Shown piece by piece: positions 1 through 64,000 of a stretch of DNA of 64,000 nt. Source of the stretch: Sphingomonas sp. AP4-R1. Lineage in GTDB: Bacteria > Pseudomonadota > Alphaproteobacteria > Sphingomonadales > Sphingomonadaceae. Made by a program: the position numbers and the translations under genes. Position 1 is the first letter of the stretch, and every line of letters begins with the position of its first letter. The stretch covers positions 3,548,001 through 3,612,000 of the forward strand of contig NZ_CP053346.1 in assembly GCF_013113735.1 (NCBI RefSeq), in the 5' to 3' direction. The notes below the pieces were generated by a model, which ran no database searches, was not told where the DNA came from, and worked only from the letters and a program-made list of their open reading frames with translations.

Positions 1-489
1 GATCTGGATGCGGGCGAGGGGCGGGCGCCGATGCTCAGCATCTTCGGCGGCAAGATCACCACCTATCGCAAGCTGGCCGAACATGCGCTGGAGGAACTGG
101 CGCGCTTCTTCCCCGACGCGAAGCCGGCCTGGACGGCCGGCGCGACGCTGCCGGGCGGCGACATGGCCGATTTCGAGACGTTCGTGGGCAAGCTCGTGGC
201 CGCGCGGCCGGGCCTGCCCGCCGATCTGCTCCGCCGTCTCGCGCGCGCTTACGGGACCTGCGTCGATGATCTGCTCGGAAGTGCGGGCACGCTGGCCGAT
301 CTGGGCGAGGATCTCGGCGGCCATCTGACGACGCGCGAGGTGGAGTATCTGCGCGAGCGCGAATGGGCGCGCACGGCGGAGGACATCCTCTATCGCCGCT
401 CGAAGCTCGGCCTGCATGTGCCGCCGGGAACGTCCGAGCGGCTGACCGCGTATCTCGCCGCACAGCCCATGGCCGTCACGGCAAGCTGA
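1..489 (+). CDS. glpD: Glycerol-3-phosphate dehydrogenase, C-terminal part (cut by window edge)
   Basis: The frame is open from base 1, so the gene begins outside the window; about 162 C-terminal residues are seen. The motif FGGKITTYRKLAEHAL is typical of the end of the FAD domain of aerobic GlpD, and the rest matches the helical C-terminal cap domain. The enzyme oxidises sn-glycerol-3-phosphate to dihydroxyacetone phosphate at the inner membrane and feeds electrons to quinone. Its stop codon overlaps the start of the DeoR-type regulator by one base (TGATG), which indicates co-transcription and translational coupling. Family recognition is firm; the N-terminal FAD-binding part cannot be checked here. 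Confidence 0.9.
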   Translation, partial: DLDAGEGRAPMLSIFGGKITTYRKLAEHALEELARFFPDAKPAWTAGATLPGGDMADFETFVGKLVAARPGLPADLLRRLARAYGTCVDDLLGSAGTLADLGEDLGGHLTTREVEYLREREWARTAEDILYRRSKLGLHVPPGTSERLTAYLAAQPMAVTAS

Positions 490-1277
490 TGGCCGCCGAG
501 GGGGCAGACATCGTCGCGCAGCGCCATGCCCGGATCCTCGAGATCGCGCGGCATGCGGGCAGCGTCGCCGTGGAAACGCTCGCCGCCGAACTGGACGTGA
601 CGCCACAGACCATCCGGCGCGATCTGAACATGCTCGCCCAGCGATCGATGCTGTCCCGCGTGCATGGCGGGGCTGTCGTCACCTCGGGCGTCGACAATCT
701 GGATCGCGAGGCCCGGCGCCATGTCGCGGCGGGGGCCAAGGCCGCGATCGGCGAGGCTGCCGCCGCGCTCGTCCCCAACGGCGCGAGCCTGTTCATCAAT
801 ATCGGCACGACGACTGAGGCGATCGCCCGCGCTCTGGTGGATCATCGCGATCTGCTGGTCGTCACCAACAATCTCAACGTGATCGACATCCTCGGCAACC
901 GCCCCTCGATCGAGGTGATCGTGGCGGGCGGCAAGGTGCGCGGCACGGATCGCGCGGTGGTCGGCGCGCTGGCGATGGATTTCATCCGCGCCTTCAAGGT
1001 GGATTATGCGCTGATCGGCGCCTCGGCCGTGGACGAGGAGGGCACTTTGCTCGACTTCGACGTGGACGAGGTGCGTGTCTCGCAGACGATCATCACGCAG
1101 GCCCGCACCGTGATCCTCGGCGTCGATCGCACCAAGTTCGGCCGGCCCGCGCCGGTCCGCATCGCGGAGATGGATGCGATCGATCATCTCGTCACCGATC
1201 GCATGACCGATCCGGCGGTGGCGGCGGCGTGCAGGGCCGCGAACGTTGCCGTGCATGAGACGGAGAAATTGGACTGA
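489..1277 (+). CDS. glpR: DeoR-family transcriptional regulator, GlpR-like
   Basis: The 262-residue protein has an N-terminal DeoR winged helix-turn-helix (about residues 5-60; TPQTIRRDLNML is the recognition segment, followed by the RVHGGA motif). The rest is the DeoR sugar-phosphate sensor domain with the typical segments INIGTTTEAIA and VVTNNLNV. The ATG at 489 was chosen because it overlaps the glpD stop and gives the canonical N-terminus. Being coupled to glpD suggests a repressor of glycerol-3-phosphate catabolism that senses glycerol-3-phosphate. The symbol rests on that context; DeoR paralogues for other sugar phosphates look alike. Confidence 0.85.
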   Translation: MAAEGADIVAQRHARILEIARHAGSVAVETLAAELDVTPQTIRRDLNMLAQRSMLSRVHGGAVVTSGVDNLDREARRHVAAGAKAAIGEAAAALVPNGASLFINIGTTTEAIARALVDHRDLLVVTNNLNVIDILGNRPSIEVIVAGGKVRGTDRAVVGALAMDFIRAFKVDYALIGASAVDEEGTLLDFDVDEVRVSQTIITQARTVILGVDRTKFGRPAPVRIAEMDAIDHLVTDRMTDPAVAAACRAANVAVHETEKLD

Positions 1278-1290
1278 CCAAAAATTCAGA

Positions 1291-1309
1291 TCCGGTATAA
1301 TAAGCCGGA
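1291..1309. promoter_or_regulatory. Short inverted repeat upstream of the MFS gene
   Basis: TCCGG (1291-1295) and CCGGA (1305-1309) flank an AT-rich 9-base spacer containing TATAAT. The element lies in the 48-base gap between the DeoR gene and the MFS transporter, so it may be an operator or a promoter. The binding protein is unknown. Confidence 0.3.
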
Positions 1310-1325
1310 CGGAAGAGGGGATGGA

Positions 1326-2582
1326 ATGAGGCGAGTGAAGCATCTCAGGTGGTGGATCGTCGCGCTGATCTGCGCGGGCACGATCGCCAATTATCTCGCC
1401 CGCAATTCGCTGGGCGTGCTGGCAGCCGAGCTGAAGACCAGCCTGTCCATGTCCACCCAGCAATACAGCTATGTCGTCGGCGCGTTCCAGCTGGCCTATA
1501 CCGTGATGCAGCCGGTGGCGGGCGCGATCGTCGATCGGATCGGCCTGCGCGCCGGCTTCGCGCTGTTCGGTCTCGCCTGGTCCGCGGCGAACATGCTGCA
1601 CGCGCTGGCCTTCAGCTGGCTCACCCTCGCTTTCTTCCGCGGCCTGCTCGGCCTCGCCGAATCCGCCGCCGTGCCCTCGGGGATCAAGGCCATCGCCGAA
1701 TGGTTTCCCGCGCGCGAGCGGTCGGTCGCGGTCGGCTGGTTCAATGCGGGCACCTCGATCGGCGCGCTGATCGCGCCGCCGATCGTGGTGGCGGTGTCGC
1801 TCTGGGCCGATTGGCGCGTGGCCTTCATCGTCACCGGCGCGGTCGGCCTGATCTGGGCCGCCGCCTGGTATGGCTTCTATCGCTCCCCCGCCACGCATCC
1901 CGCGATCACGCCCGAGGAGCGGGCCCTGATCGCGTCCGACAGGCCCGCAAACCCCGTCACCCGCGCCACCACACGCGAAATCCTCGCCAGCCCGCGCTTC
2001 TGGACGATCGCGGTGCCGCGCTTCCTGGTCGAGCCTGCGTGGCAGACGTTCAGCTTCTGGATCCCGCTCTATCTCGCCTCCGAACGTGGCATGGATCTGA
2101 AGCAGATTGCGATGTTCGCGTGGCTGCCCTTCCTCGCCGCCGATCTGGGCGGGGTGCTGGGCGGCTATCTCTCGCCCTTCCTGATCCGTCGCTTCGGCGT
2201 CACGCTGATCCCCTCGCGCGTGGCGGGCATCGCCATGGCGGCGGTGCTGATGATCGCGCCGGGCTGCATCGGCCTCGTCGCCAGCCCCTATGCCGCGATC
2301 GCGCTCTTCTGCATCGGCGGCTTCGCGCACCAGATCATCTCGGTGCTGATCAACACGCTCTCGGCCGACGTCTTCACCGCCGAGGAAGTGGGCACCGCCA
2401 ACGGCTTCGTCGGCCAGGCCGGCTGGGTCGGCGGTTTGCTCTTCTCGCTGCTGATCGGCCAGCTGGCCGACCTGATCGGCTACGCGCCCTTGTTCGCCTG
2501 CCTGTCCGTCTTCGATCTGATCGCGGCCGCGATCCTGATCCTCGCCATTCGTCATCTCACGCTTCCGGAGTCCGCCCGATGA
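1326..2582 (+). CDS. MFS transporter, hexuronate/ACS-like
   Basis: This 418-residue integral membrane protein has the 12-helix pattern of the major facilitator superfamily. The N-terminus (ARNSLGVLAAELK, then GAFQLAYTVMQPVAGAIVDRIG) resembles the anion:cation symporter group that contains hexuronate transporters such as ExuT. A purine-rich Shine-Dalgarno (GAAGAGGGG) precedes the ATG at 1326. The stop overlaps the start of the GH31 gene as ATGA, so the two are an operon. The likely substrate is a uronic acid or an oligosaccharide released by the neighbouring glycosidases; substrate identity is inferred from context and family resemblance only. Confidence 0.8.
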   Translation: MRRVKHLRWWIVALICAGTIANYLARNSLGVLAAELKTSLSMSTQQYSYVVGAFQLAYTVMQPVAGAIVDRIGLRAGFALFGLAWSAANMLHALAFSWLTLAFFRGLLGLAESAAVPSGIKAIAEWFPARERSVAVGWFNAGTSIGALIAPPIVVAVSLWADWRVAFIVTGAVGLIWAAAWYGFYRSPATHPAITPEERALIASDRPANPVTRATTREILASPRFWTIAVPRFLVEPAWQTFSFWIPLYLASERGMDLKQIAMFAWLPFLAADLGGVLGGYLSPFLIRRFGVTLIPSRVAGIAMAAVLMIAPGCIGLVASPYAAIALFCIGGFAHQIISVLINTLSADVFTAEEVGTANGFVGQAGWVGGLLFSLLIGQLADLIGYAPLFACLSVFDLIAAAILILAIRHLTLPESAR

Positions 2583-4969
2583 GACGCGCCACGCTTTCCA
2601 ATCCGCCGCGTTTCCGCGTCACCGATCGCGCCACCGGCCGGGTGACGCTCACCGCCGATACGGGCGCGGTCGCCCACCTGTTCGTGCTGGAGGACGATAT
2701 CGTCCGCCTGCTGCTGCTGGCCGAGGGTGCGGTGACGAGCCCGCCGAGCTGGGCCATCGCCCCCGGCGCCGAGGATATCGCCGAACCCGGCCGCGACCGG
2801 ATGGACGTGAGCGGCTTCACCTGCCCGGACTATCTGCTGGAGACGGATGAGGGCGTGCTGGTCCTCGCCACGCGCCGTATCCGCCTGACCGTCCAGCTGC
2901 ACGGCCTCCACTGCAGCTGGGAGCAGAAGGTGGCAGGCGAATGGCGCCTGATGGCGGCCGATCGCCCCACCCAGTCCTATGATTTCGGCTGGTGGGACGG
3001 CCGCACCTATCACTATCTCGCGCGGCGCTCCGGCGAGCGCTTCTTCGGCCTCGGCGACCGCTCCGGCGATTGCGATCGCGCCGGTCGCAGCTTCCGCCTC
3101 ACCAATCTCGATCCGATGGGCTTTGACGCGGAGAATGCCGATCCGCTCTACAAGTCGATCCCGTATGTCCTCGTCGCGGACGGGGAGGGGGCCTGCCACG
3201 GCGCCTTCTACGACAGCTCCTCCGACATCAGCTTCGATTTCGGGCGCGAGCTGGACAATTATCATGGACATTATCGCCACATGATCGCGGCCTCCGGCGA
3301 TCTCGATCTGTGGATGATCGCCGGGCCCGATCCGCTGGCGGTGACGAAGCGCTTCACCTGGCTCACCGGTCGCCCCGCGCTGATGCCGCGCTGGTCGCTC
3401 GGTTACTCCGGCTCGACCATGACCTATACGGACGCGCCCGATGCCGAGGCGCAGATGGCGGGCTTCCTCGACAAACTGGCCGAGCATGATCTCGGCTGCA
3501 CGTCGTTCCATTTGTCGTCCGGCTACACCTCGATCGGCGACAAGCGCTACGTGTTCAACTGGAACCGCGACAAATTCCCGGATCCCGCCGCCTTCGTGAA
3601 AAGCTATGCGGATGCAGGCGTCCAGCTTGTGCCCAACATCAAGCCGGCTCTGCTCCGCAGCCACCCGCGCTATGACGAGGTCGCCGCCGCCGGCCTGTTC
3701 GTGGCGGACGAGGCGGGCGAGCCGATCGAGGCACAGTTCTGGGACGAGGCGGGCAGCTATATCGATTTCACCGATCCGAAGGCGGCCGCCTGGTGGCGCG
3801 ATCAGGTGAAGACGGCTCTGCTCGACAACGGCATCGTCTCCACTTGGAACGACAATAACGAATATGAGATCTGGGATGCGCGCGCGCGCTTCGCCGGCTT
3901 CGGCACGCCGCGTTCGGCCGCCGAGATGCGCCCCGTTCAGCCGCTGCTGATGAGCCGCGCCTCGCGCCGCGCGCAGACCGAGTATTTCCCCGATCGCCGG
4001 CCTTACGTGGTCACCCGATCGGGCATGGCGGGCCTCCAGCGTTATGCGCAGACGTGGAGCGGCGACAATCGCACCGAATGGAAGTCGCTCCGCTACAATG
4101 CGCGCCAGTCGATCGGCCTCGCTCTGTCGGGCGTGTCGAACAGCGGGCACGATATCGGCGGCTTCGCCGGTCCCGCACCGTCGCCCGAGCTGCTGATCCG
4201 CTGGGTTCAGGCGGGCGTGATGATGCCGCGCTTCAGCATCCACAGCTGGAATGACGATCGCACCGTCAATGAGCCGTGGATGTACCCACAGGCTCTGCCC
4301 GCGATGCGCCGCCTGCTGGCGCTGCGGCAGACTCTGGTGCCGTTCTTCTACGATCTGCTCCACCGTTATCATGCCGAGTATGAGCCGATGGTGCGCCCCA
4401 CCTGGCTGGATTTCCCCAACGATCCGCAGGCGTGGGCCGAGTGTGACGAGCATCTGCTCGGCCCCGATCTGCTGGTCGCCTGCGTGATGGAGGAGGGCGC
4501 CACCGAGCGCACCGTTCGCCCGCCCGCAGGCGCCGACTGGATCGACGTATGGAGCGGCGCGCGGCTGGAAGGCGGCATCACGCATATTCTGTCCGCCCCG
4601 GTGGAGGGAAACCCGCCGCTGCTGGCGCGCGCGGGATCCGCGATGCTGGTGGATCTCGCCACGGGCGGCTGGCGGCCGGGCGAGGCCGATCGCGGCATCT
4701 GGCTGTTCCCGCCCGCCGAGGGCACGTTCGATTGGTCGGCCATCGAGGATGGCGGCGACGGTGCCGCGCCGGTCGATCGCTGGCACGTCCGGGGAGAGGC
4801 CGATGCCGCCCAGATCCGGATCGAGATCACGAGGGTCGGGCCGGGCTCCGGCGACCCTCGCGTGACCCTGCTGCTGCCGCCGGGCGACGCACGCGACATC
4901 GTGGTGGGCGGCGGCGCTGGTGCGCCTGTCGAACGCGATAGTCGCAGAGGTGTCACACTCACGCTCTGA
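2579..4969 (+). CDS. Glycoside hydrolase family 31 (alpha-glycosidase)
   Basis: The 796-residue protein shows the GH31 layout: an N-terminal beta-sandwich with FFGLGDRSGD, then a (beta/alpha)8 barrel. The catalytic nucleophile is Asp425 in WNDNNE and the acid/base is Asp496 in TWSGDN, followed by the expected GHDIGGF motif. No signal peptide is seen, so the enzyme is probably cytoplasmic and acts on imported oligosaccharides. It starts at the ATGA overlap with the MFS gene. The exact linkage (alpha-glucoside or alpha-xyloside) cannot be told from the motifs; the signature differs from that of sulfoquinovosidases. Confidence 0.9.
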   Translation: MRRATLSNPPRFRVTDRATGRVTLTADTGAVAHLFVLEDDIVRLLLLAEGAVTSPPSWAIAPGAEDIAEPGRDRMDVSGFTCPDYLLETDEGVLVLATRRIRLTVQLHGLHCSWEQKVAGEWRLMAADRPTQSYDFGWWDGRTYHYLARRSGERFFGLGDRSGDCDRAGRSFRLTNLDPMGFDAENADPLYKSIPYVLVADGEGACHGAFYDSSSDISFDFGRELDNYHGHYRHMIAASGDLDLWMIAGPDPLAVTKRFTWLTGRPALMPRWSLGYSGSTMTYTDAPDAEAQMAGFLDKLAEHDLGCTSFHLSSGYTSIGDKRYVFNWNRDKFPDPAAFVKSYADAGVQLVPNIKPALLRSHPRYDEVAAAGLFVADEAGEPIEAQFWDEAGSYIDFTDPKAAAWWRDQVKTALLDNGIVSTWNDNNEYEIWDARARFAGFGTPRSAAEMRPVQPLLMSRASRRAQTEYFPDRRPYVVTRSGMAGLQRYAQTWSGDNRTEWKSLRYNARQSIGLALSGVSNSGHDIGGFAGPAPSPELLIRWVQAGVMMPRFSIHSWNDDRTVNEPWMYPQALPAMRRLLALRQTLVPFFYDLLHRYHAEYEPMVRPTWLDFPNDPQAWAECDEHLLGPDLLVACVMEEGATERTVRPPAGADWIDVWSGARLEGGITHILSAPVEGNPPLLARAGSAMLVDLATGGWRPGEADRGIWLFPPAEGTFDWSAIEDGGDGAAPVDRWHVRGEADAAQIRIEITRVGPGSGDPRVTLLLPPGDARDIVVGGGAGAPVERDSRRGVTLTL

Positions 4970-4985
4970 ATCGCAAGTCGGTTAG

Positions 4986-5006
4986 ACCAATATGGGAGCG
5001 ATAACG
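4986..5006. promoter_or_regulatory. Candidate operators upstream of TonB receptor (GntR half-site plus LacI-type site)
   Basis: In the 138-base gap before the receptor gene, an ACCAAT half-site (4986-4991) abuts TGGGAGCGATAACG (4993-5006). The latter resembles the AGCGCT-centred operators of LacI-family sugar repressors in Caulobacter and relatives (for example TGGTAGCGCTAACA), with three mismatches. The half-site matches those near the GntR gene at 13.7 kb. Both assignments are by eye. Confidence 0.4.
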
Positions 5007-5107
5007 GTAAAATTGCGTAGAGTTGCTTGAATCTGGTCAGGCCATTTGATAGGCACGGGTCTGAGCCGAAACAAAGAATAATCGGCCTGAAACATAGGGG
5101 AGGTTGA

Positions 5108-7435
5108 ATGACCCGCTTTCAAAGCAATGTCGCCCGTGGTGCGTTTGCCGCCGGGCTGATCCTAGCGGCCACGCCGCTCTGGGCGCAGGCGGCGCCCGAT
5201 GCGGCCGCGCCCGCTGCCGAACCAGCCGCCGCGCCCGCCGCCCGCGCCGCCAACGATCCGGGCGAAATCATCGTCACCGCGCAGAAGCGCGCCGAAAACG
5301 TCCAGTCCGTGCCGCTCGCCGTCTCGGTCGTCTCGCCGACCCAGCTCGCCGCCGCCGGCGTCCGCCAGTTCCAGGATCTCGGCAAGATCGCGCCGTCGCT
5401 CACGATCCGGCCGGCCGAGCATCCGGTGAACGCGAACATCTCGCTGCGCGGCGTCGGCACCTTCGCCTTCGGCATCGGCGTGGAGCCCAGCGTCGCCGTG
5501 CTGACGGACGAAGTGCCGCTCGCCTTCCAGGCGCGCGCCTTCACCGATCTGCCCGACGTGGAGCGGATCGAGGTGCTGCGCGGGCCGCAGAGCACGCTTT
5601 ACGGCAAGTCGGCGTCGGCCGGCCTGATCAACATCATCACGCGCAATCCGACCGACACCTTCCATGTCCGCGCCAACGCCACGGCAACGACGGATTCCGA
5701 ATATGGCGGCAATTTCAGCATCTCGGGCCCGATCAACGAGAAGCTCGGCTACATCGTCTCGGCCAGCTATTCCTCTTGGGATGGCAATGTGAAGAACCTC
5801 TTCAACGGCAAGGACGTCAACGGCCGCAAGACGTTCAACACGCGCGGAAAATTGCGCTTCAAGCCGAGCGGCACCGCCACCTTCACGCTCTCCGCCAATT
5901 ATCTGGACGGCAGCACCGACGTGGGTCGTCCGTTCGTCCGCCTGTCGTCCAATGCGCGCCTGCGCGGCGTCGCCGCGTTGACGCAGGCGGTGACGATGCC
6001 GGGAGTCGTCGTCAGCACCGACAATACCGACATCAGCAACAATTATGACGCGCGCACCAAATATTCGGGCTGGGGCGGCAATCTGCGTGGCGAGATCGAA
6101 TTGGGCGAGATGAGCCTGATCACCGTCTCGTCCTACGACAAGTTCCACCTCCACGATTATCTGGATCATGACGATACGTCGGTGCCGACCAGCATCAGCA
6201 ATTTCGGCAGCAACATCCAGGTCGGCGAGTTCAAGTCCGAACTGTACACGCAGGAAGTCCGCCTGCAGTCGCCGTCGAGCAAGCCGTTCCGCTACACGGT
6301 CGGCGCGTATTACGCGCATGTCGCATTCGAGCGGCCGTTCGTGCGCGGGCCCTATTTCTCGCTCGCCAACTGGTACGCCACCTCGAAGTCGCGCCAGATT
6401 GCGGGCTTCGTCCAGGCGGACTGGGAGTTCCTGCCGCACGCCACGCTGACCGGCGGCGCACGCATCCAGAACGAGAAGATCGACTACACCTTCAAGGATA
6501 ATCTGGCGGTGGCGCCGGCCGCCTCCTTCTTCAGCGGCGGCGCGAAGGATACGGCCGAGACGTGGAAGGCGAGCCTGCGCTACGAATTCACGCCCACGAT
6601 CAGCGCCTTCGCCACCTATGCCACCGGCTATAAGGGCCAGACCTACGATCTGACGACCGGCTTCAACGCGAACCGTCAGGCGGCCGGCCCGATCAAGCCC
6701 GAAAAGTCGAAGGACAAGGAACTGGGCATCCGCACCCAGTGGTTCGATCATCGCCTGACCTTCAACATCACTTTGTTCCAGACCGACTATAAGAACCTGC
6801 AGGCGCAGACGATCGAGACGCTGGCGGACGGCACCTCGAACTTCCGCCTCACCAATGTCGGCAAGCTGGGCACGAAGGGCGTCGAAGTCGATACGACGGC
6901 GCGCGTCGGATCGGACATCACGCTGGGCGCCTCGATGGCCTATCTGGATGCCAAGTATAAGTCGTTCCCGGTCGCGCAATGCTATCCGACGCAGACGGTG
7001 GCGCAGGGTTGCATCGATCCGGGCGGCGGTGCCGCGAGCTACCAGAATCTCACCGGGACGCGCGCCGTGCAGGCGCCGAAATGGAAGTTCTCGGCCACCG
7101 GCGAATATTCGCCGGCACTCACCGACAAGCTGCGCGGCATCGTGCAGGGCAACTGGCAGTATCAGAGCAGCATCTTCTATGCCTCGCGCGATCCCGAGCT
7201 GACGCAGAAGGGCTATCACATCGTCAATGTCGGCCTGGGTGTCCGCAGCCAGGATCGGAAGTGGGAAGTGGTCGGCTTCGTCAACAATCTGTTCGATCAG
7301 CAATATTTCCCGGCTCTGGTAAACAGCGCGGGCAATTTCGGTCTCTCGGCGTCCAATCCGGGACAGGCGACGCAGGCCGTGCTGCCTCGAGACTTCCGCC
7401 GTTATGGCGGCGTCCGGGTCGGCCTGACCTTCTGA
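5108..7435 (+). CDS. TonB-dependent outer-membrane receptor (probable glycan uptake)
   Basis: The 775-residue receptor has an N-terminal signal peptide ending near PLWAQA, an Ala/Pro-rich linker, a TonB box (EIIVTAQKR, about residues 53-61), a plug domain (QFQDLGKIAPSL, then ERIEVLRGPQSTLYGK) and a 22-strand barrel ending in the C-terminal Phe typical of outer-membrane proteins. Shine-Dalgarno GGGGAGG precedes the ATG. It lies between a GH31 and further glycosidases and follows candidate sugar-repressor operators, so it probably imports an oligosaccharide. No SusD partner is present, which is usual for proteobacteria. It is followed by a strong terminator. Confidence 0.92.
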   Translation: MTRFQSNVARGAFAAGLILAATPLWAQAAPDAAAPAAEPAAAPAARAANDPGEIIVTAQKRAENVQSVPLAVSVVSPTQLAAAGVRQFQDLGKIAPSLTIRPAEHPVNANISLRGVGTFAFGIGVEPSVAVLTDEVPLAFQARAFTDLPDVERIEVLRGPQSTLYGKSASAGLINIITRNPTDTFHVRANATATTDSEYGGNFSISGPINEKLGYIVSASYSSWDGNVKNLFNGKDVNGRKTFNTRGKLRFKPSGTATFTLSANYLDGSTDVGRPFVRLSSNARLRGVAALTQAVTMPGVVVSTDNTDISNNYDARTKYSGWGGNLRGEIELGEMSLITVSSYDKFHLHDYLDHDDTSVPTSISNFGSNIQVGEFKSELYTQEVRLQSPSSKPFRYTVGAYYAHVAFERPFVRGPYFSLANWYATSKSRQIAGFVQADWEFLPHATLTGGARIQNEKIDYTFKDNLAVAPAASFFSGGAKDTAETWKASLRYEFTPTISAFATYATGYKGQTYDLTTGFNANRQAAGPIKPEKSKDKELGIRTQWFDHRLTFNITLFQTDYKNLQAQTIETLADGTSNFRLTNVGKLGTKGVEVDTTARVGSDITLGASMAYLDAKYKSFPVAQCYPTQTVAQGCIDPGGGAASYQNLTGTRAVQAPKWKFSATGEYSPALTDKLRGIVQGNWQYQSSIFYASRDPELTQKGYHIVNVGLGVRSQDRKWEVVGFVNNLFDQQYFPALVNSAGNFGLSASNPGQATQAVLPRDFRRYGGVRVGLTF

Positions 7436-7442
7436 TCTCCGG

Positions 7443-7474
7443 GGCGGGGGCGAGCGATCGCCCCCGCCTTTTTT
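7443..7474 (+). terminator. Rho-independent terminator
   Basis: A perfect 11-base-pair GC-rich stem (7443-7453 with 7458-7468) closes a GCGA tetraloop and is followed by six T residues. It lies just after the TonB receptor stop codon. Confidence 0.9.
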
Positions 7475-7509
7475 CCGGGACCGTCGCGGTATCCGTCAAA
7501 GCCTCAATT

Positions 7510-7598
7510 CCGTTCGTGCTGAGCCTGTCGAAGCACTGTTCTTCTCTTCCTACCGCAAGAAAGAGGAACGGCCCTCCAACCGGCTCAGGGCAAACGGA
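7510..7598. repeat. Dispersed palindromic element, family A (degenerate right arm)
   Basis: The left arm CGTTCGTGCTGAGCCTGTCG matches the arms of the elements at 28133 and 10921. The right arm (CCGGCTCAGGGCAAACGG) is a decayed inverted copy. The element fills most of the gap between the receptor terminator and the hydrolase gene. Confidence 0.7.
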
Positions 7599-7643
7599 AG
7601 GGGAAAAGCGGGTTCGCAATGATCCCTTTCTGATGGGGTGACT

Positions 7644-8963
7644 ATGATGCTTCGCGCCTTGGCCGCTCTCGCCCCGGCCGCTCTCGCCATGTCCGGCATC
7701 GCGCTCGTCCTTCCGGCCTCGGCGCAACAGGCTCCCGCCATTCCGGGTGTCGATGCGCCCGAACTGGCGCGGCTGGGTACGCATCCGGTCGGCGTGGCGG
7801 ATGTCGAGTTCGTCCAGCCGGGGCAGGCCGATCCCCTGTCGGAAGGCGCCACGCCCGCGATCGTCGATCGCCATCTTCCGATCAAGGTCTGGTATCCCGC
7901 CGCCACGCCGGGGCCCGGCACCACCTATCGCGCCGCGCTTCCCGGCGAGAATGGCGCGGATGTCGCTTTCACGGTGCCCGGCATCGCCACGCCCGGCGCA
8001 CGGGCGGCCGCCGGCAAATTTCCGCTCGTGATCCTCGCCCACGGTTACAGCAACGTGCCCGAGGCGCTGTCGTGGCTCGGCGAGAATCTCGCGAGCAAGG
8101 GCTATGTCGTCGTGGCCCCCGCCTTTCGCGATCCCGCAATCTCCAACCGAACGCCTGCCGCAGCAGCGGGCCCGCTCGCGCGCCGTCCGCTCGATATCGT
8201 CTTCGCCGCTGCCGAGGCGCAGCGCCGCGCACGGGCAGGGCAGGGCGTCTTCGCCGCGGCCGACCCGGCGCGGACCGTGCTGATCGGTTATTCGATGGGC
8301 GGCTATGGTGTGCTTACCGCCGCCGGCGCCCCGCTCGATTCCAAGCTGGCAGCGGCCACGCGCGGCGTCCTCGCGCCTTATGTGACGGGTGGCGCCAAGG
8401 CCGGCGACATGAGGGTGGCCGATCTGAAGGCCGTCGTCGCCATCGCCCCGCCCGGCAATCTGCGCGGCACGGCCTTGTGGGCCTCGCCCGGCGTCGCCGC
8501 GATCCGCACGCCGACACTTTTCATCGTCGGCAGTCAGGATCATGTCGTCGGCTATGATCCGGGCGTGCGGACTTTGTTCGCGGACGAGGTCCATGCGCCG
8601 CGCTACCTGCTCACCTTCCGCGAGGCGGCGCACAGTATCGCGTTGATCGGCGCCCCGCCCGAGATGCGAAAGACCTTCTGGGACGAGGACTGGTTCGAGG
8701 ACAGCGTGTGGCGCAAGGACCGCCTGCTCGCGGTGCAGGCCCATTTCATCACCGCCTTCCTCGATCGCACCGTGAAGGGCGACGCCGCCAAGGGCGCCTA
8801 TCTCGATGGCCTCGTGCCCAACTCGGACGATGGCGTGTGGGCCGATGCCCCGTCCGGCCGCTACGCGGGCTATAGTCCGGGCGCGCCCGCCTCGACGATC
8901 TGGAAGGGCTTCCAGCCGAGCCGCGCCAAGGGCATGTCGCTGGAATATCGACCCGGATCCTAG
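7644..8963 (+). CDS. Secreted alpha/beta hydrolase (dienelactone-hydrolase / PAF-acetylhydrolase-like)
   Basis: The 439-residue protein begins with a signal peptide (cleavage after LPASAQ). It carries the hydrolase fold motifs: oxyanion-side HGYSN, nucleophile Ser217 in GYSMGGYG, Asp299 in GSQDHV and His330 in EAAHS. It resembles the predicted dienelactone hydrolase / platelet-activating-factor acetylhydrolase-like group. The ATG at 7644 is preceded by GATGGGGTG; an ATG at 7647 and an in-frame GTG at 7638 are alternatives. Its place between the receptor and GH2 gene suggests an esterase that removes acyl groups from a glycan, but this is inference. Confidence 0.85.
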   Translation: MMLRALAALAPAALAMSGIALVLPASAQQAPAIPGVDAPELARLGTHPVGVADVEFVQPGQADPLSEGATPAIVDRHLPIKVWYPAATPGPGTTYRAALPGENGADVAFTVPGIATPGARAAAGKFPLVILAHGYSNVPEALSWLGENLASKGYVVVAPAFRDPAISNRTPAAAAGPLARRPLDIVFAAAEAQRRARAGQGVFAAADPARTVLIGYSMGGYGVLTAAGAPLDSKLAAATRGVLAPYVTGGAKAGDMRVADLKAVVAIAPPGNLRGTALWASPGVAAIRTPTLFIVGSQDHVVGYDPGVRTLFADEVHAPRYLLTFREAAHSIALIGAPPEMRKTFWDEDWFEDSVWRKDRLLAVQAHFITAFLDRTVKGDAAKGAYLDGLVPNSDDGVWADAPSGRYAGYSPGAPASTIWKGFQPSRAKGMSLEYRPGS

Positions 8964-8994
8964 GCATCCGACGAAATCATAACGGGAGATGATG

Positions 8995-10896
8995 ATGCGA
9001 AAGACGATGGCTTATGGCCTGATCCTGCTGGCGGCGCTGCCCGCGCTCCCCGCCCTCGCGCAAGAGGCCGCACCTCCGCCGCCGGCCCCGCCGCTCGCCA
9101 CCGTCGCCACCAGCCCGCACCTCATCTCCGCCGACATGCGGGCGGGCATGGAATTGTCCGGACCCTGGCATTATTCGATCGATCCGTTCCGCTCGGGCAT
9201 TTCCGGCTTCCACGGCGCGATGCCCGATCCGGGCCAGCAGCGCTGGCTGGACATCGATCCACGCGCCGAAATGGCGAAGGATGGGCGCGTTCTCTACGAA
9301 TTCGATCTCGGCCATTCTCCGCTCACCACCTTGCCCTCGTCCTGGCTCACCGAGGCGCCCGAACTGCGCCATTATCAGGGGCTGATGTGGTATCAGCGGA
9401 CCTTCCCGGTCGCGGCCGGGCGCAAGGGGCGCTTCTTCCTCCGCTTCGGGGCGGCCAACTACAAAACGATCGTCTATCTGAACGGCAAGCCGGTCGGCCG
9501 GCACGAGGGCGGCTTCACGCCCTTCGCGTTCGAAGTGACGAAGCTGCTGCGCGACGGCGACAATCAGGTCACCGTCGGCGTCGACAGCACGGTGGATGCC
9601 ACGACCGTGCCGCCCACCGTCACGGATTGGGAGAATTATGGCGGCGTCACCCGTCCGGTCCGCCTCGTCATGACGCCGGATACCTATGTGGACGACGCCT
9701 GGGTGCGCCTGACGCGCGACGGCAGGCTCGCCGCCGATGTGCATCTGGATGGGCCTCAGGCCGCCAACCGCACGATCCACCTTCGCATCCCCGAGCTGAA
9801 GCTGGATCAGGCGGCCACCACGGACGGGCAGGGCAATTGGCACGGGCTGGTCACGACGCCCGCCGCTCTCGTCCGCTGGTCGCCCGATCGCCCGAAGCTC
9901 TACGATGTCGCCGTCTCCAGCGGCGAGGATGAGTGGAAGGATCGGATCGGCTTCAAGACGATCGAGGTGCGCGGCACCGATATCCTGTTGAACGGCAAGC
10001 CCATCTTCCTGCGCGGCATCTCCGTGCATGAGGAGGAGATCGGCACCGAGCCCACCCGCGCCATCACCCCCGCCGCCGCCCGCGCGCTGCTGAGCGAGGT
10101 GAAGACCGGGCTGCACGGCAATTTCGTCCGCCTCGCCCATTATCCGCATGGCGAGGCGATGACGCGCATGGCCGACGAACTCGGCCTGCTCGTCTGGAGC
10201 GAGGTGCCCGTCTATTGGCAGGTCGCCTGGTCCAACCCGGACACGCTGGCGACGGCGCGCAACATGCTGGCCGAGAATATCACCCGCGACCACAACCGCG
10301 CCTCGGTCGCGATCTGGAGCGTGGCGAACGAGACGCCGATCACGGACGCGCGCAACACCTTCCTGCGCACCCTGATCGCGGACGTCCGCAAGCTCGACGA
10401 CACCCGCCTCGTCAGCGCGGCCTTGCTGGTGGAGCGTGAGAAGGGCTCGGGCGCGCCGGTGATGGCGATGGTCGATCCGCTGGCCGACGCGCTCGATATC
10501 GTCGCGATCAACACCTACAATGGCTGGTACAGCCAGGATCGCCTCGCGACCCTGCCGTCCTCCACCTGGAAGGTGCCGACCGACAAGCCTTTGATCTTCT
10601 CCGAATTCGGTGCGGACGCCAAAGCGGGCTTCCACGACATCAAGGATCCGCAGAAGTTCTCCGAGGAATTCCAGGCGGAATATTATCGCCAGACGCTGGC
10701 CATGGCGGACAAGCTGCCGATGCTGCGTGGCCTTTCGCCCTGGATCCTCAAGGACTTCCGCTCGCCCCGCCGCCAGAATCCCGATTTCCAGCAGGGCTGG
10801 AACCGCAAGGGCCTGATCTCCGAAACGGGCCAGCGCAAGGAAGCCTTCGGCGTGCTGTCCGGCTATTATGCGAAGAAGGAAGCGGCCGCGAAATAG
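8995..10896 (+). CDS. Secreted glycoside hydrolase family 2 (beta-glucuronidase/beta-galactosidase type)
   Basis: The 633-residue protein has a signal peptide (LILLAALPALPALAQ), a jelly-roll sugar-binding domain (motif YQRTFPV, later NGKPVGRHEGGFTPF), an immunoglobulin-like domain and a C-terminal TIM barrel. The acid/base is Glu446 in SVANETP and the nucleophile is Glu537 in FSEFGAD. The latter motif and the size fit beta-glucuronidases better than large LacZ enzymes. Three ATGs follow each other; the third (8995) sits at the best distance from the GGAG at 8985. The linked mannonate dehydratase and hexuronate-type transporter support a uronic-acid-containing substrate. Confidence 0.88.
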   Translation: MRKTMAYGLILLAALPALPALAQEAAPPPPAPPLATVATSPHLISADMRAGMELSGPWHYSIDPFRSGISGFHGAMPDPGQQRWLDIDPRAEMAKDGRVLYEFDLGHSPLTTLPSSWLTEAPELRHYQGLMWYQRTFPVAAGRKGRFFLRFGAANYKTIVYLNGKPVGRHEGGFTPFAFEVTKLLRDGDNQVTVGVDSTVDATTVPPTVTDWENYGGVTRPVRLVMTPDTYVDDAWVRLTRDGRLAADVHLDGPQAANRTIHLRIPELKLDQAATTDGQGNWHGLVTTPAALVRWSPDRPKLYDVAVSSGEDEWKDRIGFKTIEVRGTDILLNGKPIFLRGISVHEEEIGTEPTRAITPAAARALLSEVKTGLHGNFVRLAHYPHGEAMTRMADELGLLVWSEVPVYWQVAWSNPDTLATARNMLAENITRDHNRASVAIWSVANETPITDARNTFLRTLIADVRKLDDTRLVSAALLVEREKGSGAPVMAMVDPLADALDIVAINTYNGWYSQDRLATLPSSTWKVPTDKPLIFSEFGADAKAGFHDIKDPQKFSEEFQAEYYRQTLAMADKLPMLRGLSPWILKDFRSPRRQNPDFQQGWNRKGLISETGQRKEAFGVLSGYYAKKEAAAK

Positions 10897-10920
10897 GAGA
10901 GCTGCGCCCGCTACCCCAAC

Positions 10921-11005
10921 TCCGTTCGTTCTGAGCGAAGTCGAAGAACGTGCTTCAAGCGGTGCCCGCGAGGCCCGTGCTTCGACTTCGCTCAGAACGA
11001 ACGGA
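10921..11005. repeat. Dispersed palindromic element, family A (perfect 26-bp arms)
   Basis: Arms 10921-10946 and 10980-11005 are exact reverse complements (core TTCTGAGCGAAGTCGAAG) around a 33-base centre. The element occupies the gap between the GH2 and GH43-like genes and would fold into a long hairpin in RNA. It is the cleanest family A copy in the window. Confidence 0.9.
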
Positions 11006-11055
11006 GGACGGGGGGCGACCCTTGATCCCGCCACCCACCCTGCCGATAAGGCCGC

Positions 11056-12018
11056 ATGGACATCCCAATCGGTCGGCGCGACCTTCTTCTCGGGGCGGGC
11101 GCCACAGCGCTCATCGGCACCACGGCATCCGGCAAGGTGTCCCCCGCCGATCCCCTGCTGTTCGCTTACTTCCTGACCGGCAAGGATGACGGCGTCGGCC
11201 TGAAGCTGGCCACCAGCGACGATGGTTACACGTTCCGCGCGCTGGGCGGCGGCCGCACCTTCCTCGCACCGGAGGTGGGCGAGAAGAAGTTGCTGCGCGA
11301 TCCCTTCGTGTTTCGCGGCGCCGGGCCGGATGCGCCGTGGCACATGGTCTGGACCACCGCGTGGGAGGGCGTGACGATCGGCCACGCCACCACGCGCGAT
11401 TTCCTCCACTGGTCGCCCCAGCGCGCCATACCGGTGATGGAAGGCGTGGCGGGCGTCCGCAATTGCTGGGCGCCCGAGGCGATCCACGATCCCGCGACCG
11501 GCCTGTTCACGCTCTTCTGGTCCAGCACCGTCACGGGCCGCTTCACGGAGACGGCGAGCAGCTCCGAATCCGCCTACAATCATCGCCTCTGGTGCACGCG
11601 CACCCGTGATTTCGAGCGCTTCACGCCGCCCGAACCGTTCTACGATCCGGGCTTCAGCGTGATCGACGGCACCTTCGCCACCGCGCCCGACGGCAGCCTC
11701 ACTCTGATCGTGAAGGACGAGACGGTGACGCCGCCCCGCAAATGGCTGCGCGCGGCAAAGGCCAGGGGCCCGAACGGCCCGTTCGAGCCGCTCGGCGCGC
11801 CCTTCACGCCCTCGTGGGTGGAAGGCCCGATGACGACGCGCATCGGCGCCGATCTCGTCTGCTATTACGACGTCTATCGCGACGGCCGCTGGGGCGCCGC
11901 GAAGACGCGCGACATGGTGACATGGCAGGATGTGAGCGACCGGCTGACGATGCCGCCCGGCGCGCGCCACGGATCGCTGGTGCGGGTGCCGAAGGAGGTG
12001 ATTGCGGCGTTGGGGTGA
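11056..12018 (+). CDS. GH43-like five-bladed beta-propeller glycosidase, Tat-exported
   Basis: The 320-residue protein starts with a twin-arginine signal (GRRDLLLGAGA) and continues as a five-bladed propeller of the GH43/GH32-type fold. Candidate catalytic positions are Asp82 in LRDPFVF and the Glu in WVEGPM; the conserved WAPEA (Glu141) is also present. The family fits arabinofuranosidases, xylosidases and galactosidases. It is expected in the periplasm with the GH2 enzyme. The substrate is unknown; the propeller assignment is firmer than the GH43 family number. Confidence 0.75.
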   Translation: MDIPIGRRDLLLGAGATALIGTTASGKVSPADPLLFAYFLTGKDDGVGLKLATSDDGYTFRALGGGRTFLAPEVGEKKLLRDPFVFRGAGPDAPWHMVWTTAWEGVTIGHATTRDFLHWSPQRAIPVMEGVAGVRNCWAPEAIHDPATGLFTLFWSSTVTGRFTETASSSESAYNHRLWCTRTRDFERFTPPEPFYDPGFSVIDGTFATAPDGSLTLIVKDETVTPPRKWLRAAKARGPNGPFEPLGAPFTPSWVEGPMTTRIGADLVCYYDVYRDGRWGAAKTRDMVTWQDVSDRLTMPPGARHGSLVRVPKEVIAALG

Positions 12019-12424
12019 GGGGCTGGCAGCCTCTGTGCTGAACGATCGCGATGGGTGAACAACGGCCATATATTGCCTCGTCATCCCGGCCTTGAGCCGG
12101 GATCCCACTATCTTTGCGATGCTCCGAAAAACAAGAAGCGGGACCCCGGCTCAAGGCCGGGGTGACGAGGTTATCGACATGTCAGGAACGGGTGGAAAGC
12201 GGCCGTCCGTTCAGGCCCTCTCCGGCGAAGGCTGGAGAGGATTATGCGGCAACGTCCGCCACCGCCGATAGTCGACACTCCCATCCCCCGTCATCCCAAC
12301 GAAGGCTGGGATCCATGTCCCTCTCTCAATGAGGCAATGATCGCCGGAATAGAAATGGATACTGGCCGGCGCTGACATGACGGATCAGGAGCGGGGACGC
12401 TCTCACGTCCCCGCCACACCTCGA
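12019..12424. repeat. Gene-free gap with two palindromic elements
   Basis: No convincing gene is seen. One family B element has 31-base arms (12076-12106 and 12140-12170, two mismatches; core CCGGCCTTGAGCCGG). A second, more degenerate element spans 12289-12382 with arms starting CGTCATCCCAACGAAGGC. The gap separates convergent genes (GH43-like on plus, mannonate dehydratase on minus), so the hairpins may help end transcription from both sides. Confidence 0.75.
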
Positions 12425-13633
12425 TCACCAGTTCCACATCGTCCCGTCTTCCAGCCGCGCCACTGGCAGATACGCCGGCTTGTACGGATACTTCGCCGCC
12501 TCGGCCTCGTCGATGTCCACGCCGTGGCCCACCGTCTCGCCCGGATAGAGCAGGCCGTCCTCGAAATGATAGGCGTGGGGGAAGACGGCGTCCGTCTCCG
12601 GCGTGTGGCGCATATACTCCTGGATGCCGAAATTGGGCACCCACGTGTCGAAATGGAGCGCCGTGCCCATCGTGACCGGCGAGAGATCGGTCGCGCCATG
12701 GCAGCCGGTGCGCACCTGATAGAGGCTCGCCAGATCGGCCACACGGCGCAGATGGCTGACGCCGCCCGATCCCACGATCGTCATGCGGATATAGTCGATC
12801 AGCTGGTTCTGGATCAGGTCCTTGGCGTCCCAGATCGTGTTGAAGATCTCGCCCACCGCCAGCGGGGTGGTGGTGTGCTGGCGGACGAGCTTGAACGCCT
12901 CCTGATTTTCGGCGGGCGTGCAATCCTCCAGCCAGAAGAGTTGGAACGGCTCCAGCAGCTTGCCGAGATTGGCGGCCTCCAGCGGGGTGTAGCGGTGGTG
13001 GCCGTCATGCAGCAGGTGATGGTCGAAGCCGTAGGTGTCGCGGATCTTCTCGAACAGCTTCGGGATGTAATTCAGCGCCTTGCGCGTGTCCCAGCCCATC
13101 AGCGAGGGCAAAGAGGCATCGGCGGGCTCGTAATAGAGCTTGCCGCGCCCGACGCCGTACACACCTTCCACGCCCGGAATGCCGGTCTGCGCGCGGATCG
13201 CCTTGTAGCCCATGTCGATATAGTGGCCGACCGCGTCGACCGTCTCTTCGATGTCGGTCCCGTTGGCATGACCATAGACCATCACGCCCTCACGGCTCTT
13301 GCCGCCAAGCAGGTCGTAGAGCGGCATGTTGGCCATCTTGGCCTTGATATCCCAGAGCGCCACGTCGACGGCGGCGATCGCGCGCATCGTCACGGGCCCG
13401 CGCCGCCAGTAAGCGCCGCGATACAGATATTGCCAGATATCCTCGATTCTGCGCGGATCCATCCCGATCAGGCAGGGGACGACATGATCCTGAAGATAGG
13501 AGACGACAGAAAGCTCGCGCCCGTTGAGCGTGCCGTCGCCTATGCCATATACGCCCTGATCGGTCTCGATCTTGAGCGTCACGAAATTCCGGCCCGGACA
13601 GGTAACGATGACTTTTGCCGCAGTGATCTTCAT
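12425..13633 (-). CDS. manD: D-mannonate dehydratase, enolase superfamily (ManD)
   Basis: This 402-residue enzyme dehydrates D-mannonate to 2-keto-3-deoxy-D-gluconate in hexuronate catabolism. It has the capping domain, then the barrel with metal ligands Asp210 (LHDGHH), Glu236 (WLEDC) and Glu262 (VGEIFNT), His212, and the Arg147/Tyr159 pair. These positions agree exactly with the numbering I recall for the characterised Novosphingobium aromaticivorans ManD, and the length matches. GGAAGTTGGAAGAG precedes the ATG. It is divergent from the GntR regulator, with a candidate operator between them. Some ManD relatives have little activity, but the full motif set favours a true mannonate dehydratase. 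Confidence 0.93.
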
Positions 13634-13697
13634 CTCTTCCAACTTCCGCTCTGTCGTTTGCGGCGATGGTAGCATCCGGCTTGCCGATTTCAAGAAA

Positions 13698-13712
13698 ATT
13701 GGTATGTCCGAT
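13698..13712. promoter_or_regulatory. Candidate GntR-family operator between manD and its regulator
   Basis: ATTGG and CCGAT flank a 5-base spacer (ATTGGTATGTCCGAT), a near-palindrome with one mismatch. It resembles UxuR/ExuR/FadR-type operators (ATTGGTATACCAAT). It lies between the divergent manD and GntR genes, so autoregulation and control of manD are likely. Confidence 0.5.
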
Positions 13713-13729
13713 TTGTGCGGGGTGAGGAT

Positions 13730-14530
13730 ATGACGGGTTCGCCGAACAAAGCGATCGAGGCGGCATCGCCGGTGGGCGAGGCGCCGATGCAGGCGGATCG
13801 CCTGTACCAGCGGCTTGCCCGACAGCTGTTCGATGAACTGGCGGCGGGCCGCTACGAGATCGGCGCGCGCCTGCCCGCCGAGCGCGAGCTGGCGACGCTC
13901 TACAATGTCAGCCGGCCGGCCGTGCGCGAGGCGATGATCGCGCTGGAAGTGCAGGGGCTGATCGAGGTCAAGGTCGGCTCCGGCGCGTATGTGCGGCGCC
14001 TGCCGGGCAGCAAGGATCATCCCGATTTCCACGCCACCGCCTTCGAGTTGACCGAGGCGCGTCTGGTGTTCGAGGGCGAGGCGGCCGCGCTCGCCGCGAT
14101 GCAGATCGGTGATGCGGAGCTGGACGCGCTGGATGCGCTGGTCGATCGGATCGCGCGGGAGAATGAGGAGCCGCAGTTCAGCGACAAGGCCGATCACGAA
14201 TTTCATCTGCTGATCGCGCGGGCGAGTCGCAACGCCGTGATCGCGGATACGGTCGAGCGACTCTGGCAGATGCGCTCCAATTCGCCCGACTGCGCCTTGC
14301 TGCACGAGAAGGCGCGCACCGCGAACATCCGCCCGGATGTGGACGAGCATGCCGCGATCGCCCGTGCGCTGCGGGCGCGCGATCCGGAGGCGGCGCGCGG
14401 GGCGATGCGCGCGCATCTGGGGCAGGTGATGGATTATCTGCTGTTCACCACGGAGGAGCGCGCGATCGCACAGGCGCGCCGTTCGGTGGCATCGACCCGC
14501 GCACGCTTCGGTCGTACGCCCAAGGCCTGA
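13730..14530 (+). CDS. GntR-family regulator with FCD domain (UxuR-like)
   Basis: The 266-residue protein has an N-terminal GntR winged helix ([20 protein letters not shown], then [13 protein letters not shown]) and a C-terminal all-helical FCD ligand-binding domain ([16 protein letters not shown] to REAHL-type end). The ATG at 13730 follows a good Shine-Dalgarno (GGTGAGG). Members of this group sense uronates or similar acids. Lying opposite manD, it is a probable repressor of the hexuronate genes, with fructuronate, mannonate or a glycan-derived uronate as inferred ligand. Confidence 0.9.
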
Positions 14531-14561
14531 GCCCTGCGGCAGCCTATGCCGTCCTGGCTTG

Positions 14562-14590
14562 ACCAATTGAGGGCAGTCACTTTACCAATT
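14562..14590. promoter_or_regulatory. Direct ACCAATT repeats before the carboxylesterase gene
   Basis: ACCAATT occurs at 14562-14568 and again at 14584-14590, 22 bases apart (about two helical turns). The same half-site is found in the manD-GntR operator and before the TonB receptor, so this may be a further GntR binding region. Confidence 0.35.
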
Positions 14591-14620
14591 CCGGAAAGCA
14601 ATCGCGTCGGGAGAGCGAAG

Positions 14621-16078
14621 ATGGTCCGGATCCTCGTCATGGCGGGCCTTGCCGCCTTCGCCCCGCCGGTTCAGGCACAGGCTCAGGGGACGGCACCGGA
14701 TCGACCGCAAGTGACGGTCGAGGGCGGCGCGCTGGCGGGCGTCAGCGTCGATGGCGTCACGGCCTTCAAGGGTATTCCCTTCGCCGCGCCGCCGGTCGGC
14801 CCGCTGCGTTGGCGCGCGCCGCAGCCTGCCGCCGCCTGGTCGGGGGTTCGCGACGCCACCGATTATGGCCATGATTGCGTGCAGAATTATTCCGGTTTCC
14901 AGCAACGCGGATCGGAGCCGGCGGAGGATTGCCTCACTCTGAACGTGTGGCGGCCGATGGGGGCTGCGGGCAAGCTGCCGGTGATGGTCTGGATCTATGG
15001 CGGCGGCTTCGTGAACGGCTCCGCCTCCCGGCCCATCTATGCCGGCGATCGCTTGGCGAAGCAGGGCATCCTGGTGGTGAGCTTCAACTATCGCCTCGGC
15101 CGCTTCGGCACGTTCGCGCATCCCGCGCTGACGCAGGCGAACGAAGATCAGGGCCTCTTCGCCAATTACGGCTTCATGGACCAGATCGCGGCGATGCGGT
15201 GGATCCGGCGCAACATCGCCGCCTTCGGGGGCGATCCGGACAACGTCACGATCGTGGGCGAGAGCGCCGGCGGCATGTCCGTCCACAATCTGATCACCTC
15301 GCCGATGGGCAAGGGGCTGTTCGCCCGCGCCTTCATCGCTTCGGGCGGCAACGGCACGTCGATCGGGGGCACGACGATGGCGGATGCCGAGAAGGTCGGT
15401 GCCACCTTCGGCCAAAGCCAGTCGATCGCGCCCGGCGATCCGCAGGCCCTCGCGAAGCTGCGGGCGTTGCCGGTGGAGGCGGTGCGGGGCGATATCGCCC
15501 TGGGATCGGTATTAGGCGCAGGCCCCCGCACCTTCAGCAGTCCGTTCCCGGATGGGAGGGTCGCGCTCGATGTCGCCACCGCCTATCGGAGCGGCGCCTA
15601 TCAGCATGTTCCGATCGTGATCGGCGCGACGAGCGGCGATCTGGGCGGGAAGGGCGGCATGATGATCGCGGGTGCGCGTATGCTGGCCGGCGAGATCTCG
15701 GCCGCCGGGGTGCCGACTTATTATTACCGCTTCTCCTACGTCGCCGATGCCGCCCCGACGCCGAAGAGCGAAGGCGCGATCCATGCGGATGATCTGCCTT
15801 ATTATTTCGACACCGCCGACGTGAAATATGGCGCCGCGACCAGACCCGCCGACAGGCGGATGGGCCATATCATCTCGGCCTATCTCGTGAACTTCGTGAA
15901 GACCGGGGATCCGAACGGCGGTGGGCTGCCGAAGTGGGCGCCCTATCGCGGAGCCGATGGCACGATGATGGACTTTTCCGAGGCCGGGACTGCGGTGGCG
16001 GGGCCGGACCCGTGGGCGCACGACAGGTCCGGCAAGGCGGAGACCAAGCCGAAGAAGATTTCATCCTCGGCGAGTTAG
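14621..16078 (+). CDS. Secreted type-B carboxylesterase
   Basis: The 485-residue protein has a signal peptide (VMAGLAAFAPPVQAQAQ) and the type-B carboxylesterase fold. Seen are the N-terminal GIPFAAPPVG motif, EDCLTLNV, the oxyanion hole GGGF, and the nucleophile Ser215 in GESAGGMSVH. The His is probably in IHADDLPYYF. The ATG at 14621 was preferred because it has GGGAGAGCGAAG upstream and opens a signal peptide; an in-frame ATG at 14546 would give a longer, atypical start and would run over the ACCAATT repeats. It probably de-esterifies the glycan in the periplasm; para-nitrobenzyl esterase is the usual database name. Confidence 0.87.
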   Translation: MVRILVMAGLAAFAPPVQAQAQGTAPDRPQVTVEGGALAGVSVDGVTAFKGIPFAAPPVGPLRWRAPQPAAAWSGVRDATDYGHDCVQNYSGFQQRGSEPAEDCLTLNVWRPMGAAGKLPVMVWIYGGGFVNGSASRPIYAGDRLAKQGILVVSFNYRLGRFGTFAHPALTQANEDQGLFANYGFMDQIAAMRWIRRNIAAFGGDPDNVTIVGESAGGMSVHNLITSPMGKGLFARAFIASGGNGTSIGGTTMADAEKVGATFGQSQSIAPGDPQALAKLRALPVEAVRGDIALGSVLGAGPRTFSSPFPDGRVALDVATAYRSGAYQHVPIVIGATSGDLGGKGGMMIAGARMLAGEISAAGVPTYYYRFSYVADAAPTPKSEGAIHADDLPYYFDTADVKYGAATRPADRRMGHIISAYLVNFVKTGDPNGGGLPKWAPYRGADGTMMDFSEAGTAVAGPDPWAHDRSGKAETKPKKISSSAS

Positions 16079-16103
16079 GCGAGGCGACGAGAGTCTTGCT
16101 CTC

Positions 16104-16189
16104 CGTCATCCCGGACTTGATCCGGGGTCCCGCTGCCTTCTTTTGATCACGTGAAGGCAGCGGGACCCCGGATCAAGTCCGGGGTGACG
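16104..16189. repeat. Dispersed palindromic element, family B (37-bp arms), between convergent genes
   Basis: Arms 16104-16140 and 16153-16189 are reverse complements with a single mismatch (core CCGGACTTGATCCGGGGTCC) around a 12-base loop. The element ends five bases before the GH43 stop codon, so it can act as a two-way transcription stop. Confidence 0.92.
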
Positions 16190-16193
16190 AACC

Positions 16194-17801
16194 TCACAGC
16201 GCCCGGAACCTGAAATCCCGAAACCGGGCCGTGCCCGTGCCGGCCGAATAGAGGCCCGGTCGCAGCATCAGGAAGCCACCCCGCACATTGTGGTGATAGC
16301 CGGAGACTTCCATGCCGCGGTCGAAGCGGGTCCAGCTCTTGCCGCCGTCGCCGCTGGTGTGGATCGCGACGATGTGGCGCTTGTTGGCGATCCGAATCCG
16401 CATCCGGCGGCCATGAGGGTTGGCGGGGCGACCGCGCTCGATCCCATATTGGTGCGTGACGAACCGCTGCTCGTCGAAGCCCAGCCCGCAATAGAGCTTG
16501 TCGTCGTAGAACAGGACGAGCCCGGCCGTGCCGCCCGGCTCGATCTCGATATCGCATTCGAATTCGTAGGCGGGATCGCCCGCGATCAGCATCAGCGGGG
16601 AGGAACTGGACGGCGCCTCGCCGCGCGCCCGCATCAGCAGCGCGCCCTCCTCGACCCGGACCCGATCCTTCTCGTCCGGAGCGGGGCGGAAGAAGCTCCA
16701 CTTGGAGCCCATCTCGAGCGTCGTGAAAGCGTCGGACAGCTTATGGCCGTGCGGACCGCCCTTGCCGCCCTTCGGCTTGGGCAGGGGCTTCGAGAGATCG
16801 CCGCCCAGCATCTCGAACCAGCCGTCCGGGGTCCAGCGGATCGGATCGAGCAGGGTCTGGCGGCCGAGCGTCCAGAAGCCGTTCTCGAAGCCGTGATAGA
16901 CGACCCACCAGCTGGCATCCGGCGCCTCGACCAGAGAGGCGTGGCCGCGCGACCACCATGTCTCCCGATCGTCGACGGTGCGGACGAGGGGATTGCGCGG
17001 ATGATTCTCCCATGGCCCGTGGATCGAGCGCGAACGGGCGGCGATCACCATGTGGCCGGTGGGCGGACCGGCCGTGCCGCCGACGGCGGTGATCAGATAG
17101 AAATAGTCGCCGTGCCGCTGCACCTTGGGGCCCTCGGGCGAGAAGCCCTCGACATCCCACTCCGGCGGATAATGCCAGGGATCATAGACATGCTCGACCG
17201 CGCCCACCGTGGAGAGGCCGTCGTCCGCCAGCCGGATGCGATCGCCGCCGGAGAGGAACAGCCAGCGCGAGCCATCCTCGCCCACGACATGGCAGGGATC
17301 GATATGGTTGGGCAGATGGAGGTCGATCGGCTCGCTCCACGGCCCGTCGATATGATCGGACCAGATCACGTAGCTGGTGTTCGGCTCGGCCTTGACCGGG
17401 ATGTAGAGGAAATAGCGACCCTGATGCTTGACCAGGCTCACCGCCCAGACCGAGCCGATATTCCTGTGGAGCGCGGGGCGGCGGGGGCGCCAGTTCACCA
17501 GATCCTGCGAGTGCCAGATGATCAGGCCCGGATAGGAATCGAAGCTGGAGAAGGTCATGTAATAATCCGCGCCGTCCTTCAGGATGGCGGGATCGGGCCG
17601 GTCGCCGGAGATCAGCGGATTGAGGAAATGCCCGTCGCCGAGATCGGCGATGCGCTGCCCGTCGAAGCCGCGCTGCCAGGGGGAGGCGGAGGGCGGAGTG
17701 GCGGAGGTGACGGCCAAAGCCGTTTTTGAAAATCCGGGACCGGCGAGGGTGGCGCCCCCGGCCAGAGCGGCGAGCAGACTTTCGCGGCGCGTGACGGACA
17801 A
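16194..17801 (-). CDS. GH43 beta-xylosidase/arabinofuranosidase-type enzyme, Tat-exported
   Basis: The 535-residue protein has a twin-arginine signal (TRRESLLAALAGG), a GH43 beta-propeller with the general base Asp70 in GDRPDP, the acid region SPEGPK, and a C-terminal concanavalin-like sandwich (from about residue 355) of the kind found in beta-xylosidases. I chose the TTG at 17801 because GGGAGGA lies 8 bases upstream and the Tat signal begins there. The frame continues upstream to an ATG at 17894, but that stretch contains a LacI-type operator and looks like leader DNA. It acts on xylo- or arabino-oligosaccharides by family inference. Confidence 0.87.
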   Translation of the reverse strand: MSVTRRESLLAALAGGATLAGPGFSKTALAVTSATPPSASPWQRGFDGQRIADLGDGHFLNPLISGDRPDPAILKDGADYYMTFSSFDSYPGLIIWHSQDLVNWRPRRPALHRNIGSVWAVSLVKHQGRYFLYIPVKAEPNTSYVIWSDHIDGPWSEPIDLHLPNHIDPCHVVGEDGSRWLFLSGGDRIRLADDGLSTVGAVEHVYDPWHYPPEWDVEGFSPEGPKVQRHGDYFYLITAVGGTAGPPTGHMVIAARSRSIHGPWENHPRNPLVRTVDDRETWWSRGHASLVEAPDASWWVVYHGFENGFWTLGRQTLLDPIRWTPDGWFEMLGGDLSKPLPKPKGGKGGPHGHKLSDAFTTLEMGSKWSFFRPAPDEKDRVRVEEGALLMRARGEAPSSSSPLMLIAGDPAYEFECDIEIEPGGTAGLVLFYDDKLYCGLGFDEQRFVTHQYGIERGRPANPHGRRMRIRIANKRHIVAIHTSGDGGKSWTRFDRGMEVSGYHHNVRGGFLMLRPGLYSAGTGTARFRDFRFRAL

Positions 17802-17850
17802 GGCGCGGTTCCTCCCTGTAATGGCGCACTTTTCTCGGGCAGGCCGGAGT

Positions 17851-17866
17851 GCGTTAGCGCTATCAG
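17851..17866. promoter_or_regulatory. LacI-type operator upstream of GH43
   Basis: GCGTTAGCGCTATCAG holds the near-palindrome TTAGCGCTAT, close to the xylose and maltose repressor operators of Caulobacter (TGTTAGCGCTACCA). It lies about 50 bases before the chosen start. No LacI-family gene is present in the window, so the repressor would be encoded elsewhere. Confidence 0.55.
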
Positions 17867-17981
17867 GGGTATGGCGCGGGGCGATGCCTGTCAACGCGGC
17901 GGTGCCGGTGACGGCTGTGGTGACGGGGTGTGGTGACGGGTGGGTGACGGAGGTGGCCCGGCGCGAGGCCGGGCCGGGGCG

Positions 17982-20900
17982 TCAGTCTTCCTTGGGGCGG
18001 GTGCGGAGCAGCGAGAGCGGCAGCAGCAGGAGCATGAACAAGGTGGCGGAGACGATGCCGCCGACGATGACGCAGGCGAAAGGGCGCTGCGTTTCCGAGC
18101 CGATGCCGGTGGAGAGCGCCGCCGGGAGCAGGCCGAGGCCCGCCATCAGCGCCGTCATCAGGATCGGGCGGAGACGATCGATCGCGCCCTCGATCACGGC
18201 AACCTCGAACGTGTCGCCATTCACGAAGCGGTGCGTGATATGCTCCAGCATCACCACGCCATTCTGCACCGAAATGCCCGCCACGGCGATGAAGCCGACT
18301 GCGGCGGACACGGACATGTGCAGCCCGGCGATGCCGAGCGCGAAGATGCCACCGACCATCGTGAAGGGCACCATGGCGAGGATCAGCACGGCCGAGCGCA
18401 CCGAACGGAACGCGCCGAACAGCAGGATGAAGATGCCGAACAAGGCGATCGGCACGATGACCGCGAGACGCTTCATCGCGCGCTGCTGGTTTTCGAACTG
18501 GCCGCCCCACACCATCCGGTAGCCGGCCGGCAGCTTGACCTGATCGGCGACCGCCTTCTGCGCATCGGTGACGAAGCCGCCCTGATCGCGCCCGTCGACA
18601 TTGGCCTTCACCGCCGCGTTGCGGCCGCCATTCTCGCGGCTGATGCGCGAGGCGCCGACGCGCAGATCGACATGCGCGATCTCGCCCAGCGAGATCGTGC
18701 CACCCGCCGGGAGCGGGATCTGCAAGGCGGCCAGATCGTCGACCGCGCGGCGCTGATCGGGCGCGAAACGCAGCACGATATCGAAGTTGCGATCCGCTTC
18801 GTAGGCCGTGCCGACGACGGCGCCGCCGAAGGCGGTGGCGATGGCGTTGTTGGCATCGGTGGAGTTCAGGCCGTAGCGGGCCATCGCATCGCGATCGAGC
18901 ACGGCGCGGATCTCGGTCTGGCCGCCGGACTTGACCGCATCCACGTCGGCCGCGCCCGGCACGGCGGCGATCACGCGCGCCGTCTTTTCGGACAAGGCTT
19001 CGAGGATCGAGAGATCGGGGCCGAAGATCTTGACCGAAATCTCGCCCTTCACGCCCGACAGGCTTTCCTCGACGCTGTCCTCGATCGCCTGGCTGAAATT
19101 GGTCGGTACGCCCGGAATGGCGGCGATACGCTTGCGCATATCGTCTTCCAGCGCCGCCTTGGTCGGGAATTGCGAACGCCAGTCGCCGCGCGGATTGAGA
19201 TCGATCAGCATCTGCAGGCTGGACGGGCCCTTGGGATCGGTGCCGTCATCCGGGCGGCCGGCTTCGGAGCTGACCTGATGCACTTCGGGATAGGAGAGCA
19301 TGATCGCACGGATGCGCGCCTCGACACGGCGCGTCGTGTCCATCGCCGCCGACGGGGTCAGCTGGATTGTCAGCCAGATATTGCCTTCGTCCAGCTTGGG
19401 CAGGAATTCCGAACCGAGCCTCGGCACATAGGCGGCGGACAGGATCAAGGCGGCGATCGAGATGCCGAAGACCAGCTTTCCGCGCTCACCGGCCTTCATC
19501 ATCACGGCGCGATAGCGATCGCGCAATTTGTCCATCCAGGCGATGTGCTTCTCGGCCATGTCGTAGCGATCGGTGAGGAAGCTCAGCACGGATGGCAGGA
19601 AGGTGAGCGTCAGGACCAGCGCCGCCGCCAGCGCGAACGAGAGCGTGAGCGCCACCGGCGAGAACATCTTTCCTTCCACGCGCTGGAAGGTGAAGATAGG
19701 CACGAAGGCCATGATGATGATGGCCTTGGAGAACAGGATCGGCCGCGCGAGATTGGCGACCGTGTTCCGCAGCACCTGACGCCGCCGGGTCTGATCCGGC
19801 TGGACGCCGTGATGCTTTTCCGCCTCCAGCGACAGCGCCACCATCAGCGCCTCGACCAGCACGACGGCGGAGTCGATGATGATGCCGAAATCGACCGCGC
19901 CCATCGAAATGAGATTGGCGGGCACGCTCACGCCGCTGAGGCCGGCAAAGGCCGCGAGCAGGGCCAGCGGGATGATCGCCGCCACCGCCAGCGCCGCGCG
20001 CCAGTTGCGCAGGAAGATCAGCAGCAGCACCGTGACCAAGGTGGCGCCGACGACGAGATTTTCGGCCACCGTCTCCACGGTGCGATCGAGCAGCTTGGTG
20101 CGCTGATAGGTCGGGCGGATCTGGATCGGCTGGCGGCCGGTGCGCTTGGCGTCCAGCGCGAACTGGGCGTTGAGCTGGTCGACCGTCTCGCGCACGCCCT
20201 TCACGACGACGGAGGCGTTCTGGCGCTTGACCATCGTGACGATGCCTTCGCTGACATCGTTCTCGCGATCGATCGCGACCATGCCGCTACGCTCGGGCGT
20301 GCCGATCACGACATCGCCCAGATCGCGCACGCGGATGGTGGCGCCGTCCTTGGCCTTCACCACGGCATTGCCGACATCGTCGATATTCTTGAACAGGCCG
20401 ATGCCGCGCACGACGACGGCTTCGTCGCCGCGCGGGATCGTGCCGCCGCCGACGTTGGAATTGGCGTTGCCCACGGCCGTCTGGATATCGGACAGCGTGA
20501 CGCCATAGCGCTTCAACGCGTCGGGACGGACGAGGATCTGATATTGCTTGATGCTGCCGCCGAAGCTGGTGACGTCGGCTACGCCCGGCACCATGCGGAG
20601 CGCGGGGCGCACGACGAAATCCTGGATCGCGCGCGCTTCATAGAGCGGCATGTCCTTCGGCTTTTCGAGCACGTAGCGATAGACTTCGCCCACCGCCGTC
20701 GAAAGCGGGGCGAGGCTGGGCACGGTGCCCGCCGGCAGATCCGCGTCGCGCAGCTTTTCCAGCACCTGCGAGCGGGCGAAATAATCGTCCGTGCCGTCGG
20801 CGAAGATCATCGTCACCACGGACAGGCCGGTGATCGAAACCGAGCGGATGTCGGTGACGCCCGGCGTGCCCGCCACGGCGCGCTCGATCGGCAGCGAGAT

Positions 20901-21092
20901 GGCGCGCTCGATCTCCTCGGGAGCCTGGCCCTGCTGCTGCGTGATGACCACGACCTGCACGTCCTGCACGTCGGGGAAGGCCTCGATCGGCAGGGTCGTC
21001 ACCGCGCGGCCGCCGACGATGATCAGAGCGATCACCATCACGATCACGAAGATCCGCTTCTCTACGGCGAAGCGGGCCAGTTTTTCGAGCAT
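17982..21092 (-). CDS. cusA: RND heavy-metal efflux pump, CusA/CzcA family
   Basis: The 1036-residue inner-membrane pump has the standard RND architecture: an N-terminal helix, porter domain, helices 2-6 including GAVDFGIIIDSAVVLVEA, a second porter domain and helices 8-12. The start (MLEKLARFAVEKRIFVIVMV) and the TLPIEAFPDV segment are typical of the CusA/CzcA branch. It exports metal ions such as Cu/Ag or Co/Zn/Cd across both membranes together with the adaptor and outer-membrane factor encoded just upstream on this strand. The metal cannot be told from sequence by eye. No metal sensor is adjacent. Confidence 0.92.
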   Translation of the reverse strand: MLEKLARFAVEKRIFVIVMVIALIIVGGRAVTTLPIEAFPDVQDVQVVVITQQQGQAPEEIERAISLPIERAVAGTPGVTDIRSVSITGLSVVTMIFADGTDDYFARSQVLEKLRDADLPAGTVPSLAPLSTAVGEVYRYVLEKPKDMPLYEARAIQDFVVRPALRMVPGVADVTSFGGSIKQYQILVRPDALKRYGVTLSDIQTAVGNANSNVGGGTIPRGDEAVVVRGIGLFKNIDDVGNAVVKAKDGATIRVRDLGDVVIGTPERSGMVAIDRENDVSEGIVTMVKRQNASVVVKGVRETVDQLNAQFALDAKRTGRQPIQIRPTYQRTKLLDRTVETVAENLVVGATLVTVLLLIFLRNWRAALAVAAIIPLALLAAFAGLSGVSVPANLISMGAVDFGIIIDSAVVLVEALMVALSLEAEKHHGVQPDQTRRRQVLRNTVANLARPILFSKAIIIMAFVPIFTFQRVEGKMFSPVALTLSFALAAALVLTLTFLPSVLSFLTDRYDMAEKHIAWMDKLRDRYRAVMMKAGERGKLVFGISIAALILSAAYVPRLGSEFLPKLDEGNIWLTIQLTPSAAMDTTRRVEARIRAIMLSYPEVHQVSSEAGRPDDGTDPKGPSSLQMLIDLNPRGDWRSQFPTKAALEDDMRKRIAAIPGVPTNFSQAIEDSVEESLSGVKGEISVKIFGPDLSILEALSEKTARVIAAVPGAADVDAVKSGGQTEIRAVLDRDAMARYGLNSTDANNAIATAFGGAVVGTAYEADRNFDIVLRFAPDQRRAVDDLAALQIPLPAGGTISLGEIAHVDLRVGASRISRENGGRNAAVKANVDGRDQGGFVTDAQKAVADQVKLPAGYRMVWGGQFENQQRAMKRLAVIVPIALFGIFILLFGAFRSVRSAVLILAMVPFTMVGGIFALGIAGLHMSVSAAVGFIAVAGISVQNGVVMLEHITHRFVNGDTFEVAVIEGAIDRLRPILMTALMAGLGLLPAALSTGIGSETQRPFACVIVGGIVSATLFMLLLLPLSLLRTRPKED

Positions 21093-21097
21093 GCCGG

Positions 21098-22216
21098 TCA
21101 GTCCCCGGCCAGCTGGGCGTTCAGCAGCAGCGCGCCTTCGCCGACGATCCTGTCGCCATCCTTGATCCCGTCCGTCACATAAGAGGCGCTGTCGCCGCGC
21201 TGGCTCACCTTCACGGGGATGCGGCGGAAGCGGCCGGGTCCTTCGACGCGGAAGAGATAGGTCTGCATGCCCTGCTCGAAGAGCGCGGCATTGGGGACCT
21301 TCACGGCGCGGCGGCCGTCATCGGTGACGAGGCGCGCGCGGGCATACATTTCGGGCTTCAGCGCCATATCCGGATTGGCGACCTCGGCGCGCACCTGCAC
21401 GCGGCGCGTGCCGGGATCGACGGCGAGGCCGATCTGGCTGATCTTCCCCTCGAACCGGCGATCGGGGAAGGCCGGCACGTCGAACTCGATCTTCTCGCCG
21501 ATGCGCGCGCGGGAGATGGAGGTCTCCGGCACGTCGACATAGAGCCACAATTTCTTCGGATCGGTGACGGTGAAGAGCGGGCTCTGGCCGGCGGCGATCT
21601 GCTGGCCGGGATTGATCTGGCGATCGACCACGGCGCCGGTGACGGTGCTGGTCAGCGCCAGCGAATCGCCCGCGCCCTGGCCGAGATTGCCCAGCCGCAG
21701 GCGCGCGCGCTCCAGCTCCGCCGAGGCGGCCGACGCATCCGCCTGCGCGCCTTCCAGATCGCGCCGCGCGATGGCGCCGCCCGAATAGAGCAGGTTCGAG
21801 CGCTGCATCTCGCGCGCCTTGCGATCATTGTCGGCGCGCGCCTTCAGCACGTCCGCGCGCGCCTGGCCGATGTCCGGCGCATCGAGATAAGCGAGCGGCT
21901 GGCCGGCGCGCACGGTCTGGCCGATATCGGCCATGATCCGGGTGACGCGGCCCGCGATCGGCGCGCCGACACGGCTCGTCTCGGATTCGTCCACGCCCAG
22001 ACGCGCGTTCATGTCGTCCGACACGGGCAGGGGGCTCATCGCCGCCGTCACGGTCTGGATCGAATCCAGCTCGGGCGATCCGGCCGCATAGGTGATGAGA
22101 TCGGTCGACTGGGTGGCGGGGGCCGCGGGCGCGTCCGCTTTCTTGCCGCAGCCCGCCAGTGCGGCGAGCAACGTCAGCGAGACCAGGCCCGTGCAGGAAA
22201 TCAGCCTGCTTCTCAT
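21098..22216 (-). CDS. cusB: RND periplasmic adaptor, CusB/CzcB-like lipoprotein
   Basis: The 372-residue adaptor has a lipoprotein signal with lipobox LAGC, a barrel-sandwich domain (GRVTRIMADIGQTVRAGQPL), a helical hairpin (about residues 120-180, rich in Ala, Arg and Glu), a beta-barrel and a membrane-proximal domain. The ATG at 22216 follows the outer-membrane factor stop by two bases; a TTG at 22222 would overlap it. The stop is five bases before cusA. The order outer-membrane factor, adaptor, pump is that of a standard efflux operon. Confidence 0.9.
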   Translation of the reverse strand: MRSRLISCTGLVSLTLLAALAGCGKKADAPAAPATQSTDLITYAAGSPELDSIQTVTAAMSPLPVSDDMNARLGVDESETSRVGAPIAGRVTRIMADIGQTVRAGQPLAYLDAPDIGQARADVLKARADNDRKAREMQRSNLLYSGGAIARRDLEGAQADASAASAELERARLRLGNLGQGAGDSLALTSTVTGAVVDRQINPGQQIAAGQSPLFTVTDPKKLWLYVDVPETSISRARIGEKIEFDVPAFPDRRFEGKISQIGLAVDPGTRRVQVRAEVANPDMALKPEMYARARLVTDDGRRAVKVPNAALFEQGMQTYLFRVEGPGRFRRIPVKVSQRGDSASYVTDGIKDGDRIVGEGALLLNAQLAGD

Positions 22217-22218
22217 CG

Positions 22219-23514
22219 TCAATCGTCTCCGCTCGTTTCGGCGGCCCGCACGCGGGCGATCGCGCGGGCCTCATCGCTATGGGCGTCGATCGCCCCCAGT
22301 TCGGTGGTTCTGAGCGCGCGCCGCGCATCCAGCAGCTGGAGCAGCGAGGTGGCGCCGTTGGTATAGGCGAATTCGGCGACATCGGCCGCACGGTGCGCGG
22401 CGGGCAGCTCCGACTGATCGAACAGCTGGCGCCGGCGGATCGCCTCCTCCAGCGCGCGGCGCGCGATCACGATTTCGGCGGTAGCGGTGGCGAGCGCCTT
22501 GCGCGCATCGGCCTCGGCCTGGACCAAAGCGGTGCCGGCGGCATCCACTTCGCCGCTATAGCGATTGCGGACCGGGATCGGCACGGAGATGCCGACGCCC
22601 ATGCTGCTGCCGACGCCGAGATCGCCGGCGGCCCGCTCATATTGCGCGCCGACCGTCACGTCCGAATAGCGCAGCGCGTGCGCGCCATCGAGATTCTTGC
22701 GCGCCGCCTCGATCTGGGCCTGCGCGCTCAGCACGTCCGGGCGGCGCAGGGCGACGGCGTCGGCGGGCTCGGTGCTGACCTGGGTGGAGGAGGGCCAGTC
22801 GCCGGTGGTGGAGAGCAGCGGCGCCTGCGCCTCGCGCCCGATCAGCCCGGCGAGCGCGAGCTGGCTTTCGCGCCAGTCGGTCACGGCCTGCTGGGCATCG
22901 GTCTGGGCGTGGATCGCCTCCACCTTCTGGCGGGCGAGATCGCCCTGCGACAGGCCGCCCGCATGCTCCTGCTTGCCGGCGATCTTCGCGCTGTCCGTAT
23001 AGGCATTGGCGATGGCGGTGAGCAGCTCGACCTTCGCCTCGGCCGCCTTCAGATCGAAATAGGCGCCGGTGACGGCCTGGCGCATCTGACGGCGGGCGTC
23101 GGCGAAATCATCCTCGGCCGATTGCACCATCGCGCGGGCGGCGCCGGTGCGTGCGCGCCTTTTGCCGCCGCGCTCCAGCGGCACGTCGATTCGCGCGACC
23201 GTGTCCGCCACCTGCCCGTAAGGGAGATTGCCGATCCGGTTCGGGCGGACCTGCACCGCATTCACGCTGAAGACGGGATTCGGCGCGGTATCGGCGCTGC
23301 GTAGATTGGCCTGCGCGGTCTTCACCGCCAGCCGCGCCGTCAGCACGTCGATATTGGCGCTTTCGGCGGCCTCGATCGCGGACGGAAGCGTGAGCGGCAT
23401 GAGCCCCTCCTGCGGGGGCGCGGCATGAGCCGTTCCCGCACCGATCACCGCGGCGAGAATTCCGATCCACATACGCCGCGCTACGGAATTCAAATCCGCG
23501 CCTTCTGAAGACAT
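22219..23514 (-). CDS. cusC: TolC-family outer-membrane efflux protein, CusC/CzcC-like
   Basis: The 431-residue protein shows the two TolC repeats: AIEAAESANIDVLTARLAVK near the N-terminus and a second at about residue 220 (ALRRPDVLSAQAQIEAARKN), both with long amphipathic helices. A hydrophobic signal (MWIGILAAVIGAGTAHA) begins 14 residues after the chosen ATG, so the ATG at 23472 could be the true start; neither has a strong Shine-Dalgarno. It is the first gene of the efflux operon and forms the outer-membrane channel. Confidence 0.87.
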   Translation of the reverse strand: MSSEGADLNSVARRMWIGILAAVIGAGTAHAAPPQEGLMPLTLPSAIEAAESANIDVLTARLAVKTAQANLRSADTAPNPVFSVNAVQVRPNRIGNLPYGQVADTVARIDVPLERGGKRRARTGAARAMVQSAEDDFADARRQMRQAVTGAYFDLKAAEAKVELLTAIANAYTDSAKIAGKQEHAGGLSQGDLARQKVEAIHAQTDAQQAVTDWRESQLALAGLIGREAQAPLLSTTGDWPSSTQVSTEPADAVALRRPDVLSAQAQIEAARKNLDGAHALRYSDVTVGAQYERAAGDLGVGSSMGVGISVPIPVRNRYSGEVDAAGTALVQAEADARKALATATAEIVIARRALEEAIRRRQLFDQSELPAAHRAADVAEFAYTNGATSLLQLLDARRALRTTELGAIDAHSDEARAIARVRAAETSGDD

Positions 23515-23729
23515 CAATGGCCCGACTTCGTGCCAGAGTGAAGATAGCCGATGCGTAACCGAAAGCGCTGCAAGTTCAAGCTCCCCGAAACCCGTTGGCG
23601 ATGCGATCAGGAGAGCCTGTCTGACAAGGGCCTCGGCGCGCTAGCGGAGCGTTTACAACGTCTCATGAACGATATTGCAACACCGGAAAGCCGTGGAATA
23701 TTCGACGATTTTCGCGGTTTTACGATGTT
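23515..23729. other. Gene-free, less GC-rich stretch upstream of the efflux operon
   Basis: No gene is seen. This should hold the promoter of the minus-strand efflux operon. An 8-base direct repeat GTTTTACG occurs at 23717-23724 and 23727-23734, the second copy running into the 3' end of the RNase H-like gene. No clear metal-regulator operator could be recognised. Confidence 0.4.
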
Positions 23730-24116
23730 TTACGGCATGCCCCGGCGCGCAAGGGCGATGCCGGCGAGGTTTCGGGATCGGGGCACCTGCCGCATCCGCA
23801 GACGCGGGATGCGGGGCGCGAGCGACCGGAATTTTTCGAGATAGGGCTGCAGGTGCGGGCTGCGGCAGGGCCAGCGTCCGGAGGCCTGCTCGATCACCAA
23901 AGTGGAATCGCCGATCAGCAAAGCGTCGGTCGCGCCGGCCGCGATCGCCAGCTCCAGCGCGTGGAGCAAAGCGAGCCACTCGGCCTCATTATTGTCGCCC
24001 GATCCCAGATCGTCCCGGAAGAAAGCCTGGCCGCGCAGGACGGCGGCGATCTCCATCGGGCCGGGATTCGGGCGGCAGCCGCCATCGAAAAAGAGGGTCG
24101 TCCGGTCGCGCCGCAT
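23730..24116 (-). CDS. RNase H-fold protein (ribonuclease HI-like)
   Basis: The 128-residue protein shows the N-terminal strand with the first catalytic Asp (FFDGGCRPNPGP), the Glu in NNEAEWLAL and the Asp in IGDSTLV, as in ribonuclease HI and reverse-transcriptase-like domains. The C-terminal VPRSRNLAG lacks the usual fourth acidic residue (NxxAD), so activity on RNA/DNA hybrids may be altered. The ATG at 24116 lies four residues before the first strand; an in-frame GTG at 24176 would add 20 residues. It stands alone on the minus strand. Confidence 0.7.
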   Translation of the reverse strand: MRRDRTTLFFDGGCRPNPGPMEIAAVLRGQAFFRDDLGSGDNNEAEWLALLHALELAIAAGATDALLIGDSTLVIEQASGRWPCRSPHLQPYLEKFRSLAPRIPRLRMRQVPRSRNLAGIALARRGMP

Positions 24117-24245
24117 CGGGCGATCATCGGCGTTTCGTGCGTTGGGGTAAACGGGAAGGGCGCGTCGGGGTGTCACTCTCGGCCCGATGAGGGTAGGGGC
24201 AACGCCGGGCGGCCATTGGGGGCGCCTGAGTCCATAGGGAACGGA

Positions 24246-24587
24246 ATGGCTTTCAAGGTACCAGATTTCAACGAACGGACGGCGGCAGCGGCGGCGGCCA
24301 AGCAGCGCGCGCTGGACAAGTTGCGCGCCAAGCCGGCGCTGGATCCCGCCGTCGTCGCCGAGCGGCAGGCGGCGCGCGAAGCGCGCGAGGCGGCCGAGGC
24401 GGAGAAGCGCGCGGCGCGGCAGGCCGAGCTTGCAGCCGCCAAGGCGGCGAAGGCGGAAGCCAAGGCGGCCCGGGCTGCGGCCGAGCTGGAGCAGAAGCAG
24501 GCCTCGATCAAGCCGCAGAAGACCGCGGAAGAGCTGAAGGCGGCGCGGGATGCGCGTTATGCGGCGCGCAAGGCCCGCAAGAAGTGA
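24246..24587 (+). CDS. DUF6481 family protein, charged and coiled-coil-like
   Basis: The 113-residue protein is rich in Ala, Lys, Arg and Glu and should form one long helix. It begins MAFKVPDFNERTAAAAAAK and ends in a basic tail (AARKARKK), which matches the DUF6481 family I know from sphingomonads. No function is known. The ATG has AGGGAACGGA upstream. Its stop overlaps the GTG of the methyltransferase-like gene (GTGA), implying translational coupling. Confidence 0.75.
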   Translation: MAFKVPDFNERTAAAAAAKQRALDKLRAKPALDPAVVAERQAAREAREAAEAEKRAARQAELAAAKAAKAEAKAARAAAELEQKQASIKPQKTAEELKAARDARYAARKARKK

Positions 24588-25249
24588 TCCCCCGCGAGGT
24601 GATCGCGGTCGCGGACGTGCCGGGCGGTCCGCCGCTCCGGCTCGTCCGCCACGGCGGCGATCACATCATCATGCTCGAACGCAACGAGCTGATGAGCACG
24701 CGCAAGAGCGGATCCGAAAAGGCGCTGGCGACGATGACGTGCGAGCGTCTCGGCCAGCGCAAGGCGCCGCATCTGCTGATCGGCGGCTACGGCATGGGCT
24801 TCACCCTGCGCGCGGCGCTGGGCGAGCTGGGCGCGGATGCGCGGATCACGGTGGCCGAACTGGTGCCGGACATCCTCGACTGGGCGCGCGGGCCGATGGA
24901 GGCGCTCACCGACGGCTGCCTCGACGATCGGCGCGTGGAGGTCCGCATCGGCGATGTCGGCGCGGCGATGGAGGCGGGCCGCTATGACGCGATCCTGCTC
25001 GACGTCGACAATGGCCCGGACGGGCTGACGCGCCCGGCCAATGACGCGCTCTATTCGATGGCGGGCCTCGCGCGGGCGAAGCGCGCGCTGCGGCCGGGTG
25101 GAATCCTCGCCGTCTGGTCCGCCGGACCCGATCCGACGTTCACGCGGCGGCTGGGGGCGGCGGGCTTCGCGGTCGATGAGGTGAAGCTGCGCGCCCGCGA
25201 GAACGGCAAGGGCCCGATCCACGTGATCTGGTTCGCCAGCCTCAGATAA
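24584..25249 (+). CDS. Spermidine-synthase-like SAM-dependent methyltransferase fold
   Basis: The 221-residue protein has a Rossmann fold with the glycine-rich loop LLIGGYGMGFTLRAAL, an acidic residue at VAELVPDI, and DAILLDVDNGPDG, as in the spermidine synthase / SAM methyltransferase superfamily. It lacks the N-terminal beta domain of true spermidine synthases, so the reaction is unknown. The GTG start overlaps the preceding stop. Its 3' end overlaps that of the convergent zinc-finger gene by 8 bases. Confidence 0.8.
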   Translation: MIPREVIAVADVPGGPPLRLVRHGGDHIIMLERNELMSTRKSGSEKALATMTCERLGQRKAPHLLIGGYGMGFTLRAALGELGADARITVAELVPDILDWARGPMEALTDGCLDDRRVEVRIGDVGAAMEAGRYDAILLDVDNGPDGLTRPANDALYSMAGLARAKRALRPGGILAVWSAGPDPTFTRRLGAAGFAVDEVKLRARENGKGPIHVIWFASLR

Positions 25250-25544
25250 ACCTCGGGATCGGCCCGATCTGGGGCGTCTGGTCGGGCAGGTCGACGAAAT
25301 CCTCGTCGACGAAGCACCAGCCCCAGCCTTCGGGCGGATCATAGCCCTCAATGATCGGATGGCCTGTCGCGTGGAAATGCGCGGTGCCATGCTTGCCGGG
25401 CGACTGATCGCAGCAGCCGACATGGCCGCAGACCCGGCACAGCCGCAGATGCACCCACCAGCCGCCCGTCTTCAGGCATTCCTCGCACCCCTTGGTGGCG
25501 GGGGTGACATCCCGGACGCTGGCGGAATGGCTGCATTGGGACAT
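25242..25544 (-). CDS. UBP-type zinc-finger protein
   Basis: The 100-residue protein is almost entirely a UBP-type zinc finger: CEECLKTGGWWVHLRLCRVC, then CGHVGCCDQSPGKHGTAHF and a late His in TGHPII supply the Cys/His ligands. Such small bacterial proteins are widespread, but their role is not established; in eukaryotes the fold binds the ubiquitin C-terminus. It is convergent with, and overlaps, the methyltransferase-like gene. Confidence 0.85.
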   Translation of the reverse strand: MSQCSHSASVRDVTPATKGCEECLKTGGWWVHLRLCRVCGHVGCCDQSPGKHGTAHFHATGHPIIEGYDPPEGWGWCFVDEDFVDLPDQTPQIGPIPRFI

Positions 25545-25607
25545 GGAGGCTCCTGGATCCGGGGACTTTAGAAAGTCAGCCGGACTTCACGGTGAATGCA
25601 AGAGGTG

Positions 25608-25670
25608 CTGTTCTTCCTTTCGCGCGAGGTCGAAGGAAGGACGGTGCTTCGACAAGCTCAGCATGAGAGG
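25608..25670. repeat. Dispersed palindromic element, family A (shortened)
   Basis: The right arm GTGCTTCGACAAGCTCAGCA is clear; the left arm is eroded, leaving an inner hairpin (TTCTTCCTTTCG with CGAAGGAAGGA). It lies in the 208-base gap before the MATE gene. Confidence 0.65.
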
Positions 25671-25752
25671 GTGGAGGGAGATTCTGAACCCCGCTCCTGC
25701 GTCGGCTGCGATGAGTGGTGGATCGCGGCCTGTTTCCTGTAAGGGCTACGGC

Positions 25753-27165
25753 ATGGATATCGCCGTCACGCCGCCGCTCGTCGCAGCCCCGCCCGTCTCG
25801 GCGCGGGCGGAAGCGGGCGCGCTCGCGCGGCTGGCCGGGCCGCTCGTCGGCGCGAATCTGCTGCAGATGGCGATCGCGGCGGTGGACGTGGTGTTCGCCG
25901 CGCGCCTCGGCCCGCGCGATCTGGCCGCCGCCACGCTTGGCAGCTATTTCTTCAATATCCTGAGCTACGCACTGATCGCGCTGGCCGCCGCCGCCGCGCC
26001 GCTGATCGCGGCCGAACTGGGCCGCCGCGCCCATGCCGTGCGCGAAGTACGCCGCAGCTTCCGCATGGCGATGTGGGCGGGCTTGCTCTGCGCGATCCCG
26101 GTGATGCTGCTGCTCTCGCAGGGCGAGGCGCTGTTCCTGCTGGCGGGGCAGGATCCGATCGTGGCCGAGCGCGCGGGCGGCTTCCTCTCGGTGCTGCTGT
26201 GGGGGATGCCGCTGGCGGTGGCGGCGGGCGTGATGCGCTCCGGCTCCGCCGCGCTGGGGCGGCCGGGCTGGACCTTCCTCGTCACCGGGCTGGCGCTGGT
26301 GCTGGACGTGGTGGGCAACTGGGCCTTCATCTTCGGCCATCTCGGATCGCCCGCCATGGGCCTGAAGGGATCGGCGCTCGCCAACGTGCTGGCCTATGCG
26401 GCGATGGCGCTGTGCTTCGGGCTCATCCTGCTCTTCGATCGCAAGCTGCGGCGCTATCGCCTGTTCGGCCTGTGGTGGCAGTTCGACATGGTCCGCGCGC
26501 GGGACATCCTGCGGCTCGGCCTGCCCATTTCGGTGACCTGGGTGTTCGAGGCGGGGCTGTTCACGGGCGCCGCGCTGCTGATGGGGCTGATCGGGGTAGC
26601 CGAGGTGGCGGCGCATGCGATCGCGCTGAACATCGCCGCCGTCGCCTTCCAGATCCCGTTCGGCATCGCGCAGGCCGCGACGATCCGCGTCGGCCTCGCC
26701 TTTGGGGCGGGGGACCGGCCGTGGGTGGCGCGCGCGGGCAATGTCGCGCTGACGGCGGGGATCGGCGTGATGGGGGTGACGGCCTTCATCATGTGGGCCG
26801 TGCCGGACGTGCTGATCTCCGCTTACCTCGATCCGGCCGTGCCGGCGGACGCGGCGGTGGCGGCGCTGGCGAAGCGCTTCCTGGCGGTGGCGGCCGTGTT
26901 CCAGCTGGTGGACGGCGCGCAGGCGGTGGCGGCGGGCGTGCTGCGCGGGCTGCAGGATACGCGCGTGCCGATGGTCATCGCGCTGGCGGGCTATTGGGTG
27001 CTCGGTTTCGGCAGTTCGGTGATGCTCGGCTTCTTCACGCCGATGGCGGGCGTGGGCATCTGGTGGGGGCTGGCGATCGGCCTCGCGGTGGTGGCGGTGC
27101 TGCTGGTGGGGCGCTGGCGGGCGCGGGCGCGGCTCGGGCTGCTGCCGGCTTTGTCGCAAGCATGA
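25753..27165 (+). CDS. MATE-family multidrug/cation efflux transporter
   Basis: The 470-residue membrane protein has the two-fold 12-helix pattern of MATE exporters; the N-terminal segment [20 protein letters not shown] and the later [16 protein letters not shown] correspond to the starts of the two halves. The ATG at 25753 follows AAGGG and gives a standard N-terminus. It exports organic cations with Na+ or H+ antiport. Seven bases separate it from glutaminase, so the two may be co-transcribed, although no functional link is evident. Confidence 0.9.
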
Positions 27166-27172
27166 GGGCCGC

Positions 27173-28108
27173 ATGAGCGATATCGGCGCGATCGTCCGCG
27201 ATATCGCGCGGGAGATGGCGGCCGTCGCGCAGCGCGGGCGCGTGGCCGACTATATCCCGCCGCTGGCCGAGGTGGATCCGGCGCGCTTCGGGATCGCGGT
27301 GGTGGAGGCGGACGGCGCCTGCCATCTGGCGGGCGACGCCGACATGCCCTTCTCGATCCAGAGCGTGTCCAAGGTCTTCTCGCTCACGCTGGCGCTGGGC
27401 AAGGTGGGCGACGCTTTGTGGCAGCGCGTGGGGCGGGAGCCTTCGGGCAGCGCGTTCAACTCGATCGTCCAGCTGGAGACGGAGAGCGGCATTCCCCGCA
27501 ATCCCTTCATCAATGCGGGCGCGATCGTCGTTTCGGATGTGGTGCTGGCCGGGCATCAGCCGCGCGAGGCGATCGCCGAGATCTTGCGCTTCACGCGCGC
27601 GCTGGCGGGCGACGACGCGATCTTCGTGGACGAGCATGTGGCGCAGGCCGAGCAGGGCACGGGCTTCCGCAACGCCGCGCTCGCCAATTACATGCGGGCC
27701 TTCGGCAACCTCCGCCATCCGGTGGAGCAGGCACTGGGCGTCTATTTCCACCAGTGCGCGATCGCGATGTCCTGTCGCCAGCTGGCGTTGGCCGGGCGCT
27801 ATCTGATGCTGGCGGGGCGCAGCCCGGCGACGGGCGGATCGGTGATCTCGGCCGCCCGCGCGCGCCGCATCAACGCGCTGATGATGACGTGCGGCCATTA
27901 TGACGGATCGGGCGAGTTCGCCTATCGCGTGGGCCTACCGGGCAAGTCCGGCGTGGGCGGCGGGATCCTCGCCATCGCGCCCGCGCGCGCCTCGATCGCG
28001 GTATGGTCGCCGGGGCTGAACGAGCGCGGCAATTCGGAGATCGGCACGATCGCGCTGGAGCGGCTGGTGCAGCGGACGGGCTGGTCCGTATTCGGGCCGA
28101 GTTATTAG
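27173..28108 (+). CDS. glsA: Glutaminase
   Basis: The 311-residue enzyme hydrolyses glutamine to glutamate and ammonia. It belongs to the serine-dependent glutaminase family, with the SxxK pair Ser64/Lys67 in IQSVSKVF, the conserved EPSGSAFNS and NPFINAGAI segments, and GKSGVGGGI near the C-terminus. Length equals the family norm of about 310. ATG lies seven bases after the MATE stop. A small hairpin (GGGCT...AGCCC) just after the stop may weakly terminate transcription. Confidence 0.95.
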
Positions 28109-28132
28109 GGCTGGTTTAAGCCCACCACTTTC

Positions 28133-28217
28133 CGTTCGCGCTGAGCCTGTCGAAGTGCCGTTCTTCTTTTTCGACGTCGGGAAGAAGGACGGTGCTTCGA
28201 CAGGCTCAGCACGAACG
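28133..28217. repeat. Dispersed palindromic element, family A
   Basis: Arms 28133-28155 and 28195-28217 are inverted copies with one mismatch (core CTGAGCCTGTCGAAG), and the inner part pairs further (CCGTTCTTC with GAAGAAGGACGG). It lies between glsA and thrC. Confidence 0.85.
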
Positions 28218-28292
28218 TTTTTCGGGGTGAGGTGTTTGGTCTCGGACGATCCGTCATTCCCGCGTCGCAGCCGCCGCGCTAGAAGCACGCGC

Positions 28293-29522
28293 ATGAATCC
28301 GAACCTGAACCTCACCGCCGATCGCCCCACCTTCGTCACCCATCTCGAATGTTCTATGACGGGCGAGCGTTATGAGGCGGATCAGGTCCACGGCCTGTCG
28401 CGGGTCGGGCGTCCGCTGCTGGTGCGCTACGATCTGGAGGCGGTGAAGGCGCAGGTGGATCGCGATGCCATCGCCGCGCGACCGACCGATCTGTGGCGCT
28501 GGCGCGAGCTGCTTCCGGTGCGGGCGACGCGCGATATCGTGAGCCTCGGCGAGATCGAGACGCCGCTGGTGCCGCTGCCCGCCAGCGGCGGCGCGAACGT
28601 GCTGGTGAAGGATGAGGGGCGCCTCCCGACCGGATCGTTCAAGGCGCGCGGTCTGGTGATGGCGGTGGCGATGGCCAAGGCGCTGGGGATCACGCGCATC
28701 GCCATGCCCACCAACGGCAATGCCGGCGCGGCGCTGGCCGCCTATGCGACGCGCTGCGGGATCGAGACGATCGTCTTCTGTCCCGAGGATACCCCCGAGA
28801 TCAACGTGCGCGAGATCGCCTTGCAGGGCGCGCGGGTATGGCGCGTGAACGGGCTGATCGACGATTGCGGCGCGATCGTGGGCGAGGGCGCGAAGCAGGG
28901 GCGCTGGTTCGATTTCTCGACGCTGAAGGAGCCCTACCGGATCGAGGGCAAGAAGACGATGGGGCTGGAACTGGCCGCGCAGCTCGGCTGGCGCCTGCCC
29001 AAGGCGATCTTCTACCCCACCGGCGGCGGCACGGGCCTGATCGGCATGTGGAAGGCCTTTGCCGAGTTGGAGGCCCTGGGCTGGATCGGTGCCGAGCGGC
29101 CGAAGATGTTCGCGGTGCAGGCCGCGGGCTGCGCGCCGATGGTGAAGGCCTTCGACGAGGGCGTGGAGCATGCCGAGCGCTGGGAGAATGCGCATACGGT
29201 GGCGGCGGGGATCCGCGTGCCGCGCGCGGTGGGCGATTTCCTGATCCTGCGGGCCGTGCGCGAGAGCGGCGGCAAGGCGCTGGCGGTGGAGGACGAGGCG
29301 ATCCTGCGCGCGGTGGACGATGCGGCGAAGCAGGACGGGCTTTTGCTGTGCCCCGAGGGTGGCGCGACGCTGGCCGCCTATCGCCGCGCACTGGCCGAGG
29401 GGCTGGTGGGCGCGGAGGATGAGGTGGTGCTGTTCAACTGCGCCACCGGCCTCAAATATCCGATGCCCGAGGCGCCGAACTGGCTGGACCGGACGCAGCC
29501 GATCGATTTCGACCGGCTGTAG
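28293..29522 (+). CDS. thrC: Threonine synthase
   Basis: The 409-residue pyridoxal-phosphate enzyme converts O-phosphohomoserine to threonine. The Schiff-base Lys117 lies in LPTGSFKARG, followed by the MPTNGNAGAALAAYA substrate/PLP loop and a glycine-rich PTGGGTGLIG phosphate-binding loop. The N-terminal half (HLECSMTGERYEAD) has the short zinc-ribbon-like start seen in the plant/archaeal-type threonine synthases, although only one Cys is visible. The ATG at 28293 is the first plausible start after the palindromic element. Confidence 0.88.
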   Translation: MNPNLNLTADRPTFVTHLECSMTGERYEADQVHGLSRVGRPLLVRYDLEAVKAQVDRDAIAARPTDLWRWRELLPVRATRDIVSLGEIETPLVPLPASGGANVLVKDEGRLPTGSFKARGLVMAVAMAKALGITRIAMPTNGNAGAALAAYATRCGIETIVFCPEDTPEINVREIALQGARVWRVNGLIDDCGAIVGEGAKQGRWFDFSTLKEPYRIEGKKTMGLELAAQLGWRLPKAIFYPTGGGTGLIGMWKAFAELEALGWIGAERPKMFAVQAAGCAPMVKAFDEGVEHAERWENAHTVAAGIRVPRAVGDFLILRAVRESGGKALAVEDEAILRAVDDAAKQDGLLLCPEGGATLAAYRRALAEGLVGAEDEVVLFNCATGLKYPMPEAPNWLDRTQPIDFDRL

Positions 29523-29543
29523 GGCGGGGCGAACCCTTCCATA

Positions 29544-29636
29544 CGTCATGCTGAACTTGTTTCAGCATCCATGACCTGCCCGTTGCGCCTGGAGTGGCGC
29601 TCGGGTGATGGACCCTGAACCAAATTCAGGGTGACG
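29544..29636. repeat. Palindromic element, family B variant
   Basis: CGTCATGCTGAACTTGTTTC opens the element and a partly matching inverted arm (ATGGACCCTGAACCAAATTC, then AGGGTGACG) closes it. It lies between the converging thrC and Tam41-like genes and resembles the copy at 30653. Confidence 0.7.
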
Positions 29637-29653
29637 AGAGGTGGAAAGCGTTC

Positions 29654-30643
29654 CTAGCGGATCGCGCCGCTCGCGATCAGGCGGGGGAGCAGGGTGAGCG
29701 CGCCGGCGATCGGCCAGCGGCGCTGCCAGGGCTTGATCTCCACCTTCTGGCCCGAGTGGCGGCTGATCTTCCACGCGAGATAATCGATCCCGCCCGCATA
29801 GGTGGCGCTGGCCTTGGCGAGACGGGCGAGGGTGAGCCACTTGCCGTTGCGGCGGAGCGTGGCCCAGCGGCGGGCGGCGGCGGCGGGGGTGAGCTGGGAC
29901 GGGCCGGTGATGGCGAGGACGGCGCGCCCGAACGTCTCGTAGCGGGCGGGATCGGCATCGACGACCGATCCAGGGCGGTTGGCGCGCTCCGCCCGGAGTT
30001 CCGCGCCGTAGGTGAGACGGAAGCCTTCGCGCCAGATCGTGAGGGGGTCGCCTTCCTCTATCCGTTCGTCCTGAGCGAAGTCGAAGGACGGGCTCCGGGC
30101 GGGGGCGGTTGGAGCCGGTGCTTCGACTTCGCTCAGCACCAACGGGTCGTTGGGTGGTGAGGGCAGCATCGGCAGGGCCAGCGCGAACAGAGTCGGAGCG
30201 GCGAGGGACACGGCATCGACGATGCGGCGGGCGGCGTCGGCATCCGCCTGCCATACCAGCCGGGAGGGCTGGGCGAATCGGGCCCAGACCGAGACGGTCT
30301 CCGCCTCCGGCCCGTTGAGGCGAGCGAAATCGTCGGCGCTCAGCACCGCATATTTGGCGACGAGGCCATCATGCTCGAACGGGAAGACGTTGGGCGGCAG
30401 CAGGCGGTTCGCGGTGGCGAGCCAGCGGCGGTCGAACGCCTGATCGTAGCTTTCCACGATCAGGTAGAAATCGAGCATCAGCCCGTCGAAGCTGCGCTCG
30501 CGCAGGCAGGAGCCGTAGAACAGGACGCCGAGCGCCGTAGGGTGGCGCGCCGCAATGGCGGCGGCCATCGCGGTGACGGGCGTGGGGACGGGCTCGGCCA
30601 GTTCAGCGGCGACGAGGTCGCGGAGGGGGGGAGGCATGTTCAT
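29654..30643 (-). CDS. Predicted nucleotidyltransferase, Tam41-like (phosphatidate cytidylyltransferase)
   Basis: The 329-residue protein has a nucleotidyltransferase signature (FYGSCLRERS, then GLMLDFYLIV) followed by AKYAVLSADDFARL. These three segments line up by eye with Tam41, which makes CDP-diacylglycerol from phosphatidate and CTP. A diacylglycerol-kinase-like gene just upstream on the same strand could supply phosphatidate. The in-frame palindromic element at 30062-30145 adds 28 residues (LVLSEVE...FDFAQDER) between the catalytic part and the C-terminal region. The ATG at 30643 was chosen because the earlier ATG at 30655 lies inside another repeat; 30637 is an alternative. Confidence 0.6.
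   Translation of the reverse strand: MNMPPPLRDLVAAELAEPVPTPVTAMAAAIAARHPTALGVLFYGSCLRERSFDGLMLDFYLIVESYDQAFDRRWLATANRLLPPNVFPFEHDGLVAKYAVLSADDFARLNGPEAETVSVWARFAQPSRLVWQADADAARRIVDAVSLAAPTLFALALPMLPSPPNDPLVLSEVEAPAPTAPARSPSFDFAQDERIEEGDPLTIWREGFRLTYGAELRAERANRPGSVVDADPARYETFGRAVLAITGPSQLTPAAAARRWATLRRNGKWLTLARLAKASATYAGGIDYLAWKISRHSGQKVEIKPWQRRWPIAGALTLLPRLIASGAIR
30062..30145. repeat. Family A palindromic element inside a coding sequence
   Basis: Arms 30062-30086 and 30121-30145 are inverted copies with two mismatches (core CTGAGCGAAGTCGAAG). The 84-base length keeps the reading frame of the Tam41-like gene on the minus strand. Confidence 0.9.
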
Positions 30644-30652
30644 TGTCCCTGT

Positions 30653-30747
30653 CATGCTGAACGCGTTTCAGCATCCATGACCTGCCTTCTCAACGGGCGA
30701 TACCGTCGATGGATTCGGGTGATGGATGCTGAAACGCGCTCAGCATG
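30653..30747. repeat. Palindromic element, family B variant, between kinase and Tam41-like genes
   Basis: Arms 30653-30678 and 30722-30747 are inverted copies with one mismatch (core GCGTTTCAGCATCCAT). It fills the gap between two same-strand genes and ends 13 bases after the kinase stop, so it may set relative expression within the operon. Confidence 0.88.
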
Positions 30748-30760
30748 GCGATGGCCGATT

Positions 30761-31726
30761 TCAGGCCGCGAGGCGGACGAAGGGCAGGGGATCGGTGTGG
30801 CGCAGCACGATCGTGCGGCCGGCGCCCGCCTGGAACACCTCGCCATCGAGGATCAGGCTGGAATGGTCGCCCGAGATGCGGATCTCGTCGCCACTCTCCA
30901 CCTGCACGCCGTGCAGCCGGCCATAATCGAGCTTGCCGAGCGCGCTGGTGATCACCGCGCGCAGCAAAGCGAGCGGATTCTGATCGACGAGCAGCAGTTG
31001 CAGCGCGCCGAGGCGGCCGTCCGAGGGAACGTTCGAACCCAGCAGCAGCTTCTTGAGCGTGGTGACGATCAGCAGCGAGAAATGGCCCTGGATCTGGCCC
31101 TGGCGGATCAGCTGCACCTTCACCGAGGAGGGGCGCGGCGGCAGGAAGGCGGCGCGCATCCCCAGCACCAGCGACAGCATCAGCGCGAAGAAGGTGAGCA
31201 CGTGGCTCAGCCAGTTGGGCAGGCCGAGCGGGTAGATCTTGTTGCGGCAATAGAGGATCGAATCGGCCAGTCCCGCGCCGCCGAGGAACATGCCCAGCAC
31301 CGGCGTGCCGCCATCCTCGCTCAGCGCGATCAACTCGCGGCTGACAATATGATCCTTGATCGGGCCGCGCGCGATCTCCAGCACCTTCTCCAGCGCGACG
31401 ATCGGATCGCCGACGGCGCCCAGATCCAGCGCGATCAGGTTGGTCTTGCCGTTGGGCAGCACCGCCACGGGCGGCGGCGTCTGGCCGAACTGGCCGCCAT
31501 GATAGAGTTCGGTCAGCGTCGACTGCACCGTGCCGTCGCCGCCGTTGATGACGAGAATCGCGGGCTGGACGCGCGCGATCGTCTTCAGCGCGGCGCCGAT
31601 CTGGTCCGCGCTCTCCACCTCATAGTGGAAGATCTCGGGATGGTCCGCGCAGAAGCTGCGGACGCGCGGGAGCAGCGACCGGTTGCCGGTCGACTGCGGA
31701 TTGGACAGAAGCGCGATACGGACCAT
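30761..31726 (-). CDS. Diacylglycerol-kinase-family lipid kinase
   Basis: The 321-residue protein has the DAGK catalytic domain with the nucleotide-binding INGGDGTVQ (residues 61-68) and an N-terminal NPQSTGNR segment, as in YegS/DgkB-type kinases. The C-terminal beta-sandwich includes LGSNVPSDGRLGALQLLLVD. It should phosphorylate diacylglycerol or a related lipid. It starts seven bases after the DUF2141 gene, and the Tam41-like gene follows, so phosphatidate is the inferred product. A sphingoid-lipid substrate is possible in a sphingomonad. Confidence 0.87.
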   Translation of the reverse strand: MVRIALLSNPQSTGNRSLLPRVRSFCADHPEIFHYEVESADQIGAALKTIARVQPAILVINGGDGTVQSTLTELYHGGQFGQTPPPVAVLPNGKTNLIALDLGAVGDPIVALEKVLEIARGPIKDHIVSRELIALSEDGGTPVLGMFLGGAGLADSILYCRNKIYPLGLPNWLSHVLTFFALMLSLVLGMRAAFLPPRPSSVKVQLIRQGQIQGHFSLLIVTTLKKLLLGSNVPSDGRLGALQLLLVDQNPLALLRAVITSALGKLDYGRLHGVQVESGDEIRISGDHSSLILDGEVFQAGAGRTIVLRHTDPLPFVRLAA

Positions 31727-31733
31727 CGATATC

Positions 31734-32270
31734 CTAGGGGCGTTCGGCGGATGCGACCGGCTTGACCGCTCCGCCTTGAATATAATTGAGAATCACGGGC
31801 ACCTTCGTCACGCCCGCCACCTTCACCTCGACCTGCGCGGGCGAGGGGCGGCGCTTGAACACGACATCCATCAGCGAGACGTTCGGATTGCCGGAGAAGC
31901 CGCCGCCGTCGGACATGTCGGACTTGCCGCTGCCGTTCACGTCATGGCGGATCGAGATCGCATATTTGCCGGGCGCGGGCACGACCATGCACACGTCCAG
32001 CGCGCCGCTGGCGGGCGCGGGCACCTCGACACGCTCGATATAAGTGCCCTTGTCGAAATAATGATCGGGATCCCCGCCATAGGACTGGACGCGGACCAGA
32101 CCCGTGCGCGCCTTCAGGCCCAGCACGCGCACCAGCATCGCCGGCTTCTCGGAGCCGGCGGCGCAATCCGCGGCGTGCGGGCCGACGATCGCGGCGGCCG
32201 CGATCGGGGGCGCGACGACGCTGCCCGCGCAGAGCGCAGCGGCAACGACGGGCACGAGAAGTTTAGACAT
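31734..32270 (-). CDS. Secreted DUF2141 family protein
   Basis: The 178-residue protein has a signal peptide (LVPVVAAALCAGSVVAPPIA) and a beta-rich domain with PAPGKYAISIRHDVNGSGK and GFSGNP, typical of DUF2141. Function is not established. The ATG at 32270 was chosen because it opens the signal peptide; longer in-frame starts run into the divergent promoter region. It heads a minus-strand operon with the lipid kinase and is divergent from lptF. Confidence 0.8.
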   Translation of the reverse strand: MSKLLVPVVAAALCAGSVVAPPIAAAAIVGPHAADCAAGSEKPAMLVRVLGLKARTGLVRVQSYGGDPDHYFDKGTYIERVEVPAPASGALDVCMVVPAPGKYAISIRHDVNGSGKSDMSDGGGFSGNPNVSLMDVVFKRRPSPAQVEVKVAGVTKVPVILNYIQGGAVKPVASAERP

Positions 32271-32405
32271 GACCAACCAACTCCCGGAAGCTATAGCCCA
32301 CCGCCACTGGCGACGGGCGGAACACGCCCCCATGCCGACTGCAGATTGGCGGCGAATGCGGCCAGATCATGGTGACGGAGCGTCTGCATTTTGAATTCTG
32401 CCAAG

Positions 32406-33596
32406 ATGGTCGATCGTTACCTCGCCCGCCTGATCGCCGTGCCGCTCGCTGCGACGCTGGTGATCGCGGCGATGCTGCTGCTGCTCGACAAGATGCTCCG
32501 CCTGTTCGACTTCGTCGCGCAGGAGGGCGGGCCGGTCAGCGTGGTGTGGCGGATGCTGGCGAGCCTGATCCCCGAATATCTGTCGCTGGGCATCCCGATC
32601 GGGCTGATGCTGGGCATATTGCTGGCCTTCCGCCGCCTCGCCACCACGTCCGAGCTGGACGTGATGCAGGCGGTGGGGATGAGCTATGGCCGGCTGCTGC
32701 GCGTGCCTTTCTACTATGCGGGCGCGCTGGCGCTGGTGAACCTGGCGATCGTCGGCTTCGTCCAGCCTTATGCGCGCTATGCCTATGAGGGCCTGCGCTA
32801 CGAGCTGCGCTCGGGCGCGCTGGGCGCCTCGATCAAGGTGGGCGAGTTCACCAAGCTGGGCAAGAAGATGACGCTGCGGGTGGAGCGCAGCCGCGACGGC
32901 GGGCGCGAGCTTTCGGGCCTGTTCGTGATGGCGCAGGGCGACGACGGCAAGAGCCTGGCGGTGACGGCCGAGCATGGCCGCTTCATGGCGACGGACGATC
33001 CCGACACGATCATCCTGCGGCTGCGCAACGGCAGCCTCGTCCATAACGCGCCGGGCTTTGCCGCGCCGCGCGTGCTGACCTTCGTGAATCACGATCTGCC
33101 GATCGACCTGCCGCGCGAGGAGAAATTCCGGCTGCGCGGCGGCCGCGACGGCGAGATGACCATCCCGGAACTGGTGCGATCGGGCCATACGCCCGGCAAC
33201 GAGAAACTGGAGCGCGCGCGCAGCCGGGCCGAATATCATTTCCGGCTGGTGGAAGTGGCGACGATGCTGCTGCTGCCGATGTTGGCGGTGGCGCTGGCGG
33301 TGCCGCCGAAGCGATCCAGCTCCGCGCTGGGCGTATTCCTCTCGATCGTGATGATCGTGACCTATCACAAGGTCAACGAATATGCGGAAGCGCTGGGCAG
33401 CCTGGGCAAGATCGATCCGCTGATCGCGCTCTGGGTGCCGTTCGCTCTGTTCGCGGCCCTGATCTGGTGGATGTATCACACGCTGGCGCACAAGCCGGGC
33501 GGGCAGCCGATCGGCGCGCTCGAAAGGAGCGCGGAGAAAGCGTGGAAATGGGTGCTCAGCCGCTTCTCCAGCGATCGCAAGGCGAAGGCGGCATGA
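32406..33596 (+). CDS. lptF: LPS export permease LptF
   Basis: The 396-residue protein belongs to the LptF/LptG (YjgP/YjgQ) family: three N-terminal helices, a periplasmic beta-jellyroll (about residues 130-270) and three C-terminal helices. RYLARLIAVPLAATLVIA and the IPEYLSLGIPIGLMLGILLA segment are characteristic. With LptG and LptB it extracts lipopolysaccharide or an equivalent glycolipid from the inner membrane. Classical Sphingomonas use glycosphingolipids instead of LPS, so the cargo here is open. The ATG at 32406 has a weak Shine-Dalgarno; an in-frame TTG at 32391 is an alternative. Confidence 0.9.
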   Translation: MVDRYLARLIAVPLAATLVIAAMLLLLDKMLRLFDFVAQEGGPVSVVWRMLASLIPEYLSLGIPIGLMLGILLAFRRLATTSELDVMQAVGMSYGRLLRVPFYYAGALALVNLAIVGFVQPYARYAYEGLRYELRSGALGASIKVGEFTKLGKKMTLRVERSRDGGRELSGLFVMAQGDDGKSLAVTAEHGRFMATDDPDTIILRLRNGSLVHNAPGFAAPRVLTFVNHDLPIDLPREEKFRLRGGRDGEMTIPELVRSGHTPGNEKLERARSRAEYHFRLVEVATMLLLPMLAVALAVPPKRSSSALGVFLSIVMIVTYHKVNEYAEALGSLGKIDPLIALWVPFALFAALIWWMYHTLAHKPGGQPIGALERSAEKAWKWVLSRFSSDRKAKAA

Positions 33597-34693
33597 GCCG
33601 GGGACCGGGACTGCTGCCGCCGGCCACGATCGGCTGGTATCTGGCGAAGACCTTCGTGTCGCGCTCCGTGGCCGTGCTGGCCGCGCTGGTGCTGGTGCTG
33701 ATGACGCTCGACCTGCTGGGCGAATCGGGCGACATCCTCGCCTTTCCGGGCAACGGACAGGCGGCGATCCTCCATTATGTGGGGCTGCGCGTGCCGCAGA
33801 TCATCGCGCGCTTCCTGCCTTTCTCGGTGCTGCTGGGCACGCTGATCACGCTCGTCCGCATGAACGCCAACAGCGAGATCATCTCGATGAAGGCGGCGGG
33901 CATCTCCGCGCACCAGATCCTGGCGCCGCTGGGCATTGCGAGCCTCGCGATCGCGGGCCTGTCCTTCTGGTTCAACGATCATGTGGTGGCGCGCTCCACC
34001 GCCGCGCTGACGGCATGGCAGAACGTGGACTATGGCATCGTCAAGGACATGCGCGGCGTGGTCGACAATGTGTGGGTGCGCGACGGCGACGACCTGATCC
34101 ATGTCGATCATGTCTCGGGGCGGGGCGCGGGCACGCGGCTGAGCGGCGTGGAATATTATGACCGCACGCGCGACCGGCTGACCGTGCTGGCCAAGGGCGA
34201 GCGCGGCCATCTGGAAAATGGCGCCTGGAAGATCGAGCAGGTGCAGTTGTTCGACGTCCGCTCCGGCACGCTCCGGGATGTGCCGGCGATGACGATCGGC
34301 AAGGGCATCGCGCCGGATCGCTTCACGCTGGCCTCCGTGGACGGCGACAGCCGCTCCTTCCGTTCGCTGTGGGAGGCGATCGGCGAGCTGCAGGCCAGCG
34401 GGCGGCCGACCGGATCGCTGCGGACGATCCTGTGGCACAAGATTTCCGGCCCGCTCTCGACCCTGCTGATGCCGCTTCTCGCGGGCGTGGCGGGCTTCGG
34501 CCTCGCCCGATCGGGGCGGCTGTTCATCCGCGCCGTGATCGGCATGGCACTGGGCTTCCTCTATTTCGTGGCGGACAATTTCGCGCTCGCGATGGGCAAT
34601 CTGGGCGCCTATCCGCCGATGCTGGCCGCCTGGGCGCCCTTCCTGCTGTTCCTCATCATCGGTGAGGCGGTGCTGATCCGCACCGAGGAGTGA
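33593..34693 (+). CDS. lptG: LPS export permease LptG
   Basis: The 366-residue partner of LptF has the same 3+3 helix layout with a periplasmic jellyroll. IGWYLAKTFVSRSVAVLAAL, LPFSVLLGTLITLVRMNANSE and the C-terminal HKISGPLSTLLMPLLA segment mark the family. Its ATG overlaps the lptF stop as ATGA, and its stop overlaps the flippase GTG (GTGA), so the three genes are translationally coupled. Confidence 0.92.
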   Translation: MSRGPGLLPPATIGWYLAKTFVSRSVAVLAALVLVLMTLDLLGESGDILAFPGNGQAAILHYVGLRVPQIIARFLPFSVLLGTLITLVRMNANSEIISMKAAGISAHQILAPLGIASLAIAGLSFWFNDHVVARSTAALTAWQNVDYGIVKDMRGVVDNVWVRDGDDLIHVDHVSGRGAGTRLSGVEYYDRTRDRLTVLAKGERGHLENGAWKIEQVQLFDVRSGTLRDVPAMTIGKGIAPDRFTLASVDGDSRSFRSLWEAIGELQASGRPTGSLRTILWHKISGPLSTLLMPLLAGVAGFGLARSGRLFIRAVIGMALGFLYFVADNFALAMGNLGAYPPMLAAWAPFLLFLIIGEAVLIRTEE

Positions 34694-36252
34694 CGACCGG
34701 ATCGGGCGCGGCCGAGTCCGGCGCCCCTGATGCGGCCCCCGACGCCGCCCATGCGGTGCGCCAGCAGGCGGCGCGCGGGGCGGGAACGGTCGCGCTCTCC
34801 CGGCTGGGGGCTGTCGTCGAGGTGGTGAGCCAGCCGGCTTATACCTGGATGTTCGGCCTGCCGACCTACGGTCTCTACATGGTGCTGTGGAGCCTGGTGA
34901 ACATGGCCGAGAACATCTTCGATCTCGGCGTGACCAGCGGCCTGCAGCGGATCCTGCCGGCCTGCACCGAGCCCGCCGAGCGCGCGCGCGCCGTACGCGC
35001 CGCCCTGCTGCTGGGGATCGTGCCCAATCTGGCGGTGGCGGTGATCGCCTTCCTGCTGGCGCCGCAGATCGCGGACATATTGAACGTCGCCGCGAAGGAC
35101 AGCGGCAAGCTGGTGACCGGCATCCGCATCTTCGCCTGGGCCCTGCCTTTGTGGGCCACGGTGGAGGTATCGACCTCGGCGGTGCGCGCCAATCACGCCT
35201 TCGGCCCCGAAGTGCGCGTGCGGCTGATGTGGGAGCAACTCGCGCGGCTGGTGGCGGCCGTGCTGCTGTGGGCGGCGGGCGTGCAGACGCTGGGGCTGCT
35301 GCTGGCGCATCTGATCTCGCTGGCCTTCACGGCGGCCTCCTCGCTACGCCTGCTCAACCGCTACGTGCCGCTGCGTCGGGTGATCGCGATCCGCTGCGGG
35401 CGGGCGATGACGCACGACATGGCGCTGGCGGGGCTCTCGGTACTGCCGGCCAACATCCTCGCGCGCGCGTTCAGCGATCTGGCGACGATCGTCGCCAATC
35501 TGCTCGCGCCCGGCGCGGCCGGCGCTTCGGCGGCGGGCCTCTATGCGATCGCGCGCAAGGTGGCAAGCATCCCCCAGATCGTGCGCCAGACCTTCGGCTA
35601 TGTGCTGGGGCCGATCGCGGCGGCGGCGGCAAGGGGCGACCGATCGACCTTGCAGGCGCTCTACGATTTCGCGGTGCGGCTGTCGCTGTTGCTGGCCCTG
35701 CCGACCTGCGTGGGGCTGGCGGCGGCGGGGCCGGCCATTCTGGGCAGTTTCGCGCATGGCGCCGAGGCCGGTCTGCCGATCCTGATCATCCTCGTCACCG
35801 CGCGCGGGATCGAGGCGGCGGTGGGGCCGGCCTCGTCGATCCAGCAGGTGATCGGCCGGCGCGTGCTGCCGCTGCAGAACAGCCTGGTGGCGACGCTGGC
35901 GGCGGGCGCGGTGCTGGCGGCGACGGCGGGACGCTGGCCGGGAGTGGCGGTGGCGCTGGCGGTGGGCACGGGTCAGGTGATGGTCGCGGCGCTCTCGATC
36001 GGGCAGCTCAGCCGCGAGGAAGGCCTTGCCGCATTCGCGCCACCTTTCCTTTATACGCTCTGCGTCGCGCTTGGCGCATCGGCCGCGATCGTCGTCGTCG
36101 CGATCCTCACGATGGCCGCTCCCCTCGCCGTAAGTGGCGTTCTGACGGTGGTTGCGTGGATGGCTGCCCTGTGGGCGGGCCTGAAACTGGGCCTGGCCGA
36201 CTCCGACAAAATGGCGCTCGGCAAGACCGCGCGGCGGCTCAAGCTCGCGTAA
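34690..36252 (+). CDS. Polysaccharide/lipid-oligosaccharide flippase (MOP superfamily, Wzx-like)
   Basis: The 520-residue protein has about 12-14 membrane segments and the start pattern of O-antigen flippases (AARGAGTVALSRLGAVVEVV, then YGLYMVLWSLVNMAENIFDL). A hydrophilic Ala-rich stretch of about 25 residues precedes the first helix. The GTG start is inside the lptG stop. Being coupled to lptFG suggests it moves the same, or a linked, surface glycolipid intermediate across the inner membrane; this is contextual inference. Confidence 0.8.
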   Translation: MTTGSGAAESGAPDAAPDAAHAVRQQAARGAGTVALSRLGAVVEVVSQPAYTWMFGLPTYGLYMVLWSLVNMAENIFDLGVTSGLQRILPACTEPAERARAVRAALLLGIVPNLAVAVIAFLLAPQIADILNVAAKDSGKLVTGIRIFAWALPLWATVEVSTSAVRANHAFGPEVRVRLMWEQLARLVAAVLLWAAGVQTLGLLLAHLISLAFTAASSLRLLNRYVPLRRVIAIRCGRAMTHDMALAGLSVLPANILARAFSDLATIVANLLAPGAAGASAAGLYAIARKVASIPQIVRQTFGYVLGPIAAAAARGDRSTLQALYDFAVRLSLLLALPTCVGLAAAGPAILGSFAHGAEAGLPILIILVTARGIEAAVGPASSIQQVIGRRVLPLQNSLVATLAAGAVLAATAGRWPGVAVALAVGTGQVMVAALSIGQLSREEGLAAFAPPFLYTLCVALGASAAIVVVAILTMAAPLAVSGVLTVVAWMAALWAGLKLGLADSDKMALGKTARRLKLA

Positions 36253-36428
36253 AGACTGGGTTTCCTGCGATAAGCCGTTATCCGACAGGGATCAGCGGAA
36301 AATCGTCTATACGGCGTTCAGGAACCTGTCACCCACAATTCTGTTAATGTTAGCACATGCAGCACTGATCGTTTCGCCTTCGGGCCGATCCGGCGAAGCT
36401 GCTCCGGTTTTGTCAGGTGAGAGATCCT
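36253..36428. promoter_or_regulatory. Probable promoter/leader region of the glycosyltransferase, with hairpin
   Basis: The 176-base gap is less GC-rich than its surroundings. It holds an inverted repeat TTCGCC (36373-36378) / GGCGAA (36392-36397), with an inner CGG/CCG pair, about 30 bases before the start codon. No gene is seen. Confidence 0.4.
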
Positions 36429-38360
36429 ATGATGCTGCCCGCACGCGCCGTCTTCGACGCGGCGTTACTAGACCTGTCGCTTACGACGGTGGCCGCCGCG
36501 CTCTTCATGGCGTGGCAGATCCGCACTCCGTTCGGGATCGATCAGTCACGTGGGCGGCAGATCCTGCCCGTCTGGGCCACGGCCGTAGGCTGCGCGGTCG
36601 CAGCCGCGCTGCTGACCGGCGAGTCCACCGGCGCGCTGGTCGCGACGATCCTGGCGCTGCTGGGCGCGAGCCTGGCCAGCTGGGCGATGCCGCGCCTCAC
36701 GGCGGCGGGCGCCCTGGCGCTGGCGGTGCAGCCGCTGCTGCTGCTCACCGCGCTGCCCTGGTCCTTCGTGGTGCTGGTCGACCTGTCCTATCCGATGTGG
36801 GCGCTGGTGCTCTGGGTGATGGGCTCGACGGTCAGCGTGCTGCTGCTGGGCTTCAACATGGCCGGATCGATGGTGCGGCAGGCGATGCTGACCCACGTCA
36901 GCTGGGATCGTCCGAACCAGCCGATGCCGCCCAAGCTCAATCGCGATGCGCCGATGATCTCGGTGCAGGTGGCCTGCTATGCCGAACCGCCGGAGCTGGT
37001 GATCGCGACGCTGGATAGCGTGGCCAACCAGACCTACCCGAATTTCGAGGTGATGGTCTGCGACAACAACACCAAGGACGAGGCGCTGTGGCGCCCGGTG
37101 GAGGCGCATTGCCGCCGGCTGAACGCCAAGCTGGGCTTCGAGCGCTTCCGCTTCTTCCATGTCGCCCCGCTGGAGGGCGCCAAGGCCGGCGCGCTCAACT
37201 GGCTGATGCCGCGCATGGACAAGCGCGCCTCGCTCGTCGCGGTGATGGACGCAGATTATCTCGCCGAGCCCGATTTCCTCGCCAAGATCTCCGGTTTCTT
37301 CGACGATCCCAAGATCGGTTACGTCCAGACGCCGCACGATTATCGCGAGCATGAGGCCAGCACCTATCTGCGCGGCTGCTACTGGGAATATATGCCGACC
37401 AACAAGGTCGTCTATCCGGGCATCAACGAATATAACGCGGCCTTCACGATCGGCACGATGTGCATCGTCCGCGCCAACGTGATCCGCGAAGTGGGCGGCT
37501 GGGCCGAATGGTGCCTGACCGAGGATAGCGAGATTTCGATCCGCATCCGCAAGATCGGCTATGACGGCGTCTATCTGCCGCAGACGTTCGGCCGCGGCCT
37601 GATCCCCGAGACGTTCGAGGATTATCGCAAGCAGCGCTTCCGGTGGACGGCCGGCCCGGTGCAGCAGCTTCGTCGCTACTGGCGCTATTTCCTGCCGCGT
37701 CCGTTCGGCCTGAAGTCCGACCTCAACACCTGGTCCAAGCTGCTGGAATGCCAGCGCGCGGCGGATCCGCTGGTGAAGCTGGTGGGCACGGGTTTCGGCT
37801 TCATCATGATGATGGTGGCGACGGTGCTGACCGCGACGGGCGCCCTGCCGGACATGATGCTGCCGGGCGTGACCTGGGCGATGATCGGCACGCAGCTGCT
37901 CGCGGCGGTGGTGCTGGGCTGGCGCTATTACACGCTTTCGGGCTGCACGCGGATTTCGGACATGCTGCTGGCGGAAGTCGCCAAGGCGAGTCTCTCCTAC
38001 GTGCAGATGACGGCGGCGATCGCGGGCCTGTCCTCGAAGCCCCGTCCGTGGACGCGGACGCCCAAGTTCGCGGTGGCCGGTTCGTGGCAGCGCGCCTTCA
38101 CGGCGACGATCCCGGAGACGGCGATCGGCGCGGCCCATCTGGTGCTGATCGTGGCGCTGTTCATGATCTCGCCGATGATCGGCGGGCACATGACGTTGCT
38201 GGCGGCCGGCGCACTGTTCCTCTCGGGTGCGCGCTTCCTGGCCGCCCCCGCCATGGCCCTGCTGGGTGAGCGCGATCTCACCCGGCGGGAGGCGCTGGAG
38301 CGCGAACAGGCGGCCCGCTTCGCGGCGATCCACCGTCGGACGGCGTTCAAGATCGCCTGA
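36429..38360 (+). CDS. Membrane glycosyltransferase family 2, cellulose-synthase-like
   Basis: The 643-residue protein has four or five N-terminal helices, a GT-A domain and C-terminal helices. Processive GT2 motifs are present in order: DNNTKDE, the DAD metal site (Asp274, Asp276), TED with catalytic Asp366, and QRFRW (402-406). It should polymerise a beta-linked polysaccharide and thread it across the membrane. Shine-Dalgarno AGGTGA lies 8 bases before the ATG at 36429. The lack of a PilZ domain and of bcsB/bcsC neighbours argues against ordinary cellulose synthase. Confidence 0.87.
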   Translation: MMLPARAVFDAALLDLSLTTVAAALFMAWQIRTPFGIDQSRGRQILPVWATAVGCAVAAALLTGESTGALVATILALLGASLASWAMPRLTAAGALALAVQPLLLLTALPWSFVVLVDLSYPMWALVLWVMGSTVSVLLLGFNMAGSMVRQAMLTHVSWDRPNQPMPPKLNRDAPMISVQVACYAEPPELVIATLDSVANQTYPNFEVMVCDNNTKDEALWRPVEAHCRRLNAKLGFERFRFFHVAPLEGAKAGALNWLMPRMDKRASLVAVMDADYLAEPDFLAKISGFFDDPKIGYVQTPHDYREHEASTYLRGCYWEYMPTNKVVYPGINEYNAAFTIGTMCIVRANVIREVGGWAEWCLTEDSEISIRIRKIGYDGVYLPQTFGRGLIPETFEDYRKQRFRWTAGPVQQLRRYWRYFLPRPFGLKSDLNTWSKLLECQRAADPLVKLVGTGFGFIMMMVATVLTATGALPDMMLPGVTWAMIGTQLLAAVVLGWRYYTLSGCTRISDMLLAEVAKASLSYVQMTAAIAGLSSKPRPWTRTPKFAVAGSWQRAFTATIPETAIGAAHLVLIVALFMISPMIGGHMTLLAAGALFLSGARFLAAPAMALLGERDLTRREALEREQAARFAAIHRRTAFKIA

Positions 38361-38372
38361 TCCCAGGCGATC
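38351..38372. terminator. Hairpin overlapping the glycosyltransferase stop codon
   Basis: A 9-base-pair perfect stem (38351-38359 with 38364-38372; GATCGCCTG) closes an ATCC loop containing the last bases of the stop codon. There is no T tract, so it may be an atypical terminator or RNA-stabilising end. The remaining 170 bases to the ABC gene show no gene. Confidence 0.4.
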
Positions 38373-38542
38373 GACCGGCCCCGGCGGGGGGCGGGCGGGC
38401 CGGACACGCTGTGCCGACGGGCGGAGAATACCCCCTATGCGCGCGACGACGCGATCTGCCCCGGCCGAAAGGTGGCGGGGCTTTGCCGCGTTAGGATCCG
38501 GCTGCGGGACGGGGAAGCGGCGGGGTGACGGTCGACGTCCCG

Positions 38543-39325
38543 TCAGACCCTTGCCGCCCGGCCCAATGTGGTGACGATCGGCCTGGGGCCGGAGCGGTCC
38601 ACCGCCGCCTCGATCCCGTAGACCGCGCGCAGGCGGTCGGGCGTCAGCACCTCCTCGGCGGTTCCGTCACAGGCGAGGCGGCCGCCATCCAGCAGCAGCA
38701 GACGATCGCAATAGCGCGCGGCCATCGTCAGATCGTGCAGCACCGCGATCACCAGCGCGCCGGCGCGGGCTTCGTGCGCCAGCACCTCCATCACGTCGAT
38801 CTGGTGGCCGGGGTCGAGCGAGGCGAGGGGCTCGTCCGCCACCAGCCCCGACGCGCCGACCGCCAGCGCGCGCGCCAGCATCACGCGGGCGCGTTCGCCC
38901 CCGGAAAGCTCGGTGGCGATGCGGTCGCGCAGGGGGGTGACGCCGGCTTTCTCCATCGCGCGCTCCACCATCGCCTCATCCTGCGCCGACACGCGCGAAA
39001 GCGGGGCGAGATGGGGCAGGCGGCCGAGCGCGACGAGGCGCTCCACCGTCAGCGGCCAATGCAGCGTCTGGCCCTGCGGGAGATAAGCGAGCGCGCGGGC
39101 GATGGCGCGGCGGGGCAAAGCGGTGACGTCCTGCCCGTCGATCAGAGCGCCGCCCGAAGCGGGCTTCGTCAGCCCCAGCAGCGCGCGCACGAGCGTGGAC
39201 TTGCCCGCCCCGTTGGGACCGATGATGCCGATGAGCGCGCCGGAGGCGAGCGTGGCGCTGACCTCCCGCACCACCAGCCGGCGGCCGAGCGATACGCTCA
39301 GGCTTTCGAGCGTGACGGTCACCAC
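38543..39325 (-). CDS. btuD: ABC transporter ATP-binding protein, BtuD/FecE type
   Basis: The 260-residue ATPase has Walker A GPNGAGKST (36-44), signature LSGGERARV, Walker B GLVADEP and switch His in VLHDL, with the spacing typical of cobalamin/haem/siderophore importers. A GTG start at 39325 has GGGAG 8 bases upstream; the adjacent GTG at 39322 would overlap the permease stop as GTGA. With the permease and binding protein it forms an importer; nearby cobO and bluB point to vitamin B12. Confidence 0.85.
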   Translation of the reverse strand: MVTVTLESLSVSLGRRLVVREVSATLASGALIGIIGPNGAGKSTLVRALLGLTKPASGGALIDGQDVTALPRRAIARALAYLPQGQTLHWPLTVERLVALGRLPHLAPLSRVSAQDEAMVERAMEKAGVTPLRDRIATELSGGERARVMLARALAVGASGLVADEPLASLDPGHQIDVMEVLAHEARAGALVIAVLHDLTMAARYCDRLLLLDGGRLACDGTAEEVLTPDRLRAVYGIEAAVDRSGPRPIVTTLGRAARV

Positions 39326-40329
39326 AGGCGGCGCTCCCGCATCAGGTGGATCAGGAAGACGGGCACGCCGAGGAACGAGGTGACCACGCCCAGCTTCAGC
39401 TCGTTGCTGGCGGGGATCAGGCGCACGGCGATGTCGGAGAGGGTGAGCAGCACCGCGCCACCCAGCAGCGAGGGCAACAGGATCGAGGACGGGCTGCGAT
39501 CGGTGAGCGGGCGGATCAGGTGCGGCACGATCAGGCCGACGAAGCCGATCGATCCCGACACCGCCACGGCACCCCCCACGCCGATTGCGACCCCGAGCAG
39601 CAGGCGCGTGCGCGTGCGTGCGAGATCGACACCGAGCGACTGGGCGCCATCCTCGCCCAGCGTCAGCGCATCCAGCGTGCGGCCGTCGAACAGCAGCAGG
39701 GCCGTGCCGATCACGACGCAGGGCAGAGCGATCCAGACATGCTGGATCGAGCGATTCTCGAGCGAGCCGAGCAGCCAGGACATGATCTCCATCGCCGCGA
39801 AGGGATTGGCGGAGAGATTGAGCGCGAGGCTGATGCCCGCTCCCGCCAGCGTGGAGACGGCGATGCCGGCGAGGATCAGGGTGAGCGGGCTTTCCGAACG
39901 ACCGGAGAGCGCGAACAGCATCAACAGTGCGACCAGCCCGCCGCCGATGGCGAGCAGGGGCAGCAGCAGGACATGCCACGCCGCCAGCCCGAAATAGAGC
40001 GCACCGACCGCGCCCAGAGCGGCCGCGTTGGACGCGCCCAGTACCGACGGCTCGGCCAGCGGATTGCGGAGATAACCCTGCAGCACCGCGCCGGCGAGGC
40101 CGAGCATTCCGCCCACCAGCAGCCCCACGATCAGGCGCGGCAGGCGCAGATCGAGCAGGATCGCGGCGGCGACCGGATCGCCATGCCCCGCCAGCACGGC
40201 GATCAGCCGCGCCGGGCCGATCGAGACGGCGCCCAGCGCGAGCGAGGCCACCGCCGACAGGAACAGCAGGAGGATGAGGCCGGGAACAAGCGCCGGATGA
40301 CGGGCGCGGAGGGAACGGGAATTCTGCAA
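39319..40329 (-). CDS. btuC: FecCD-family permease (BtuC-like)
   Basis: The 336-residue permease shows the 10-helix BtuC pattern, with RLPRLIVGLLVGGMLGLAGA near the start and the conserved IGFVGLIVPHLIR segment before the C-terminal helices. The TTG start has GAGG six bases upstream. It is the membrane channel of a vitamin B12 or iron-chelate importer and overlaps the ATPase gene. Confidence 0.88.
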   Translation of the reverse strand: MQNSRSLRARHPALVPGLILLLFLSAVASLALGAVSIGPARLIAVLAGHGDPVAAAILLDLRLPRLIVGLLVGGMLGLAGAVLQGYLRNPLAEPSVLGASNAAALGAVGALYFGLAAWHVLLLPLLAIGGGLVALLMLFALSGRSESPLTLILAGIAVSTLAGAGISLALNLSANPFAAMEIMSWLLGSLENRSIQHVWIALPCVVIGTALLLFDGRTLDALTLGEDGAQSLGVDLARTRTRLLLGVAIGVGGAVAVSGSIGFVGLIVPHLIRPLTDRSPSSILLPSLLGGAVLLTLSDIAVRLIPASNELKLGVVTSFLGVPVFLIHLMRERRLW

Positions 40330-40389
40330 CCTGCGCCTCGTGGTGGAGAGCCCGGCCCGGTCGCGCTTGTGCGGCCGGAGCGTGCGTCT

Positions 40390-41235
40390 ATGGATCGGTT
40401 CATGTCGTTTCGGAACCGTCTTCGCACCGTTGTTATCGCGGGCGGCCTCGCCTCGCTAGTCTGCGGCGCGGGGGCGGCGACGCCCCCGGCGCGGCCGCAC
40501 CGGATCGTGTCGCTGAACCTGTGCGCGGACCAATATCTGCTGGCTTTGGCCGATCGCGACCAGATTGCCGGCCTCACGCGCAATGCGAACAATCCCGACA
40601 TGTCGGCCGAGGCGGCGCGGACGCGCGGGATCCGCCTGCTCGGCCAGTCGGCGGAAGAGGTGCTGGAGATCGAGCCCGATCTGATCGTGGGCATGCCGAT
40701 GCGGCGCGCGGGCATCATGAGCGCGATCGCCGGGCGCGGCTATCGGACGATGGATCTGAAGATGGCCGACAGCTACGCCGACATCGTCGAGCAGATCCGG
40801 CAGATCGCGGTCGCCGTCGGCCATCCCGAGCGGGGCGAGGCGATGATCCGGCGGATGGACGCCGAACTGGCCACGATCCCGAAGGCGCCGCACGGCGGCG
40901 TGGCGGCTTATTATCAGCGGCGCGGTTTCCTGAGCGGGAGCGGCACGCTGATCGACGACCTGATGCTGCGCGTCGGGCTGACCAATCTCGCGACGAAGCT
41001 GGACAAGCCGGTGCTGTCGCAGATGAGCCTGGAGGAGGTGATCGCGTCGCGCCCCGATTATCTCATCATGGAAAGCGCGACCCGGCAGGTGACCGATCAG
41101 GGGACGGAGATGCTCCACCATCCGCTGCTGCGCGGGATCCGGCGGCTTTATATCCCGCAGGCGTGGACCGTGTGCGGCGGGCCGGCTTACGTGCTGGCGG
41201 CGCGCAGCCTTTCGCGCCAGATCAGCGCTCGCTGA
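40390..41235 (+). CDS. btuF: Periplasmic cobalamin-type substrate-binding protein (BtuF-like)
   Basis: The 281-residue protein has a signal peptide (TVVIAGGLASLVCGAGAA) and the helical-backbone binding-protein fold (HRIVSLNLCADQYLLALADR near the N-terminus, CGGPAYVLAARSL at the end). It is divergent from the permease, only 60 bases away, so one short region should drive both. The ligand is inferred from context (cobO, bluB); siderophore or haem binding cannot be excluded. Its 3' end overlaps the convergent bluB by 14 bases. Confidence 0.75.
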   Translation: MDRFMSFRNRLRTVVIAGGLASLVCGAGAATPPARPHRIVSLNLCADQYLLALADRDQIAGLTRNANNPDMSAEAARTRGIRLLGQSAEEVLEIEPDLIVGMPMRRAGIMSAIAGRGYRTMDLKMADSYADIVEQIRQIAVAVGHPERGEAMIRRMDAELATIPKAPHGGVAAYYQRRGFLSGSGTLIDDLMLRVGLTNLATKLDKPVLSQMSLEEVIASRPDYLIMESATRQVTDQGTEMLHHPLLRGIRRLYIPQAWTVCGGPAYVLAARSLSRQISAR

Positions 41236-41868
41236 CATTTCCCCGCCCGTCGATCCGGGCCTGCCAGCCGCGCCGCTCCAGTTCGGGCGTGGCGGAGGCT
41301 TCAGTGGGGAAGCCGAGGCACAGAAGGGCGACGAAGCGCCATCCGCCGGGCACGTCGAGCCGCTGCGTGACGCGGGCGGGATCGAGGATCGACACCCAGC
41401 CGAGCCCGATGCCGCGGGCGCGGGCCGCCAGCCAGAGTGTGTGGATCGCCAGCACGACCGAATAGGTGCGCGCCTCCGGCATGGTCGCGGCGCCGAGGCC
41501 CGATCCGGCGGCGGTTGCGTCATCGCAGAAGACGGCGAGGATCTCCGGCGCCTCGCGCAGGCCGTGCAGCTTCAGCGCGGCATAGGCCGCCCGCTTTTCG
41601 GGATCGGGGATGGCGGCGCCCGCACGGGCGGCTTCCTCGTCGACATGCGCGGCGAGCCATTCGCGCAGCTCCGGCGACCGGACGCGGATGAAGCGCCACG
41701 GCTGCGAAGGCCGACCGAGGGCGCCAGCTGGGCCAGCGCCAGCAGCTCCGTCACGTCACGTTCGGGCAGCGGATCGGTGCGGAAATGGCGCACGTCGCGG
41801 CGCCAGGTCAGCAGGGTTTCCAGTTCGCCGTGGAAGGCGGGGCCGAACAAAGGCGGCGTTTCGGCCAA
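41222..41868 (-). pseudogene. bluB: 5,6-dimethylbenzimidazole synthase BluB, frameshifted
   Basis: BluB converts reduced flavin mononucleotide to the lower ligand of vitamin B12. The first frame gives LLTWRRDVRHFRTDPLP and LAQLAPSVGL; then it shifts. The other frame continues exactly where the family expects with QPWRFIRV, later TYSVVLAIHTLWLAARARGI and GWVSILDP, and runs open to the stop. One base seems lost near 41705-41708 (plus strand CGAA; family would read SVGLSQPW). Start is a TTG two bases after the cobO stop. It is either a true recent frameshift or a sequencing error in a short homopolymer. Confidence 0.85.
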
Positions 41869-41870
41869 GA

Positions 41871-42479
41871 TCAGAACTCGATTCCGGCCTGCGCCTTCAC
41901 GCCCTGATCGCGGAACGGATGCTTGATCTGCGTCATCTCGGTGACGAGATCGGCGGCCTCGATCAACGCCTCGGGCGCGTTGCGGCCGGTGAGGATCACG
42001 TGCGTCATCTCCGGCTTGGCGGCGAGCGCTTCCAGCACCTCGTCCAGTGGCAGATAATCGCAGCGCAGCACGATGTTAAGCTCGTCCGCTACCACCATGT
42101 TGTAACTGGGATCGGCGATCATGCGCTTCACCTCGTCCCACGCGGTGCGCGCCACGGCGATGTCGCGCGCGCGATCCTGCGTGTCCCAGGTGAAGCCTTC
42201 GCCCATCGGCTTGAATTCGATCCGGTCGGGGAAGGCATCGAACACGGCCTTCTCGCCCGTGGCCATCGCGCCCTTCACGAACTGGACGACGCCGACCTTC
42301 TGACCATGCCCGATCGCGCGCACGACCATGCCGAGCGCGGCGGTGGTCTTGCCCTTGCCCTTGCCGGTGTGGACGATCAGCAGGCCTTTCTCGACCGTCT
42401 TCGACGCGACGATCCGCGCCTGCGCGGCCTGCCGCTTCTTCATCTTTTCCGTGTGCTGCTCTTCGGTGCGTTCGGCCAT
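41871..42479 (-). CDS. cobO: Cob(I)alamin adenosyltransferase, CobO/BtuR type
   Basis: The 202-residue enzyme transfers an adenosyl group from ATP to cob(I)alamin, or to corrinoid precursors. The P-loop GKGKGKTT (39-46), RTAWDEVKRMI-type core and the VVADELNIVLRCDYLP segment are diagnostic of the CobA/CobO/BtuR family. The ATG at 42479 gives the normal length; an upstream in-frame ATG would intrude into the Fur-box region. It leads a two-gene unit with bluB. Confidence 0.93.
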   Translation of the reverse strand: MAERTEEQHTEKMKKRQAAQARIVASKTVEKGLLIVHTGKGKGKTTAALGMVVRAIGHGQKVGVVQFVKGAMATGEKAVFDAFPDRIEFKPMGEGFTWDTQDRARDIAVARTAWDEVKRMIADPSYNMVVADELNIVLRCDYLPLDEVLEALAAKPEMTHVILTGRNAPEALIEAADLVTEMTQIKHPFRDQGVKAQAGIEF

Positions 42480-42614
42480 GAGGGCGTCTATCGCGAAACG
42501 CCATCGAGCGCGAGGGCGGGGCTGCCCGATCCGCGCGCCGTCCGCCGTATCGGCGGTTATCGGCCGGAATCCCGGAGTCACCGCGTTCGAGATGCTCCGT
42601 GCATATCACGGTTT

Positions 42615-42633
42615 GATATTGATTATCATTTGC
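42615..42633. promoter_or_regulatory. Fur box upstream of siderophore receptor
   Basis: GATATTGATTATCATTTGC matches 15 of 19 positions of the classical Fur box (GATAATGATAATCATTATC). It lies 40 bases before the receptor start, in the gap divergent from cobO, so iron repression of the receptor-PepSY operon is likely. Confidence 0.7.
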
Positions 42634-42672
42634 GTATAGGCGCTTCCCTTCGTTCGAGAAGGGGTGGGAAAA

Positions 42673-44805
42673 GTGCATATTCGCCGGGTCGTGGTTCTTC
42701 TGATGTCGAGCATCTGCATGCCTGCCGGCGCCGAAACGCTTTCGGCCGGCGGCGACATCGCAGCGCCGCCGGCGGACGACATCGTCGTCTCGGCCGCCCG
42801 CACCGTGCTGCCCGCCAGCGCCCTGCCGCTGACGGTGGATGTGGTGGGGCAGGAGGAATTGTTCCGCCAGATCGCGATTTCGGGCTCCGTCGTCGATGCC
42901 CTCTCGGCGATGCTGCCGGCTTTCTCGCCCACGCAGGACAAGATCAACGGATCGGGCGTGAAGCTGCGCGGACGGACGCCGCTCTACACGATCGACGGGG
43001 TGCCCCAGTCCACCCCGATCCGCAACGACGCGCGCGACGGCTACACGATCGATCCCTTCTTCATCGACCGGATCGAGGTGATCTACGGATCGAACGCGCT
43101 GCAGGGGATCGGCGCCACGGGCGGCGTGGTCAATCAGGTGACGGTGAAGGCTCCGGCGCAGGATGGCATCAGCGGCCGTGCGATGCTGCAGGGCAATGCC
43201 GGCGACGATGTTTCGGGTTCGTCGATGGGCGGCAAGGCGGGCGGGCTGCTGAGCTACCGATCGGGCGCGTTCGACGTCACGGGTGGCGTGGCCTTCGAGC
43301 GGCGCGGCGTGTTCCTCGACGGCGACGGCAAGCGCATCGGCATCGATCCGAACAACAGCGAATTGCAGGATACGGACACGCTGTCCTTCTTCGGACGGGC
43401 CGGCGTCGATCTCTCGCCCAGCACGCGCTTCGAAGTGCTGGCGAGCCGCTACAAGATCGAGAGCAACGGCCATTATGTCGGCGTGAACGGCAACCGCACG
43501 CTCGGCATCCCGGCCAGCAGCCAGCGCGGCGAGACGCCGGGAACGCCCGCGTCCGGGCTGACGCAACTGGTCTCCGCCTCGCTGGTCGACAAGGATCTGG
43601 GCGGCGGCACCTTCTCGCTGATGGGCTTCTACAATCGCACGCGGAACATCTTCAGCGGCGGCATCCTGGCGACGTTCCAGGACGCGCGGATCGCGCCGGT
43701 CGGCACGTTGTTCGACCAATCGCAGAACAAGTCGCGCAAGCTGGGCGCCAAGATCAATTACGAGCGCAAGATCCCCGGCATTCCCGATCTGACCGGCACG
43801 GTCGGGTTCGACGCCTTGTTCGATCGCACCGCCCAGTCGCTGATCCAGACCCGGCGTTCGTGGGTGCCGCAGACCGACTTCCGCAGCCTGGCTCCGTTCG
43901 GCCAGCTGAACTGGGGGCTGTTTCACGGTCTCGTCCGCCTCGCCGGCGGGATGCGCTATGAGAATGTCCAGCTCGACGTGCCGGATTATACGACGCTGGC
44001 GACGTCCGGTTCGCGCGCCGTCACGGGCGGCAAGCCGTCCTTTCATCGCGCCTTGTGGAACGGGGGCGTCGTCCTCGAGCCGCTGCACGGCATCCGCGTC
44101 TATGGCAGCTATGCGGAAGGCTTCACGATCGCCGATATCGGCCGCGTGCTGCGCGGCATCTCGCAGGCGAACGTCCGCATCGACAGCTTCCTGAACCTCA
44201 CGCCCGTCATCTCGAACAATCGCGAGGTGGGCGTCGAGATCAAGCGCGGGCCGATCGAGGCGAGCACCAGCTATTACTGGTCGTCGAGCGATTTCGGCGA
44301 GGTCCTCGTGCGGGGCGCCGACGGCTTCTACAGCACCACCCGCCAGCCGATCAGCCTGCAGGGCCTCGACATCGACGTGACGACGCAGACGCCCGTGAAG
44401 GGGCTGAAGCTGGGCATCGGCTACAACCACATCATCGGGCGCACCGACACCAACAGCGACGGGCGGCTGGATGCCGATCTGGACGGCGGCAACATCTCGC
44501 CCGATCGCGTCAACCTGACGGCCGATTACAAGAGCGGGCCCTTCACCGCGCAGCTGCGCGGGCGCTTCTATCTGTCGCGCGAATTCGTGGGCCAGCCCGT
44601 CGCCAACAATTTCGCGGGCTATGCGCTGCTGGACGCCTCTGTCGGTTACCAGCTTCCGGTCGGCCAGGTGAGCCTGAGCGTCCAGAACGTGACCAATGCC
44701 GACTACATCACCTACCTGACCGACACGCAGGGACCCGCGGACAATGCGCGCTTCTATTCGGGGCGCGGCCGGAATTTCACGCTGACCTGGGCCTATCGCT
44801 TCTGA
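42673..44805 (+). CDS. TonB-dependent siderophore-type receptor
   Basis: The 710-residue receptor has a signal peptide (VVVLLMSSICMPAGA), a TonB box (DDIVVSAAR), a plug domain (IDRIEVIYGSNALQGIGATG) and a barrel ending in AYRF. The GTG at 42673 has AAGGGG 8 bases upstream; the GTG at 42664 is too close to it. A Fur box and a downstream PepSY membrane protein mark it as an iron-chelate receptor, probably for a siderophore. Because B12 genes lie next to it, a BtuB role was considered, but the Fur box and PepSY partner favour iron. Confidence 0.88.
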   Translation: MHIRRVVVLLMSSICMPAGAETLSAGGDIAAPPADDIVVSAARTVLPASALPLTVDVVGQEELFRQIAISGSVVDALSAMLPAFSPTQDKINGSGVKLRGRTPLYTIDGVPQSTPIRNDARDGYTIDPFFIDRIEVIYGSNALQGIGATGGVVNQVTVKAPAQDGISGRAMLQGNAGDDVSGSSMGGKAGGLLSYRSGAFDVTGGVAFERRGVFLDGDGKRIGIDPNNSELQDTDTLSFFGRAGVDLSPSTRFEVLASRYKIESNGHYVGVNGNRTLGIPASSQRGETPGTPASGLTQLVSASLVDKDLGGGTFSLMGFYNRTRNIFSGGILATFQDARIAPVGTLFDQSQNKSRKLGAKINYERKIPGIPDLTGTVGFDALFDRTAQSLIQTRRSWVPQTDFRSLAPFGQLNWGLFHGLVRLAGGMRYENVQLDVPDYTTLATSGSRAVTGGKPSFHRALWNGGVVLEPLHGIRVYGSYAEGFTIADIGRVLRGISQANVRIDSFLNLTPVISNNREVGVEIKRGPIEASTSYYWSSSDFGEVLVRGADGFYSTTRQPISLQGLDIDVTTQTPVKGLKLGIGYNHIIGRTDTNSDGRLDADLDGGNISPDRVNLTADYKSGPFTAQLRGRFYLSREFVGQPVANNFAGYALLDASVGYQLPVGQVSLSVQNVTNADYITYLTDTQGPADNARFYSGRGRNFTLTWAYRF

Positions 44806-45899
44806 TGCGCTGGATCGATCTCGCGCATCGCTGGCTCGGCGGGCTGATCGGCCTGCTGCTCGCCGCGATCGGCCTTTCGGGCGCCGTGCTGCTCCACAAG
44901 GACGCGTGGACGGCGGTGAGCCACAAGGGCGATGCGGTCGTGCGCGATGCCGATCGCGTCGCGGCGATGGTCGCGCGGACGATGGCCGATCCGGTCGGGC
45001 GGCCGCGCATGATCACCTTCGCCGCGCCGGGCTTCGGGGTGGATCGGCTCGCCTATGAGAAAGGGGCGGGGGCCTATGCGGATCAGGATGGCGGCATCCT
45101 CTCGCGCTGGGATAACCAGTGGTCGCGGCCGGAAATGTGGCTGGTCGACTTCCACGAACATCTTCTGTCCGGCGAGAGCGGAGAGACGATCGTGGGCGTG
45201 GCGGGGCTGGCCGGGCTGGTCTTCGTGGTGACGGGGACGATCCTGTGGTGGCGCACGCGGCGGACGTTCGAGTTCCGGCTGCTGCCGAAGCGGCTCAGCC
45301 GCCCCGCCATCGTCCGCCATCATCGCGATCTCGGCATTCTGGTCGCGCCCCTGCTGCTGCTGTCGTTCGTGACGGGCACGATCCTCATCTTCCGTCCCCT
45401 GTCGTCGGTGCTGCTGGGGCCGGGGGCGACCGCCGCGATCGTGTCCGCCGCAAAGGGGCCGCCCGCGCCCTCGGGAGATGTCGGGCCGGATGTCGACTGG
45501 CGCGGGATGATCCGCACGGCGCATACGCGGTTTCCGGAGGCGGATTTCCGCAGCCTCTCTTTGCCGCGCAAGACGAACGGGCTGATCGTGATCCGCATGA
45601 AGCAGCCCTGGGAGTGGCTGCCGAACGGGCGGACGACCTTGTGGTTCGCGGCGGGCGACGGGCATCTCCTCGCGGCGCGCGATCCCGCCGATGCGCCGGC
45701 GCAGGTGGGCGCGTACAATAGGCTGTTTCCGCTTCACGCCGGGAAGGTCGGCGGTCTGGCCTATCGCCTGGTGATGACGCTGTCCGGGCTGGGCCTCGCG
45801 CTGCTGGGCAGCCTGACGGTCTGGTCGTTCTGGTTCAAGCGGAAGGCGCCGCCCAAGCGCGCGCAGCCCAACGCGCGGATGGTCGATCCGGTGCGGTGA
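44805..45899 (+). CDS. PepSY-associated transmembrane protein (iron-uptake reductase-like)
   Basis: The 364-residue membrane protein has four main helices: LGGLIGLLLAAIGLSGAVLL near the N-terminus, a pair around residues 125-210 and a last one near 330. A periplasmic PepSY-type domain lies between. HRW in the first segment, HEHL and RHHRD are conserved His that may bind haem. Such proteins accompany siderophore receptors and are thought to reduce imported iron chelates. Start and receptor stop overlap (TGATG). Confidence 0.85.
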   Translation: MRWIDLAHRWLGGLIGLLLAAIGLSGAVLLHKDAWTAVSHKGDAVVRDADRVAAMVARTMADPVGRPRMITFAAPGFGVDRLAYEKGAGAYADQDGGILSRWDNQWSRPEMWLVDFHEHLLSGESGETIVGVAGLAGLVFVVTGTILWWRTRRTFEFRLLPKRLSRPAIVRHHRDLGILVAPLLLLSFVTGTILIFRPLSSVLLGPGATAAIVSAAKGPPAPSGDVGPDVDWRGMIRTAHTRFPEADFRSLSLPRKTNGLIVIRMKQPWEWLPNGRTTLWFAAGDGHLLAARDPADAPAQVGAYNRLFPLHAGKVGGLAYRLVMTLSGLGLALLGSLTVWSFWFKRKAPPKRAQPNARMVDPVR

Positions 45900-45910
45900 G
45901 CCCGTGGCGT

Positions 45911-45940
45911 GCGGAGCTCCGGCGCGGGCCGAGGCTCCGC
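45911..45940. terminator. Possible bidirectional hairpin between convergent genes
   Basis: GCGGAGC (45911-45917) and GCTCCGC (45934-45940) can pair between the convergent PepSY and dehydrogenase genes. The loop is 16 bases and GC-rich; there is no clear T tract. Confidence 0.35.
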
Positions 45941-45946
45941 TTCCGG

Positions 45947-47386
45947 TTAGATGTTCGCGACCACCACGGCCCGCGTGTTGAGGTAGCTGTCGAGCGCCTC
46001 CGGTCCGCCTTCGGTGCCGTAGCCGGAATCCTTGATCCCGCCGAACGGCAGTTCGGCCGAACCGGCGGCGGGCGTGTTGATCCACATCATGCCGACCTCG
46101 ACGCGGCGGGCCAGCAGATCGGCATTCGCCAGCGAGCGGGTGAAGGCATAGCCGGCGAGGCCGAAGGAGAGGCGATTGGCCTCGTCGATCGCCTCCTCCA
46201 GCCGATCGAAGCCGCGAATGCCGGCGACGGGGCCGAACGGCTCGTCGTTGAACAAGCGGGCCTCCAGCGGCACGTCCGCCAGCACCGTCGGCTGCCAGAA
46301 ATTGCCGACCTCGCCGATGCGCTGCCCGCCGGCCAGCACGCGCGCGCCCTTGTCGACGGCGTCCCGCTGAAACTCCGCCATCGCGGCGAGGCGGCGCGGA
46401 TTGGCGAGGGGGCCCATCTGCGTGCCCTCGGCCAGCCCGTCGCCCACCTTCAGGCCATTGGCCAGCTCCGCCATCGCCTGACCGAATTCCTGTTCCACGC
46501 TGCGGTGGACGAGGAAGCGGGTCGGCGAGATGCAGACCTGACCCGCATTGCGGAACTTCGACCCGCCGAGGCTGCGGACGGCGAGCGGAACGTCCGCATC
46601 CTCGCAGATGATGACGGGGGCATGGCCGCCCAATTCCATCGAGACGCGCTTCATATACTGGCCGGCGAGGCCGGCGAGCAGCTTGCCGACCGGCGTCGAT
46701 CCGGTGAAGGTGATCTTCCGGATGATCGGGCTGCGGATCAGATAGTCCGAGATTTCGGCGGGATCGCCGAAGACCAGACCCAGCACGCCTTCCGGCAGCC
46801 CCGCATCCTGAAACGCGCGGATCAGCGCCGCCGGGCTGGCCGGCGTCTCCTCCGGCGCCTTGACGATCAGCGAGCAGCCGCTGGCGAGCCCGGCGGCGAT
46901 CTTCCGGACCACCTGGTTGATCGGGAAATTCCACGGGGTGAACGCCGCCACCGGGCCGACCGGATCCTTCACCACCATCTGCCGCACCGCCAGATTGGCG
47001 CGATGCGGGACGAGCCGGCCATAGATGCGGAAGCCCTCTTCGGCGAACCATTCGATGATGTCGGCGGCGGCCATCGCCTCGCCCTTCGCCTCGGCGAGCG
47101 GCTTGCCCTGCTCCTGCGTCATCAGCGCCGCGATCGCCTCGGCCCGCTCGCGCATCAGCCCGGCGGCCTTGCGCATGATCCGGCTGCGCTGCGCCGCCGT
47201 CATGTCCCGCCAGATCGCGAAGCCGCTCTGCGCGGCGTCCAGCGCCCGATCCAGATCGGCGGGGCCGGCGTGGGCGACCCGGCCGATCTCCTGCCCGGTG
47301 GCGGGATTGCGGACGGGCAGCGAGCGCCCGTCCGCCGCATCCTCCCACGTGCCGGCGATGAACAGGCGGGTGTCGGGATAGGTCAT
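45947..47386 (-). CDS. NAD(P)-dependent succinate-semialdehyde dehydrogenase-type ALDH
   Basis: The 479-residue enzyme has the aldehyde dehydrogenase fold with [10 protein letters not shown] (cofactor site), FTGSTPVGK, general base Glu251 in SMELGGHAP and nucleophile Cys285 in [11 protein letters not shown]. The combination of these motifs and length is typical of the GabD group. The substrate is probably succinate semialdehyde or a similar short semialdehyde. It stands downstream of the phasin-like gene on the same strand with a 127-base gap. Confidence 0.88.
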
Positions 47387-47513
47387 GCGCGGATCTGCCT
47401 CTGCGGTCGGGGGATGGCGGATCGTCGCAGCAAAAGCGGAGGGACGCCAGCAGCGGGCACCGGGGAAGGGGCGGACTGTGGGCGGGATCCGGCGATCGTC
47501 GGCAACGCGAGGC

Positions 47514-47993
47514 TCATTGGCGTTTCGCCTTCGGTTTCGCGTGGCCGAGCCGCCGCGCATTGCCGGTCGCGGTGCGATGGATGGGGGCGAGCGCGCCCCG
47601 GCCGAGCTTGGCTCCGGCCGTCATGGCGCCGAGCGCATAGTCGGCCGTCTGGTTCGCCAGCACGGACGCCTCGGACAGGGTCGGCACCTTGCCCGACAGC
47701 ATCATCAGCCCGACGCGCTGCATCTGGACGGTCCACGCGCCATGCATCGCCATCGCGTCGCGGGTGATCGCGCTGGCGCTGCGCCCGAACGCCTCCACCT
47801 TCTCCGGCACCATCCGCGCGAACTCGGCGAGATCGGCCTGCATCGGCGAGCCCATCGCATCGCGCATCTTGCCGCTCCGCGCACTGATCACGGCGCTGGA
47901 CGCCTGCACGGTCTCCAGCCCGCGCAGCCAAGTGGACTGCATATCGAGGCCGGCCGCGACCATGCGCGACCAGCTTGTGAAGGGATCAAGCAT
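47514..47993 (-). CDS. Phasin-like helical protein
   Basis: The 159-residue protein is all-helical with a phasin-like layout ([19 protein letters not shown], then [20 protein letters not shown]) and a basic C-terminal tail ([10 protein letters not shown]). Phasins coat polyhydroxyalkanoate granules. No polymerase gene is nearby, so the granule role is inferred from similarity by eye. The ATG has GGAGATCCCC upstream. It follows the catalase gene by 24 bases on the same strand. Confidence 0.6.
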
Positions 47994-48017
47994 GGGGATC
48001 TCCGATGATCGCGATGT

Positions 48018-50093
48018 TCAAGCGAGGGTCCGCAGCGAAGGCTCGCGCGCGTAGAAGCGTCGGCCGGCCGCCTTGACGAACGCGCCGTCCAGCCCCGTCA
48101 CGCCGTCGTCCGGGACGATGCCGGCCTTGTCGAGCAGGGGGCGGGCCGCGTCGCTGGCGCCGATCGCCTTGAGGTGCGCGAAGGCGTTCATCGCGAACTC
48201 GATCGCGGCGCCTTCCTTCAGCAACGCCTCGCAGCCTTCGTCCGACAGGAGGATGGCGACCGCATCGAAGATCTGGCTGGGCGAACCCGCGAGTTGGCCG
48301 TCGGCCTTGTGCTGCGATCCATCGGACAGCTTCGCACCGCCCACCTTGGGCGCGACGACCACCGGCTTGCCCTTCGCCTTCTCGACGGACGAGACGAGCG
48401 AGGCCAGTTCGGCGGCGTCGGTGCCGTCGGCGATCAGGATGCCGACCGAGCGGCCTTCGAGCGTGGCCTTCATATTCTTGTGGATCGACAGCGCATCGGA
48501 CGGCGCCATGTCGACGGGCTCCTTCGCGGGCGGCGCCTTCTTGGGCAGCGGGATACCGAGGCCGGCGGCGACGCGCGCGGCGAGATCCTCGTCCACATTG
48601 CGCAGGTTCGCCACCATGCGCGGCGGGACCTGATCGAGCAGGCCGACCTTCGACAGCTCGAATACGAAGGAGGAGGCGATATGCGCCTGTTCGCTCTCGG
48701 TCTGCGAGCGATAGAAGAGCCGCGCCTGGCTGTAATGATCGGCGAATGTCTCCGAGCGGATCCGCAGCTTTTCGCCCTGTTCGTCTGGACCGGAGGGGGC
48801 GTCGGTCGTGGCGAAGCCTTGCGCGGGGCTCTCGCGCGGGCCGCCTTCCTCGCCATGCGCGGCGAGGCTGTTGGGCTCGTAATTGGCGCGGCCCTTGGGC
48901 ACCATCGTCTGCATCAAGCCGTCGCGCTGGAAGTTGCCGAACGGGCAGCGCGGCGTGTTGATCGGGATCTGGTGGAAGTTGGTCGTGCCGAGGCGCGACT
49001 TCTGCGTGTCGAGATAGCTGAACAGCCGCCCCTGCAGCAGCGGATCGTTCGAAAAGTCGATGCCGGGCACGATGTTGCTCGGCAGGAAGGCGACCTGCTC
49101 GGTCTCGGCGAAGAAATTGTCGACGTTGCGGTTGAGCGTCAGCGTGCCGATCAGGCGGACGGGCACGTCGTCTTCCGGGATCAGCTTGGTCGCGTCCAGC
49201 ACGTCATAGGGTTGGGCGTCGGCGAAGGCCTGATCGAAGACCTGGATGCCGAGATCCCATTGCGGGAAGGCGCCGGTGTCGATCGCCTCGAACAGATCGC
49301 GGCGATGATAGTCATTGTCGGCGGCCTGGAGCTTCAGAGCCTCGTCCCAGATCGTGGACTGAATGCCGAGGCGCGGCTTCCAGTGAAACTTGACGAAGCT
49401 GGCCTTGCCCTTGGCGTTGACCAGCTTGAACGTGTGGACGCCGAACCCCTCCATCGTCCGCAGCGAGCGGGGCAGGGTGCGATCCGACATCGCCCACATC
49501 AGCATGTGGGTGGTCTCGGGCATCAGCGAGGCCCAGTCCCAGAAGGTGTCGTGCGCGCTGCCCGCCTGCGGATAGCCGCGATCCGCCTCCATCTTCACGG
49601 CATGGACCAGATCCGGAAACTTGATCGCATCCTGGATGAAGAAGACCGGGATATTGTTGCCGACCAGATCCCAATTGCCTTCGCGCGTATAGAATTTCAC
49701 CGCGAAGCCACGCACGTCGCGCGGCGTATCGACCGAGCCCGCACCACCGGCGACGGTGGAGAAACGGACGAACACCTCGGTCTTCTCGCCCTTCGTGAAG
49801 ACCGCCGCCTTCGACAGATCCGAGATGTCGTCGGTCGCCTCGAACACGCCGTGCGCGCCGGAGCCGCGCGCGTGGACGATGCGCTCGGGGATACGCTCAT
49901 GATCGAAGTGGAAGATCTTCTCGCGAAGGACGAAGTCCTCCAGCAATGTCGGCCCACGCGCGCCGGCCCTGAGGCTGTTCTGATTGTCGCTGACCGGAAC
50001 GCCGTGATTGGTGGTGAGGACGGGAGCCTCGCCTTCGGCGTGCTGGTGGGTTTCGCCGCCGTTTCCGGCGTTACGGATGTCGTTGCTGGCCAA
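48018..50093 (-). CDS. katE: Large-subunit catalase with DJ-1/PfpI domain (KatE/HPII type)
   Basis: The 691-residue haem enzyme dismutates hydrogen peroxide. The catalytic His74 lies in [12 protein letters not shown], the distal Asn in VGNNIPVF (146-147) and the haem-ligand Tyr360 in [14 protein letters not shown]. Residues from about 540 form the C-terminal flavodoxin-like domain ([20 protein letters not shown]) found only in large-subunit catalases. It starts at a TTG with GAGGGG 8 bases upstream. A weak general-stress promoter (GGACA-N16-CGTT) is seen before it. Confidence 0.95.
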
Positions 50094-50200
50094 TGAAAAT
50101 CCCCTCGTCGCCGCTCATTCGGCAAATCGGGGTGGATAACGCGCCAGCGGACCGGAATGTCCTGCCGACGGGCATGGGCCGCAAGATTATCCCGTGTCCG

Positions 50201-50602
50201 TCATCCCGACTGCGCCGCGAAATGGCTGACGATATCGTCGCCCACGCGCGCCGGGCGGAACGTCACCGCATCGAGGCAGCACCAGCGCGACTTGACCTCC
50301 GCCAGCACCTCGTCACCCCGGCTGATGACCGTTCCGTAGAAGGCGCTCTCGCGGCGGACCTGTTCGAGCGTGGCGGTGGCGACGATGGCATCGTTGAGGA
50401 AGGCGGGCCGGCGATAGGTGATCTCGTGCTTCAGCGCGATCCAGACATGCGCCATGACGGCGTCGGCCGGCGCGAAACGCTGCCAGTGGGCGATCACGGC
50501 GCCCTGCACCCACGTCAGATAGATGGCGTTGTTGACATGGCCCATGAAGTCGATGTCCGTGGGGACAACGGCGACGATATGGGCATGGCTGGGACCAATC
50601 AT
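50201..50602 (-). CDS. Acyl-CoA thioesterase, hotdog fold (4HBT/YbgC-like)
   Basis: The 133-residue protein has the 4-hydroxybenzoyl-CoA thioesterase pattern: PTDIDFMGHVNNAIYLTWVQ with the catalytic-type Asp, then EITYRRPAFLND and VISRGDEVLAEVKSRWCCLD. It hydrolyses an acyl-CoA of unknown chain. The ATG at 50602 was chosen as nearest the domain; the ATG at 50617 is equally possible and neither has a clear ribosome site. Confidence 0.85.
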   Translation of the reverse strand: MIGPSHAHIVAVVPTDIDFMGHVNNAIYLTWVQGAVIAHWQRFAPADAVMAHVWIALKHEITYRRPAFLNDAIVATATLEQVRRESAFYGTVISRGDEVLAEVKSRWCCLDAVTFRPARVGDDIVSHFAAQSG

Positions 50603-50756
50603 GGCACAGCTTACCATTGCAGGGCCGGTGGGAGATACCGCCAGGTCATAAATCGGTAAGATCGTGACGGCTTTCCGACGTCGCGGACGATGCGGTCCTG
50701 CCTGTCGGACCAGAATTGCGCATATTGTCCCGGGAAGGCGCCGCCCCTTCCTCACG

Positions 50757-50781
50757 GGAACACCCTGTCACCCCGGCGGTT
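50757..50781 (+). promoter_or_regulatory. Candidate EcfG general-stress promoter before the CDF gene
   Basis: GGAAC (50757-50761), a 16-base spacer and GGTT (50778-50781) fit the alphaproteobacterial EcfG consensus (GGAAC-N16/17-cGTT). The predicted transcript would start only a few bases before the ATG at 50796, giving a nearly leaderless mRNA. Confidence 0.45.
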
Positions 50782-50795
50782 CGAGTTCCCATTCC

Positions 50796-51758
50796 ATGAG
50801 CAGTCGGACCGGCCACATCCGCGAGAATATCGTTCTCTACGGCGCGCTCTTCGCCAACGTGGCGATCGCGGTCGCGAAATTCATCGCTGCGGGATTTACC
50901 GGCTCGTCGTCCATGGTCAGCGAGGGCGTCCACTCGCTCGTCGACAGCGGCAACCAGATCCTTCTGCTCTACGGCCAGGCGCGCGCCAAACGGGCGCCCG
51001 ATGCCAGCCACCCGTTCGGATATGGCCGCGAACTGTATTTCTGGGCGTTCGTCGTCGCGATCCTGATCTTCGCCGTGGGCGCGGGCGTCTCGATCTACGA
51101 GGGCTGGATCCACATTGCCGAGCCGGCGCCCCTGCGGGATCCGACCGCGAACTATATCGTCCTCGCGGTCGCCGCCTGTCTGGAAGGCACGTCCTGGGGG
51201 ATCGCCGTCCGGGCGTTCAACCACGAGCGCGGCGCGAAGAGCTGGTGGCAGTCGATCCGACGATCCAAGGATCCGGCCGGCTTCATCGTGCTGTTCGAGG
51301 ACAGCGCCGCGCTGATCGGGCTGGCCCTGGCCGGGGTTGGCGTGTGGGCGAGCCACAGGCTGGGCGATCCCCGGATCGACGGCGTGGCCTCGATCGCGAT
51401 CGGGATCATTCTGGCCGCCGTCGCCGCGCTGCTGGCCCGCGAAGCCAAGGGGCTGCTGATCGGCGAAAGCGCGGATCCCGAGATCGTCGGCAAGATCTGG
51501 CGCATTCTCGACGGGCATCCGGCGATCACCGCCGTCAATCACGTCCGCACGATCCACACCGCGCCCGACGCGGTGTTCGTGGCCGTGAGCGCCGACTTCG
51601 CCGACGATCTCTCCATGGGCGATGCCGAGACGCTGATCGAGGAGATGGAGACGCGCATGAAGGCGGCCGTGCCGGAGCTGACCTCGATCTACATCCGCCC
51701 GGAGAAACGGGAGTTCGCGGTGCACCAGTCACGCCCCCACGATCTGGACGGGGGCTGA
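50796..51758 (+). CDS. Cation diffusion facilitator (CDF) transporter
   Basis: The 320-residue protein has six helices and a cytoplasmic C-terminal domain. MVSEGVHSLVDSGNQ on helix II and EDSAALIGLALAG on helix V carry the acidic metal-site positions (the usual HxxxD on helix II is seen as HSLVD; ED replaces HxxxD on helix V). HPFGYGRE is the conserved loop. It exports a divalent metal; the altered helix V site leaves Zn, Fe or Mn open. It is divergent from the thioesterase gene. Confidence 0.85.
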   Translation: MSSRTGHIRENIVLYGALFANVAIAVAKFIAAGFTGSSSMVSEGVHSLVDSGNQILLLYGQARAKRAPDASHPFGYGRELYFWAFVVAILIFAVGAGVSIYEGWIHIAEPAPLRDPTANYIVLAVAACLEGTSWGIAVRAFNHERGAKSWWQSIRRSKDPAGFIVLFEDSAALIGLALAGVGVWASHRLGDPRIDGVASIAIGIILAAVAALLAREAKGLLIGESADPEIVGKIWRILDGHPAITAVNHVRTIHTAPDAVFVAVSADFADDLSMGDAETLIEEMETRMKAAVPELTSIYIRPEKREFAVHQSRPHDLDGG

Positions 51759-51871
51759 GCGGGGCCTTTTCGAGCCGCTCCTCCCGGCGCACAGCCGCAC
51801 ACCGCCCGCCTCGACGGTCCCGCAATCGGACGGGCCGATGAACGCACGGCGCGCTCGCTGGTTTGCCCTGC

Positions 51872-53176
51872 ATGCCCCCATTGTTCGCCTGGCCACCCGA
51901 ACCCTATATTCTGGCGCTGCTCGGCGTCGGTCTGCTGATCGCCCTCGTGGCCTGGCTGCCGCTGGCGCTCAGGAACCTGCCGCTGTCGCTGCCGATCGTC
52001 TGCATCGCCATCGGCGCGCTGCTCGGACGATATGCGCCGACGCCCGTGGTGCCGCTGCCCGGCGAATATCCCAGGTTCGTCGAACATTTCACCGAGTTCG
52101 TGGTGCTGGTCGCCCTGGTGGGGGCGGGCCTGAAGATCGATCGCATCTTCGGCTGGAAACGTTGGGCGGTGACGTGGCGGCTGCTGGGCCCCACGATGCT
52201 GCTGACGATCGCGTCGGTCACCGCCATCGGGGTCGGGCTGCTGGGGCTGCCTCTACCGCTCGCGTTGCTGCTCGGCGGCGCGATGGCCCCGACCGATCCC
52301 GTGCTGGCGGCCGAGGTGCAGGTGGGGCCGCCCACATCGGGCGAGGATGACGAGGTGCGCTTCGGCCTCACGTCCGAGGCCGGGCTGAATGACGGACTGG
52401 CCTTCCCGTTCGTGCATCTGGCGATCGCGCTGGCGGCGGCGGCCGCCAGCGGCGGGCCCTGGGTGACCGGATGGGTGCTGCACAGCGTGATCTGGGAAAC
52501 GGCGGCGGGCATCGCGATCGGCTGGATCATCGGATGGCTGTTCGGATGGATCACCTTCCACATCCCGGCCGACAGCAAGCTCGCCCAGACGGGCGACGGC
52601 GTGATCGCCATTTCGGCGACGCTGATCGTTTACGCGCTCTGTGAGCTGGCGGGCTGTTACGGCTTTCTCGGCGTGTTCGTCGCCGCGCTCGCGATCCGGC
52701 ATGCGCATCGGAGCCACGCATTCCAGCGCGAGATGCACGACTTCACCGAGCAGATCGAGCGCATCGCCATGATGGCGGGGCTGCTGCTGTTCGGTGGCGC
52801 GCTGGTGAACGGGCTGCTCGCGCCGCTCGGCTGGCGGGAGGTGCTGGCGGCGATCCTGATCCTGTTCGCGGTGCGCCCGATCGCCGCGATGATCGGTCTG
52901 CTGGGCTTCAAGGCGCATCGCAGCGAGAAGCTGATGCTGGCCTTCTTCGGTATCCGCGGGGTCGGCTCATTCTATTATCTCGCTTATGGCCTCAACCATA
53001 TGGAGGCCGGCGACCAGAGCGGGCTCTGGGCGCTGCTGAGCCTGGTCGTGCTCATATCGATCCTTCTGCACGGCCTCACCGTCACGCCGGCGATGCGGTC
53101 GCTCGACAGGCGCCATGGCCGCGATCCGATCCCGGGCGACAGCGCGCATGGCGGGGCGTCGCGGCAGCCGTCCTGA
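51872..53176 (+). CDS. Na+/H+ antiporter, CPA1 family
   Basis: The 434-residue membrane protein has about 12 helices with the CPA1 signature APTDPVLAAEV and the ion-site segment SEAGLNDGLAFPFV (the ND pair). AFFGIRGVGSFYYLAY near the C-terminus is also conserved. It exchanges Na+ or K+ for H+. The ATG at 51872 was preferred to a TTG at 51863. It is convergent with ligD with only 21 bases between stops. Confidence 0.9.
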   Translation: MPPLFAWPPEPYILALLGVGLLIALVAWLPLALRNLPLSLPIVCIAIGALLGRYAPTPVVPLPGEYPRFVEHFTEFVVLVALVGAGLKIDRIFGWKRWAVTWRLLGPTMLLTIASVTAIGVGLLGLPLPLALLLGGAMAPTDPVLAAEVQVGPPTSGEDDEVRFGLTSEAGLNDGLAFPFVHLAIALAAAAASGGPWVTGWVLHSVIWETAAGIAIGWIIGWLFGWITFHIPADSKLAQTGDGVIAISATLIVYALCELAGCYGFLGVFVAALAIRHAHRSHAFQREMHDFTEQIERIAMMAGLLLFGGALVNGLLAPLGWREVLAAILILFAVRPIAAMIGLLGFKAHRSEKLMLAFFGIRGVGSFYYLAYGLNHMEAGDQSGLWALLSLVVLISILLHGLTVTPAMRSLDRRHGRDPIPGDSAHGGASRQPS

Positions 53177-53197
53177 CCGATCGCCCTGACGGCGTCG

Positions 53198-55714
53198 TCA
53201 GAGGTCCGGCAGCGATTGCTCCGCGCGGTGCCAGTCTTTCAGAGCGGGCGATGCCGCCCTTTCCAGCAGGAGCTCGACATCGCGGATCGAATAGGGTCGC
53301 GCATCCTGGAGCGAGGCCAGTTCGTCCCAGCTGATCGGCGCTGCGACCGTCGGGCGCTCCCGCGCCCTGACCGAATAAGGCAGCACCGCCGTCGCGCCGC
53401 GCTCGTTCCGTAGCCAGTCGAGGAAGATCCGGCCCTTGCGATCGGCCTTGCGCATGTTGGCCGTGAAGATCGCCGGCTGCGCCTGCGCCAGCGCGCGCGA
53501 AAAGCGGCTGGCGAAATCCTTGACCTCCGGCCAGCCGGCCTTCCGATCCAGCGGCACGATCACATGGACGCCCTTGCCACCGGAGGCCATCGCGAAACTC
53601 CGCAGGCCCAACTCGGTGAGATGGTCGCGCAGCAGCAGCGCGGCATCGCGCACGGCGGCGAAATCCAGTCCCTCGTCGGGATCGAGATCGAACACCATGC
53701 GATCGGGATGCTCGACGTCGCTGGCGGGGGCGCCCCAGCCGTGAAATTCGATCGTGCCCATCTGAACGCAGGTGAGCATCGCCGCGCCGCTGTCGACGAC
53801 CAGATATTCCTCCTCGCCGCCCTTCTTTTCGCGGATCGCGACGGTGGGAACCCTGCCACCGAAACTGCCGCTGTCATGCTTCTGGAAGAAGCAATGCTTG
53901 CCGCGCCCCTGCGGGCAGCGGACGAGGCTGACGGGGCGATCGGCCAGCCAATGCAGCATCGGCGGGGCGATGGCGGCATAATAAGCGGCGAGATCGCCCT
54001 TGGTGGCGCCGCTGTCGGGAAAGACGATGCGTTCGGGGTGCGAGATGGCGATGCCGAACTGTGCCGCGTCTTTCTTCGGCCTTTGGGCGGGAACGGGCCT
54101 GTCCCGCGTCACCTCCTCGGCCGGCTTGTCCTCGCGCAGGCCGAGAAAGCTGGCGTGGCGCAGCACCTTCTCCGCCGTATATTCGGCGAAGGCGACCTCC
54201 GCGACCAGCCTGGGCGTCACCCAATGCGCGCCGCGCGCGGCCGCTTTCGGCACGTCGGCGGGGGCCATCTTGCGGGCGAGCGGCTTCAGCCGGGCGAGCA
54301 GCCTGTCGCGGGTGGCGGCATCGAAGCCGGTGCCGACCTTGCCGGCATAACGCAGCCCGCCATCCTCCTGCACGCCGACCAGCAGCGATCGCAGGTCGCG
54401 CCCGGCCTTGCCGCTTTCCAGATAGCCGAGGATCACGAACTCCTGCCGGCGCGTGCATTTGACCTTGAGCCACTGGCGCGTGCGCCGGCCGCGATAGGGC
54501 GCGTCGGCCGCCTTGGAGACGATCCCCTCATAGCCGTCGCCGCACAGCCGATCGAACAGCGCCTCGCCGCCTTTCTCGACATGCTCGGTATAATGGATCG
54601 GAGGCGCGACGCCGTCGAGCAGCGCGGAGAGACGCGCCTTGCGCTCGATCTGGCCGAGATCCCGCAGATCCTCGCCGCCTTCCTCCAGAAGATCGAACGC
54701 GAAATAATGGAGGTCGCCACCGTCCTGCAGCGCGGCCTGCAGGACGGAGAAGCTCGGCCGGCCGTCCTTGTCGAGCGCGATCACCTCGCCGTCGATCAGC
54801 GCGCCGTGCGGGGCGAGTGTCGCGGCGGCGGCGACGATCGGGGCGAAGCGATCCGACCAGTCGAGGCCGGTGCGCGTATAGGCTTTGGCCGCGCCATCGC
54901 CGCAGGCCAGCAAGGTGCGATAGCCGTCGAGCTTCACCTCGTGGATCCAGCCGCTGCCGCCGGGAACCGTATCGGCGAGGGTGGCGAGCTGGACCGGCTG
55001 GAAGCCGGGGGGCTTGCGCGGGGTGGCGGAGCGGCGGGGGCGGGGCGCTTTGGGTGGCGGCTTGCCCGGCGCATTGGCGGCGCCCTTGTCCGCCTTCGCC
55101 TTGGCCGTGTCGGAATGCCAGACCGGATCGCCGCCCCGGGCGATCTCGGCCATGCTGCGTCCGCTCTCGACCGAGGTGAGCCCGGTTTCGACCAGATCGC
55201 CCGAGGCGCCGGCATGGGCATCCGCCACTTTGCGTAAGAGCCAGTTCTCGCGTTTCTCGCCCGGCCGGGGCTTCATCCGCACCAGCAGCCACTCGCCCTG
55301 CATCCGCCGCCCGTGGAGCAGGACGTGGACATGGCCCTGCTCGATCGTCTTCGCGGGATCCTTGCCGCCGACGGGTTCCCATGTGCCGACGTCCCACAGC
55401 ATCACCGTGCCGCCGCCATATTCGCCTTTGGGGATCGTGCCCTCGAAGCCGGCATAGGACAAAGGGTGATCCTCGGTGCGGACGGCGAGCCTCTTGTCGT
55501 CGGGATCGAGGGAGGGGCCGCGCGTCACCGCCCAGCTTTTGAGCACGCCCTCCATCTCCAGCCGGAAATCCCAGTGGAGGCGGGTGGCGTCATGCTTCTG
55601 GACGATGAAGAGATGGCCGTCGCCCGCATCGGCGCGGGCGCCCTTCGGCTCGCGGGTGCGCTTGAAATCGCGCTTGGCATTGTAGGCGGCGAGCGGATCG
55701 GCGCGCGCCATCAT
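53198..55714 (-). CDS. ligD: ATP-dependent DNA ligase D (NHEJ, three-domain)
   Basis: The 838-residue protein carries all three LigD domains in PE-LIG-POL order: the 3'-phosphoesterase (QKHDATRLHWDFRLE, about 39-53), a basic Pro/Lys linker (about 205-240), the ligase with adenylated Lys261 in HEVKLDGYR, and the C-terminal primase-polymerase (FDLDPDEGLD, SGGKGVHVIVP). It trims, fills and seals double-strand breaks with Ku. The ATG overlaps the ku stop (ATGA), so the two are co-translated. Confidence 0.95.
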   Translation of the reverse strand: MMARADPLAAYNAKRDFKRTREPKGARADAGDGHLFIVQKHDATRLHWDFRLEMEGVLKSWAVTRGPSLDPDDKRLAVRTEDHPLSYAGFEGTIPKGEYGGGTVMLWDVGTWEPVGGKDPAKTIEQGHVHVLLHGRRMQGEWLLVRMKPRPGEKRENWLLRKVADAHAGASGDLVETGLTSVESGRSMAEIARGGDPVWHSDTAKAKADKGAANAPGKPPPKAPRPRRSATPRKPPGFQPVQLATLADTVPGGSGWIHEVKLDGYRTLLACGDGAAKAYTRTGLDWSDRFAPIVAAAATLAPHGALIDGEVIALDKDGRPSFSVLQAALQDGGDLHYFAFDLLEEGGEDLRDLGQIERKARLSALLDGVAPPIHYTEHVEKGGEALFDRLCGDGYEGIVSKAADAPYRGRRTRQWLKVKCTRRQEFVILGYLESGKAGRDLRSLLVGVQEDGGLRYAGKVGTGFDAATRDRLLARLKPLARKMAPADVPKAAARGAHWVTPRLVAEVAFAEYTAEKVLRHASFLGLREDKPAEEVTRDRPVPAQRPKKDAAQFGIAISHPERIVFPDSGATKGDLAAYYAAIAPPMLHWLADRPVSLVRCPQGRGKHCFFQKHDSGSFGGRVPTVAIREKKGGEEEYLVVDSGAAMLTCVQMGTIEFHGWGAPASDVEHPDRMVFDLDPDEGLDFAAVRDAALLLRDHLTELGLRSFAMASGGKGVHVIVPLDRKAGWPEVKDFASRFSRALAQAQPAIFTANMRKADRKGRIFLDWLRNERGATAVLPYSVRARERPTVAAPISWDELASLQDARPYSIRDVELLLERAASPALKDWHRAEQSLPDL

Positions 55715-56616
55715 GCGCTCTTGCGGGTGCGCGCGGCGGGCTTCTTCGCCGGTGGCTTCTTCGGGGCGGCCTTGGCAGGTGCGGACTTGGCGGGCGCGGC
55801 CTTCTTCGCGGCCGTGCCGGCGGCGGGCTTGTCGAGCGACTTCCTGAGCGCGGCCATCAGATCGATCACGTTCGATCCGCCTTTGGCCGGGCGATCATCG
55901 TCCGCATCGAGGCTGACCTTGCCCGATTTCGACTTGCGCTTGCGCGCGATCAGATCGCGCAGCGCATCGACATAGCGATCGTGAAATTCCGAGGCGTCGA
56001 ACTTGCCCGATTTCTTCTCGATCAGCGTCGTGGCGAGATCGAGCAGATCCTCGTCCGGCTTCACATCGGGGATGTCGCGGAAATAGCTCGCCGCCTTGTT
56101 CACCTCGTCGGCGTAGCGCAAAGTCTCCAGCACCAGCCCGCGCCCGCACGGCTTCAGGCTGACCACATACTCCCGGCCGCGCAGCGCCAGTTGGCCGAGC
56201 CCCACCTTGCGCGTCTTGCGGAGCGCCTCGCGCAGCACGACGAACGCTTCCTCGGCCAGATCGTCGGCCGGCACGACATAATATGGCTTGTCATAATAGA
56301 TGGCGTCGACCTCGTGGGCGTCGACGAACTGGGTCAGTTCCAGCGTCTTCTTGCTCTCCAGCTTGACGCCTTCGATCTCCTTCTCGTCGAGCAGGACGAA
56401 CTCGCCCTTCTCATATTCGAAGCCCTTCATGATCTCTTCGGGATCGACCGGGCCGATGCCGTCCACCACCTTCTCGTAATGGATGCGCTTGCCGGACGGC
56501 TCGTGGATCTGGCGGAACGAGACGGTCGCGCCGCTCCGGGTGGCGGAATAGATCTCGACCGGGATCGAAACCAGCGCGAGCCGGATCTGGCCTTGCCAAT
56601 AAGCGCGCGCGGGCAT
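55711..56616 (-). CDS. ku: Ku protein, non-homologous end joining
   Basis: The 301-residue Ku homologue has the bacterial core (MPARAYWQGQIRLALVSIPV, then YYDKPYYVVPAD and GRGLVLETLRYADEV) and an unusually Lys/Ala/Pro-rich tail (from about residue 265) that resembles histone H1-like DNA-binding extensions. It threads on broken DNA ends and recruits LigD. GGAG lies 8 bases before the ATG. A possible EcfG-type -35 (GGAAC) lies at 56666-56670, with an imperfect -10. Confidence 0.95.
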   Translation of the reverse strand: MPARAYWQGQIRLALVSIPVEIYSATRSGATVSFRQIHEPSGKRIHYEKVVDGIGPVDPEEIMKGFEYEKGEFVLLDEKEIEGVKLESKKTLELTQFVDAHEVDAIYYDKPYYVVPADDLAEEAFVVLREALRKTRKVGLGQLALRGREYVVSLKPCGRGLVLETLRYADEVNKAASYFRDIPDVKPDEDLLDLATTLIEKKSGKFDASEFHDRYVDALRDLIARKRKSKSGKVSLDADDDRPAKGGSNVIDLMAALRKSLDKPAAGTAAKKAAPAKSAPAKAAPKKPPAKKPAARTRKSA

Positions 56617-56849
56617 GTCGAGGTCTCCGGTTGGACCGCGCATCAAAGCGGGGAAGGCGGGCGTGGTTCCATCGGTGCCGCTGGCCTCCGCGAGCAGCGG
56701 CCGCCCCGAGGCGCCGTTCGACGACCCGCCCCGGCCGTCAGGCCGCCAGGCCGCCTCGCATCGCGATCCGCCCGCGATGCCAGCCGGGCCAAGACAATCC
56801 CGATATTGCGCGTTAGATGTCATACAAATCTGGGCGAGGGTTTGGCTTG

Positions 56850-59800
56850 ATGCGGTATGGATTGCGTGCGGGGTTCGCGGTGGCTCTGTGCACGTCGGGG
56901 GCGGTCGCGGGGACGGTGCCGCAGACGCAGCGGATCATGCTCACGGGCCACGGCCCCGCCGATGCCGTGCCGTGGGACTTCCGGATCGATGGCGGCATGC
57001 AGGCCGGCAAGGCGACGCGCATCGCCGTGCCGTCCAACTGGCAGCAGCAGGGCTTCGGCCATTATCAATATGGCTATGACAAGGGGCCGCGCTCCGACGG
57101 TGACCACGGCGTCTACAGCCGCCGCATCGCGATCCCGGCCGACTGGAAGGGGCGGGTGATCCGGATCGTGTTCGATGCGGTGATGACCGACACGCTGGTC
57201 AGGATCAACGGAAAGAGCGCCGGCCCGGTCCATCAGGGCGGCTTCAACCGCTTCAGCTACGATATTTCCGACCTCGTCAAACCGGGCGAGGAGGCGCTGA
57301 TCGAAGTCGACGTCAGCGAGGTTTCCGCAGCACGGGACACCGAGATCGCCGAGCGCCACGGCGATTATTGGGCGTTCAGCGGCATCTATCGGCCGGCGTG
57401 GCTGGAGGCGGCGCCGGCCCAGTCGATCGCCACCGCCGCCATCGATGCGCGCGCCGACGGCCATATCGCCGCCGATGTGGTGCTGGCCGCTCCGCAAGGG
57501 GGCCGGGTGGGCGAACAGACCGTCACCCGGATCGAGGGGCAGGTGGTGACGCTGGACGACAAGCCCGTCGGCGCGCCTTTTTCCACCACGATCCCGGCGG
57601 GCGGCACCGGCCGGCTGCGCGTGGAAGGACAGGTTGCCGATCCGGACTTGTGGACGGCGGAAACACCCCGTCTCTATGCGCTCGATCTCACGCTCTACAA
57701 TGGCGAGACGGCGGTCCACCGGATGCGCCAGCGTTTCGGCTTTCGCACCTTCGAGGTGCGACCGGAGGGGTTGTTCCTGAACGGACGGCGCATCCTGCTG
57801 AAGGGCGTCAATCGCCACAGTTTCCGCGCGGAAACGGGCCGCGCGCTGGATCGCGCCGACGCCTATGCGGATGTGCGCGAGCTGAAATCGCTGAACATGA
57901 ACGCCGTCCGGATGTCCCATTACTCGCCGGAAGACTCTTTCCTGAAGGCGGCGGACGAACTCGGCCTGTACGTGCTGGACGAACTCAGCGGCTGGCAGCA
58001 CGCGCATGATCTGGAGGTCGGGCGCAAGCTGGTGCGCGAACTGGTCGAACGCGACGTCAACCACCCCTCGATCCTGTTCTGGGACAATGGCAACGAGGGC
58101 GGCTGGAACCGCGCACTGGATGGCGACTTCGCGCTCTACGATCCGCAGCGTCGCGTCGTGCTGCATCCGTGGGAATGGCATGGCGGCATCGATACCAAAC
58201 ATTATCCCCGCTACGACGATCTGGCCCACCGGCTGCAGGGGCCGGCCCTCGTCATGCCGACGGAGTTTCTCCACGGGCTATATGACGGCGGGGGAGGCGC
58301 GGGCCTGGACGATTACTGGCGCGCCATCTCGACCTCGCCGCGCGGCGCAGGCGGCTTCATCTGGAATTTCGCGGACGAAGGCGTCGCCCGGACGGACCAG
58401 GGCGGGCGGATCGATGTCGCCGCGACGCTGGCGCCGGACGGCATCGTCGGCCCCCGCCACGAATGGGAGCCCAGCGCCTTCACGGTCAAGGATGTCTGGT
58501 CGCCCGTCCAGATCGTCACCCCCCGGCTGGATCGCCGCTTCGCCGGAGCGCTCACCGTCGCCAACCATTATGATTTCACCGCGCTCGACACGGTGGGCTT
58601 CACCTATTCCTGGGTGCGTTTCGCAGGCCCCTATGATCGGGACACGACGCCGCGCACGATCGCCTCGGGCAGCGTGGAGAGCCCGGCCATCGCCCCCCAC
58701 GCGGAGGGCGCGTTACGCGTGCCGCTCGCGGCGGGCTGGGCTAAGGCCGATGCGCTGACGATCACGGCGAAGCGCGGCGATGCGCCGCTCTGGCAATGGA
58801 CCTGGCCCGTCGAAAAGGATGGGGAGGCGCCCAAGACCGCGACCGGTCCGGCGCCGCATCTGGAACGGCAGGGCGCCCTGATCCGCTTGACGGCCGGCGG
58901 CGTGACCGCCCGCTTCGATGCGACGACCGGGCTGCTGGCGGGGATGGGGCGCGGCGGGCGCGACCTGTCGTTCCGTAACGGGCCCCGCCTCGTCGCGATG
59001 AAGGCGGAGGATCCCGCGCAGAAGCCGCTCTGGAGCGAGGCGACGGCGGCGGGCGACGGCATTTATCGTCTGCCGAAGGCGGTCTTCGCCGACCGGGCGG
59101 AGATCGACATCGGCCTGACGCCCGACGACAGTTGGGGTGGCTTCGGGCTGGACATCTCCGCCGACGGGGAGAACTGGCGGACGGTCTATTCCGGCGAGCG
59201 GACCGACCGGGACGGCAAGCTCTACACCTTCCCGGCCCAGAACGTCGCCTTCGTGCGCCTGACGGGGATTCATGCCGTTCATCGCACCCCGACCATCGTC
59301 TCGGTTCGCATCGGCGCGGAGCCCGACCGGTTTCCCGCCGCGCCGGGGGCCGCGACGATCACGACCGGCGAGGGCATCGACCCCGTCACGAAGCAGGCGA
59401 TCGCGTGGGTCGAGGCGCAGGGCGCGGGCGGATTGGATCGGGCGCGCTGGACGATGCGGCCCGACGGGACGGTGACGCTCGATTATTCCTATTCGCTGAC
59501 CGGCTCCTATCTGTACCACGGGATCGGCTTCGATCAGCCGCCCGCGCAGGTGAGATCGGTCCGGGCGCTCGCCTCGGGGCCGAGGCCGGTGTGGAAAAAC
59601 CGGGAGCGCGGCAATGAACTGGGTGTCGACGACATCGCGCTGGACCGTCCCGGATCCGCCCAGCGCCCCGCCGATGCCGGCTATTTCGCGGACCTGCACT
59701 GGGCGCGCTTCGATACGGCGTCCGGCCCCTGGGATGTCCGCACCGACGATGCGAACACGTTCCTCCAGATCGGTGCGCACATGGCGGACACGCCCGATAC

Positions 59801-59954
59801 GTCGCCGGCCTTTCCGGCCAGCGATATCGGCTTTCTGAAAGCCATCCCGGCGATCGGCGCGAAATTCCAGCCGCCGGGCGCGACCGGACCAGCGGGACAG
59901 CCGACGGCGGCATCGGGGCACTATTCGGGACGCCTGCTGTTCCATCTCCGCTGA
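56850..59954 (+). CDS. Large secreted GH2 beta-galactosidase-type enzyme with inserted discoidin-like domain
   Basis: The 1034-residue protein has a signal peptide (GLRAGFAVALCTSGAVAG) and the LacZ domain order: sugar-binding jelly roll, Ig-like, TIM barrel with acid/base Glu416 in NGNEGGWN and nucleophile Glu472 in PTEFLHG, a second Ig-like domain, and the LacZ small-chain domain. The last is split: it starts at VTARFDATTGLLAGM, then a segment around residues 745-815 (DDSWGGFGLDISADGENWRT) looks like an F5/8 type C (discoidin) fold, then it resumes (IGFDQPPAQVRSVRALASGP). The ATG at 56850 was preferred to 56817. Substrate unknown. Confidence 0.87.
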   Translation: MRYGLRAGFAVALCTSGAVAGTVPQTQRIMLTGHGPADAVPWDFRIDGGMQAGKATRIAVPSNWQQQGFGHYQYGYDKGPRSDGDHGVYSRRIAIPADWKGRVIRIVFDAVMTDTLVRINGKSAGPVHQGGFNRFSYDISDLVKPGEEALIEVDVSEVSAARDTEIAERHGDYWAFSGIYRPAWLEAAPAQSIATAAIDARADGHIAADVVLAAPQGGRVGEQTVTRIEGQVVTLDDKPVGAPFSTTIPAGGTGRLRVEGQVADPDLWTAETPRLYALDLTLYNGETAVHRMRQRFGFRTFEVRPEGLFLNGRRILLKGVNRHSFRAETGRALDRADAYADVRELKSLNMNAVRMSHYSPEDSFLKAADELGLYVLDELSGWQHAHDLEVGRKLVRELVERDVNHPSILFWDNGNEGGWNRALDGDFALYDPQRRVVLHPWEWHGGIDTKHYPRYDDLAHRLQGPALVMPTEFLHGLYDGGGGAGLDDYWRAISTSPRGAGGFIWNFADEGVARTDQGGRIDVAATLAPDGIVGPRHEWEPSAFTVKDVWSPVQIVTPRLDRRFAGALTVANHYDFTALDTVGFTYSWVRFAGPYDRDTTPRTIASGSVESPAIAPHAEGALRVPLAAGWAKADALTITAKRGDAPLWQWTWPVEKDGEAPKTATGPAPHLERQGALIRLTAGGVTARFDATTGLLAGMGRGGRDLSFRNGPRLVAMKAEDPAQKPLWSEATAAGDGIYRLPKAVFADRAEIDIGLTPDDSWGGFGLDISADGENWRTVYSGERTDRDGKLYTFPAQNVAFVRLTGIHAVHRTPTIVSVRIGAEPDRFPAAPGAATITTGEGIDPVTKQAIAWVEAQGAGGLDRARWTMRPDGTVTLDYSYSLTGSYLYHGIGFDQPPAQVRSVRALASGPRPVWKNRERGNELGVDDIALDRPGSAQRPADAGYFADLHWARFDTASGPWDVRTDDANTFLQIGAHMADTPDTSPAFPASDIGFLKAIPAIGAKFQPPGATGPAGQPTAASGHYSGRLLFHLR

Positions 59955-60020
59955 CCGCGAGACGGTTTCGGCAGATGGGGATGCATGCGCACAAGGCGGA
60001 CAGGGTCGTCCGCCGGGCGT

Positions 60021-60614
60021 TCAACCTGCGAGAAAGTCTCCGGCGATCCGGATTCCCTCGGCCGAGATCATGTGGCCGCCGCCTTGCTCGATGTGGAGCG
60101 AGACGGGGGCGCCGGCCGCGCGCAGCGCCGCCTCGGCAGCCCTGGCTTCCGCCACGGGCATGACCGGATCGGCGGTGCCGTGGATCAGGCAGATGCGGGC
60201 GGAGCCGGGCGCAATCGGCAGCGGCGAGGCGAGCCGACCGGAGAAGGCCACCACCGCGCCGACGGGCCATCTGCCGGAGGCGATGGCGTCCAGCGCCATG
60301 ATGCTTCCCTGCGAGAAACCGACGAAGGCCACCTTGTCGAGCCGATCGGCGAACCCCTCGCGCTCCAGGATGTCCGACACCAAAGCATCGAAGGCGCCCC
60401 GTGCGGCGACGATCCGCGCCGCACGATTGTCCGGGGTGACGCCGGCCACGCTGAACCACTGGCGCCCGCCACTTCCCTGATCGAAGGGAAAGGGGGCGTC
60501 GGGCGCGACGAAGGCGGTGTCGGGCAGCCTCTCCCGCCACAGGCCGCCAAGGCCGGCGAGATCGCCGCCCCGGCTGCCGACGCCGTGAAGGAACAGGACG
60601 AGCCGGCGGCTCAT
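60021..60614 (-). CDS. Phospholipase/carboxylesterase-family serine hydrolase
   Basis: The 197-residue cytoplasmic protein is a small alpha/beta hydrolase: LHGVGSRGG near the N-terminus, the nucleophile in GFSQGS, Asp in GTADPVMP and His in GGGHMIS. It belongs to the abhydrolase_2 group (YpfH/acyl-protein thioesterase-like). The ATG overlaps the stop of the GST gene (ATGA) and GGGAGG lies upstream, so it is the last gene of the quinone-related cluster. Confidence 0.88.
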   Translation of the reverse strand: MSRRLVLFLHGVGSRGGDLAGLGGLWRERLPDTAFVAPDAPFPFDQGSGGRQWFSVAGVTPDNRAARIVAARGAFDALVSDILEREGFADRLDKVAFVGFSQGSIMALDAIASGRWPVGAVVAFSGRLASPLPIAPGSARICLIHGTADPVMPVAEARAAEAALRAAGAPVSLHIEQGGGHMISAEGIRIAGDFLAG

Positions 60615-61594
60615 GCGGCACCTCCCGTGAGGGAAACGGGATCGAGACCGGGCAGATCCGGGCCGATCGGCACGATCCCGGTAGGATTCAGCGCCTTGAT
60701 CGAATAATAGCCGCGCTTGATGTGATCGATGCTCACCGTCTCGCGGATGCCGGGCACGGCGAGCATCCCGCCGAGATAGCGGCTGAGCGCGGGATAGTCC
60801 GCGATCCGGCGCAGATTGCATTTGAACAGGCCGTGATAGGCCGCATCGAACCGCACCAGCGTGACGAACAGGCGGATATCCGTTTCGGTCAGGCGATCGC
60901 CGAACAGGAATGCGCGGCCATCGGCCAGCCGGGCCTCCAGCGCATCGAGCATCGAGAACACGTCGCGGAAGGCTTCGTCATAGGCGATCTGCGTGGTCGC
61001 GAAGCCGGTGCGATAGACGCCGTTGTTGAGCCGGGGATAGATCGCATCGTTCAGCGCGTCGATCGCATCGCGCAGATCGGCGGGATAGAGGTCCACCGTG
61101 TCGTCCGCCAGCGGGCCGAAGCCGCTGTTCAGCATCCGCACGATATCGGCGGATTCGTTGCTGACGATCGTGTCGGTCTTCCTGTCCCACAGCACGGGCA
61201 CGGTGGCGCGGCCGGTGTAAGCCGGATCCGCGCGCGTATAGAGCTGGTGCGCGTAGGCCAGGCCGTGGAGATGATCGGGCGTGGCGCCGCGATCATCGCC
61301 GAAGCGCCAGCCCTCGTCGGTCAGCGCCGGTTCGACCACGGACACCGAGATGGCGCCGTCCAGCCCCTTCAGGCGGCGGGCGATCAAAGTCCGCGATGCC
61401 CACGGGCAGATGAGCGCGACGTACAGATGATAGCGGCCTGCCTCCGCCGCGAAGCCGCCCGTGCCCGTCGGGCCGGGGCTGCCGTCCGGCGTCACCCAGT
61501 TGCGAAAGCCCGAAATCTGGCGGACGAAGCCGCCTTTCTCGTCCGTGGCTTGTACCGGCTGCCAGTCGGCGGTCCATTTTCCGTTCACCAGCAT
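60611..61594 (-). CDS. Glutathionyl-hydroquinone reductase-like GST (Xi class)
   Basis: The 327-residue protein has the Xi-class glutathione transferase layout (YqjG/ECM4/PcpF type): the thioredoxin-like domain with catalytic Cys63 in LICPWASRT, then the helical domain with the conserved YDEAF and RGYYSIKALNPTGI ending. These enzymes remove glutathione from glutathionyl-hydroquinones using GSH. It follows a YceI gene by four bases and overlaps the hydrolase gene. Confidence 0.93.
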   Translation of the reverse strand: MLVNGKWTADWQPVQATDEKGGFVRQISGFRNWVTPDGSPGPTGTGGFAAEAGRYHLYVALICPWASRTLIARRLKGLDGAISVSVVEPALTDEGWRFGDDRGATPDHLHGLAYAHQLYTRADPAYTGRATVPVLWDRKTDTIVSNESADIVRMLNSGFGPLADDTVDLYPADLRDAIDALNDAIYPRLNNGVYRTGFATTQIAYDEAFRDVFSMLDALEARLADGRAFLFGDRLTETDIRLFVTLVRFDAAYHGLFKCNLRRIADYPALSRYLGGMLAVPGIRETVSIDHIKRGYYSIKALNPTGIVPIGPDLPGLDPVSLTGGAA

Positions 61595-61598
61595 GGGA

Positions 61599-62159
61599 TC
61601 ACCGCGTCGCGTTGACGACGAGATCGACGCGCACGTTGGCGGCCACCGCCTCCGTGCCGGCGAACTGGCCCTGGCCGACGCCGAACCAGCGGCGATCGAG
61701 GGTGAGGCTGCCCCGCATCCGCGCCTGCCGGCCATCGACGGCGAGCTGGAAGGGCAGGCTGACCGGACGGGTGGTGTTGCGGATCGTCAGCGTGCCGTTG
61801 GCGACATAGCGATTGGGGCCGATGGCATTGAACTGGCTGGCCTTGAAGGTGGCGCGGGGGAAGGCCTTTGCGCTGAACCAGTCCTCCCCGGGCAGGGATT
61901 CGTCACGCGTGGCATCGCCGGTGGCGGCAGAACCGGTGTCGATCACCGCCACCACGCTCGATCCCGCGAGATTGGCGGGATCGAAGGCGATGCGGGTGTC
62001 GAACCGGCGGAACGATCCGGGGATCGCCTGCCCGTTCATCGATGCGACGAAGCCGATCTTCGACGTCGCCTTGTCGAGTGTCCAGTTGGGCGCCGGGGCG
62101 GCGACGGCCGGCGCGGAGAGCAGAGCCGTCGCGAACAGGACGGGCACGAGGGAGCGCAT
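61599..62159 (-). CDS. YceI-family periplasmic protein (copy 2)
   Basis: The 186-residue protein has a signal peptide (LFATALLSAPAVAA) and the YceI lipocalin-like barrel (WTLDKATSKIGFVASMNGQ, then SLTLDRRWFGVGQG). YceI proteins bind isoprenoid chains such as those of quinones. Its Shine-Dalgarno is AGGAGTTC. It lies between cytochrome b561 and the hydroquinone-reductase-like gene. Confidence 0.9.
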   Translation of the reverse strand: MRSLVPVLFATALLSAPAVAAPAPNWTLDKATSKIGFVASMNGQAIPGSFRRFDTRIAFDPANLAGSSVVAVIDTGSAATGDATRDESLPGEDWFSAKAFPRATFKASQFNAIGPNRYVANGTLTIRNTTRPVSLPFQLAVDGRQARMRGSLTLDRRWFGVGQGQFAGTEAVAANVRVDLVVNATR

Positions 62160-62177
62160 GAGGGGGAACTCCTGATG

Positions 62178-62783
62178 TCAGCGCGGATCGGCGGAGAGGA
62201 ACGGGATCATCCGCCCGAGCACGCCATCGCGGGTGAGAAACTGGTGCTTGAGCGCGGCCAGCACATGCAGCGCGATCAGGGCCGCGCCGCCGAAAGCCAG
62301 AGCGAGGTGGATATTGGTCGCCGCCCTGTCGACGCCGGCCTTCGGCCCGGACGGCAGATCGTGCAGGACCGCGATGTGGGGCCAGGGGATGTGGTGCCAC
62401 AGCAGGGTAGGGATGTTGAGCGGGCTGACCGAGACGAGCGCCCAGCCGGTGAGCGGCATCCCGATCATCATGAGATAGAAGATGCCGTGCGTGGCGTGCG
62501 CGGCGAACCGCTCGACACCGGACATGCCGGCCGGCAAAGGCGGCGAACGATGGGTCAGGCGCCAGCCCAGCCGCGCGAGGCTGAGGACCAGCACGGTGAT
62601 GCCGATCGACTTGTGCAACTGGAACGCATCGAACTGGGCGAGGCCGGACAATGAGCCCATGCGCCAGCCCACGACCAGGTTCGCCAGGATGAAGCCCGCG
62701 ATCAGCCAGTGGAGGAGGATGGCGACCGCCGAATAACGGCTGCGGCCGGGAGTGGGCGCGACGGGCGCCGGGGCAACGGGCAT
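62178..62783 (-). CDS. Cytochrome b561 (CybB-type)
   Basis: The 201-residue protein has four helices with the haem-ligand histidines of the CybB family: LLHWLIAGF, HKSIGI, HATHGIFY and HVLAALKH. This family includes the superoxide:ubiquinone oxidoreductase of E. coli. It is flanked by two YceI genes on the same strand, an arrangement known from other bacteria and suggesting electron exchange with bound quinone. Confidence 0.92.
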   Translation of the reverse strand: MPVAPAPVAPTPGRSRYSAVAILLHWLIAGFILANLVVGWRMGSLSGLAQFDAFQLHKSIGITVLVLSLARLGWRLTHRSPPLPAGMSGVERFAAHATHGIFYLMMIGMPLTGWALVSVSPLNIPTLLWHHIPWPHIAVLHDLPSGPKAGVDRAATNIHLALAFGGAALIALHVLAALKHQFLTRDGVLGRMIPFLSADPR

Positions 62784-62839
62784 GGGGCCGGGGCTCCGTG
62801 AGGGCGCCGCACCCCGTTTGCGGGATGCGGCGGTTTCGC

Positions 62840-63442
62840 TCAGTTGGACTTTTCGAACGCCGCGCTGATCTTCAGGCGGACCTCGTCGCTGACGGCGGGC
62901 ACATATTTGCTCACGCCGAACTCGGAGCGCTTCAGCGTGCCGGTGGCGGTGAAGCCGACGGTATAGGCCTTGCTCATCATGTTCACGCCGGCGCCGCCGA
63001 AGGTGGCGTCGAGCGTAAGCGGCTTCGTCACGCCGTGCAGGGTGATGGTGCCCGAGATGCGCGCGGTGCGCGGGCCGGTCTGCACCACCGTCTGCGAGAC
63101 GAAGCGGATCGCCGGATATTGCGCGGCGTCGAACCAGTCGGCGCTCTTCAGTTCCCCGTCCAGCGTGGCGTTCGTGGTCGAGATGCCGGCGACGGGCAGC
63201 GACACGTCCAGCTTCGTGTTGGCGATCGCCTTCGGATCCAGCACGAGCGTGCCGGTCGCGCCGGGGATCACGCCGAAGAAATCATTGAAACCGAAGTGGT
63301 TGACGGTGAATTCGGCGAGCGTGTGGTGCGTCTCCACCTTGTAGGTGCCGGCCTCGACAGCCTGCGGCGCGACCGGGGCGGCGACGGCAAGCGCGGGGAG
63401 GGAGGCGGCCAGCATCAGGGCCGCGAGCGGAATCGACTTCAT
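62840..63442 (-). CDS. YceI-family periplasmic protein (copy 1)
   Basis: The 200-residue protein has a signal peptide (IPLAALMLAASLPALAVAA) and a YceI barrel (YKVETHHTLAEFTVNHFGFN, then GTITLHGVTKPLTLDATFG). GGAGC lies upstream of the ATG. The two YceI copies differ clearly in sequence, so they are not a recent duplication. It is the first gene after the LysR gene on this strand. Confidence 0.92.
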   Translation of the reverse strand: MKSIPLAALMLAASLPALAVAAPVAPQAVEAGTYKVETHHTLAEFTVNHFGFNDFFGVIPGATGTLVLDPKAIANTKLDVSLPVAGISTTNATLDGELKSADWFDAAQYPAIRFVSQTVVQTGPRTARISGTITLHGVTKPLTLDATFGGAGVNMMSKAYTVGFTATGTLKRSEFGVSKYVPAVSDEVRLKISAAFEKSN

Positions 63443-63596
63443 GGGAAAGCTCCTGGTTCGGGGAGGCGGCCATCGTGGATGGCGGCGCCGTGCGGACATG
63501 GCCGTCCGGCCCGTCGCACCCCGATGTAGCCTTGCGCCCGTCAGGCGATAATCCCATCCTTCGGCGAATGTCTTTCAACCAGAGGTAGGGAATATC

Positions 63597-64000
63597 CTAC
63601 CAGCATCCTGAGATGGTCGGCATCTGCTCGGCCAGAAAATCGATCCACGCGCGCGTCTTGGCGGCGGGGCGGCGCGTGGGATGGGTGACGGCGTGGACAG
63701 CGCCAAGGCCGATCGGCGGCAGATCCAGCTCCAGTTCCACCAGTTCGCCGGCGGCGATGGCGGCCGCCGTCATGAAGCGGGGCGCGTAGGCGATGCCCAG
63801 CCCGGCACGCGCCGCCTGGACGAGCGCTTCGCCATTATTGGCGTTGAGCGTGCCGCGGATCGGCACCCGGGTGCCACCATCGACGCCGAAACCCCATATG
63901 CTGTCTCCCACGAGCGGCGCCAGCGTGTAGCCCAGGCAATTATGATGGCCGAGATCGTGGATCGAGACGGGCTTTCCCCGCCGCTCGAGATAATCGGGCG
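63597..64000 (-). CDS. LysR-family regulator, C-terminal part (cut by window edge)
   Basis: The frame is open to the window end; about 134 C-terminal residues are seen, so the N-terminal DNA-binding helix-turn-helix is outside. The visible part is the LysR co-inducer domain (GHHNCLGYTLAPLVGDS, then NNGEALVQAARAGLGIAYAP and FLAEQMP at the end). It lies 154 bases upstream of the YceI gene on the same strand. It may control the YceI-b561 cluster, though LysR regulators more often act on a divergent gene. Confidence 0.87.
   Translation of the reverse strand, partial: PDYLERRGKPVSIHDLGHHNCLGYTLAPLVGDSIWGFGVDGGTRVPIRGTLNANNGEALVQAARAGLGIAYAPRFMTAAAIAAGELVELELDLPPIGLGAVHAVTHPTRRPAAKTRAWIDFLAEQMPTISGCW

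Follow-up and report, generated by a model that had tools for sequence, protein, structure and literature searches.

At positions 29654..30655 of the window, the 64,000-nucleotide stretch analysed here (G000:C1:3548001-3612000 of the 5.27 Mb source genome, G000), the minus strand carries a gene for a conserved sphingomonad protein, a putative cytidylyltransferase at most. Inside this host gene lies a palindromic element of a repeat family that we call family A (30062..30145; no strand is assigned to this or the other dimers and copies below). It is a head-to-head dimer of two hairpin arms, 84 nucleotides or 28 codons long. The left arm (30062..30096, plus strand) reads CCGTTCGTC-CTGAGCGAAGTCGAAG-GACGGGC... 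and has an outer pair of the C/G type, and the right arm (30111..30145, minus strand), read on the minus strand as CCGTTGGTG-CTGAGCGAAGTCGAAG-CACCGGC..., has an outer pair of the G/C type. The two arms are inverted, 35 nucleotides each and 89% complementary, with a 14-nucleotide spacer. The right arm has GGTG/CACC where CGTG/CACG is usual, a pair seen in 2 of 94 family A arms; since both sides are replaced, its own stem still pairs. With DNA parameters the whole element folds at z -9.3 on the plus strand and z -7.9 on the minus strand, values that none of 200 shuffles equals on either strand. Each 35-nucleotide arm of this copy, folded singly, does no better than shuffles (z -0.05 and -0.85), and support for the arm hairpins therefore comes from covariation (see below) and not from energy. 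The minus-strand ORF 29654-30655 is stop-free across the element and translates there as ...NDPLVLSEVEAPAPTAPARSPSFDFAQDERIEEG..., in agreement with an earlier sequence-only reading of this DNA, according to which 84 bases add 28 codons and leave the frame intact.

The host protein has 333 residues if translated from the ATG at 30655, or 327 residues from the ATG at 30637 (P0001, the database form). In our view the latter is the likelier start, because ATG 30655 sits within another repeat, a CGTC-type dimer made of TGTCATGCTGAACGCG...CATCCA and its inverse (30650..30750) that overlaps this ATG at the gene’s 5′ end. A short way downstream of the gene, a CGTC-type REP arm, CGTCATGCTGAACTTGTTTCAGCATCCA, lies at 29544-29571 and faces a second arm, read by eye, that ends in CGTC (29601-29637), the two forming a dimer at 29544..29637. 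The host gene is bracketed by these two CGTC-like REP dimers, so that three palindromes of two types lie within 1.2 kb, and more CGTC-like palindromes are found in the window at 12289, 12356 and 16104-16189.

The product had been labelled a Tam41-like ‘lipid enzyme’. We do not retain this label: P0001 matched nothing in Pfam up to E 1 or in NCBIfam up to E 0.001, a PDB profile search up to E 10 returned one unrelated match (E 1.4) and no credible relative, and the name derives only from the source databases, in which some homologues are called ‘phosphatidate cytidylyltransferase’. The gene itself looks intact. At the 73 invariant columns and the 121 columns at least 90% conserved among 64 chosen homologues, P0001 shows 0 deviations, which argues that the gene is not decaying, and our codon model scores the sequence to either side of the element as coding, with 22 and 16 bits. 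The gene is the only full-length match in its genome. A match is present in 77 of 98 genomes, G000 included, and the 21 genomes without one at E ≤ 0.001 indicate that the gene may be dispensable, as would be expected if it were a decaying pseudogene with the element as a harmless passenger. This explanation is nevertheless very unlikely given the full-length open frame, the conserved columns, the coding signal on both flanks and the presence of a like insert in the tRNA synthetase gene GlyS, which has one full-length match in G000; the decay that had earlier been raised as a possibility is not found.

Two dispersed families of head-to-head repeats

The exact paired pattern of family A, CTGAGCNNNGTCGAAG(20-50)CTTCGACNNNGCTCAG, occurs 47 times in G000 and 0 times in a reversed-pattern control, from which we conclude that the element is not a chance palindrome. 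Together with the arms and the fold, these counts bear out the proposal that a palindromic element occupies 30062-30145. Family A core matches number 144, of which 94 are in exact pairs, and a sister family with a 15-nucleotide core, family B, has 70 paired copies. All 47 A copies and 56 of the 70 B copies were examined, 103 together. Measured as core length plus 18, family A elements are 84 (23 copies), 83 (20), 85 (2) or 89 (2) nucleotides long; in the pooled arms conservation begins abruptly at CCGTTCG, and there is little similarity outside the element ends. The sequence-only reading had assigned four further places in the window, at 7510, 10921, 25608 and 28133, to the family of the host-gene element. 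Only one of them, at 10922..11004 (83 nucleotides, with the 16-nucleotide core CTGAGCNNNGTCGAAG; not in frame in a gene by the codon-model scan), is family A. The copies at 7510..7597, with a degenerate right arm, and at 28132..28218 (87 nucleotides, upstream of a PALP-domain gene) belong to family B, and the stretch from 25608 onward is a degenerate B copy (25608..25670) with a single intact arm at 25647-25661.

An Rfam search of 28000-32000 gave three matches, every one under its gathering score. The 28132 family B copy matched RF02901 (Aggregatibacter sRNA 41; gathering 97) with 39.7 and 38.4 bits (E ~1e-6), the matches lying at 28134-28264 on the plus strand and 28069-28219 on the minus strand, and also MIR439 with 32 bits. 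Odd as they are, these matches perhaps reflect a common palindromic core only.

In both families the arms covary. The bases just outside and just inside the core (-1/+16) pair in 91 of 94 A arms, compared to 41.6 expected from column composition; in B arms the same pair forms in 101 of 112 (44.1 expected) and the next step in 110 of 112 (54.0 expected). At the -1/+16 position the two arms of a single A element differ in 34 of 47 cases. Since pairing within arms is strong and the two arms so often differ, the maintained unit is the single-arm hairpin, and not only the large palindrome.

Families A and B are REP-type head-to-head dimers that lack the described REP tags. CGTC REPs, which according to the main text of Di Nocera, De Gregorio and Rocco 2013 (PMC3733652) are mostly alphaproteobacterial and mostly intergenic, mostly form head-to-head dimers, often heterodimers, and no transposase was found for them. 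Families A and B likewise are mostly head-to-head dimers, and G000 has no PF01797 transposase. However, their core is different. None of the 94 A arms and none of the 112 B arms starts with CGTC, TGTC or CCTC followed by AT (0/206), and most arms lack the CCA tail: a CCA up to 14 nucleotides inside the core was seen in 11 of 206, of which 9 belong to family A and 2 to family B. Unlike A and B, the two repeats that flank the host gene at 29544 and 30650 do fit the CGTC type. The second comparison is with GTAG REPs and REPINs that are associated with a RAYT (PF01797). These resemble A and B in the head-to-head pairing and in hairpin arms kept by compensatory change, but GTAG or CTAC lies up to 14 nucleotides beside the core in just 6 arms, all of them among the 94 of family A and none among the 112 of family B, leaving 200 of 206 arms without the terminal tag; a few A cores carry GTAG within the loop.

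The paired A pattern is found in 6 of 98 genomes (own and relatives), with 47 copies in G000, 44 in G033, 14 in G002, 2 in G006 and 1 each in G001 and G028, and a stricter pattern recovers G000 alone (1/289) in a class-wide sample in which most genomes are from outside the family. Among the matches listed, the translated insert has hits in records of Sphingomonas natans, S. immobilis, S. jinjuensis and Hyphomonas johnsonii, and plasmid records gave one match, a Sphingomonas plasmid (77%). Non-genic copies with both neighbours callable lie in 11 tandem, 3 convergent and 0 divergent gaps for family A (29 A copies unassigned) and in 11 tandem, 7 convergent and 0 divergent gaps for family B (37 unassigned). 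The copy numbers suggest that the A and B elements are mobile; recent transposition events were not observed.

As a candidate mover we considered the PF01797 transposase and rejected it. The gene has no match in G000; it is matched in 21 of 98 genomes, and of the six paired-A genomes in G033 alone, where the gene is not flanked by repeats, no exact A or B core being present in the 7 kb read around it.

The insertion site in orthologues

Among the matches listed to the host protein, similarity breaks off near residue 165 and restarts near residue 200. We fetched and aligned 29 orthologues: the site is empty in 28, and in L050, the remaining one, a contig edge cuts the sequence off before the site. 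In 120 homologues, P0001 among them, the linker measures 9-16 residues in 114, 25 in P0012 and 43-46 in P0001-P0005. Orthologues that lack the element also lack the 28-residue segment (28 of the 29 fetched), as befits the insertion that had been proposed. It is exceedingly improbable that the protein had the segment from the start and that the palindromic look of the segment arose by chance; its presence in four further homologues could be read in this way, but both arms match 46 other dispersed copies and the linker is short in 114 of 120 homologues.

The four further bearers of the insert, P0002-P0005, are encoded on short contigs; their inserts align with that of P0001 over 28 residues in an identical register, free of gaps. 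The inserts of P0001-P0003 are 79-96% identical to each other, and in the seven comparisons that include P0004 or P0005, identity is 57-68% over the insert and 79-84% over the remainder of the protein. For individual pairs, the insert and the rest are 82% and 83% identical between P0001 and P0002, 57% and 84% between P0001 and P0004, and 57% and 82% between P0004 and P0005. In a tree built from the flanks of 36 of these 120 homologues, with the linker removed, the five insert bearers are not united and require 4 changes, on weak branches, and a constraint uniting them in one clade is not rejected (p-AU 0.088). Either the insert predates the split of the P0001-P0005 proteins or it was gained more than once. 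We lean towards a single origin, because all five share the 28-residue length and a right end of the FDFAQDER type, while the other genic copies of family A have a STSLxTNG-like end.

Retention of the insert in several species, with exactly 28 aligned residues in one gap-free register in five homologues and with high identity among P0001-P0003, is what would be seen if the segment had by now acquired a selected role, for example in an interaction or as a flexible acidic linker. We consider such true domestication unlikely, since 115 of 120 homologues do without the insert, the insert is less well conserved than the rest of the protein in all seven P0004 and P0005 comparisons, and the GlyS and ValS genes described below accept differing repeat families at one linker, which points to tolerance and not to one useful peptide. 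The sequence-only reading, in which the element is translated like the palindromic elements of Rickettsia and has been ‘domesticated’, is upheld as to a dispersed palindrome that keeps the frame of an apparently intact gene open, but we see no sign of peptide function and drop the second term. Our preferred reading is that a REP-type mobile palindrome inserted into a permissive variable linker and is translated as 28 extra residues that are tolerated, and we hold this to be probable with good confidence.

In-frame copies and the linkers of GlyS and ValS

Copies were scored as genic when a stop-free frame ran through the copy with coding signal on both sides, using our own codon model, which was trained on the window without annotation and assigned the right frame in 298 of 320 windows taken from its own training genes. 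The scan covered the 103 copies of G000, 34 of the 44 A copies of G033 and the 14 copies of G002, 151 in all, with the copies of G006, G001 and G028 left out. Five of the 103 G000 copies are in frame within genes: four of family A, in the host gene, PccA, a CcmF-family gene and GlyS, and one of family B, in AddB. PccA is propionyl-CoA carboxylase alpha (888 bits to 3n6r, full length), and the 3n6r chain has its own loop at the place of the insertion. G033 contributes one in-frame copy of 34, in an MtaB-like gene identified by sequence reading, and G002 one of 14, in ValS. Relatives with an empty site are seen for GlyS and ValS. As gene calls cover 77% of the window, 7 in-frame genic copies of 151 mean that A and B copies are clearly depleted from genes, and would do so with a few more that the scan had overlooked.

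All six family A in-frame copies use the register P-[F/L]-[V/A]-L-S-[E/D]-V-E in the accepted gene, a bias noticed after the fact, with a two-sided chance of 0.03 under equal use. In the GlyS copy the antisense frame, which gives an arginine-rich register, also passed the thresholds, at 17 and 13 bits; we discarded it, since it is the opposite strand that matches the GlyS model. Family B genic copies use both open registers, AddB one and GlyS and ValS the other. The host-gene copy has 84 nucleotides and the FDFAQDER end; of the other five A genic copies, whose end is STSLxTNG-like, four have 83 nucleotides and one has 89.

To examine the synthetase linkers, we aligned GlyS from 12 genomes and ValS from 11 and picked four insert sites by eye. 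GlyS has one full-length match per genome (in pieces where divergent) and ValS one high-identity match per genome, with the exception of G006, which is 71% complete. The first GlyS linker is short in G003, G017 and G040 and is filled in the other nine with differing peptides. Judged by DNA cores, family A fills it in two genomes, with both arms exact in G000 and with one arm at 2 mismatches in G004. In G055 the filling is of family B and in G001 and G036 of a GGEG...LTQPSP type, whereas other peptides are present in G002, G006, G033 and G049. The ValS linker between GWP and RHYP holds family A in two genomes, exact in G002 and as one arm with 2 mismatches in G004, family B in G003 and GGEG-like inserts in G001 and G036, and is short in six genomes. 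The second ValS linker holds family B in G000, G003 and G049. In the C-terminal GlyS linker, family B is found in G055 and G049 and a CGTC-like dimer in G000, which consists of CGTCACCCCGGC... and its inverse ending in ...GGGATGACG and reads as RHPGLEPGSR. GlyS of G000 (L180:249-2837, minus strand) holds two repeats in frame, family A in the first linker and this CGTC-like repeat near the C-terminus.

With RNA parameters, 20 of 25 inserts of at least 18 residues at the four sites fold at z ≤ -3 (median -4.8), compared to 0 of 75 control windows from the same GlyS and ValS genes (median -0.4). Of the remaining variable segments of both alignments, tested afterwards, 2 of 17 reach z ≤ -3, both in GlyS of G049. 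Hairpin-forming inserts of several families at common linkers, as well as the strong fold of the host-gene element on the mRNA strand, would suit a role at the level of nucleic acid, whether as an mRNA hairpin that slows ribosomes between domains or as a DNA site, with the peptide incidental. In-frame genic copies are few, however (7 of the 151 examined), and the register of family A looks filtered at the level of the peptide, and we regard such a role as quite improbable.

Larger samples were drawn from databases as the best-scoring 120 ValS and 120 GlyS proteins, lists that are biased to proteins near insert-free queries. The first ValS linker has at least 22 residues in 18 of the best-scoring 120 ValS proteins; by eye four of these are A-type (P0274, P0290, P0306 and P0312, two of them found by the motif expression), five, including P0350, are GGEG-like, and the remaining nine share a GQQ.PEAYQ segment. 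For the second ValS linker the same length is reached in 5 of the best-scoring 120, two of them B-type. Among the best-scoring 120 GlyS proteins, at least 22 residues are present in four at the first linker and in five at the C-terminal one, with 0 of A or B type by motif.

Two other features of ValS were seen. At the GWP/RHYP linker, P0294, P0302, P0310, P0316, P0318, P0319, P0320, P0339 and P0342 have the GQQ.PEAYQ segment, which is no repeat of the above families and is possibly an old fixed insert or an original ValS feature. Furthermore, ValS of G000 (L299), G004, G033 and G049 (L303, L304 and L305 among them) has two extra segments after HQIP/HRIPxWxG; they do not fold into hairpins (8 segments, z -0.7 to -2.3) and are absent from the other seven genomes. 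The latter distribution suggests two ValS lineages or exchange among sphingomonads.

Returning to the linkers, we suggest tentatively, and with some reserve, that certain linkers of GlyS and ValS in sphingomonads may be recurrent landing pads, where A, B, CGTC-like and GGEG...QPSP repeats went into one and the same gap of a few residues in separate events in different species. Palindromes might then be a general and continuing source of in-frame segments in free-living bacteria, the register being filtered by selection at the protein level.

Relation to known insertions and significance

The in-frame insertion of palindromes is best known from Rickettsia, reportedly through the work of Ogata and Claverie, and weak selection in small populations provides an easy explanation there. 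Similar to families A and B, the Rickettsia palindromic elements lie in frame within genes and also between them, and their insertion in frame into open genes, absent from orthologues, has its counterpart in the host gene, GlyS and ValS. They differ in the host group, and the share of copies within genes is low here (7/151). By their description (PMC2759123), the RU small mobile sequences are also small repeats found inside some genes, albeit in enterobacterial hosts. Of the REP-bearing species named below, E. lithoralis is an Erythrobacter and S. alaskensis a Sphingopyxis.

In-frame REP insertion as such is already known, because the main text of PMC3733652 reports that some CGTC REPs lie within genes and code for 20-30 residues, tRNA synthetases of E. 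lithoralis and S. alaskensis being among them. The same text equates RPE-4 and RPE-6 with CGTC REPs and gives one case of different REPs near the same site, in recB of X. campestris and X. oryzae. The untagged A and B families and the recurrent landing sites appear to be new, and the finding of several families at one and the same linker extends what the main text of that study describes. A family related to A or B may already have been described, since S. wittichii and S. chlorophenolicum are named there and the consensus sequences and gene lists are placed in figures and supplements; CTGAGC, GTCGAAG and ‘Sphing’ give 0 matches in the main text of PMC3733652. In the papers searched, five core strings of 14-15 letters had no match.

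The insertion of the host-gene element probably proceeded as follows. A REP-type element, each of whose two head-to-head arms would fold as a small single-strand hairpin, would be moved in trans by some enzyme and so reach many places in the genome. One copy would land in the short variable linker of the host gene, in a stop-free frame, and would be translated as 28 extra residues, which such a permissive linker would tolerate. Protein-level selection would purge insertions that are out of frame, stop-bearing or badly placed, and those in a tolerable register within a permissive linker would survive.

In-frame palindromes are found here in tRNA synthetase genes that have one full-length match per genome, in genomes of 2.6-6.9 Mb. 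A single linker with differing repeat families and with empty-site relatives provides natural replicates for measuring what an enzyme tolerates, and a REP-like family devoid of the known tags raises the question of its mobilising enzyme. It looks as if repeat DNA does supply new protein segments, on a small scale.
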